Source: a virus. From it: a stretch of DNA of 25,608 nucleotides. The notes under the pieces are model-generated. The model made no database searches, had not been told where the DNA came from, and saw only the letters and a program-made list of their open reading frames with translations. The stretch spans positions 1 to 25,608 of IMG/VR virus record IMGVR_UViG_3300002144_000433; one strand, written 5' to 3'. Position numbers and translations under genes: made by a program. Of this stretch, positions 1 through 25,608 are shown piece after piece (position 1 is the stretch's first letter; each line of letters begins with the position of its first letter).

Positions 1-705
1 AATCGTCGTGCGCAGATCAATCGTGCTGACCCACTGCTCCGCTTTGATGATGTCGTCATTCGCATTGTAGACCGCTTGCCTCGATGCCTGTGACACGGCC
101 TGCGTGGCTGATCTAACGAGGCTGTCGGCATGGGCGCGCGTAATCCGCATAAAGCCCTCGACGACTTCCCCGTTTTGCTTACCGCCCCTGATCCGCCTGA
201 TTAGCTGGCCGTTGGTTTCGCCCTGCGCAATGCCGAGGCGCATGTTGTCTTGGAACCGCTTGAGCGTATCGCCTGCCTGCCGTGACAGCCATTCTGACAC
301 CGGAGCGCCCTGCACTAGCAGATCGCCCGTGATGGCCACTAGCTGCCCGCGTGTTAGCTCTGTGGTGATAAGCTGGACGCCTGCGCCCTGGTTGATTGCC
401 GCGGCAGCAAACCGCGCCTCCATGTCCGCAATTTCTCGCAGTTCGTTGGCCAGCCTGGTGCCTTCCGCGCGATATGATGCCGTAATGGTTGCCTTGACCT
501 GCGCCAGTAGCTTTTCCAGCCGCGCCGCTCGCCGTGATATGCTGCCGATGCCCGTGGGGTCCACGCGCGCAAGCTGTGCCACGATATCACCCTCAAGCGT
601 TTTGAGAAAGCGCGACACGTCACGCGCTTGGCCCGCTGCCAGCCTTTGCAGGTCCAGCGCGCGGGTCGTCATGCGGTCAAGGATTTCGTCGTTAGCGTTG
701 GTCAT
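1..705 (-). CDS. MuF-like minor head protein, partial (C-terminus beyond left edge)
   Basis: The reading frame is open from an ATG at 705 down to base 1 (235 codons) with no stop, so the gene continues outside the window. The product begins MTNANDEILDRMTTRALDLQ. It is mostly helical and ends in the window with AEQWVSTIDLRTT, which resembles the QW-STLD-RT signature of the Mu gpF / SPP1 gp7 minor capsid family. In that family these proteins sit in the capsid interior near the portal. The start lies 12 bases after the portal stop, and an AGGGG Shine-Dalgarno overlaps that stop codon. A MuF gene directly downstream of a portal gene is the normal head-module order, which supports the call. Any fused C-terminal effector domain would lie outside the window. 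Confidence 0.8.
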   Translation of the reverse strand, partial: MTNANDEILDRMTTRALDLQRLAAGQARDVSRFLKTLEGDIVAQLARVDPTGIGSISRRAARLEKLLAQVKATITASYRAEGTRLANELREIADMEARFAAAAINQGAGVQLITTELTRGQLVAITGDLLVQGAPVSEWLSRQAGDTLKRFQDNMRLGIAQGETNGQLIRRIRGGKQNGEVVEGFMRITRAHADSLVRSATQAVSQASRQAVYNANDDIIKAEQWVSTIDLRTTI

Positions 706-717
706 TGGCTCAGCCCC

Positions 718-2115
718 TTACGGTTGCCCGCTCAAGTCCAACGGCTCGCCCGCAAGGTCTGGCGCTTCCTCTGTCACGCGGTCCATGTCGTTCTCCGTGT
801 CCAGATCGGGACGCAGGAACCCGCGCCGCTTACGTTCCTCATAATACGCCTCTTTTGATAGCAGGCCCAGCGCAACGTCTTGCTGCATCACATGCACCTC
901 TTGCGCGGTTAGCGGCATGACGCCAAAGTCTTTGTTCACGACAACCGTGATGTCCTGCTCAGGCAGTCCAGCGTAAAACGCCATCCACGTTAGCGCCTGT
1001 TCCAGCGCGTCCTTGAGATTATCGGCCATCATGGAAAGCGTGGATGTTTCCTTTGCGCTGTCCAGCACCGCACCCGTCGCTGTTTCATTGCTGGCGACAA
1101 GCAATTGCAATCCAAGCGCCTGCATTTGATATTCAAGGTCTTTTAGGTCAGTGCGGCCCGCGCCGATAGCTGCGCCGGAATGTTCCACCCATGACAGCTT
1201 GGCGTCCGTATCGCGTGACGTGACGGCTTGGCTTGCGCTAATGATAAGCGGTTCATCCTCACCACGGCCAGATGCAAACAGGATCGGCACCCGCGCGAAG
1301 TGCAGAATGTGGCGCTGGTCCGACTGCGACTGCCAGTGCGCTATGTTCACGTCTGCCAAGTCCTCAAGGACAGGTTCGCCCATGAAAAAGCCCGTGCGCT
1401 GCGCATAGAACGGAATAACCGTGATTTCTTCGGCATTGGTCTGGTATTCATCCACGACCAGCCATTCGTCTTTGTTGTTCTTGCGGTAGATTTCAACCGA
1501 AACCGCGCTGCCTTCACGCGATAGCACCCGCACCTGGTCCACGTTGATCTGTGAAAACGGGTCTTTCGGATCGTCCTCAGTCACGGATTCCATAATGCGC
1601 AGCATGGACAGAGCAAGCACGTTACCAAACAGCCCCGTCTTGAAGCCCAAGATGTCCTCCGCCCGCAAATGCACCATATATGGCCGCAAGCCTAGCGTTG
1701 CCGCCTGTGAGCGGGTTGTTTCGCCGTCACGTCGCGGCGCGTCAACCATGATGTAGGAAATGCCCGGAACAAAGGCATCTTTGAACACGTCAGACGCAAA
1801 GGTGCTTAGGTCTTGGCCCTGCATATTGATATTGTCGGCAAAGCCCTTTAGCCGCTCAGAACCCTCGGTGATTTCAATTGACTTGGAAAACACGCGGCCC
1901 GTCATGTCTTTGACCGTCTTGCGCATCCCGTTGAACAGCCACGAAGACGACAGACGCGCCTGATAGTCTTCGGGAGATTCTGCGACAAACTTGGGCAAAT
2001 ATGTCTTGCCAGCCCTGCGCATACCTTCAGTACCAGACATTAAAGCGCGGCCCTTTTCGGCAGCCTCGACTATTTCAGCCATGACGCCGGATCGCTTTTG
2101 GACTGTTTTTGACAT
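718..2115 (-). CDS. Phage portal protein (DUF4055-like)
   Basis: This 465-residue protein resembles the DUF4055 phage family, which occupies the portal position in head modules. The N-terminal third carries the recognisable stretch RRAGKTYLPKF, then YQARLSSSWLFNGMRKTV and GRVF. The middle is a mixed alpha/beta portal-like body and the C-terminus is acidic (VTEEAPDLAGEPLDLSG). The inferred role is the dodecameric ring at the capsid vertex through which TerL pumps DNA. In a standard order it would follow terL directly, but here an HNH gene separates the two, ending five bases before the portal ATG. The Shine-Dalgarno before the ATG is weak, so translation may depend on coupling to the upstream gene. 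Assignment rests on family resemblance plus position between TerL and MuF. Confidence 0.8.
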   Translation of the reverse strand: MSKTVQKRSGVMAEIVEAAEKGRALMSGTEGMRRAGKTYLPKFVAESPEDYQARLSSSWLFNGMRKTVKDMTGRVFSKSIEITEGSERLKGFADNINMQGQDLSTFASDVFKDAFVPGISYIMVDAPRRDGETTRSQAATLGLRPYMVHLRAEDILGFKTGLFGNVLALSMLRIMESVTEDDPKDPFSQINVDQVRVLSREGSAVSVEIYRKNNKDEWLVVDEYQTNAEEITVIPFYAQRTGFFMGEPVLEDLADVNIAHWQSQSDQRHILHFARVPILFASGRGEDEPLIISASQAVTSRDTDAKLSWVEHSGAAIGAGRTDLKDLEYQMQALGLQLLVASNETATGAVLDSAKETSTLSMMADNLKDALEQALTWMAFYAGLPEQDITVVVNKDFGVMPLTAQEVHVMQQDVALGLLSKEAYYEERKRRGFLRPDLDTENDMDRVTEEAPDLAGEPLDLSGQP

Positions 2116-2120
2116 ATTAT

Positions 2121-2681
2121 TTATCGCCCATGATTTTGGTGGAACTCGTGTTTGCGCTCGGCGTTTTGCCGCACCTGAATTGCGTCTTCAATACCTACAA
2201 AAGCGCCAAGAAACTTCCCGACACCATCGATCTTGATTTGGGCAATCCACTTTTTTTGCCGCTCATTCCACGAGACCCCAATGGTTCCGCTGGTGTTTGT
2301 GCTTGGCTTCTTCGCATTGCGGAGATTTTCAGTCCTCGTAACTGATCGCAGATTAGATGACCTGTTGTCCGTCCGGACGCCGTTGATGTGGTCTATGTCT
2401 GCGCTGGGCCATGCGCCATTCTGAATGGCCCAAATCACTCTGTGAGCCAGCAACGACCGGCCAGCAACAGCGCCTATGTGATAGCCGTTTTTCATCTTAG
2501 CCGTAAATGCGGGCTTGCCGGAGTATCTAGCGTTCCAGTTGTTGCAATTGCCAAGTGCGCCCCTGTAACCATCATTAAACATCCATGCCTGCCGCCGATT
2601 CCAGGACAGCTTTCCAGTCTCCGGATCATATGAAAGCAATTGACGCAGTAAGGTTGGACAAGGTAGGACTTCGTTAGCCAT
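2121..2681 (-). CDS. HNH endonuclease with C-terminal AP2 DNA-binding domain
   Basis: This is a 186-residue free-standing homing-endonuclease-type protein. Residues 80-115 hold the HNH core (LLAHRVIWAIQNGAWP, then DIDHINGVRTDNRSSNLR). Residues 130-175 hold an AP2-like DNA-binding domain (TSGTIGVSWNERQKKWIAQI, ending in a GxF-x-EDAI helix). HNH plus AP2 is a well-known phage homing endonuclease layout. The ATG is preceded by GGAG at suitable spacing. The gene separates terL from the portal gene and has no obvious structural role, so it is best read as a mobile insertion. It is one of three HNH genes clustered around TerL. A hairpin lies just upstream of its ribosome binding site. Confidence 0.85.
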   Translation of the reverse strand: MANEVLPCPTLLRQLLSYDPETGKLSWNRRQAWMFNDGYRGALGNCNNWNARYSGKPAFTAKMKNGYHIGAVAGRSLLAHRVIWAIQNGAWPSADIDHINGVRTDNRSSNLRSVTRTENLRNAKKPSTNTSGTIGVSWNERQKKWIAQIKIDGVGKFLGAFVGIEDAIQVRQNAERKHEFHQNHGR

Positions 2682-2712
2682 GGCGTGATCTCCATTCGAT
2701 CCGTTGGGGTGA

Positions 2713-2755
2713 AGCCCGTGTCGGTGTTGAAACCACCTATGCGGGCTGTTTTTTT
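2713..2755 (+). other. Two-tier hairpin followed by a T run, upstream of the HNH-AP2 gene
   Basis: The outer arms AGCCCG (2713-2718) and CGGGCT (2742-2747) enclose inner arms GGTG (2723-2726) and CACC (2734-2737). A run of T follows from 2749 on the + strand. In the + direction this looks like an intrinsic terminator, but the nearby genes all read leftward. It could instead be a structure in the leader of the HNH-AP2 mRNA that limits its translation or readthrough. Confidence 0.4.
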
Positions 2756-2768
2756 ATAGCACAACCAA

Positions 2769-4928
2769 TCAAAATTGCAACGAGGTGCTGGTCATTGACG
2801 GCTTAACAACTGGCATTTCGTAGGCCATCGGATAGCCAAAAGCGTCACAGTTTGAGACGATAACGCCGCCCAAATCAAAGCACCCATGATTAGGGACCGT
2901 GATGCAGTAAACGTCGCTAAGCCCGCCTTGCTTTATTTGCGCAACTTCTACCGCAATGGACTGAGGATTTGTATCGGTTGATCGTAAAGTCTTCGCCGCA
3001 TCCAGCGCAAACTCTGATTTCATTGTCGATACCAGATGCTCGGCGGGCAGCAGCCCTGCAATTTCGTCCGCAAAACATTGCTCTATCAACGAGGTTGCTT
3101 TTGAATGCACCCCCGCAATGTGTGCATGTGTGGTCTTTGGTTTTTGCGTGAAGCGCTGACCCAGTCGCCTTGTAATGTTCTCTGTGCCAGTCAGCACCCG
3201 CTTCGCTGGCGTGCCATACCTTTGATGCTTCAATGGCCTCTCTGGGCATTGGCCTTGTGTGTCCAGCGTGGTGGTGGCGCATGTGTTCCGACGCAGTGAT
3301 AAGCTCAAGGTTCCCGCCATTATTGTTTGCCCTATCGTGGTCAACATGGTGGATGTGCCAATCTTTGCCTCTTGGGATAGGCCCGTTATGAAACGCCCAA
3401 ACGTCTCTGTGTAGCCTTGCACCGTCTGCCTGAAAGTAGTTTCCGCAAAGATAGTATTTTGTTCCGTTGAAATCTTGCTGGGTGTCGCTGACAACGATGG
3501 GCTGCATAGGATGTCTCCGGCGGTTAATTCATCAGCCCGAACCCACCCAGATGAAGAAAGGATTTTGTGGTCTAATGTCACTCGGAAACTATAGCCGTTT
3601 GAAAGCGTAACCGCAAGCGTCCTTTCACCCTCTCGTTTCAACCCGCCGTTGACGTATTGCACTTCTTTGCCGAATGGTCCGGTCACTGTCCCTCGCTCTG
3701 GAATGCAATCAAACCTAGTCTGCTTCCCGTTGGCAAAAACCATCGTTTCCCCCGAAAAACACTGATGGTCAAGCCCCGTTGTCTTGTCGGGTTCGCCCTG
3801 CTTGTTGTAGGGCTGCTGTTCAAGGCATCGCGCTGTTTCTGGGCATGTGTCAGGGTTGACGAACACGCGGCCCCGCTGGAAGCCCATATTGACGGCCAGC
3901 ACACGATCCTTAACCCTTGGATTGCTTGGCTTGGCCCGTATGGCGTAGCCTGCTTGGCGCAGTAGACCGATGTCTGACAATGACGCGCCCTTGCTGCTTG
4001 TATTCTTGCCGCTTGCGTCGGGGTAGATCGTGACGCTGTGGCCCTCGTATCGCTCGCCCATTGTGGCAATCATGCTTGGCGTATCAACGCCGCCTTTGAT
4101 TTCATCGACGCAGTGCCAATCGTTTTCGCGCAGAACATAAGCACACGCGGCCATATTGCCTACGTTGAAGTCCATGCCCAGCTTGATCGGCTCACCGGGT
4201 TGCAATGTCTCGCGGCTGCGGTTGGTCTCGCGGTTATATGAGTTGTAAACGCTGCCCGATGTCAGGTTGGTAAACTCGCCCATCAGATAGGCGCTGATCA
4301 GTTCTTCCGGGTAGGTATCCTTGAGCGACTGGATATAATCTGGCGGCAGGTATTTGTTATCCTCCGTTCTGGCCCGGATTAATCGCCTGCCATCGCCCGC
4401 GTCTTTTACAAAAATGCGATACATCGCCTTGAAGCCTTCGGGCGTTGACACAATGACCATTTGCCGAACGTTGCCAGCCCGCAATCGACCCATGAGTTTT
4501 TCAAATGCTGAATATGCTAGGTTTGTTTTAGCTGTGTCGAATTCGTCCAAGATAACCCATGCGGCATTGACGCCAATCAGCCGGTCGAATCGCTCCATGC
4601 TTTTGCATATGATGCGGGTTTGCTTTCCCGCAGCGGTGCAATAGAAAATCATCTCCGACTTGTTGAAGTGAAACGGAATGCCGAATTCATCGAGCGCGGC
4701 CTCCACCTCTGGTATCAAGATTTGCGTCAAAAGAGGGAAGTTCGGTTCTGTAATTATACCATCTGATCCTGGGTTTAGTAGCGCCAAGGTGCAAGCCTTG
4801 CGGGCAACGGCGTATGTCTTGCCGCCGCCGTAGCCGCTCACAAGCCCTAGAATGCGCGTGGTGGTGTCCTCTATCAGATCAAACTGGTGCGGCAGTAGGT
4901 CTATTGTCCTAGTGTTTGCAGCTGTCAA
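2769..4928 (-). CDS. terL: Terminase large subunit (packaging ATPase-nuclease) interrupted by an intein
   Basis: The ORF has 719 codons. The exteins are residues 1-389 and 694-719; the intein is 390-693. The ATPase domain shows Walker A SGYGGGKT (31-38), Walker B VILDEFD (about 125-131) and coupling motif STPEG (161-165). The nuclease domain shows GMDF (D253), IYPDAS (D304) and the split motif GLDHQ/CDAFGY, whose Asp695 is the expected third metal ligand. The intein therefore sits inside the nuclease active-site motif, and splicing should be needed for packaging. The spliced protein would be about 415 residues, normal for a compact TerL. The start is a TTG at 4928, because no suitable ATG exists; the first codons overlap the end of the upstream HNH gene by 20 bases. 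A GGTGG lies just upstream. This start is the least certain part. Confidence 0.92.
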   Translation of the reverse strand: MTAANTRTIDLLPHQFDLIEDTTTRILGLVSGYGGGKTYAVARKACTLALLNPGSDGIITEPNFPLLTQILIPEVEAALDEFGIPFHFNKSEMIFYCTAAGKQTRIICKSMERFDRLIGVNAAWVILDEFDTAKTNLAYSAFEKLMGRLRAGNVRQMVIVSTPEGFKAMYRIFVKDAGDGRRLIRARTEDNKYLPPDYIQSLKDTYPEELISAYLMGEFTNLTSGSVYNSYNRETNRSRETLQPGEPIKLGMDFNVGNMAACAYVLRENDWHCVDEIKGGVDTPSMIATMGERYEGHSVTIYPDASGKNTSSKGASLSDIGLLRQAGYAIRAKPSNPRVKDRVLAVNMGFQRGRVFVNPDTCPETARCLEQQPYNKQGEPDKTTGLDHQCFSGETMVFANGKQTRFDCIPERGTVTGPFGKEVQYVNGGLKREGERTLAVTLSNGYSFRVTLDHKILSSSGWVRADELTAGDILCSPSLSATPSKISTEQNTIFAETTFRQTVQGYTETFGRFITGLSQEAKIGTSTMLTTIGQTIMAGTLSLSLRRNTCATTTLDTQGQCPERPLKHQRYGTPAKRVLTGTENITRRLGQRFTQKPKTTHAHIAGVHSKATSLIEQCFADEIAGLLPAEHLVSTMKSEFALDAAKTLRSTDTNPQSIAVEVAQIKQGGLSDVYCITVPNHGCFDLGGVIVSNCDAFGYPMAYEMPVVKPSMTSTSLQF
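2850..3761 (-). other. Intein (Hint splicing element) in TerL, residues 390-693
   Basis: The 304-residue intein begins with Cys390 (CFSGETMVF, block A). It has a block B TLDHKIL (Thr451, His454) and a following GWVRADELTAGDIL strand. It ends with a block F/G region DVYCITVPNHGCFDLGG then VIVSN, followed by Cys694 as the +1 nucleophile. Block G has Ser rather than the usual His before the terminal Asn, a known variation that may slow splicing. Between about residues 475 and 655 the intein frame has no recognisable endonuclease motifs and is rich in Thr, Gln and Ser. That stretch coincides with an HNH gene read in another frame. The family assignment is strong because both Hint ends are present and removing the segment restores a canonical DHxxDAxGY TerL motif. 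Confidence 0.93.
2917..3507 (-). CDS. HNH endonuclease with two zinc-finger motifs, nested out of frame inside the TerL intein
   Basis: The 196-residue product is read in the +2 frame relative to terL. Its N-terminus (FNGTKYYLCGNYFQ, ARLHRDVWAFHNGPIPRGKD) and the HNH core HIHHVDHDRANNNGGNLELI (51-70) match the free-standing phage HNH type. The C-terminal half holds two CxxC-type zinc-finger motifs (CTHCGGAF with FCGRNC, and CAGCGEDF with HCGRSC). The ATG at 3507 has its own Shine-Dalgarno, GGAG with a 7-base spacer. The gene starts just after the N-terminal Hint segment, and its TAG stop (2917-2919) overlaps the codons just before block F. It is inferred to be the homing endonuclease that spreads this intein, translated separately. 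Its recognisable motifs argue against a chance open frame. Confidence 0.88.
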   Translation of the reverse strand: MQPIVVSDTQQDFNGTKYYLCGNYFQADGARLHRDVWAFHNGPIPRGKDWHIHHVDHDRANNNGGNLELITASEHMRHHHAGHTRPMPREAIEASKVWHASEAGADWHREHYKATGSALHAKTKDHTCTHCGGAFKSNLVDRAMFCGRNCRAAARRASGIDNEIRVCAGCGEDFTINRYKSSVHCGRSCANKARRA

Positions 4929-5715
4929 AATGCCACCGCTTCATGTTTGAGACGCTGCCTATTTTTCCGCAGTTAGGGCATTCCGCTTTACGCTTTGCTT
5001 TCTCCGATATTTTGGCCCTTGTCGCGTCTGATTGCGACTTGCCAAACATGGGGTTTTTGTCGCCTGTTATTTTCGCGCCGTTCCCAAAGTTTGGGTTCTT
5101 ATCCCCGCGCGTATCATATGCGCCAGCCACGCCAGAAACCCGTTTCCGGTATCTTGTGTTCAGCGCCTTGAGCGCATCGCACGTTTCAACTAGGTCGCGG
5201 TCGATCCTGTTACGCACCGTCAAATCAACCGTGAACGGGCGCGGATTATAACTTCTGACAGAAGATATTATATAACCGACTTCGTTGTTTTTTTTCCCGT
5301 ATCTCGGATGGTTTTTTCCAGCAATAGACGGCCTAGGCCCACGCATTTTGGCCGACGCTTCTAAGGAATGCGTCTTCCCCCTGAATGGGTTGTTCTTCGT
5401 GTAATAGTCAGACCGCCATTCTGCGTCTTTCCTAGCTATCAAGTCATACGTTCGCGACGTTACATTGACGCCACGGGCCGATTTTGTATTTCCGCGCGAC
5501 ATATACGCCAATGCCGCCCACATTTTCCCGCCGTGGATTCTTGCCAGCAACCGATGCGCCACAAAATGCGCCTTTGGTGTAAGTCTGACGATATTGGACG
5601 GATCGTCACCACCGCCAAGGCTTCTTGGCAATATGTGGTGCCTTTCGGCGCACCCCTGCAAATCCCTCATCTTGAAGGTGCGCACAAGTTGTTCATAAGT
5701 TGCTTGATTGTCCAT
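4909..5715 (-). CDS. HNH homing endonuclease with NUMOD3-like repeats, between terS and terL
   Basis: The protein has 268 residues. Residues 24-57 give an HNH motif (ERHHILPRSLGGGDDPSNIV, then HFVAHRLL). Short Gly-Lys repeats follow, such as NPFRGKTHSLEASAKM and NPMFGKSQSDATRAKI, resembling NUMOD3 modules that bind DNA in homing endonucleases. The C-terminus has a zinc-binding look (CPNCGKIG, then HFDSCKH). The gene starts 15 bases after the terS stop with a poor ribosome binding site, and its last codons overlap the start of terL. It appears to have inserted at the terS-terL junction. The region is more AT-rich than its neighbours, in keeping with acquired DNA. Confidence 0.85.
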   Translation of the reverse strand: MDNQATYEQLVRTFKMRDLQGCAERHHILPRSLGGGDDPSNIVRLTPKAHFVAHRLLARIHGGKMWAALAYMSRGNTKSARGVNVTSRTYDLIARKDAEWRSDYYTKNNPFRGKTHSLEASAKMRGPRPSIAGKNHPRYGKKNNEVGYIISSVRSYNPRPFTVDLTVRNRIDRDLVETCDALKALNTRYRKRVSGVAGAYDTRGDKNPNFGNGAKITGDKNPMFGKSQSDATRAKISEKAKRKAECPNCGKIGSVSNMKRWHFDSCKH

Positions 5716-5730
5716 ATCGTCAACATAGGA

Positions 5731-6171
5731 TTAATCTCGCTTTAGCACAACTGTGATTTGCCCCGCGCCCGGCATGGTTTCCCCTGCGAACATGCCGAGG
5801 TGCTTGCCCAGCAATTCCGCGCCCTTGAACACGCCCATAGCGTTGAATGTGTAAGCTGGCACAAGGTCACCCGTTGGCGTCTCGACAAGAACGGCGTCTC
5901 CGTTCCGATCTGTCACCGCCTCGGCTTGCTTGCATCGCTCCATTGTGCTGAAAATGCTATCCAGCACATAATCTTGGGTTATTTTGGTTCGTTCTGCGCG
6001 CTTGGCCTGCGCTTCTGTAATAGCCGTGCCGACTTCAACATGCTTCAACAGACGCTGGCCCATCGAATACGCCGTCTTTTCGCTGTATCCCGCGCGGATT
6101 GCGGCTTGCGTTGCGTTCAGGTCGATTAGGTATTCCGCGACAAACTGCGCCTGCTTTGGTGTTAATGCCAT
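5731..6171 (-). CDS. terS: Terminase small subunit (Terminase_2-like)
   Basis: From the ATG at 6171 the product has 146 residues beginning MALTPKQAQFVAEYLIDLNA. It continues TQAAIRAGYSEKTAYSMGQR, the typical N-terminal helix-turn-helix of Terminase_2 small subunits, which recognises the packaging site. The C-terminal part (YTFNAMGVFKGAELLGKHLG) is the oligomerisation and TerL-contact portion found in this family. An in-frame ATG at 6201 would add ten residues, but family N-termini match the internal start and GGCGGGAAG precedes it. In the standard order terL follows directly; here a homing endonuclease gene intervenes. An 88-base gap to the gene upstream shows no clear terminator. Confidence 0.87.
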   Translation of the reverse strand: MALTPKQAQFVAEYLIDLNATQAAIRAGYSEKTAYSMGQRLLKHVEVGTAITEAQAKRAERTKITQDYVLDSIFSTMERCKQAEAVTDRNGDAVLVETPTGDLVPAYTFNAMGVFKGAELLGKHLGMFAGETMPGAGQITVVLKRD

Positions 6172-6289
6172 CGGCTTCCCGCCTTTATGCTGTGAAGGCA
6201 TCCCGCCTAATGAAAAATGCGCCTAGCCTTTCGACTAAACGCAATTCCTCGCCTTCATAAATAGCATGTTTGGCGGGTTAGTCAAGTGT

Positions 6290-6781
6290 TCACCCCAAAC
6301 AGTCCAGCGCATTGCGCAAGGCTGCTAGGTTGCGCGGTTGTCCGCTTGGATCCTTGGCGCATTCCGTTTGCAGCAATGACACCTTAACGCGCCCGATCCT
6401 GTCGCGCATTGCATAGTAACGCTTATATGTTGCGGGGTTTCCATCGCCTGCATCAAACCCCCCTGACGATACGGCCAAGCATGACTTGCTTTCAGATATG
6501 CCGATTTCTTCGAGGTACGCCGCATAAACCTCCGAGAATGTCCGCGCCGATTGGGCCTGCTGTTGTGTGATTTGCCCTGATACCGTCAAGCGGCCAATCA
6601 TGTCACAGGCCATATCAACGTATGCGCCGCCTGCTTTGGTGTCTGGCGATTTCCAACTGCCCCGCGATAGGCGTTCTTGCGTTGGCCGTGCCGTTGGTTT
6701 TTCGCGCGCGATTGGCTGCTCTTGATCCGCAGCCTTTGGTTGCGCGCGTTTGTTGCGTCTTGCCTGTGATTTGCTAGTCAT
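6290..6781 (-). CDS. Uncharacterised phage protein upstream of terS
   Basis: This 163-residue protein starts with a basic, disordered tail (MTSKSQARRNKRAQPKAADQ, then a Pro/Arg-rich stretch). A compact helical domain follows from about residue 45, with features GGAYVDMACDMIGRL, ATYKRYYAMRDRIGRVKVSLLQ and a C-terminal GQPRNLAALRNALDCLG. I do not recognise a named family. A basic tail and helical domain directly upstream of the terminase genes would fit a DNA-binding late-gene regulator or a packaging accessory, but this is only positional inference. The ATG follows AAGGGG at good spacing. Confidence 0.65.
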   Translation of the reverse strand: MTSKSQARRNKRAQPKAADQEQPIAREKPTARPTQERLSRGSWKSPDTKAGGAYVDMACDMIGRLTVSGQITQQQAQSARTFSEVYAAYLEEIGISESKSCLAVSSGGFDAGDGNPATYKRYYAMRDRIGRVKVSLLQTECAKDPSGQPRNLAALRNALDCLG

Positions 6782-6803
6782 GCCTGCCCCTTTTGCTTAC
6801 TGG

Positions 6804-6968
6804 TCAACCTAGTTTAGCAACCACATACAGAATCATTAAAACAATGGCGGATGAGTTAAGCACCATTCCGCAGGCGATTAAAAGATCACGTCCTGAAATG
6901 ATCATTTTTATTGATGTCGTATGCAGCGCTGCAATAGCGAACGCATATAAAAATGTGGTGTAGTCCAT
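6804..6968 (-). CDS. Small membrane protein (54 aa)
   Basis: From the ATG at 6968 (AAAGGA Shine-Dalgarno upstream) the product begins MDYTTFLYAFAIAALHTTSI. It contains two hydrophobic segments, about residues 4-18 and 30-50 (LLIACGMVLNSSAIVLMILY). It is probably an inner-membrane protein. A longer in-frame version from 7058 would add 30 residues, but that extension has a weaker ribosome site and no family support. No homology is recognised; an accessory holin-like or exclusion role is possible but unsupported. Confidence 0.5.
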   Translation of the reverse strand: MDYTTFLYAFAIAALHTTSIKMIISGRDLLIACGMVLNSSAIVLMILYVVAKLG

Positions 6969-7094
6969 TTGGTTTCCTTTGGTTCTTGTCATGGTGTGCC
7001 GATTGTGGCCCGCGTCTAGGGAGGTAAGCGCGAGCCACGACCAACAAAGGAGGCTCATGACAGCCTAGCCACAATATGCGGCAATTGCGGTCAG

Positions 7095-7379
7095 TTAGTC
7101 AAGCGATACGCTGTTAAGTATCCAGAACGGCACGTTGCCCACTGTGGCCCATCCTTTAGGCGTTAGCGTGTAATCCTCGACGGTATGGCCGATATATACG
7201 CCGGGGCTGATGATGTGTCCGCTATCCTCAAGTCGTGCGATTGCCTGCACCCGCCATGAGTGGCAAGACCGAATGCGGCGCAATTTGTGGCCGATTGCGC
7301 CGCGATTGGCTGACAGCCCTGCGCGCTGTAAATCAGCGATGCATTGCAGCATTGTTGTGTTTTCTTCGTCGGTTGTCAT
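7095..7379 (-). CDS. Hypothetical winged-helix-like protein (94 aa)
   Basis: The product begins MTTDEENTTMLQCIADLQRA and has a helical N-terminal half. It then has a strand-turn segment GHIISPGVYIGHTVEDYTLT followed by PKGWATVGNVPF. The helices plus YTLTPKGW ending resemble small winged-helix DNA-binding modules. The family is not recognised with confidence. Its ATG overlaps the stop of the upstream 67-residue gene as ATGA, so the two are probably translationally coupled within the leftward accessory operon. Confidence 0.6.
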   Translation of the reverse strand: MTTDEENTTMLQCIADLQRAGLSANRGAIGHKLRRIRSCHSWRVQAIARLEDSGHIISPGVYIGHTVEDYTLTPKGWATVGNVPFWILNSVSLD

Positions 7380-7579
7380 TTATGTGCCTCCATTCTGTCG
7401 CTGACGTGTTTAGCCTGCATGGCGTCCAGCATTTCCATCGTCGGGGCTGCAATGCGCCGCTTGACGCGGGTTACTTCGGCAATGGCGTCGTATCGCGTCC
7501 ATCTGCCTGCGACGCGCAGTGTTTCCACATCGCGCCGCTGGTCTTTTGTGAGGTATCGGTCTTTGTCTGCTTCAGTCAT
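7376..7579 (-). CDS. Hypothetical protein (67 aa)
   Basis: This small charged helical protein (MTEADKDRYLTKDQRRDVET, then RYDAIAEVTRVKRRIAAPTM) has no recognised family. Both ends overlap neighbours by ATGA: its start with the stop of the 42-residue gene, its stop with the start of the 94-residue gene. This coupling is the main evidence that it is translated. Confidence 0.55.
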   Translation of the reverse strand: MTEADKDRYLTKDQRRDVETLRVAGRWTRYDAIAEVTRVKRRIAAPTMEMLDAMQAKHVSDRMEAHK

Positions 7580-7704
7580 GGCATTGTCCTTTTGATTTGT
7601 TGGTTAGTCGAGGCCGTTTCCGCCGCGATTTCAGCCGCTGTGCATTGCCAGTTGACCGACTTGCCCGCACGCCAGGTGATGAAGTCGTTTGCTCGTTGTG
7701 TCAT
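7576..7704 (-). CDS. Tiny HTH-like protein (42 aa)
   Basis: The ATG at 7704 has a near-perfect Shine-Dalgarno (AAAGGAG, 6-base spacer). The product begins MTQRANDFITWRAGKSVNWQ and continues CTAAEIAAETASTNQQIKRT, which resembles a short helix-turn-helix. Its start overlaps the stop of the upstream gene as ATGA, and its stop overlaps the start of the next gene the same way. The strong ribosome site and double coupling make it more likely real than its size suggests. Function is unknown; a small DNA-binding regulator is a guess. Confidence 0.55.
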   Translation of the reverse strand: MTQRANDFITWRAGKSVNWQCTAAEIAAETASTNQQIKRTMP

Positions 7705-8045
7705 TTCGGCTCCTTTAGGGCTGCGAACTTATCACGATATTCTTTTTCTTCCTGTTCTGTGACTTCGTGGGTGCCTGTGCCCCACCAGACCATCATGTCC
7801 AGAAGTTCACTCGCAAACGCATCAAGTTCAGCGATGTGTAACCCTTTGCGGGTGAACTTCTGCGTCGCGTAAGCAACAGCCGCACACAATGCAACGTTAC
7901 TTTCCTCAAGTTCAGCGTTACGGGCTTGTGCTATGTCGGCGCGGGTGTATTCGGTGCATCCATATTCTTTGTTGGCACTTACGTCGTCCCAGCTTGCTGT
8001 GTGTGAGGCATAATCAACCCATATGTTTTCAGGTGCATTGGTCAT
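7701..8045 (-). CDS. Hypothetical phage accessory protein (114 aa)
   Basis: From the ATG at 8045 the product begins MTNAPENIWVDYASHTASWD. It contains TEYTRADIAQARNAELEESN, a segment seen in many small phage accessory proteins of unknown role, followed by a helical body and an acidic-basic C-terminus. The start overlaps the XRE gene stop as ATGA. A GTG nine bases upstream is an alternative. No enzymatic motif is visible. It belongs to the coupled accessory operon. Confidence 0.6.
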   Translation of the reverse strand: MTNAPENIWVDYASHTASWDDVSANKEYGCTEYTRADIAQARNAELEESNVALCAAVAYATQKFTRKGLHIAELDAFASELLDMMVWWGTGTHEVTEQEEKEYRDKFAALKEPK

Positions 8046-8233
8046 GGCCTCCACCCCGCTTGGAGCGCTTTGAGCAGTTTAATAAACCGCTTTGGTGGTG
8101 TCCGCGCTGTTTTGGTTTTTGGGTCGGCTTCCATGCGGTAGATTTCCGACCGCGCGGTTTCCATAATTTCAGCGAGATCAGCGGGTGACATGCCCATCGC
8201 CTCCCGCGCTGCTTTGATTGCTAGTGGGGTCAT
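8042..8233 (-). CDS. XRE/Cro-type helix-turn-helix regulator (63 aa)
   Basis: The product begins MTPLAIKAAREAMGMSPADL and continues AEIMETARSEIYRMEADPKT, the typical XRE fold with the recognition helix around residues 24-34. A C-terminal helix (PPKRFIKLLKAL) completes it. There is no dimerisation or cleavage domain, so it resembles Cro-like or accessory regulators rather than CI repressors. It overlaps the DUF551 gene upstream by one base (TAATG) and the next gene by ATGA. Targets are unknown; the dyad at 8840-8868 is one candidate operator. Confidence 0.75.
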   Translation of the reverse strand: MTPLAIKAAREAMGMSPADLAEIMETARSEIYRMEADPKTKTARTPPKRFIKLLKALQAGWRP

Positions 8234-8502
8234 TACACGTCCTCCGTTGGTGCTGAGGGTCGGGGCATCCAGTGGGTGAACACATCACCGTACCATCCTT
8301 CAATTCCGTCATAGTCAACCTGTTGCCACGCGCAGAAAGTCTCTCTATTTTTTTCACCGCGACGAAACCCGTCCGGTGTTACCCATGCGGCCCTTGGTTG
8401 CCATTCTCCATCGACTGTCCACGCTTGAAACTCGGTCCCATCCTTGGGGTTCGTCGCAATTGGTTGCCATGTGCTTGTGAGATTAGGGATGTCGTTGTTC
8501 AT
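8233..8502 (-). CDS. DUF551-like protein
   Basis: The 89-residue product has WQPIATNPKDGTEFQAWTVD near the N-terminus and FTHWMPRPSAP near the C-terminus. This pairing is the signature of DUF551-type phage and bacterial proteins, whose function is unknown. The ATG follows AAAGGA and overlaps the stop of the upstream membrane protein as ATGA. Family recognition is good; function remains unassigned. Confidence 0.75.
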   Translation of the reverse strand: MNNDIPNLTSTWQPIATNPKDGTEFQAWTVDGEWQPRAAWVTPDGFRRGEKNRETFCAWQQVDYDGIEGWYGDVFTHWMPRPSAPTEDV

Positions 8503-8735
8503 TTTGTGATCCTTTGGTTAGGCCTGGAGGTGTTCAGGCTAGGGTAGCGGCCCGATGGATGCAGTTGGGCCTCTAAGGGGCCTCTGTGCGCCTCTGAGGG
8601 CCATCCCAGTGCCCTTGCCGATCTTGGTTGCCGATGTGCCTCAAGCATGTTGATGCCCAGCGCCACCACCGGCGCCAGTACCAGCGCAACGATAAGCCAG
8701 AAGGTCCATTTCAGAATTTTAGTGAGGGTTTTCAT
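8499..8735 (-). CDS. Small single-pass membrane protein (78 aa)
   Basis: The product begins MKTLTKILKWTFWLIVALVL and continues into APVVALGINML, giving one strong transmembrane segment at about residues 9-30 after a basic start. A Pro/Arg-rich polar tail follows. A strong AGGAGA Shine-Dalgarno precedes the ATG. It is the first gene of the leftward accessory operon downstream of the 8736-9043 gap. Its stop overlaps the DUF551 start as ATGA. No family is recognised. Confidence 0.6.
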   Translation of the reverse strand: MKTLTKILKWTFWLIVALVLAPVVALGINMLEAHRQPRSARALGWPSEAHRGPLEAQLHPSGRYPSLNTSRPNQRITK

Positions 8736-8839
8736 TTTGTTTTCTCCTATCCTATCCCCACACTATGCAAATCCGCGCACATACTCAAGATTTAATTTCA
8801 CGCCGCCCAAAGATCCCCTATCCCTGGTCCCCCTTCTTT

Positions 8840-8868
8840 TGAAGTCACTCATTTGTAATGTGACTTCA
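8840..8868. promoter_or_regulatory. Dyad, candidate operator
   Basis: TGAAGTCAC (8840-8848) and GTGACTTCA (8860-8868) are perfect inverted arms separated by 11 bases. The spacing places the arms about two helical turns apart, typical of a site for a dimeric HTH protein. It lies downstream of the candidate leftward promoter and upstream of the 78-residue membrane protein gene. Confidence 0.45.
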
Positions 8869-8921
8869 CTTGAATTTCCCAACATATTATTTCCTAAAGA
8901 AGTATTGTTCTACATTACTCT

Positions 8922-8951
8922 TTTATACTATTTTCAAGGATCAAGGATCAA
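8922..8951 (-). promoter_or_regulatory. Candidate sigma-70-type promoter reading leftward
   Basis: On the minus strand, TTGATC (8951-8946) lies 18 bases before TATAAA (8927-8922). These match the -35 and -10 consensus at four and five of six positions. It would drive the accessory operon beginning at 8735. The surrounding AT-richness raises the chance of a random match. Confidence 0.35.
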
Positions 8952-8986
8952 AAGAGTATAAGTATATAAAAATAAAAGGTTTTTTT

Positions 8987-9028
8987 TGATCCCCGTTCTT
9001 TTCAAACGGGGATCATTTCGGGGATCAA
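8987..9028. repeat. Hairpin with a third copy of its arm (GGGGATCA motif)
   Basis: Arms TGATCCCCGTT (8987-8997) and AACGGGGATCA (9005-9015) form an 11-bp stem with a 7-base loop. A further CGGGGATCA lies at 9019-9027. On the minus strand the hairpin is followed by A residues rather than T, so it is not a normal terminator for the primase gene. A protein-binding or replication-initiation structure is possible. Confidence 0.5.
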
Positions 9029-9043
9029 ATCACCGAAACACTG

Positions 9044-11551
9044 TTAAAACGGCACTTGTGCGAAATCGTCGTCACCTGAGTGGAAGCTGCGCACGATTTC
9101 CTTGGCCTCGTCATCGGTGACTTTGTTGCGCTTGATCCAGACGTAGTGCTTCTTGCGCTTGATCATGAAGCATTTGGGTGTCACCGGACTATAGCCCAAT
9201 TCGCGCAACATCTGACCAATCTTGCGGCCTGTTGGAAGCTGCTCGTCCCCATCCATAAGCACCCGTGCGCTGAGGTGCGTCACGTCGATCACGGTGCCGT
9301 TAACAACAGGGCAGGCATAGTCTGATATGGCCTCACGAAAGACGTTCTGATCGTCCGACACATTGGCTTCACGCATGTCGCCCAGCCCGCGTGTGATCGG
9401 TGCGCGGCCAGCGGGATAGAAATCGGCGCCCGGCTTACGATCCAACAGCCACCGCCCGATTGCGTCTACCCGCCGCGCGCTTTCCGAAAACAGCCGAGAG
9501 AAGTATTCCGACACGCCATCGCGCCCACCCAGTTCTTCAAACAGGTCGCTTTCCTCACTTTGCTTTGTGAAGATCACGCAATAGCGCCGGTCGTTGTTTG
9601 AGACAGGGATCGCGTCTTGGTGATTTGTCAGCATGAGATAAGACGCAAAGTTGGGGGCTGAGTATGCTGCGCGCCCCTTTGGCTCGACGGCGATTGTGTC
9701 GTTTGTCAGCATCGGCTTGATCTTGTCTAAGATGGCCCACTTGTTTGTGCCGCTGATCCTGATTTCTTCAACACATGACAACACCGAGCCAACAGCCCAG
9801 TCATTGAACGGGCGTTCAATCATTGAAGTTGAAATCTCTTTGGCGTTCTCGCCCATGAGCGTTCGCATGATGTTGAAGAAATACGACTTGCCGTTGCCCT
9901 CAATGCCCCAAAGAAGCATCGCCCATTGAACGCGCTTGCCGGGGTTTTGGTAAACGTATGCCAGCCAGTCAAGCAAGATGCCCTCCTCGCGCTCGTTGTC
10001 GATCAGCATGGCGACGTGATCAAGGAACAATTGCACGACAGCCTGCCCGTCAGCGTCGCCGTCAAGCGCACCGTCGGCCAACGGTGGGATGCCGCTGGGG
10101 AAATATGAATTAAGGCAATCCTTACCCATTGTTGAAAAGAAACGATCTTGGCTGGGCCAATACATTGTTTGAGCGACTGTCGGGATTTGCACAAAGTTAA
10201 GGGCCAGCGTTGCGGCGTCTGTTTCCATGTCCGAGCATTCGTGCATCCGATCATATCGCGCTCGGAACGCCTCTTTCTTGATCCCGTAGTTGGCAATCTT
10301 GCTGTGCGTGAAAAGGCAATTTGCCTCGTCGTAAACCCAGCCATCCATCCAGCCGGGCGCGTTGATCTTTGTGACTTGTTCGTCGTCATCGCCGCGCGAT
10401 CCGCCCTTTGCTGGCTTGAATGATGCCTTAACCTCGCGCAACCCCATTCCGGCACCCTTGGCAAAGACCTCGTGAACCGTTGCCGCCAGCATTGACCGAA
10501 TGTCGGGCGGCATTTGCGCGGCGCTCATTGCCTGCACGCGCTTTTTGAAAGCCCCGTAACTGATCATGTCAGACACCGCCTCGGCATCCTCGCGCAGCGT
10601 TGTGGCGGTTTCAGATGCGGGACTGACAGCAATCGCGCCACCCTTTATGCCGCCGGCAGCCTTAATGAGGCTGGCCATCGTGACGGGCGATCCGCTGCCG
10701 CCGAAGGAACGCCATTTTTTAGGCAGTTCGTTTGCCTTATAACGGTCGGCATCTAATGCGCACCACGCGTCCCAAATGGCCAAACCTTCGTCAGACCCGC
10801 CGTGTTGATGGTGCAGCGCCATGCCAACGCGGAACCACTCGTCATAGCCGAGCGGCTGAGCAGGGTAGTTGTCGAGCAGGGCGGTGATTTGATCGGGCGA
10901 CATGTCGAGCGGCTGAGAAGCAACGGCCAAGTCGAGGTCGAAGACATCACCGCTTGGTGCGTCAGCGCTGACGATCAGCCCCATTGCGTCAACATCCAGC
11001 GCGCCAGCGCCGCCGGATCGTGACCAAGGCTCGACGCCGTTCTTGTGCGATGCGAGGAACATGATTTGATTGATGACCTTCGAACATGGGTCGATCCCAG
11101 CAAGGGCGATCATGTCAGCAACGGCATCGACAAGCGCGACGTATTCGGCGGCACCGACTTCGCGCGACAATGGCACCATGATGCGAATGCGCGGCGTTTC
11201 GGGCGTGTGTCTGAATGTGCTATAGGCAACCCATGCGCAGCCCGGTAGGGACATTTCGATTGCCAGTTCGATGTCGTCCAGCGTTACGCCGCTCTCGAAG
11301 TCGTCATAATCAAGCGTTAGGATCGTGCGGGTTTTGACGTTATCCGCGCGACCGACGCTTTCGTCTGAGCGGACACCGCCAACAATGGCCGCGCGCCGTA
11401 TGCTTTCCTCTTTGGTGTCATAGCCGACCGACTTCGTTGCGGTGGCGGCGAATTGCGCCCATGTCGCGCGCTTGGTTTCAGCGGTTGCAAAGTTCTTGCA
11501 ATAGGTGAACGAGATTTGCCCGTCTAGGGTCTTTTCCTGCGCCCCCATCAT
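9044..11551 (-). CDS. Primase-helicase (N-terminal primase-like, PriCT-2, SF3 helicase)
   Basis: The 835-residue protein has three parts. Residues 1-200 look like a primase/primase-polymerase domain, with LTLDYDDFE (79-86) supplying acidic residues and a HTPETPRIRIMVPL stretch. Residues about 215-300 match a PriCT-2 domain (DEWFRVGMALHHQHGG, then KKWRSFGG). Residues 535-665 form a superfamily 3 helicase, with Walker A GIEGNGKS (549-556), CVEEI as Walker B (593-597) and YLMLTNHQDAIPV for motif C. The C-terminus has a winged-helix-like end. It is inferred to open and prime phage origins. The ATGATG start overlaps the TGA of the small HTH gene upstream, so the two are coupled. Confidence 0.9.
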   Translation of the reverse strand: MMGAQEKTLDGQISFTYCKNFATAETKRATWAQFAATATKSVGYDTKEESIRRAAIVGGVRSDESVGRADNVKTRTILTLDYDDFESGVTLDDIELAIEMSLPGCAWVAYSTFRHTPETPRIRIMVPLSREVGAAEYVALVDAVADMIALAGIDPCSKVINQIMFLASHKNGVEPWSRSGGAGALDVDAMGLIVSADAPSGDVFDLDLAVASQPLDMSPDQITALLDNYPAQPLGYDEWFRVGMALHHQHGGSDEGLAIWDAWCALDADRYKANELPKKWRSFGGSGSPVTMASLIKAAGGIKGGAIAVSPASETATTLREDAEAVSDMISYGAFKKRVQAMSAAQMPPDIRSMLAATVHEVFAKGAGMGLREVKASFKPAKGGSRGDDDEQVTKINAPGWMDGWVYDEANCLFTHSKIANYGIKKEAFRARYDRMHECSDMETDAATLALNFVQIPTVAQTMYWPSQDRFFSTMGKDCLNSYFPSGIPPLADGALDGDADGQAVVQLFLDHVAMLIDNEREEGILLDWLAYVYQNPGKRVQWAMLLWGIEGNGKSYFFNIMRTLMGENAKEISTSMIERPFNDWAVGSVLSCVEEIRISGTNKWAILDKIKPMLTNDTIAVEPKGRAAYSAPNFASYLMLTNHQDAIPVSNNDRRYCVIFTKQSEESDLFEELGGRDGVSEYFSRLFSESARRVDAIGRWLLDRKPGADFYPAGRAPITRGLGDMREANVSDDQNVFREAISDYACPVVNGTVIDVTHLSARVLMDGDEQLPTGRKIGQMLRELGYSPVTPKCFMIKRKKHYVWIKRNKVTDDEAKEIVRSFHSGDDDFAQVPF

Positions 11552-11754
11552 TGCGACACAATCTTACCAGCTTCGGCAACCATCACGGCGCGAACCTCGT
11601 TCAGATCAAAGCGATAGTCGCCCCGTTGTGTCGGCAATTTAATGCATGGGATCAGGCCGTCACGGGCCAATCGCAGCACTGTGCTTTTTGTGAGGCCAAG
11701 TTCAGCGGCCAGTTGGGATGATGTCAGCATTTTTTCAATCCGTTCATTTTTCAT
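11548..11754 (-). CDS. Excisionase/MerR-like HTH protein (HTH_17 type)
   Basis: The 68-residue product has MLTSSQLAAELGLTKSTVLR followed by LARDGLIPCIKLPTQRGDYR and FDLNEVRAVM. This is the helix-turn-helix plus wing of the excisionase-like/HTH_17 family. Such proteins bind DNA and may act as a regulator or replication accessory. The ATG at 11754 gives an almost leaderless transcript if the predicted promoter is right; an internal ATG at 11730 is an alternative start. The gene overlaps the primase-helicase gene and its start codon lies within the dyad of the divergent control region, suggesting autoregulation. Confidence 0.8.
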   Translation of the reverse strand: MKNERIEKMLTSSQLAAELGLTKSTVLRLARDGLIPCIKLPTQRGDYRFDLNEVRAVMVAEAGKIVSQ

Positions 11755-11799
11755 GTTGCATCCCCATCTATAACAACGTTATATGCCGATATGCAACAT
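11753..11799. promoter_or_regulatory. Symmetric divergent promoter/operator region
   Basis: ATGTTGCAT (11753-11761) and ATGCAACAT (11791-11799) are perfect inverted arms. A second dyad, TATAAC-N3-GTTATA (11769-11783), lies between them. Each strand has TTGCAT followed after 18 bases by a TATA box: TATATG on + (11780-11785) and TATAGA on - (11772-11767). The two candidate promoters overlap completely, so they should exclude each other. The elements match consensus only partly. Confidence 0.45.
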
Positions 11800-11816
11800 T
11801 AAAAAAGGAAATGAAA

Positions 11817-12218
11817 ATGTTAGAACAAAAATTGGACAGCCTCGGCACAAGCATGGTCGAATTGGGGCACTTGATCGGCAACATGCCTTTTGAAGAATTG
11901 ATAACCGCCATTGAAGCACTGACCGCCCAGCTTGCCACCGCTGCGCCAGCTGCGCCAAAGCCCGCGACCAAGATTCCCGCCAGGAACGTTGATCCGGTGG
12001 CCGCCGCCGAACCCGCCGATGCAAAGCCTGCTGAGGCCGAACCCGCCGATGCGATGACAATGGAGGAAATGACCCGCGCCGCGCTGGCCCTATCACGTGA
12101 CGGCAAGGGAAACGCCGTGCGCGAAAAGCTGTCTGAACTCAGTGCCTCGCGCATCAGCCTTTTGGACGCTGATCGGTTTGGCGAGTTTCAAAAATTCTTA
12201 AAGGGGATGGGGCAATGA
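11817..12218 (+). CDS. Hypothetical replication-module protein with Ala/Pro-rich linker
   Basis: The 133-residue product starts at the ATG at 11817 (AAGGA with 7-base spacer), giving MLEQKLDSLGTSMVELGHLI. An N-terminal helical or coiled-coil part is joined through an Ala/Pro/Glu linker with the short repeat AEPADAKPAEAEPADA to a C-terminal helical domain (ALALSRDGKGNAVREKLSEL, then DADRFGEFQKFLKG). Similar small proteins precede DUF2800 genes in phage replication modules. Function is unknown. The start at 11811 is less likely because its ribosome site would be too close. Its stop overlaps the DUF2800 ATG. Confidence 0.65.
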   Translation: MLEQKLDSLGTSMVELGHLIGNMPFEELITAIEALTAQLATAAPAAPKPATKIPARNVDPVAAAEPADAKPAEAEPADAMTMEEMTRAALALSRDGKGNAVREKLSELSASRISLLDADRFGEFQKFLKGMGQ

Positions 12219-13312
12219 AACACGCATCGCTTGGCGCCTCATCCGCGCATCGCTGGGCATATTGTCCCGGATCAGTAGCTGCATCAGCCGACCTGCCCAA
12301 CACATCAAGCCCGTTCGCTGTGGAAGGCACCACTGCGCACGACCTTGCCGAACTGGCACTGCGCGCCGGCAGCTCGGCATTGAATCATTTTGAAAATCAG
12401 GAAATGGCGGATTTTGTTTCCGTTTACACTGAATATGTCGAACGATTGTCCGTTGGCGCTGATATGACAATGATCGAGCAGCGCGTTGACTATGGCGATT
12501 GGGTGCCTGGCGGCTTTGGCACGTCAGACGCGATTGTCTTGCGCGGCGATACGCTGCACGTTGTTGATCTGAAATATGGCATGGGTGTTCAGGTCTACGC
12601 CGAGAACAACCCCCAGGGCATGCTTTATGCCCTCGGCGCGTATAACGAGATTCGCCATGCCGCTGACGTGCAGCGTGTTGTGATTACAATCGTGCAGCCG
12701 CGCCTTGATCATATCAGCGAGTGGGAAATCAGTATTCCAGGCTTGTTGAAGTGGGGCGAGTGGATCAGCCAGCGCGCCGAAGCAACGGCTGAACCCGACG
12801 CGCCCCGCGTTGCCGGGGCAAGCCAGTGCAAGTTCTGCCTTGCGAAGCATAACTGCGGCGCACTGCTGAAACACACAACCGACGCGATGCTGACCGAGTT
12901 CGACGATCTGGAAAACCTGCCAGCACCCGACACGCTGACAGACGATCAGGTCGGCGCTGCACTGGCGGCCAAGGGGCTGATCGAGGGTTGGTTGAACGCG
13001 GTGCAAAGCCACGTTGTAGATCGCCTTGAAAGCGGGCAGGGGTTCGGTGGCTTCAAGCTGGTCGCGGGGCGATCCTCACGCAGTTGGATCGACGAATGCG
13101 CAGCGCTGAAAGAGTTGAGCGATATGATCGGCGCTGGCCGGGCAATGACACAGCCCAAGTTGATCAGCCCACCGCAAGCCGAGAAAGCCCTCGGCGCAAA
13201 GCGCAAGGTTGAGATTCAAAACCTGATCACCAAAACAGAAGGCAAACCAACGCTTGCGCCTGAAAGCGACAAGCGCCCGGCGGTCAATGTGCAGCTTTCT
13301 GACTTTGACTGA
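12215..13312 (+). CDS. DUF2800 protein, Cas4/RecB-like PD-(D/E)XK nuclease
   Basis: The 365-residue protein has family hallmarks: HASLGASSAHRWAYCPGS at the start, EGTTAHDLAE (37-46), GTSDAIVL (Asp105) and VVDLKYG (Asp118, Lys120). A Cys cluster CKFC and NC (205, 208, 214), with Cys17, would bind a 4Fe-4S cluster as in Cas4 nucleases. The fold and residues indicate a DNA exonuclease with a role in replication or recombination. It is followed by the DUF2815 gene, a pairing well known in phages. The ATG overlaps the upstream stop as ATGA. Confidence 0.9.
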   Translation: MKHASLGASSAHRWAYCPGSVAASADLPNTSSPFAVEGTTAHDLAELALRAGSSALNHFENQEMADFVSVYTEYVERLSVGADMTMIEQRVDYGDWVPGGFGTSDAIVLRGDTLHVVDLKYGMGVQVYAENNPQGMLYALGAYNEIRHAADVQRVVITIVQPRLDHISEWEISIPGLLKWGEWISQRAEATAEPDAPRVAGASQCKFCLAKHNCGALLKHTTDAMLTEFDDLENLPAPDTLTDDQVGAALAAKGLIEGWLNAVQSHVVDRLESGQGFGGFKLVAGRSSRSWIDECAALKELSDMIGAGRAMTQPKLISPPQAEKALGAKRKVEIQNLITKTEGKPTLAPESDKRPAVNVQLSDFD

Positions 13313-13389
13313 AAAACAGCTTGCGCTCCCTTGAGGGGGGGCGTTAAGGTGCAAAAGCGCATAACGGCGCAATATAACGCAACGCTAAA

Positions 13390-13926
13390 ATGAAAGATTC
13401 TAAAATGAAAATCAAACTGCAAAACGTCCGCCTTTCCTTCCCGTCACTGTTTCGCCGCGCTGTTTTCGGCGGTGACGAAACAAAATTTGAAGGCACTTTC
13501 CTGATCGACAAAGACGCGGGTGCAGCCAAAATTGCGGAGATTGAAGCTGCCGTCACCGCGATGTTGAACGAAAAGAACAAGGGTAAGGCACTAGCAGCCG
13601 ACAAGCTGTGCCTCAAAGACGGTGACACGATTGACTACGAAGGCTATGCCGGAACCATGTCAATCAAAGCATCTGGCAATAAGCGCCCGATGGTGATCGG
13701 CGCAGACAAAGCACCGCTGACTGAAGACGACGGTAAGCCCTACGCAGGCTGCTATGTGAACGCGGTTCTTGAAATTTGGTTTCAAGACAACCAATTTGGC
13801 AAGCGCATCAACGCCAACCTTCTCGGTGTTCAGTTCGTCAAAGACGGCGTACCGTTTGGCGATGGGGTGACAGCATCGGTTGACGACTTCGACGAAATTG
13901 ACGCCGAAATGGAAGACTTCGTTTAA
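13390..13926 (+). CDS. DUF2815 protein, ssDNA-binding protein
   Basis: The 178-residue product contains KIKLQNVRLSFPSLF near the N-terminus and VLEIWFQDNQFGKRINANLL towards the C-terminus, typical of DUF2815, which is linked to OB-fold ssDNA-binding proteins. The C-terminus is strongly acidic and ends in Phe-Val (DDFDEIDAEMEDFV), like the tails by which phage SSBs recruit partners. An ATG at 13405 would give the more usual MKIKL start; neither ATG has a clear Shine-Dalgarno. The 77-base gap upstream holds a GC-rich inverted repeat but no clear promoter. A strong terminator follows. Confidence 0.88.
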   Translation: MKDSKMKIKLQNVRLSFPSLFRRAVFGGDETKFEGTFLIDKDAGAAKIAEIEAAVTAMLNEKNKGKALAADKLCLKDGDTIDYEGYAGTMSIKASGNKRPMVIGADKAPLTEDDGKPYAGCYVNAVLEIWFQDNQFGKRINANLLGVQFVKDGVPFGDGVTASVDDFDEIDAEMEDFV

Positions 13927-13941
13927 GACGACAACTTAACT

Positions 13942-13968
13942 GGCGGGCTGTAATGGCCCGCCTTTTTT
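13942..13968 (+). terminator. Intrinsic terminator after the DUF2815 gene
   Basis: A perfect 7-bp stem GGCGGGC/GCCCGCC with a 7-base loop is followed directly by six T. It lies 15 bases after the DUF2815 stop. It would raise the ratio of ssDNA-binding protein to the downstream polymerase. Confidence 0.88.
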
Positions 13969-14005
13969 CTCAATTTGTGCGGGCCACCCCCGTAGTGAGG
14001 TTAAT

Positions 14006-15778
14006 ATGCTGATATTTGACGTTGAGTGCTATCGAAATTTCTTCCACGTCGCGTTTATGAACGCCGCCGGAAGGGTCGCGTCCGTTGAGATGCGCGACGA
14101 TGAAAAGCTGGATGTCGCAAAGCTGGCGCACCGAATGCGCAGCGACACATTGCTGGGCTTTAACAACAAAGCGTATGACAACATCATAATTGCCGCCGCG
14201 CTTGAAAACCGCACCTGCGCAGAATTAAAAGCCCTTTCCGACAAGATCATAAAAAGCAACCTGCCAAGCTGGCGCGTTGCGCAGGGCGAGGGCATCCGCG
14301 AGCCGCGCGGCTGGGACACCATCGACATCATCGAAGTGCTGCCCGGTCAGGCCAGCTTGAAAATATACGGCGCACGGATCGGATCGGCCAAGCTGCAAGA
14401 CCTGCCCTATGAACCGTCGGCAACGCTGACACATGCGCAGATGGATGAAGTCGGCGCGTATTGCGTCAATGACCTGCGCGTGACGAAAGCCCTTGCCGAC
14501 ACCATCGCGCCCCAGCTTGCACTGCGTGTTGATATGGGCAAGCAATACGGCGTTGACCTGCGATCAAAGTCAGATGCGCAGATTGCCGAGGTGGTTTTAA
14601 AGTCCGAGATCGAGGCGCAATCGAAGACCACGCTGCGCCCGCTGAGAATAGATGATGACGCGACAGTCCGCTACGCTGATCCGGGCATTGTTAGTTTTGA
14701 CGATCCGGCGATTAGCGACATTTTCAAACAGATTTGCGCGCATGACTTTGAACTGTCGGGCAACGGGTCTGTGAAAATGCCAAAGTGGCTTTCCGATACC
14801 ATGATAAAAATTGGTGACGGGGCGTATCAAATGGGAATCGGCGGCCTGCACTCAACCGAAAAGGGGCAAGGTGTTCGCGCTGGCAAAGACCACATGCTTT
14901 TCGAGTTGGATGTTGCGTCGTATTATCCGAGCATCATCTTGCAGCAAGGTCTTGAGCCTGAAAATATGATCGGGCATTTCCTGCCCGTTTACCAAAGCAT
15001 CGTGACGCGCCGCCTTGAGGCCAAGCACACTGGCGATAAGGTGACAGCCAACACGCTGAAGATTGTCGTTAACGGATCGTTCGGAAAGCTGGGCAGCAAG
15101 TTCAGCAACCTTTACGCGCCCAATCTTATGATACAAACCACGATAACGGGTCAGCTTTGCCTTTTGATGCTGATTGAGCGGCTGACCGCTATCGGCGCAA
15201 AGGTGGTGAGCGCCAACACCGACGGCGTGGTTATCTTTGCGCCTAAAGCAATGAACGGCGACATTGAGCAAGTGTCGTTTGATTGGCAGATGGACACCAG
15301 CTATGAACTTGAGCGCACCGAATACCGCGCGCTGTATAGCCGGGACGTGAACAGTTACATCGCTGTAAAGCCCGACGGTTCAACTAAAACAAAGGGCGCA
15401 CTTGGCGCGTCCAGCCTGAGCAAAAACCCCGACTTTGGAATTGTTGCCGAGGCTGTTGCTGCGCAGGTATCAGGGCAAGCCGACTTTCGTGACGTGATCC
15501 GCGACTGCGAAGACATCCGCAAGTTTGTGTCTGTTCGCAAAGTGACGGGCGGGGCAACATGGCAGGGCAAGCCGATTGGCAAGTCGGTGCGGTTTTATTA
15601 TTCCGATGCTGTCGAGCCGGATCAGGGCATCCTTTACAAGATCAACGGGAACAAGGTGCCGAAGTCTGACGGGGCCAGGCCCTTGATGGACCTGCCCGAC
15701 ACGTTCCCGCCGGACGTTGAGCGGGAAAGGTATGTTGGCATGGCGATGAAAGTATTGGCGGGGATTGGTTATGCTTAA
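14006..15778 (+). CDS. DNA polymerase, family B-like with 3'-5' exonuclease domain
   Basis: The 590-residue polymerase has a proofreading domain: Exo I FDVE (D5, E7), Exo II GFNNKAYDN (51-59) and Exo III YCVNDLRV (152-159). The polymerase domain follows with motif A LDVASYYPSI (301-310), motif B KIVVNGSFGKLG (352-363) and motif C SANTDG (402-407). Motif C has Asn where the first Asp of the usual DTDS is expected, a variation seen in some phage polymerases. It is short for family B (often 700-900 residues). It should be the replicative polymerase. GAGG precedes the ATG. It sits downstream of a terminator, so it may have its own promoter or rely on readthrough. Confidence 0.9.
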   Translation: MLIFDVECYRNFFHVAFMNAAGRVASVEMRDDEKLDVAKLAHRMRSDTLLGFNNKAYDNIIIAAALENRTCAELKALSDKIIKSNLPSWRVAQGEGIREPRGWDTIDIIEVLPGQASLKIYGARIGSAKLQDLPYEPSATLTHAQMDEVGAYCVNDLRVTKALADTIAPQLALRVDMGKQYGVDLRSKSDAQIAEVVLKSEIEAQSKTTLRPLRIDDDATVRYADPGIVSFDDPAISDIFKQICAHDFELSGNGSVKMPKWLSDTMIKIGDGAYQMGIGGLHSTEKGQGVRAGKDHMLFELDVASYYPSIILQQGLEPENMIGHFLPVYQSIVTRRLEAKHTGDKVTANTLKIVVNGSFGKLGSKFSNLYAPNLMIQTTITGQLCLLMLIERLTAIGAKVVSANTDGVVIFAPKAMNGDIEQVSFDWQMDTSYELERTEYRALYSRDVNSYIAVKPDGSTKTKGALGASSLSKNPDFGIVAEAVAAQVSGQADFRDVIRDCEDIRKFVSVRKVTGGATWQGKPIGKSVRFYYSDAVEPDQGILYKINGNKVPKSDGARPLMDLPDTFPPDVERERYVGMAMKVLAGIGYA

Positions 15779-16772
15779 AGTGCTAGACCTATTCAGCGGC
15801 ATAGGCGGTTTCAGCCTTGGCCTTGACCGGGCGGGCGGTTTTGAAACCGTGGCCTTCTGCGAAATTGAACCATTCCCCCGCAAGGTTCTTGCGAAACATT
15901 GGCCGGAGGTGCCTTACTATGAAGACGTTACCAAACTCACAGGCGACATTCTGGCAGGGGACGGAATTGGCCCCATCGACGTCATCACAGGCGGATTCCC
16001 GTGCCAAGACATTAGCTGCGCTGGAAAGCAAGCAGGCATCGGCGAAGGCACCCGCAGCGGATTGTGGTCCGAAATCGTCAGACTTATTGGCGAACTGGCA
16101 CCCCGCTACGTCATCGTGGAGAACGTCGCAGCATTGCTTAGTGGCCCTAGCGAACAACGAGGGGGATGGTTTGGCTCAATTCTCGGAGACTTGGCCGAGT
16201 GCGGGTATGATGCGGAATGGGAAAACATACCGGCGTCAGCCTTGGGCGCTCCCCATCGCCGCGAAAGGGTCTGGGTTGTGGCTTACCCCAAGAAAATCGG
16301 ACACGGGGAAGGGCGAGAAGCAGGAGACATTTTTAAAGCGCATGGGGGATCGTTCAGATCGTTGTGCGCAAAGCTTGGCCGCGCAGGTGAACAACCGGAG
16401 AACATGGCCAACGCCGACAAAATCAGACTACAAGGGGCCGAACATGAGCGGCGGGAAATCGGCATCCTGCCACGGCTTGGCGACTATAGTGGCAAAGACA
16501 ATGTGGCCGACGCCGCAAGCCAGCGACCACAGGGACAGGGGGAACCTGAGCAACCCGTCAGTGCAACGCCGCCTAGCGATAGGCAAGCAAGTATCCTTGG
16601 GGCAATCCGTGTCGTTAGAGAGTGGAGCGTTGAACCCGACGTGGGTCGAGTGGCTAATGGGGTTCCCCAGCGGGTGGACCGACTTAAAGGATTAGGCAAC
16701 GCAGTTGTCCCGCAAATCCCCGAACTGATAGGCCGCGCGATTATGCAGGCGGAAAAGGCGAAAAATGCTTGA
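15771..16772 (+). CDS. dcm: C5-cytosine DNA methyltransferase
   Basis: The 333-residue enzyme shows the m5C motifs in order: I DLFSGIGGFSLGL (6-18), IV GGFPCQDIS with catalytic Cys78, VI VIVENVAAL (ENV 117-119), VIII PHRRERVWVV (161-170) and X GLGNAVVPQIPELIGRAI near the end. The target-recognition region carries repeated NMANADKIRLQG and NVADAASQRPQG elements. It probably protects phage DNA from restriction. Its ATG at 15771 overlaps the polymerase stop by eight bases; a longer TTG start is less likely. A second long ORF occupies its +1 frame, so much of this gene appears to encode two proteins. Confidence 0.93.
   Translation: MLKVLDLFSGIGGFSLGLDRAGGFETVAFCEIEPFPRKVLAKHWPEVPYYEDVTKLTGDILAGDGIGPIDVITGGFPCQDISCAGKQAGIGEGTRSGLWSEIVRLIGELAPRYVIVENVAALLSGPSEQRGGWFGSILGDLAECGYDAEWENIPASALGAPHRRERVWVVAYPKKIGHGEGREAGDIFKAHGGSFRSLCAKLGRAGEQPENMANADKIRLQGAEHERREIGILPRLGDYSGKDNVADAASQRPQGQGEPEQPVSATPPSDRQASILGAIRVVREWSVEPDVGRVANGVPQRVDRLKGLGNAVVPQIPELIGRAIMQAEKAKNA
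15919..16695 (+). CDS. Overprinted ORF in the +1 frame of the cytosine methyltransferase gene
   Basis: An ATG at 15919 with GGAGGT eight bases upstream opens a 258-codon frame inside the methyltransferase gene. The product has SDLLANWHPATSSWRTSQHC (54-73), FSETWPSAGMMRNGKTY (88-104), two WPTP motifs (163-166 and 196-199) and a C-terminal NPTWVEWLMGFPSGWTDL (239-256). I recall proteins with these WPTP and NPxWVEWLMGxPxGWT features from phage and bacterial genomes, often next to cytosine methyltransferase genes. The motifs mirror the methyltransferase frame: WPTPxxSD arises from the MANAD/VADA repeats, and the C-terminal motif from EPDVGRVANGVP. Function is unknown. The strong ribosome site and length support translation; a by-product of conserved methyltransferase DNA is the alternative. 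Confidence 0.6.
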   Translation: MKTLPNSQATFWQGTELAPSTSSQADSRAKTLAALESKQASAKAPAADCGPKSSDLLANWHPATSSWRTSQHCLVALANNEGDGLAQFSETWPSAGMMRNGKTYRRQPWALPIAAKGSGLWLTPRKSDTGKGEKQETFLKRMGDRSDRCAQSLAAQVNNRRTWPTPTKSDYKGPNMSGGKSASCHGLATIVAKTMWPTPQASDHRDRGNLSNPSVQRRLAIGKQVSLGQSVSLESGALNPTWVEWLMGFPSGWTDLKD

Positions 16773-17031
16773 GCGCGACATTGAGCGCGCCCTTGTGCGC
16801 CGCGTTGAGGGGCTGGGCGGCACTTGCGAAAAGTTCACGTCACCGGGGCGGCGATCTGTGCCTGACAGAATTGTCACAATGCCGGGCGGGGCTGTCATTT
16901 TTGTGGAACTAAAAGCGCCGAGAAAAAAGCCCACGCCGTTGCAGGCGCGCGACCACGCCCGCCGTCGCGCAATGGGTTGCGATGTGCGCGTGATTGATAA
17001 CAAGGATGCAGCCAATGCCTTTGAACCGTGA
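16765..17031 (+). CDS. VRR-NUC domain nuclease
   Basis: The 88-residue protein is a single VRR-NUC domain of the PD-(D/E)XK superfamily. SPGRRSVPDRIVTMPGG (26-42) supplies Asp34; VIFVELKAPRKKPTPLQ (44-60) supplies Glu48, Lys50 and Gln60. Stand-alone phage versions form Holliday-junction or flap nucleases and sit beside SNF2-type helicases, as here. The ATG overlaps the methyltransferase stop by eight bases, so translation is coupled. Confidence 0.92.
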   Translation: MLERDIERALVRRVEGLGGTCEKFTSPGRRSVPDRIVTMPGGAVIFVELKAPRKKPTPLQARDHARRRAMGCDVRVIDNKDAANAFEP

Positions 17032-17047
17032 GAATGAAAGTGAAGCC

Positions 17048-17242
17048 ATGACAACTCCTTGGAAGCGACACGTTAGAATTGGCGACTGCGACCTGTATCT
17101 GGGAGATTGCCTTGAGGTGATGCCCGCGCTTGGAAAGGTGGATGCTGTTGTTGCCTGCAAGCGCGTCCAGCAAGCATACGATCAGCCGGGCTTGTTCGTT
17201 GAAAAGCCAACACCACCAACACAAGAGGGCTTTGAATTATGA
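17048..17242 (+). pseudogene. Internally deleted remnant of an amino-methyltransferase gene
   Basis: The 64-residue ORF begins with a typical N6/N4 DNA methyltransferase N-terminus (RIGDCDLYLGDCLEVMPALG then KVDAVV), which in intact enzymes leads directly into TDPPY. Here it jumps at residues 35-36 (about 17150-17156) to ACKRVQQAYDQPGLF and VEKPTPPTQEGFEL, the typical C-terminal tail of such enzymes. The catalytic DPPY motif and nearly the whole enzyme body are gone, but the frame is intact and the stop still overlaps the helicase ATG as ATGA. It cannot be a working methyltransferase. The retained coupling suggests it is kept to translate the helicase. Confidence 0.78.
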
Positions 17243-19488
17243 CCCTGCAACGTGAAGACCTGCACGAATACCAACACCGCGCCGTTGATTACGTTATAAC
17301 CGAGGGTCGCTGCATGTTGGCCCTTGGGCTCGGCCTCGGTAAGACGACATCAACGCTGACCGCGATCAGCGACATGGTTGGTGCGGGTGTTGTCTCAAAG
17401 GTGCTGATTATAGCCCCCCTGCGCGTCTGCAATAGCGTCTGGGTGCAAGAGGCCCAGAAGTGGGAACACACGCGCCACCTGCGCGTCTCTGTGGCCACGG
17501 GAAGCGCTAAGGCGCGCACGACGGCGCTGTTCAAAACGGCTGACGTTTATGTCACGAACAAGGAAAACGTGCAGTGGATTATTGAGCGCGCCGGTAAGAA
17601 ATGGCCGTTCGATATGATCGTGATTGACGAAAGCAGCACATTCAAAAACAGCCAGTCAAAACGCTTCAAGGCACTGCGCAAAATGCTGCCGTTTGTAGAG
17701 CGGCTGGTTTTGCTGACAGGGACGCCCAGCCCGAACGGGTTGCAAGACTTATGGGCGCAGATGTTTCTTGTGGATCACGGCGAGCGTTTGGGCCGCACAC
17801 TGACGGGCTTTCGGGATCGGTTCTTTGACAAGGATTACATGGGCTACAAATACACGATCCGCGACGGGTCCGCATCAAAGATCGAGGGATTGGTCGCTGA
17901 TAAAATCATCCACATGAGCGCCGACGATTATCTCGACTTGCCCGACCGCATTGAAATCGACGTGCCTGTTGATCTTGGACCAAAGGCAACCGCGCAATAC
18001 AAAGAATTTGAGCGAACCTCACTGGCCGAACTGGATGACGGCGATGAAGTCGAGGCGATCAGCGCGGCAGTGCTGGCCAACAAGTTGATGCAGTTTTCAA
18101 ACGGCGCGCTTTACACCGACCCTAACGGCGCGTGGTCGGCTGTTCACTCCGCAAAGCTGGACGCTTTGTCTGATCTGGTGGACGACAACACCGGCGAAAC
18201 GATGCTGGTCGCTTACAATTTCAAAAGCGACCTGGCGCGCATCAAAGACAGGTTTCCGCAGGCGGTTGTTTTGGACAAAAGCCAAGACACGATTGATCGG
18301 TGGAACAGGGGCGAAATTGAGATGCTTTTGGCCCATCCCGCATGCTTACATCCAGCAACTGAAGTGTTGACTGAAAGGCGGGGTTGGGTTAAGATCATCG
18401 AAGTTGAAACAAGTGACCTTGTCTTTGACGGCGTGGAATTTGTTTCTCATTCGGGTTGTTCTTTTTCTGGGATAAAACCAGTTATTGAACGATTTGGCAT
18501 AACCATGACCCACGAGCACAAGATACTTGTGGGCGATGATTGGGTTAAGGGTCGAGATGTATACGATTGTGAACGAACAAGAGAGGTTGCGGCATACACC
18601 TACGCGGGTGATGACGCTTATCTTTGTGAAATGCTCAAACTGCGGCACGGAACAGTTTGTGGCAAAGCAGAACGTCCAAAGGGCGAACCGCGAGGGGCGC
18701 GAGAAATGCCAATTTTGTTGGGGAGAGGACCATCACAACATGACAGGCACTCGCATCTGGCGGATATGGCACGGGATGGTTCAACGATGCACCAAAACAT
18801 ATGGGACCAGCTTCGAAAGTTACGGGGGCGCTGGGCGCGGGGTCAGTCAGGACTGGTTGGCTTTCAAAAACTTTTATCGGGAAATGCGCGATGGTTACGA
18901 GGATCATTTGACGCTGGACCGCATCGACAACTCGCAGGGCTACAGCAAGGGAAATTGCCGCTGGGCAACGAACATGCAGCAACAGGCAAACAAAACCAAC
19001 AATCGCGTGGTGTATTATCTTGGGCAGGAAATGCACTTGGCCGAGTTTTGCCGAAAGGCTGGTGTGAGCAGGGGGGCCATATCACCAAGGCTTGCACTAG
19101 GAATGAGGGGGGACGAAGCGTTGGCAGACTACAAAAAAAGCAAATACCCGAAAGGTCGCAAATCTCGAAAGTCTATGACCTAGTTGACTGTGGGCCTCGC
19201 AGTCGGTTCGCCGTGCGAAACGCGGCGGGTGAGGTATTCATTTCTCACAATTCCGCCGGGCATGGGTTAAATCTGCAATCAGGCGGCGCGCTTTGCGTTT
19301 GGTTTGGCCTCAACTGGTCGCTTGAACTCACGCAGCAATTCAACGCGCGGCTTCACAGGCAGGGCCAGGGTCGCCCGGTGCGCATTGTGCGACTGCTTTG
19401 CACAGATACGATTGACGCGCGCGTTGCCGCTGTGCTGCGCGATAAAGACGCCACGCAATCATCACTGCTCGCTGCGCTCAAGCCGTAA
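17239..19488 (+). CDS. SNF2-type DEAD-like helicase interrupted by an intein
   Basis: The ORF has 749 codons. The exteins are residues 1-368 and 672-749; the intein is 369-671. Motif I is GLGLGKTT (30-37), motif II VIDESS (128-133), motif III LLTGTPSPNG (158-167). Motif V is split as AHPA/SAGHGLNLQ and motif VI is NARLHRQGQGRP (702-713). Removing the intein joins HPA to SAGHGLN, the usual sequence in phage SNF2 helicases. The mature protein would be about 446 residues. It is inferred to remodel forks or junctions together with the adjacent VRR-NUC nuclease. The ATG overlaps the methyltransferase remnant. Its last 220 bases are duplicated downstream. Confidence 0.92.
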   Translation: MTLQREDLHEYQHRAVDYVITEGRCMLALGLGLGKTTSTLTAISDMVGAGVVSKVLIIAPLRVCNSVWVQEAQKWEHTRHLRVSVATGSAKARTTALFKTADVYVTNKENVQWIIERAGKKWPFDMIVIDESSTFKNSQSKRFKALRKMLPFVERLVLLTGTPSPNGLQDLWAQMFLVDHGERLGRTLTGFRDRFFDKDYMGYKYTIRDGSASKIEGLVADKIIHMSADDYLDLPDRIEIDVPVDLGPKATAQYKEFERTSLAELDDGDEVEAISAAVLANKLMQFSNGALYTDPNGAWSAVHSAKLDALSDLVDDNTGETMLVAYNFKSDLARIKDRFPQAVVLDKSQDTIDRWNRGEIEMLLAHPACLHPATEVLTERRGWVKIIEVETSDLVFDGVEFVSHSGCSFSGIKPVIERFGITMTHEHKILVGDDWVKGRDVYDCERTREVAAYTYAGDDAYLCEMLKLRHGTVCGKAERPKGEPRGAREMPILLGRGPSQHDRHSHLADMARDGSTMHQNIWDQLRKLRGRWARGQSGLVGFQKLLSGNARWLRGSFDAGPHRQLAGLQQGKLPLGNEHAATGKQNQQSRGVLSWAGNALGRVLPKGWCEQGGHITKACTRNEGGRSVGRLQKKQIPERSQISKVYDLVDCGPRSRFAVRNAAGEVFISHNSAGHGLNLQSGGALCVWFGLNWSLELTQQFNARLHRQGQGRPVRIVRLLCTDTIDARVAAVLRDKDATQSSLLAALKP
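18343..19251 (+). other. Intein (Hint splicing element) in the SNF2 helicase, residues 369-671
   Basis: The 303-residue intein starts with Cys369 (CLHPATEVLTERRGWVKI, block A). It has block B ITMTHEHKILVGDDWVKG (Thr422, His425). It ends with KVYDLVDCGPRSRFAVRN and AAGEVFISHN, a regular block F/G with penultimate His670 and terminal Asn671. Ser672 is the +1 nucleophile. Between about residues 450 and 635 the intein frame is Gly/Arg/Gln-rich without endonuclease motifs; that DNA instead encodes an HNH protein in the +1 frame. All key splicing residues are present, so it should splice. Confidence 0.94.
18557..19183 (+). CDS. HNH-type endonuclease with zinc ribbon, nested out of frame inside the helicase intein
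   Basis: The 208-residue product is read in the +1 frame relative to the helicase. A zinc-ribbon (CSNC at 26-29, CQFC at 51-54) precedes GTRIWRIWHGMVQRCTK, SYGGAGRGVSQDWLAFKNFY and LTLDRIDNSQGYSKGNCRWA (118-137), the core of a common phage HNH family. A C-terminal HTH-like part follows (MHLAEFCRKAGVSRGAI). The chosen ATG has AAGGG five bases upstream; a TTG at 18527 is possible. The gene begins just after Hint block B and its TAG lies inside block F. It is inferred to be the homing enzyme of this intein, expressed separately. Confidence 0.87.
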   Translation: MYTIVNEQERLRHTPTRVMTLIFVKCSNCGTEQFVAKQNVQRANREGREKCQFCWGEDHHNMTGTRIWRIWHGMVQRCTKTYGTSFESYGGAGRGVSQDWLAFKNFYREMRDGYEDHLTLDRIDNSQGYSKGNCRWATNMQQQANKTNNRVVYYLGQEMHLAEFCRKAGVSRGAISPRLALGMRGDEALADYKKSKYPKGRKSRKSMT

Positions 19489-20111
19489 CGATTGACGCAA
19501 ATTGGCGCTTGACGGTGTGCATTTTGGCGCATAGCGTGGGGATAGAAACAAAGGAGGCCACCATGACACTAACCCACAAATACCTTGTAGAATTTGACGC
19601 GCGCCTTGGCGGGTTCACCGCCGAGGGCGAGACCCCCACATGCTTTGCCGATCTGCTTGAGGTCGTTTCGGAAAACGCTGAACTATATTCATCCGTCCGC
19701 ATCCTGCGCCTTGATTTTGAAGGCGGCGTTTTGGTCGGCCACGATGACAGCACCGACGTGATGATTAAGCGGATTGCAGCGGAATTGTCCCGACTTCACG
19801 CAGACTGCGCCCCTACCGTCTATGACTGGATCATGGCGCAGGCTGGCGAGGGCCGCGCATATGTCGGTTCAGACGATGAATGCGATATGCGCCGTGAAGC
19901 GGGGGCCGCGTGATGATTAAGTTTGATGTCCTAAATCGTTTTTCTGGCGCGGTGCAATTCACCGCAGAAATAAACTGCGAAGCCGGATCAAGTCGATCTG
20001 TTAAGTTGGGTCTTGCCGTTGAGTGGGCATACCTCCACGGGGCCAGCCTCGGCGGGGCCAACCTAAGCGGGGCCAGCCTCGGCGGGGCCAACCTCAGCAG
20101 GGCCGACCTCA
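19268..20111 (+). repeat. Tandem duplication, copy 1 (844 bp)
   Basis: This segment is repeated at 20159-21002 with an offset of 891 bases. It covers the last 221 bases of the helicase gene, the 116-residue gene and the start of the pentapeptide gene. I found one mismatch within it (C19535 versus T20426). Beyond 20111 the copies diverge inside pentapeptide repeats. Confidence 0.95.
19563..19913 (+). CDS. Hypothetical acidic protein (116 aa), duplicate copy 1
   Basis: The ATG at 19563 has an excellent AAAGGAGG ribosome site. The product begins MTLTHKYLVEFDARLGGFTA and contains a helical-acidic middle (DDSTDVMIKRIAAELSRLHA) and a Cys in the C-terminal DDECDMRREAGAA. I do not recognise the family. 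Its protein is identical to that of copy 2. The stop overlaps the pentapeptide gene start as TGATG. Upstream in-frame starts lie in the helicase-gene spacer and lack a ribosome site. Confidence 0.65.
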   Translation: MTLTHKYLVEFDARLGGFTAEGETPTCFADLLEVVSENAELYSSVRILRLDFEGGVLVGHDDSTDVMIKRIAAELSRLHADCAPTVYDWIMAQAGEGRAYVGSDDECDMRREAGAA

Positions 20112-20161
20112 ACGGGGCCAGCCTCGGCGGGGCCGACCTCAGCAGGGCCGACCCGGCCTAA
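19913..20161 (+). pseudogene. Truncated pentapeptide-repeat protein, duplicate copy 1
   Basis: The first 66 or so codons match the intact copy at 20804-21322. The product shows MIKFDVLNRFSGAVQFTAEI, then pentapeptide units such as ASLGG, ANLSG, ANLSR, ADLNG. It stops at the duplication junction after ADPA, losing the last few repeats and the entire C-terminal domain. The 82-residue product might still fold as a short right-handed helix, but it is best seen as a by-product of the tandem duplication. Confidence 0.75.
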
Positions 20162-20379
20162 ATCTGCAATCAGGCGGCGCGCTTTGCGTTTGGTTTGGCC
20201 TCAACTGGTCGCTTGAACTCACGCAGCAATTCAACGCGCGGCTTCACAGGCAGGGCCAGGGTCGCCCGGTGCGCATTGTGCGACTGCTTTGCACAGATAC
20301 GATTGACGCGCGCGTTGCCGCTGTGCTGCGCGATAAAGACGCCACGCAATCATCACTGCTCGCTGCGCTCAAGCCGTAA
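20159..20379 (+). pseudogene. Duplicated C-terminal fragment of the SNF2 helicase gene
   Basis: This is an exact second copy of the last 73 helicase codons (from LNLQSGGALCVWFGLNW onward, including the motif VI RLHRQGQGRP and the stop). It has no upstream helicase sequence and no start of its own. A GTG at 20023 opens a chimeric frame through the pentapeptide DNA into it, but that has no visible ribosome site. Confidence 0.85.
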
Positions 20380-20453
20380 CGATTGACGCAAATTGGCGCT
20401 TGACGGTGTGCATTTTGGCGCATAGTGTGGGGATAGAAACAAAGGAGGCCACC

Positions 20454-20804
20454 ATGACACTAACCCACAAATACCTTGTAGAATTTGACGCGCGCCTTGG
20501 CGGGTTCACCGCCGAGGGCGAGACCCCCACATGCTTTGCCGATCTGCTTGAGGTCGTTTCGGAAAACGCTGAACTATATTCATCCGTCCGCATCCTGCGC
20601 CTTGATTTTGAAGGCGGCGTTTTGGTCGGCCACGATGACAGCACCGACGTGATGATTAAGCGGATTGCAGCGGAATTGTCCCGACTTCACGCAGACTGCG
20701 CCCCTACCGTCTATGACTGGATCATGGCGCAGGCTGGCGAGGGCCGCGCATATGTCGGTTCAGACGATGAATGCGATATGCGCCGTGAAGCGGGGGCCGC
20801 GTGA
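20454..20804 (+). CDS. Hypothetical acidic protein (116 aa), duplicate copy 2
   Basis: The coding sequence and protein match the copy at 19563-19913, with the same AAAGGAGG ribosome site. The single base difference between the copies (20426) lies in the upstream region, so it could only affect expression. The stop overlaps the start of the intact pentapeptide gene. No family is recognised. Confidence 0.65.
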   Translation: MTLTHKYLVEFDARLGGFTAEGETPTCFADLLEVVSENAELYSSVRILRLDFEGGVLVGHDDSTDVMIKRIAAELSRLHADCAPTVYDWIMAQAGEGRAYVGSDDECDMRREAGAA

Positions 20805-21322
20805 TGATTAAGTTTGATGTCCTAAATCGTTTTTCTGGCGCGGTGCAATTCACCGCAGAAATAAACTGCGAAGCCGGATCAAGTCGATCTGTTAAGTTGG
20901 GTCTTGCCGTTGAGTGGGCATACCTCCACGGGGCCAGCCTCGGCGGGGCCAACCTAAGCGGGGCCAGCCTCGGCGGGGCCAACCTCAGCAGGGCCGACCT
21001 CAGCGGGGCCAGCCTCGACGGGGCCAACCTAAGCTGGGCCAACCTCAGCAGGGCCAACCTAAGCTGGGCCAGCCTCAGCAGGGCAAGCGGCCTTAATGAT
21101 TGGGTCAAGTGCATTCAAATTGAGCAATACGAAATTTGCTACACGGACACTGTTTTGCAGATCGGCTGCGAGAGCCATCCGATATCGGAGTGGCGGGATT
21201 TTGATGACGCGCGGATTGCGCGAATGGACGGAAAATCTGCGCTCAGGTTTTGGCGCAAATACAAAGATTGGATATTCAGAACAATTGAATTTTGCCCAGC
21301 CAAAACAACGGGGGCCGCGTGA
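20804..21322 (+). CDS. Pentapeptide-repeat protein
   Basis: The 172-residue product has an N-terminal domain (MIKFDVLNRFSGAVQFTAEI, about 40 residues). About a dozen A(N/D/S)LxX pentapeptides follow, such as ASLGG, ANLSG, ADLSG, ANLSW and ANLSR. A C-terminal domain (GLNDWVKCIQIEQYEICYTD, then EWRDFDDARIARMDGK) ends the protein. Such repeats fold as a right-handed quadrilateral beta-helix; some mimic DNA and inhibit gyrase, but most phage versions have no known role. The repeats are encoded by near-identical GGGGCCxxCCT units, which favour slippage and recombination. The start overlaps the upstream stop as TGATG. Confidence 0.82.
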   Translation: MIKFDVLNRFSGAVQFTAEINCEAGSSRSVKLGLAVEWAYLHGASLGGANLSGASLGGANLSRADLSGASLDGANLSWANLSRANLSWASLSRASGLNDWVKCIQIEQYEICYTDTVLQIGCESHPISEWRDFDDARIARMDGKSALRFWRKYKDWIFRTIEFCPAKTTGAA

Positions 21323-21525
21323 TGGATGCCAACACCGCACTGATCAACGATCAGCTCGCCGAGTGGGATGAACCCCCGATCTGCGACATCTGCGACGAAT
21401 TCGACTGCGACTGCGCAGAGGAAGCCGCAAACGAAAAAGCTGACAACGAACTAATGCGCAAATGGGAGGACGACCAATGGGCCTCCCCACCTACAACGCA
21501 ATGCCGCCAAGGAGCGCGCCAATGA
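21322..21525 (+). CDS. Small Cys-rich acidic protein (67 aa)
   Basis: The ATG overlaps the pentapeptide stop as TGATG. The product starts MDANTALINDQLAEWDEPPI and carries CDICDEFDCDC, which could bind a metal, within an acidic helix-rich sequence (EEAANEKADNELMRKWEDDQ). No family is recognised. It belongs to the chain of small coupled genes after the replication module. Confidence 0.6.
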   Translation: MDANTALINDQLAEWDEPPICDICDEFDCDCAEEAANEKADNELMRKWEDDQWASPPTTQCRQGARQ

Positions 21526-21719
21526 CCTATTCCCAAGCGATCCGCGCACTGAACAAAGCCGCATATGACGCGATCCGCGCGGGCCGCGATACCACGGCGC
21601 TACCGAACATTGACCGCCACTCCCTGCGCTTAATTGCAGGCGAGACAGACAGGCTGGTCGATTTTGAAACGAACAGCGGCGACCACCCGTCAAACATCAA
21701 GGATGCAACCGATGCCTGA
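21522..21719 (+). CDS. Hypothetical protein (65 aa)
   Basis: The ATG at 21522 has AAGGAG at suitable spacing and overlaps the upstream stop as ATGA. The product begins MTYSQAIRALNKAAYDAIRA and continues GRDTTALPNIDRHSLRLIAG. An alternative ATG at 21477 also has a ribosome site (GGAGG) and would add 15 residues. Helical; function unknown. Confidence 0.55.
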   Translation: MTYSQAIRALNKAAYDAIRAGRDTTALPNIDRHSLRLIAGETDRLVDFETNSGDHPSNIKDATDA

Positions 21720-21888
21720 TATAACCATGTGTGCCCAAGACGACTGCCCGATGATGGGCGATTGCTACAGGCATGAGGCCACGCCAACACCGCTTACACA
21801 GTCGTTTGCCGTGTTCGCGCCTGAGACAGAAACCGAATGTTCTATGTTTATGGAAATTTGGGGCAGCATCAAGGACGCCAGAACATGA
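21712..21888 (+). CDS. Small Cys-rich phage protein (58 aa)
   Basis: The product starts MPDITMCAQDDCPMMGDCYR. The spacing C-x4-C-x4-CYR followed by a Pro-rich QSFAVFAPE segment and a later Cys (TECSMF) matches a small protein found in many phage genomes, presumably zinc-binding. The ATG follows AAGGA and overlaps the upstream stop. Its function is unknown. Confidence 0.65.
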   Translation: MPDITMCAQDDCPMMGDCYRHEATPTPLTQSFAVFAPETETECSMFMEIWGSIKDART

Positions 21889-22034
21889 ACGACCGCAACA
21901 CATACGAGCGCGAGAGCAAGCGCCGCGATAATTACGACCTGATATGGTATGTGATCGATGCAGCCTGCACGATTGCAGTTGTGGGGCTTGTCCTGCTGTG
22001 GATAGCGAACACGGTCTTGGGGTGGCTGGTATGA
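21885..22034 (+). CDS. Small single-pass membrane protein (49 aa)
   Basis: The start overlaps the upstream stop as ATGA. The charged N-terminus (MNDRNTYERESKRRDNYDLI) is followed by one hydrophobic segment (VIDAACTIAVVGLVLLWIAN) reaching the C-terminus. The topology suggests an inner-membrane protein with a cytoplasmic basic head. No family is recognised. Confidence 0.55.
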   Translation: MNDRNTYERESKRRDNYDLIWYVIDAACTIAVVGLVLLWIANTVLGWLV

Positions 22035-22096
22035 GCTACGAGCTATGCAACATGCGCAGCAGGGCTGCTGTCGCGGAAGTTCTGGATGACGTGTGA
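22031..22096 (+). CDS. Possible micro-ORF (21 aa)
   Basis: MSYELCNMRSRAAVAEVLDD plus Val is framed by overlaps on both sides: its ATG overlaps the upstream stop (ATGA), and its TGA overlaps the next ATG (TGATG). It may serve only to carry ribosomes to the next gene. There is no Shine-Dalgarno of its own and no homology. Confidence 0.3.
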   Translation: MSYELCNMRSRAAVAEVLDDV

Positions 22097-22353
22097 TGGG
22101 GGACGTTATCCCGCTGGGTGATCACCGCCCGCACGGCACTCACTACGTGGTGTGCATGGACTGCGCCAAAGACTGGGTTGCAGTTCTGCCGGAGACCGCA
22201 GAGTGGCCGCTGGAATGCCCCAACTGCGGCGAGATGAGCGGCGACGAAGTGAACTGGAACGATGCAGAGTGGTTCATGCGGTTTATGGCTGGCGGCGACC
22301 GTGAGAAGCGGACGTTGGTGTTGCTGAACGCAAAGAGAATGGAGGACGTATGA
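22096..22353 (+). CDS. Zinc-ribbon phage protein (85 aa)
   Basis: The product starts MGDVIPLGDHRPHGTHYVVC and has CMDCAKDWVAVLPE and LECPNCGEMSGDEV. The two CxxC pairs, about 20 residues apart, should bind one zinc. Similar zinc-ribbon proteins are common in phage accessory regions; no activity is assigned. It is coupled to both neighbours by overlap. Confidence 0.65.
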   Translation: MGDVIPLGDHRPHGTHYVVCMDCAKDWVAVLPETAEWPLECPNCGEMSGDEVNWNDAEWFMRFMAGGDREKRTLVLLNAKRMEDV

Positions 22354-22529
22354 TGGGCGATTTGGTAAACCGTATTGTCTGGTGGGTGTTTATCCGTAAA
22401 ATATGGGGCGGACGATGTGCAGACTTCCACCCAAGGTGTCGCGGATGCATTGCTTGGGCCGAGTTTGATATGCACATGAACGGCTTCCCCGATATTACAT
22501 ATGAGGCAATTCTGGAGGAAACCAAATGA
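22350..22529 (+). CDS. Small aromatic, Cys-containing protein (59 aa)
   Basis: The gene starts at ATGATG at 22350 behind GGAGG and overlaps the upstream stop. The product reads MMGDLVNRIVWWVFIRKIWG, then GRCADFHPRCRGCIAWAEFD. The N-terminus could be an amphipathic or membrane-associated helix; three Cys and a His could bind a metal. Its stop overlaps the DUF6378 gene as ATGA. No family is recognised. Confidence 0.55.
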   Translation: MMGDLVNRIVWWVFIRKIWGGRCADFHPRCRGCIAWAEFDMHMNGFPDITYEAILEETK

Positions 22530-22801
22530 AAACTCGCACCAAAATTCTCAGTGAAGCTGAGGCGCTTATCAATGGCAACCGAGAACAGGACTATGGCACC
22601 CCGCAAGAATCATTCGGATGCATTGGGAAAATGTGGTCGGCCTATCTTGGTCGGGAAGTCAGCCCCGCAGATGTTTGCAACATGATGGTAATGTTAAAGG
22701 TGGCGCGACTGCGTAATGGACCGCACCGTGATAGCAACGTGGACGGCGCTGGATATATGGCATTGGGCGCGGAAATGAGTGAGGAAACCCCATGCGCCTA
22801 G
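22526..22801 (+). CDS. DUF6378-like protein
   Basis: The 91-residue protein shows the family pattern: ILSEAEALINGNREQDYGTP, then MWSAYLGREVSPADVCNMMV, MLKVARLRNG and GAGYMALGAEM. These short all-helical proteins are widespread in phages; the order of motifs recalls nucleotide pyrophosphohydrolase-like folds, but activity is unproven. The gene is coupled at both ends. Confidence 0.75.
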   Translation: MKTRTKILSEAEALINGNREQDYGTPQESFGCIGKMWSAYLGREVSPADVCNMMVMLKVARLRNGPHRDSNVDGAGYMALGAEMSEETPCA

Positions 22802-22935
22802 TAATCCCAGAAAGCCCATTTGCGGTCGGTGCTGACGTGGCGCAGGAAATGCGGGCTACCGGGGATATCGAAGTTGACCCATTTTCAAACCGCCCCGGCG
22901 TCTACGTTCGCAGCCCGGAAAATCCACCAGCATAG
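22792..22935 (+). CDS. Hypothetical protein (47 aa), last gene of the rightward operon
   Basis: The product begins MRLVIPESPFAVGADVAQEM and contains EVDPFSNRPGVYVRSPE. It starts inside the end of the DUF6378 gene behind GAGG. It is the last rightward gene before the convergent HTH cassette. No family is recognised. Confidence 0.5.
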   Translation: MRLVIPESPFAVGADVAQEMRATGDIEVDPFSNRPGVYVRSPENPPA

Positions 22936-22954
22936 AGGGACCGCCAAACGCAAA

Positions 22955-22986
22955 AAGCCGCGCACCCAATTAAGGACGCGCGGCTT
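22955..22986 (-). terminator. Intrinsic terminator of the leftward HTH cassette
   Basis: AAGCCGCGC (22955-22963) and GCGCGGCTT (22978-22986) form a 9-bp stem with a 14-base loop. On the minus strand the stem is followed by T residues, so it ends the leftward cassette. It may also serve as a weaker stop for the rightward operon. Confidence 0.75.
22958..22974 (+). repeat. 17-bp inverted repeat, left copy
   Basis: CCGCGCACCCAATTAAG occurs here on + and again, perfectly inverted, at 23670-23686. The two copies bracket the three-gene HTH cassette. The left copy forms one arm and most of the loop of the terminator. Confidence 0.85.
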
Positions 22987-22992
22987 GGATCA

Positions 22993-23193
22993 CTAGGCAT
23001 CGCTCACCTCTACGAAAAGCTGCTCCCGCATCATCCCGATGGCATACGCTGCCACTGGGTTTAGCGGCCTGTCGCCCTGCTCCCAGCGCCTTATTGTGCG
23101 CCCGCCATTGGCTCCCATGCCCCACTCGTCGGCCAGCGCCTGCTGGCTGTATGCCAGTGCGCGCCTGGCCTCTTTGAACTGCTCTGCTGTCAT
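22993..23193 (-). CDS. XRE-type helix-turn-helix protein (66 aa)
   Basis: The product begins MTAEQFKEARRALAYSQQAL and continues ADEWGMGANGGRTIRRWEQG, a typical HTH with recognition helix near NGGRTIRRWE. It ends with RPLNPVAAYAIGMM. The start at 23193 is supported by an ATGA overlap with the upstream gene; the in-frame ATG at 23208 is less likely. It is probably a small repressor or regulator in its own leftward cassette, opposite to the rightward operon. Confidence 0.78.
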   Translation of the reverse strand: MTAEQFKEARRALAYSQQALADEWGMGANGGRTIRRWEQGDRPLNPVAAYAIGMMREQLFVEVSDA

Positions 23194-23333
23194 TGTGTAA
23201 ACCACCATCCACCGCGAGGCCCAAATTTTACTTTGCGAATGCTGTCATCGGCCATCATAACAACGGCCACGATTTCAGACTTTTCGCGTTTTGCGCGGAG
23301 GTAAACCTCTCGGAATGTAGGCACCGCGCTCAT
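23190..23333 (-). CDS. Hypothetical protein (47 aa)
   Basis: The product reads MSAVPTFREVYLRAKREKSE, then IVAVVMMADDSIRKVKFGPR and GGWWFTQ. The pattern is a basic helix followed by two strands. Both ends overlap neighbours by ATGA, so it is coupled within the HTH cassette. I do not recognise a named family. Confidence 0.6.
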   Translation of the reverse strand: MSAVPTFREVYLRAKREKSEIVAVVMMADDSIRKVKFGPRGGWWFTQ

Positions 23334-23539
23334 TGCGCGGCACCATATGTTTGGATGCAAATTTCTGCGAGGTATTCGCGAAGATGCTCGTTTTCAAGCA
23401 GCTCAATAACCATCTGCCCCTCGGGCATATTTGCCTTTCGGGCAAAAGCTTCCACTGCCGTCGGCAGCGCAATAAGCGCCTCCGCAGGCATCCGCATTTT
23501 TGCGGCAATCGGAGCGAGAGAGTAAGAACAAAGAGCCAT
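23330..23539 (-). CDS. Hypothetical protein (69 aa), first gene of the HTH cassette
   Basis: The ATG has a strong AGGAGG ribosome site. The all-helical product begins MALCSYSLAPIAAKMRMPAE and has MPEGQMVIELLENEHLREYL near the C-terminus. No family is recognised. Its stop overlaps the next start as ATGA, placing it first in a three-gene leftward cassette with an HTH protein last. Confidence 0.6.
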   Translation of the reverse strand: MALCSYSLAPIAAKMRMPAEALIALPTAVEAFARKANMPEGQMVIELLENEHLREYLAEICIQTYGAAQ

Positions 23540-23592
23540 GATGGCCTCCTATTTTGCCGGTAAAACCCTCGGCTGGGCTGGGCTTCATTGCC

Positions 23593-23604
23593 CTATGCAC
23601 ATAG
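23593..23604. promoter_or_regulatory. Dyad in the leader of the HTH cassette
   Basis: CTATG-CA-CATAG is a perfect short dyad 54 bases before the first ATG of the cassette. The 174-base gap (23540-23713) also holds a possible leftward -10 element TACAAT (23630-23625) and a small hairpin CCCTC/GAGGG (23620-23637). The dyad is a possible operator for the cassette's own HTH protein. Confidence 0.35.
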
Positions 23605-23669
23605 AAATAGGACGTCTGGCCCTCATTGTAAAGAGGGTCAGGTCACTTTTTTCGAATTATTTTTGCTGT

Positions 23670-23686
23670 CTTAATTGGGTGCGCGG
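23670..23686 (-). repeat. 17-bp inverted repeat, right copy
   Basis: CTTAATTGGGTGCGCGG is the exact reverse complement of the left copy at 22958-22974. It lies upstream of the HTH cassette, in the gap after the spanin genes. Here it has no partner arm, so it does not form a terminator. Confidence 0.85.
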
Positions 23687-23713
23687 ATTTCGTTTGTGCG
23701 GGTTGCAGTGTGG

Positions 23714-23914
23714 CTACCAGCAACCCTGCACCAGCCCGAACTCATTGTGCGCTAGGATGTCTTGGGCGTCACGTTCCGTCATCCCGTCGATGCTTGCCGG
23801 GTCAAGATGAATAGCAGCCCAGCCCGCGCAGATCGTGGCCCTATTCGTCGCGGGTCCAAGACTCTCGCAGCTCGTCACGAGCATCAATGCCGCGAATATC
23901 ATCATCAATCGCAT
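23714..23914 (-). CDS. Small lipoprotein, candidate outer-membrane spanin subunit (Rz1-like)
   Basis: From the ATG at 23914 the 66-residue product has a lipoprotein signal MRLMMIFAALMLVTSC with lipobox Cys16. The mature part contains CAGWAAIHLDPASI and AQDILAHNEFGLVQGCW, seen in small phage proteins of lysis regions. It overlaps the upstream Rz-like gene by 74 bases in another frame, the classic Rz/Rz1 nesting. It is inferred to be lipid-anchored in the outer membrane and to span the periplasm with the Rz-like partner. The proline-rich stretch common in Rz1 is absent, so the spanin role is tentative. Confidence 0.6.
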   Translation of the reverse strand: MRLMMIFAALMLVTSCESLGPATNRATICAGWAAIHLDPASIDGMTERDAQDILAHNEFGLVQGCW

Positions 23915-24086
23915 CGCGTTCTTCCCTTCGCTTTTCGGCAGACGCATCAGCGCGCCGCCTCACTTCGTCAACGGCTTCATTGCGGGTCTTGCGGCGGTCC
24001 AGTGTAAGGAACGTCAGACCCACCGCCAACAGCGCCACAGCGCTTGCCACAGCCCGCCCTATGCGCGTGGATAGCAGCCACGTCAT
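23841..24086 (-). CDS. Candidate inner-membrane spanin subunit (Rz-like, 81 aa)
   Basis: From the ATG at 24086 the product begins MTWLLSTRIGRAVASAVALL with a transmembrane segment at about 11-28. A long charged helix follows (RRKTRNEAVDEVRRRADASA, EKRREERDAIDDDIRG), likely a coiled coil. The N-in topology and periplasmic helix fit an i-spanin. It overlaps both the 24-residue gene upstream (ATGA) and the lipoprotein gene downstream. It is shorter than lambda Rz, so the call depends on context. Confidence 0.6.
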   Translation of the reverse strand: MTWLLSTRIGRAVASAVALLAVGLTFLTLDRRKTRNEAVDEVRRRADASAEKRREERDAIDDDIRGIDARDELRESWTRDE

Positions 24087-24157
24087 GTCACCACCACGTA
24101 GGCCACGGCAGCGATGACAAGGGCCAGTGCCAGCCATCCCGTCCACTCAATCATCAT
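24083..24157 (-). CDS. Micro membrane protein (24 aa) in the lysis operon
   Basis: MMIEWTGWLALALVIAAVAY plus VVVT is almost entirely one transmembrane helix. Its ATGATG overlaps the stop of the holin-like gene and its TGA overlaps the start of the Rz-like gene. It could assist or oppose pore formation. The tight double overlap supports translation, but no homology is recognised. Confidence 0.45.
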   Translation of the reverse strand: MMIEWTGWLALALVIAAVAYVVVT

Positions 24158-24333
24158 GTCGCCCAGCCCTTGCGCTTCGCCATCGTATAGGCCACCTCAA
24201 CCGCCGCGCCGATGCCAAGGGCAACAACGGTCACAACGTCAGGATCACCCGCAAGGATGGCCGCGCCATCCATGCCGATCACGGCCCCGACAATATAGCG
24301 GATCAAAACCCGCGCGATTGGTGCGTAATTCAT
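24154..24333 (-). CDS. Holin-like small membrane protein (59 aa)
   Basis: The product begins MNYAPIARVLIRYIVGAVIG and continues with a second hydrophobic segment (DPDVVTVVALGIGAAVEVAY) and a basic tail TMAKRKGWAT. Two membrane helices and a positively charged C-terminus, directly coupled (ATGA) to the endolysin gene, fit a class II-type holin. I recall similar proteins beside lysozymes in alphaproteobacterial phages. It should release the endolysin to the periplasm. Confidence 0.68.
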   Translation of the reverse strand: MNYAPIARVLIRYIVGAVIGMDGAAILAGDPDVVTVVALGIGAAVEVAYTMAKRKGWAT

Positions 24334-24971
24334 TTCTTCTCTCCAAATAAGATACCCCCTAGGGCCTCAACCCGGCCAAGCCATGCCGCGTATGGTTCAG
24401 GCTTTACGCGGGGTGCAGTGCGGCCCATGCGCTTAAGGACATCAGCGCCGCTCATGGTGTAGAGCAGCCCGTTCAGCTTGCCGTTGCCGTTCGTTTTCCA
24501 TACGGGGATTTGATCGCCATTCGCGTCGTAGTCGCCCGTCAAAAATAGGTTCATTTCGGCAGTGCGCCGCTTGCGCAATTCAGGAGGCCGCAGCCAGCCC
24601 ATGAAATGCCGCGCGGCGTCTGGTCGCCCGTCGTTAATCGCCTTGGTCAACTGCGCGCGATGGATGCCGCCAGTGTTCAGGTCGAACGAGACCAGCGCGT
24701 CAAACTCATACTGTGTAACTTGAACATTTAGCGCCTTGTTTACCCGCCCCTCGTAGCTGCGCACGTCAGCGCGGAAAACCTCTAGCGCGTGATCAATCGC
24801 GGCTTCAACATCAGCAGGCATAGCGATGCTCATTGTCGCCGGATCAATCCCGCCAGCGTTCTTTGTATGACCGATGCCGTATGTCAGCACCCTCACGCTG
24901 TCGTAGTAAGGCGCTGGCACAATACCCTCGTGTTCGGCAATCTCTAAAATTCCGCTGTCAGATATTTTCAT
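24330..24971 (-). CDS. Endolysin, T4-type lysozyme (GH24)
   Basis: The 213-residue enzyme has the catalytic spacing of T4-type lysozymes: Glu15 in HEGIVPAPYYDS, Asp24 and Thr30 in VLTYGIGHT. QYEFDALVSFDLNTGG and RRTAEMNLFLTGDY are further family segments. It cleaves the glycan strands of peptidoglycan. The N-terminus is not hydrophobic, so it is not a SAR endolysin and needs a holin. About 45 extra C-terminal residues (after GLLYTMSGADVLKRMGRT) are of unknown use. It overlaps the holin-like gene as ATGA. Confidence 0.92.
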   Translation of the reverse strand: MKISDSGILEIAEHEGIVPAPYYDSVRVLTYGIGHTKNAGGIDPATMSIAMPADVEAAIDHALEVFRADVRSYEGRVNKALNVQVTQYEFDALVSFDLNTGGIHRAQLTKAINDGRPDAARHFMGWLRPPELRKRRTAEMNLFLTGDYDANGDQIPVWKTNGNGKLNGLLYTMSGADVLKRMGRTAPRVKPEPYAAWLGRVEALGGILFGEKK

Positions 24972-24980
24972 ACTTTACCC

Positions 24981-25298
24981 CTACCAGTCAAAAATCAGGC
25001 GCAAGATTGCGTCTTTGAAATACACAATGCCAAATATAAACAGCGTTCCAATGAGACCCAAGACAACCATAGCGCCCGCAAACTTTGACTTAGCGCGTGA
25101 CACCATAGCCACCACAGGCTCTATGCGGTCCAGCCTAGCCACGTTGTCCGCGTGACCATGGCCCAACTCCAGCAACGCCCGCGAGACTTCGGCGCGGTTT
25201 TCCAAAATGTCCCTGTCCGCCTCTCTACGGCCCTCTCGTGCCCGCTCCACCCGTTCAGTCAGTGCGCCGATTGCCTGCGCCGTGCTGGAGCCAATCAT
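24981..25298 (-). CDS. Membrane-anchored coiled-coil protein (105 aa), DUF1515-like
   Basis: A charged N-terminal helix (LTERVERAREGRREADRDIL, then NRAEVSRALLELGHGHADNV) leads to one transmembrane segment near the C-terminus (AGAMVVLGLIGTLFIFGIVY). The layout resembles DUF1515-type and hemolysin XhlA-like proteins, which lie beside lysis genes. It may be an accessory lysis protein. It overlaps the upstream gene by one base (TAATG) and precedes the endolysin gene. Confidence 0.6.
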   Translation of the reverse strand: MIGSSTAQAIGALTERVERAREGRREADRDILENRAEVSRALLELGHGHADNVARLDRIEPVVAMVSRAKSKFAGAMVVLGLIGTLFIFGIVYFKDAILRLIFDW

Positions 25299-25608
25299 TA
25301 GGCTTCTGCCAATGCAGCCGCGATGAACAGGGCATCCATCTGTTCATCTGTATAGCCAACCAAGTTCCCAATGAACTGGACTTCCTGACTGGTGCGACGC
25401 CATTCCGTTGCGCTGTCGATAGTCATCATTTCGGACCACGTGGTTGTAGCTAAGTCACGGTAAGCCAACACGTCGCCCCACTTGGTCTCACCTAACGTTA
25501 GGATGCCCCGCATTTTTGAGCAGGCCATTTGAGCGCGTTGGTTCGCAAGCTCAGCCACGGGGTCAACCGCTTGACCGTCTTGAAACGCTGTGATTTCGGC
25601 TGGCGTCA
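25298..25608 (-). CDS. Hypothetical protein, start cut by the right edge
   Basis: The frame is open from the stop at 25298 to the window end. The last bases read TG-ACG-CCA on the minus strand, so the start is probably an ATG whose first base is outside (MTPAEITAFQDGQAVDPVAE). The protein has about 103 residues with segments WGDVLAYRDLATTTW, TIDSATEWRRTSQEVQFIGN and QMDALFIAAALAEA. The helical C-terminal pattern is reminiscent of small proteins at the tail-lysis boundary of phages. No function is assigned. Confidence 0.6.
   Translation of the reverse strand, partial: TPAEITAFQDGQAVDPVAELANQRAQMACSKMRGILTLGETKWGDVLAYRDLATTTWSEMMTIDSATEWRRTSQEVQFIGNLVGYTDEQMDALFIAAALAEA

Follow-up and report, generated by a model that had tools for sequence, protein, structure and literature searches.

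Introduction

Must the homing endonuclease of an intein share the reading frame of the intein that carries it? The question is raised by the terL gene of a viral DNA of 25,608 nucleotides (IMG/VR record IMGVR_UViG_3300002144_000433, positions 1–25,608), the whole of which we refer to as the window. Canonical inteins (LAGLIDADG or in-frame HNH, e.g. PI-SceI) normally carry the endonuclease within their own polypeptide, as a domain read in the same frame, at the insertion site that has been discussed for such inteins (PMC6801210). The terL element resembles them in that its Hint domain is split by the endonuclease at the loop between blocks B and F, and in both cases homing is presumed. It departs from them in that the endonuclease is a different protein read in a different frame. 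A preliminary description, made from the sequence alone, had reached this reading and proposed that a free-standing HNH gene was inserted out of frame into the intein.

Results

A class-1 intein in terL contains an HNH gene in another frame

The ORF at 2769–4928 (minus strand) encodes a large terminase of 719 amino acids, identified from the ORF list, the Pfam domains Terminase_6N (1.5e-14) and Terminase_6C (2.3e-8), and PHROG phrog_2 (2.5e-38). Its ATPase and nuclease domains are interrupted by an intein of 304 amino acids (2850–3761, minus strand) that extends from C390 to N693 of the ORF, with junctions that read ...GLDHQ/CFSGETMV upstream and VIVSN/CDAFGYP downstream. The N-extein (residues 1–389; 3762–4928, minus strand) is 88% identical to those of the relatives L003 and L004 and terminates in ...GLDHQ within an RNase H-like nuclease motif. 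The C-extein (2772–2849, minus strand) begins with CDAFGYPMAYE. The N-terminal Hint half (3495–3761, minus strand) contains block A (CFSGETMV) and block B (TLDHKIL, with the T codon at 3576–3578 and the H codon at 3567–3569), and the C-terminal Hint half (2850–2954, minus strand) contains blocks F and G (VYCITVPNHGCFDLGGVIVSN); both were assigned from motifs and AlphaFold2. The segment that separates the two halves (2955–3494, minus strand) is a disordered linker in the intein frame and encodes most of the HNH protein in the other frame.

The terL intein meets the sequence criteria for class 1, namely C1, a block B TxxH motif (TLDH), a terminal N304 and a +1 Cys; its penultimate residue is Ser, not His. 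Pfam Intein_splicing matched residues 432–693 of the ORF at 2e-8, slightly below the gathering cut-off. The insertion site is a conserved motif, and the insertion is absent from the close homologues L004–L011. Both halves reside on the single ORF 2769–4928, which leaves the criterion for a split intein unmet; the canonical criterion of an in-frame endonuclease domain between blocks B and F is likewise unmet, since the HNH lies in another frame. An AlphaFold2 model, for which the alignment input was 49 natural inteins, assigned a pLDDT of ~97 to the first ~88 and last ~35 residues and of ~50 to the ~180 residues between them. Foldseek matched the ordered part of the model to the Ssp DnaB mini-intein (6frg, 7.2e-5) and also to the Mtu RecA and gp41-1 inteins. 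By these predictions, the element satisfies the criterion of a Hint fold.

The nested gene (2917–3507, minus strand; 196 codons) occupies frame −1 (= +2) relative to terL, such that the intein frame equals the HNH frame +1. Its product contains an HNH_3 domain (5.6e-13; phrog_15471, 2.1e-37) and two Cys4 zinc fingers, and its stop codon is located inside the C-terminal Hint half. The catalytic H/N residues and eight Cys are conserved, and the criterion of an HNH motif with zinc-binding cysteines is thus met. AlphaFold2 modelled the protein with a mean pLDDT of 93.7; a Foldseek search of the PDB with this model gave no significant match, the best being the homing endonuclease I-HmuI (1u3e, E 0.24). 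A Shine-Dalgarno (SD)-like GGAG (3515–3518, minus strand) lies 7 nt before the HNH ATG (3505–3507), is conserved in L003, and doubles as part of the codons for a Gly-Asp pair of the Hint domain. The product is likely an HNH_3-type homing endonuclease, although its cleavage of an intein-less allele is inferred.

Together, these findings confirm the observation that 2850–3761 encodes a class-1 intein in terL with an out-of-frame HNH gene nested inside it; splicing activity is inferred. The preliminary description was correct to the base in its coordinates and in its reading of the HNH, Cys390, TLDHKIL and VIVSN/C. Its further claims of a 196-residue HNH in the +2 frame with its own GGAG, and of an HNH stop that overlaps the C-terminal Hint region, also held. 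An alternative is that the insertion is a group I intron or another ORF-carrying RNA element, and HNH_3 enzymes are indeed common in introns. However, the ORF is open throughout and bears intein motifs. Rfam produced no match over 2400–5200 at E <= 1, and none at gathering score in all of L003 or of the window. We regard this alternative as all but excluded.

The HNH frame is under purifying selection

L003, an independent viral contig from a different sample, has this intein at the identical position, with both frames kept and no gap over 719 residues. A sequencing frameshift as the cause of the double frame is excluded by this comparison, and the refutation that the preliminary description had allowed for, an error concealing an in-frame HNH, accordingly failed. 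Identity between the window and L003 is 88% in the N-extein, 71% in the N-terminal Hint half and 73% in the C-terminal Hint half; the linker segment is 46% identical at the amino acid level in the intein frame and 66% in the HNH frame. Differences fall at HNH codon positions 1/2/3 in the numbers 50/42/90. The per-frame dN/dS (NG86) that had been suggested as a check is 0.18 for the HNH frame and 1.4 for the intein frame, and over six pairs the values range from 0.18 to 0.42 and from 1.06 to 1.67, respectively. The position bias and dN/dS between the window and L003 indicate that the HNH frame is selected as a protein and the intein frame only for openness. Purifying selection thus acts on the HNH frame, whereas the intein frame there is kept free of stops and shows no further constraint. 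Two caveats apply: NG86 estimates are biased where frames overlap, and this exact TerL allele is represented by only two members, the window and L003.

L004–L011 encode TerLs ~88% identical to that of the window without the intein and without the nested HNH; the window's N-extein is equally close (88%) to intein-free L004 and intein-bearing L003. The empty site in L004 and L011 reads DHQ/NDAAGY, with Asn rather than Cys at +1, which suggests that the +1 Cys probably arrived with the intein.

A helicase gene in the window shows the same arrangement

A second host gene, an SNF2-family helicase (17239–19488, plus strand; SNF2-rel_dom 4.7e-24, phrog_62 2e-139), contains an intein of 303 amino acids (18343–19251, plus strand) recognized by its splicing motifs: C1, a THEH block B, a terminal N and a +1 Ser. 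Our nesting test placed an out-of-frame HNH gene inside it (18527–19183, plus strand; phrog_3377, 1.6e-43). This HNH belongs to a different family, and the helicase case uses the other relative frame, in which the intein frame equals the HNH frame +2.

Nested HNH genes occur in many inteins

Single-protein scans with each of the two window HNHs as query yielded almost no matches. A survey seeded by HNH sequence alone provided 99 loci that could be judged. The HNH gene lay wholly within a long ORF of another frame in 71 of these, the remaining 28 were separate HNH ORFs of 169–254 codons, and none of the 99 was an in-frame HNH intein domain. All four splicing motifs (C1, TxxH, terminal N and +1 C/S) were present in 67/71 nested loci; over the nested set, the block B T was conserved in 67/71, the block B H in 70/71 and the C-terminal N in 70/71. 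One locus, L153, was scored as nested and dropped because it has no intein motifs. Hosts of the nested HNHs are mostly TerL, including those of Tetrasphaera phage TJE1, Acinetobacter phage Highwayman and Rhodobacteraceae phage MD07; DNA polymerase A and SNF2 helicase are also hosts, and the polymerase-type version is found in APSE-1, SFCi1 and Caulobacter phage GB2A. The HNHs of the helicase and polymerase cases form a separate family and use the other relative frame compared with the TerL case, which indicates that nesting arose more than once.

A second survey, blind to HNH, used seven Hint N-halves as queries and returned 74 further loci. Nesting out of frame was found in 58 of them, all with one shared frame relation, and no endonuclease was in frame. 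The rest comprised 10 mini-inteins (130–166 aa), 3 truncations at contig edges and 3 longer inteins with an antisense endonuclease in the middle: an HNH in the inteins of L225 (intein at 3028–4083, minus strand) and L242 (intein at 1185–1808, minus strand), and a DUF559-type nuclease in that of L254 (intein at 3232–4224, minus strand). The preliminary description had held that inteins kept with a broken HNH frame would count against its reading. The mini-inteins, which belong to the same Hint group and lack an HNH, fit gain or loss of the HNH and do not refute it.

Contigs of bacterial and archaeal genomes added ~10 further nested cases. More distant in-frame HNHs with a C-Hint were also found there (L278, L283); the nesting test is therefore able to see the in-frame class. 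Overall, the nested arrangement occurs at more than 100 loci in many phages and in contigs assigned to bacteria and archaea, and the uniqueness implied by the preliminary description has to be amended. Because the samples were seeded from nested examples, they give no prevalence figure for inteins overall. Claims of prevalence are further limited because a Hint-wide alignment was too diverse for scanning and a smaller Hint group was used instead. Within these bounds, an intein with an out-of-frame nested HNH appears to be a common and barely described form of mobile intein.

A bolder reading places phage inteins, and those of terminases in particular, in a widespread class that has yet to be described, whose homing endonuclease comes from a gene translated on its own and lying out of frame or antisense within the linker. 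Such inteins would arise by repeated capture of free-standing HNH genes, and the arrangement would be the default in this Hint group. We lean toward this reading by a small margin.

The surveys also bear on the possibility that the splicing domain is dead, or that the insertion is never removed from TerL, a fate proposed for the ShiLan domain of a methylase, with the HNH alone active. The penultimate Ser in place of His favors this view, as does the non-splicing proposed in PMC11855218 for the element described there. However, C1, TxxH, the terminal N and the +1 Cys/Ser vary little or not at all over 70 relatives. TerL is normally required for DNA packaging, and the insertion falls within its nuclease motif. 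Moreover, the ShiLan domain lacks the Hint motifs that the terL insertion has. A dead splicing domain is thus very unlikely.

As a separate observation, a single TerL ORF in a Clostridium MAG (L269, 1331–4732, plus strand) is interrupted by two inteins, and both have an HNH nested in them out of frame.

Open frames exceed chance, and the HNH is likely initiated independently

In our chance model, the HNH protein is fixed, codons are drawn from local usage, and P is the probability that the intein frame stays open. P was 0.057 for the terL case and 7e-6 for the helicase case. Chance is not excluded for the window's terL alone and is rejected on the whole set: the summed log10 P over 70 nested cases is −230, and among the 28 free-standing relatives ~0.06 open-frame cases were expected and none was seen. 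An explanation by GC content was also rejected, as the nested cases cover 27–68% GC. A TGA in the intein frame is unavoidable wherever Met precedes I, M, T, N or K; this applies to 0/109 Met in nested HNHs versus 30/97 in free-standing ones (Fisher 9e-12), and free-standing relatives are consequently often incapable of an open intein frame. The third frame on the same strand was open in 0/70 nested cases.

An SD energy of −5 or stronger was found at the best HNH start in 59% of cases versus 23% of control ATGs, which were taken from the same frame within the extein (p 2e-8). For some cases the test takes the best of several candidate starts, which favors the nested set. By the energy cut-off, ~40% of nested genes have no strong SD, and the site is weak at the best ATG in a low-GC group (L111, L143–L171). 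A stop codon in the HNH frame lies a median of 12 nt upstream of the best start (68 genes). Independent initiation of the HNH is the best reading and a likely one; it is inferred, and translation has not been shown.

A rival route of expression is programmed −1 ribosomal frameshifting from the terL frame, which would generate a TerL-HintN-HNH fusion and no separate protein. In its favor, nearly all TerL cases have their HNH offset by −1 from the intein frame, the direction that such a shift would need. However, no slippery heptamer lies between the upstream stop of the HNH frame and the start in any of 68 cases, where the median room is 12 nt. In the helicase and DNA polymerase genes, nesting follows the other frame relation, and many HNH starts have an SD-like site before them. 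Frameshifting is very unlikely.

Nested and free-standing HNHs are interleaved

The two states are intermixed in a tree of 93 HNHs, with ~12 changes between nested and free, at least 4 of which are forced by well-supported branches. The HNHs of the window and L003 are sister (100/84) to the free-standing HNH of Salmonella phage Shemara, which adjoins terL; other free-standing relatives were also found adjoining terL. The tree and these neighboring relatives support the earlier proposal that a free-standing HNH was inserted out of frame.

Proximity to terL raises the possibility that the HNH assists the terminase in packaging, in the manner of HK97 gp74, and is nested in terL by happenstance, rather than being a homing enzyme. 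HNH proteins beside terminases can help cos cleavage (PMC10448857), and relatives of the nested HNH do adjoin terL. However, TerLs ~88% identical lack both the intein and the nested HNH, other nested HNHs reside in DNA polymerase and helicase genes, and the distribution is patchy. A cofactor role is very unlikely to account for the gene.

Discussion

The double-frame anatomy, its conservation, the pattern of selection and the patchy distribution are established by sequence. They are best explained by a mobile intein that harbors its homing endonuclease as a distinct gene, nested within it in another reading frame, an explanation that we consider likely; splicing, internal initiation, cleavage and homing are inferred. 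The comparative data likewise support the preliminary suggestion that overlapping codons specify a splicing protein and a separate homing enzyme.

In the mechanism we propose, ribosomes in the terL frame would produce one long precursor. Its two Hint halves would fold together across the disordered linker of ~180 residues, which would be nothing more than a meaningless translation of the HNH gene, and splicing of the intein would render TerL active. Other ribosomes would initiate at the internal SD and ATG past block B to yield free HNH protein. This protein may cut intein-less terL alleles near the insertion motif, with repair then copying in the whole intein. Selection would retain the HNH frame as a protein and the intein frame merely as stop-free sequence. 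Repeated origin would reflect HNH genes moving back and forth between free-standing positions and the intein loop that accepts an endonuclease.

Several known systems share parts of this arrangement. Arsenault, Gosselin and Gogarten (2025; PMC11855218) described out-of-frame HNH insertions in phage DNA methylases, found no intein in them, and argued that the ShiLan domain is neither intein nor intron. Like the terL insertion, the ShiLan element keeps the host ORF open and encodes, in a different frame, a zinc-finger HNH of ~195 residues; its spread by homing is inferred. ShiLan is devoid of Hint motifs, whereas a full Hint splicing domain is encoded in the terL frame and an SD precedes the HNH there. 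The statement in the preliminary description that no example had been described was therefore only partly right: an out-of-frame HNH in a phage gene has been published, explicitly without an intein.

Fractured genes, reportedly described by Dassa et al. in 2009, are split inteins whose halves flank an endonuclease gene that stands on its own. They too encode the endonuclease as a separate protein between IntN and IntC, whereas the terL intein is one continuous ORF for which splicing in cis is inferred. A split version exists in the terL of Vibrio phage 1.245.O (L087), where TerL-IntN, HNH and IntC-TerL are on separate ORFs. APSE-1 (L178) provides a closer parallel: RefSeq annotates the HNH CDS (P46) inside the DNA polymerase CDS (P45), and our nesting test shows it to be out of frame in an intein-bearing ORF. 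It differs from the terL case in host gene, HNH family and relative frame, and groups with the helicase case of the window.

The literature that we searched held no paper describing an intein with an out-of-frame endonuclease. Outside that search is a preprint by the ShiLan authors' group (10.1101/2025.01.02.630785), cited in PMC11855218, on the "non-canonical architecture" of actinobacteriophage inteins, in which overlapping frames are called frequent. Priority is accordingly uncertain, and the preprint may possibly anticipate part of our findings.

If our interpretation is correct, the picture of mobile inteins changes, as a splicing protein and its homing enzyme need share neither polypeptide nor reading frame. 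Separate frames would explain how the endonuclease can be freely gained and lost without breaking splicing, and would open a path by which split inteins could arise. It would also follow that a large number of homing endonucleases escape standard annotation, which misreads their out-of-frame translation as protein. The arrangement also provides a natural long gene overlap in which one frame is constrained only against stops, useful in studies of overlap evolution, and the tolerated disordered linkers of ~180 residues may be of use in intein engineering.

Other features of the window

Two HNH genes of homing type flank terL, one at 2121–2681 (minus strand; phrog_99) and the other, a NUMOD3 gene, at 4909–5715 (minus strand; phrog_655). 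The NUMOD3 gene overlaps the start of terL and is present in intein-free relatives as well. The segments 19268–20158 and 20159–21049, which reach from the C-extein of the helicase to an ORF with pentapeptide repeats, constitute an apparent head-to-tail direct duplication of 891 bp, identical over the first 300 nt, that may be real or an assembly artefact.

Follow-up and report, generated by a model that had tools for sequence, protein, structure and literature searches.

Overlapping reading frames in a virus very probably encode two subunits of one C5-cytosine DNA methyltransferase

The window analyzed here, a stretch of 25,608 bases from virus record IMGVR_UViG_3300002144_000433, carries a C5-cytosine methyltransferase gene (alpha) whose +1 frame is open over most of its length. 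The question raised by this locus is whether the second frame (beta) is a gene or only a by-product of conserved methyltransferase DNA and, if it is a gene, what its protein contributes to the enzyme.

Gene layout and openness of the +1 frame

An earlier note on this DNA had described a 258-codon +1-frame reading frame inside the methyltransferase, preceded by a ribosome site, and had listed several motifs in its product. All of this was found in place: the frame runs from 15919 to 16695 within 15771-16772, GGAGGT at 15905-15910 is followed after 8 bases by the ATG at 15919, and every motif named is present in the +1-frame product. The features of the locus are:

15771 to 16772, plus strand: alpha, the C5-cytosine methyltransferase frame, 333 amino acids, with motifs I-VIII and X (PF00145 over residues 2-175; PHROG 363; confident AlphaFold core matching C5-methyltransferases)
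15905 to 15910, plus strand: GGAGGT, ribosome site of beta within alpha codons, present in 32 of the 49 loci having the ATG
15919 to 16695, plus strand: beta, nested +1-frame gene, 258 amino acids, with the inferred recognition domain (TRD) and motif IX (PHROG 1008, E 2.5e-30; TRD pN/pS 0.23)
16077 to 16280, plus strand: stretch conserved in alpha and beta alike, with TSSWRTSQ..FSETWPSAGMMRNG of beta lying over motifs VI-VIII of alpha (alpha synonymous diversity; pN/pS alpha 0.37, beta 0.65)
16279 to 16632, plus strand: TRD region of beta, with three WxTPxxSD repeats at 16279, 16405 and 16504 (beta-frame substitution periodicity; repeats)
16299 to 16670, plus strand: alpha linker, residues 177-300, predicted disordered and unconstrained as protein (pLDDT mostly below 50; alpha pN/pS 1.55)
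16633 to 16686, plus strand: motif IX in beta, NPTWVEWLMGFPSGWTDL, as judged from the same motif before motif X in the alpha chain of Rickettsiales relatives and a weak M.HhaI alignment
16692 to 16769, plus strand: motif X in alpha (LGNAVVP...), with an alpha-type substitution pattern (0.15/0.12/0.52)

Neighbours of the pair include an Enc34-type ssDNA-binding protein and a SNF2 helicase (17239-19488, plus strand); the latter seemingly carries an intein by eye (CLHPATEVLTERRGW... to ...FISHNSAGHG), for which a Pfam intein match was not returned. A methyltransferase near a SNF2-type gene is also seen in Escherichia coli E62 (L341, 615-1909 and 2261 onward), where a VRR-NUC domain protein, a C5-methyltransferase and a SNF2-related protein are grouped. 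The short reading frame at 17049-17242 (plus strand) resembles, by eye, the beginning of an N6/N4 DNA methyltransferase fused to a C-terminal tail, as if internally deleted. On the minus strand, the terminase large subunit (2769-4928) is split into parts by an intein-like domain (PF14890, E 2e-8, 34.6 bits against a curated cut-off of 35.8), and the adjoining gene (4909-5715) encodes an HNH endonuclease with NUMOD3 motifs, possibly a homing endonuclease.

Taken by itself, the window offers no proof of coding in the length of its +1 frame: when alpha was synonymously recoded, the probability of an open +1 frame from motif VIII to motif X was 0.12, which is not significant. The stop count over related loci gave a different result. 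Across 74 of 89 non-redundant loci, 48 stops were observed in the +1 frame against 159 expected, while the control frame +2 had 444 against 419, so that openness across these loci is far from chance, although the loci are related sequences and the counts overstate the number of independent events. In 66 of 68 loci an uninterrupted beta frame reached from 57 codons ahead of motif VIII to the end of motif IX, the exceptions being L035, with two stops in beta, and L093, in which the motif-IX match was not recognised; L066 has one +1 stop upstream of motif VIII. For 49 loci chosen for having both frames open, alpha had on average a 0.07 chance of being open given beta, a value that serves only as a chance yardstick for the loci selected by motif IX.

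Those loci, at least 80 of viral origin, were fetched by a DNA pattern for motif IX alone. Among the 80 matches listed, alpha lay in the -1 frame and ran past motif IX in 69, stood in another relation in 2 and itself contained motif IX in 3; the remaining 6 had no alpha in the fetched DNA, the match in several of them being close to an end of that DNA. Almost all homologues found overlap a C5-methyltransferase gene. The earlier note had proposed a search for proteins with this motif outside such genes, and the two that seemed free-standing, a Sphingomonas plasmid protein (L337, 1085-2176) and a Cronobacter phage JC01 protein (L340, 1105-2079), both annotated as 'hypothetical protein', proved to have a C5-methyltransferase unannotated in the -1 frame.

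Annotation of the pair is uneven in general. Only alpha is named in E. coli E62 and Acinetobacter phage ABMM1, and both frames are named in E. coli phage K1G (ORF31/ORF30) and Paenibacillus phage Jacopo (gp56/gp57). The nested second reading frames of K1G and Jacopo match PHROG 1008 ('DNA methyltransferase'), as does beta of the window, and their records hold no statement that the paired frames form one enzyme; K1G ORF30 is named 'Mte8-like'. Gene callers frequently report just one of the two frames, so that the other is lost, and specificity is unpredictable from such entries.

Selection along the overlap and the start of beta

To follow selection along the overlap, pairs of loci were aligned as DNA with the frame ignored, so that position 1 of an alpha codon is position 3 of a beta codon. 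The set comprised 68 loci with a located motif X, excluding those carrying motif IX in the alpha chain; limits on identity and coverage left 37 pairs, of which 14 disjoint ones were kept. Upstream of motif VI the substitution rates at alpha positions 1/2/3 were 0.13/0.10/0.40; the TRD region gave 0.36/0.14/0.12, motif IX 0.24/0.10/0.19 and motif X 0.15/0.12/0.52. In the TRD region position 1 exceeded position 3 in all 14 pairs and, since alpha position 1 is beta position 3, this region evolves as the beta gene. The pN/pS ratios of the same pairs followed this pattern. Upstream of beta the ratio for alpha was 0.11; over the 57 codons before motif VIII it was 0.37 for alpha and 0.65 for beta; in the TRD it was 0.23 for beta, 1.55 for alpha and 1.57 for the unused +2 frame; and over motif IX it was 0.58 for alpha and 0.34 for beta. 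The window compared with its relative L010 gave TRD values of 1.22 for alpha and 0.36 for beta. In a more divergent second set of 15 pairs, whose TRD alignments are less secure, the rates in this region were 0.36/0.22/0.25 and position 1 exceeded position 3 in only 8 pairs, the same direction with less clarity.

These results show that both frames are coding, and that the frame under selection changes from alpha to beta on entering the TRD region and returns to alpha at motif X. Where alpha reads through the TRD of beta it is an unconstrained linker.

The start of beta was examined through the codon choice of alpha. In a 62-locus group, alpha synonymous diversity was 0.47 and 0.38 of expectation in the 22 codons beginning at the consensus ATG, rose to 0.86-0.97 in the 30 codons after these and was 0.17-0.51 from there up to motif VIII; in window coordinates it was 0.17-0.51 in 16077-16256 and 0.87 in 16257-16280. 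A comparison of synonymous-site conservation in the methyltransferase had been suggested beforehand, and diversity is indeed reduced at the start of beta and before motif VIII. The alpha glutamate at the ribosome site is encoded by GAG in all 38 loci, a codon used for 96 of 298 glutamates elsewhere upstream; the alpha tyrosine at the beta start is encoded by TAT in 49 of 52, compared with 16 of 28 tyrosines elsewhere. The pattern used to find this site demands that the tyrosine be followed by Glu or Asp, a condition that favours ATG and is neutral on TAT/TAC and GAG/GAA; it located the site in 54 of 82 loci (28 not located), 5 of the 54 being without ATG. Some relatives have +1 stops downstream of the ATG position. 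Because of the low synonymous diversity and the conserved codon choice at both the ribosome site and the ATG, 15919 is very likely the start of beta in this clade, and it is not universal among the relatives. The predicted RNA structure at the beta start was not unusual (z -0.63).

The motifs of beta had been said to mirror conserved methyltransferase segments. This holds for SSWRTSQ, which overlies motif VI (ENV), and does not hold for WPTPxxSD, which overlies sequence unconstrained in the methyltransferase frame; NPTWVEWLMGFP overlies sequence constrained in both frames. Constraint on the methyltransferase accounts for only part of the conserved motifs of the alternate frame.

A probable methyltransferase in two chains

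Alpha matches PF00145 over residues 2-175 and also PHROG 363. Its AlphaFold model is confident for residues 1-175 and 311-333, with pLDDT below 50 over most of 177-300, and in a fold comparison the core of the model matches C5-methyltransferases. Motif IX is absent from alpha. Beta matches PHROG 1008 over residues 21-256 (E 2.5e-30); modelled alone by AlphaFold it gave a poor prediction (pLDDT 57, pTM 0.28), and a PDB profile search with beta returned no relevant match. The identity of its C-terminal end came from relatives in which the same stretch stands just before motif X within the alpha chain (L086, L087, L094, L095, L096, L098 and the Candidatus Megaera plasmid L336). The four such chains tested (L086, L094, L095 and L098) match PF00145 to its end, and the stretch of L095 aligns weakly with the part of M.HhaI before GNSVV. 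Judged by these alignments, the end of beta, NPTWVEWLMGFPSGWTDL, is motif IX. The PF00145 motif set is complete only across both chains, I-VIII and X in alpha and IX in beta, and from selection and position we infer that the TRD sits in beta.

The two reading frames very probably encode two subunits of a single C5-cytosine DNA methyltransferase, beta most likely supplying the DNA-recognition half that the enzyme otherwise misses. Alpha would form the large catalytic domain from motifs I-VIII, continue through a stretch without conserved sequence and complete the domain with motif X; since alpha has to pass through the DNA that encodes beta before it arrives at motif X, its middle is a linker under no sequence constraint. 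Beta would be initiated internally from its own ribosome site within alpha and form the small domain, TRD plus motif IX. The two chains would then assemble as large and small domain around the DNA, beta picking the site and alpha transferring the methyl group. In C5-methyltransferases most motifs are found in the large domain, with the variable region and motif IX in the small one, and fragments of such enzymes are able to assemble in the cell, as given in PMC3404938; the proposed pairing of alpha and beta fits both points of that text.

Three other explanations were weighed. That the +1 frame is open and seemingly conserved merely through conserved methyltransferase DNA, the annotation artefact offered as an alternative in the earlier note, is in keeping with the chance openness of the window taken alone (P = 0.12) and with the position of SSWRTSQ over motif VI. 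Against it, the TRD region evolves as non-coding sequence in the methyltransferase frame and as a gene in the +1 frame (pN/pS 1.55 and 0.23), position 1 exceeds position 3 in every one of the 14 pairs, and GAG is invariant at the ribosome site. The artefact has virtually no chance of being correct and is ruled out by the stop deficit, the periodicity and pN/pS; together with the codon choice at the start site, these lend strong support to the dual coding that the note had proposed. The note had also held that overlap of every homologue with the methyltransferase, joined with a lack of purifying selection or peptides in the alternate frame, would refute its reading; the overlap is nearly universal, and purifying selection in that frame is clear from pN/pS.

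Beta could instead be a protein in its own right, regulating or assisting a methyltransferase already complete in alpha, which by itself has the PF00145 match over residues 2-175 and motif X. Such an alpha would lack motif IX, and at the TRD position it is unconstrained and predicted to be disordered, while beta holds a motif that in other lineages is found within the methyltransferase chain itself; we regard this reading as very unlikely. The suggestion that the second protein may work with or regulate the methyltransferase thus stands in its first part, and not in the sense of a separate partner or regulator, since on this evidence beta is very probably part of the enzyme (TRD and motif IX). 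Programmed ribosomal frameshifting could also join the frames into one chain, motifs I-VIII from alpha followed by TRD and motif IX from beta. The collinear order of these parts agrees with it, as does the presence of alpha and motif IX in a single reading frame in 3 of the 80 motif-IX matches listed. The joined chain would be without motif X, which alpha keeps in frame, beta has a conserved ribosome site and ATG of its own, and alpha is open past motif IX in 69 of the 80 matches listed, leaving frameshifting very little probability. Two subunits of one enzyme, with the specificity half in beta, also explains what the 'WPTP...LNPxWVEWLMGFP' proteins are.

Relatives, known systems and exchange of the TRD

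Three architectures were found among the relatives. In the first, that of the window, alpha carries motifs I-VIII and X and beta the TRD and motif IX. In the second, alpha goes no further than motif VIII, and TRD, IX and X are all found in the +1 frame; its members are the mycobacteriophages L001 and L007, Dactylosporangium L101 and Kiritimatiellae L103, and in mycobacteriophage Medusa the annotated gp78 stops after motif VIII, with TRD, IX and X in gp77, the +1 gene. Alpha likewise ends early in L102, in whose +1 frame motif X was not seen. In the third, the TRD is in the +1 frame and motifs IX and X are in alpha (the L086/L094/L336 group and Arthrobacter phage 1191A, L006). Between L086 and L094, substitutions at alpha positions 1/2/3 numbered 93/25/17 in the TRD region, the pattern of a beta gene, and 6/4/17 in motif IX, the pattern of alpha. 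The TRD is thus beta-coded in both architectures with selection measurements, the first and the third.

Among 193 locus pairs at least 85% identical in DNA over alpha up to motif VIII, 163 had TRDs that aligned over less than 30% of the shorter one. By sequence comparison, TRDs appear to be exchanged as modules, each open in both frames. In the Paenibacillus polymyxa plasmid pAP1 (L335, 979-2469) motif IX occurs twice in the +1 frame, as LNPTWVECLMGFPLDWTS and then, past stops, as LNPAWVECLMGFPLGWTN, as if the TRD-IX unit had been duplicated.

In M.EcoHK31I the small gene is nested within the large one, in another frame. This two-polypeptide C5-methyltransferase (YGGCCR) has motifs I-VIII and X in its larger subunit and motif IX in its smaller one, according to PMC3404938. 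The layout of alpha and beta is the same, I-VIII and X without IX in the large chain and IX in the small one. The same source places the predicted TRD of M.EcoHK31I in the larger subunit, whereas selection places that of the window in beta. M.AquI (CYCGRG) is also a C5-methyltransferase split into two polypeptides (PMC3404938). There, as in mycobacteriophage gp78/gp77, the small subunit carries both IX and X, whereas in the window motif X lies in alpha and evolves as alpha; gp77 matches PHROG 1008, as beta of the window does.

With M.EcoHK31I, a two-polypeptide C5-methyltransferase whose small subunit carries motif IX is already known. A literature search, whose reach did not extend to the original 1995 description of EcoHK31I, did not find this arrangement described in phages. 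The placing of the TRD in beta, the nature of the alpha linker, the third architecture and the breadth in phages are tentatively regarded as novel, and TRD swapping under two-frame constraint, together with frequent one-frame annotation, looks new.

Taken as a whole, the relatives probably form a large and ancient class of phage and prophage C5-methyltransferases with catalytic and recognition domains in two frames, in which beta would be a swappable specificity subunit. The split point would drift, beta consisting of the TRD alone, of the TRD with IX, or of the TRD with both IX and X, while the TRD itself would remain in beta throughout, also in M.EcoHK31I, and many database entries would name one gene only. 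The role in the phage is probably self-methylation that shields its DNA from host restriction. The locus is a clear case in a bacterial virus of overlapping frames that encode two domains of one enzyme, the selected frame switching along the gene. If beta sets specificity, TRD swaps among near-identical alpha chains would make change of phage methylation pattern against host restriction testable.
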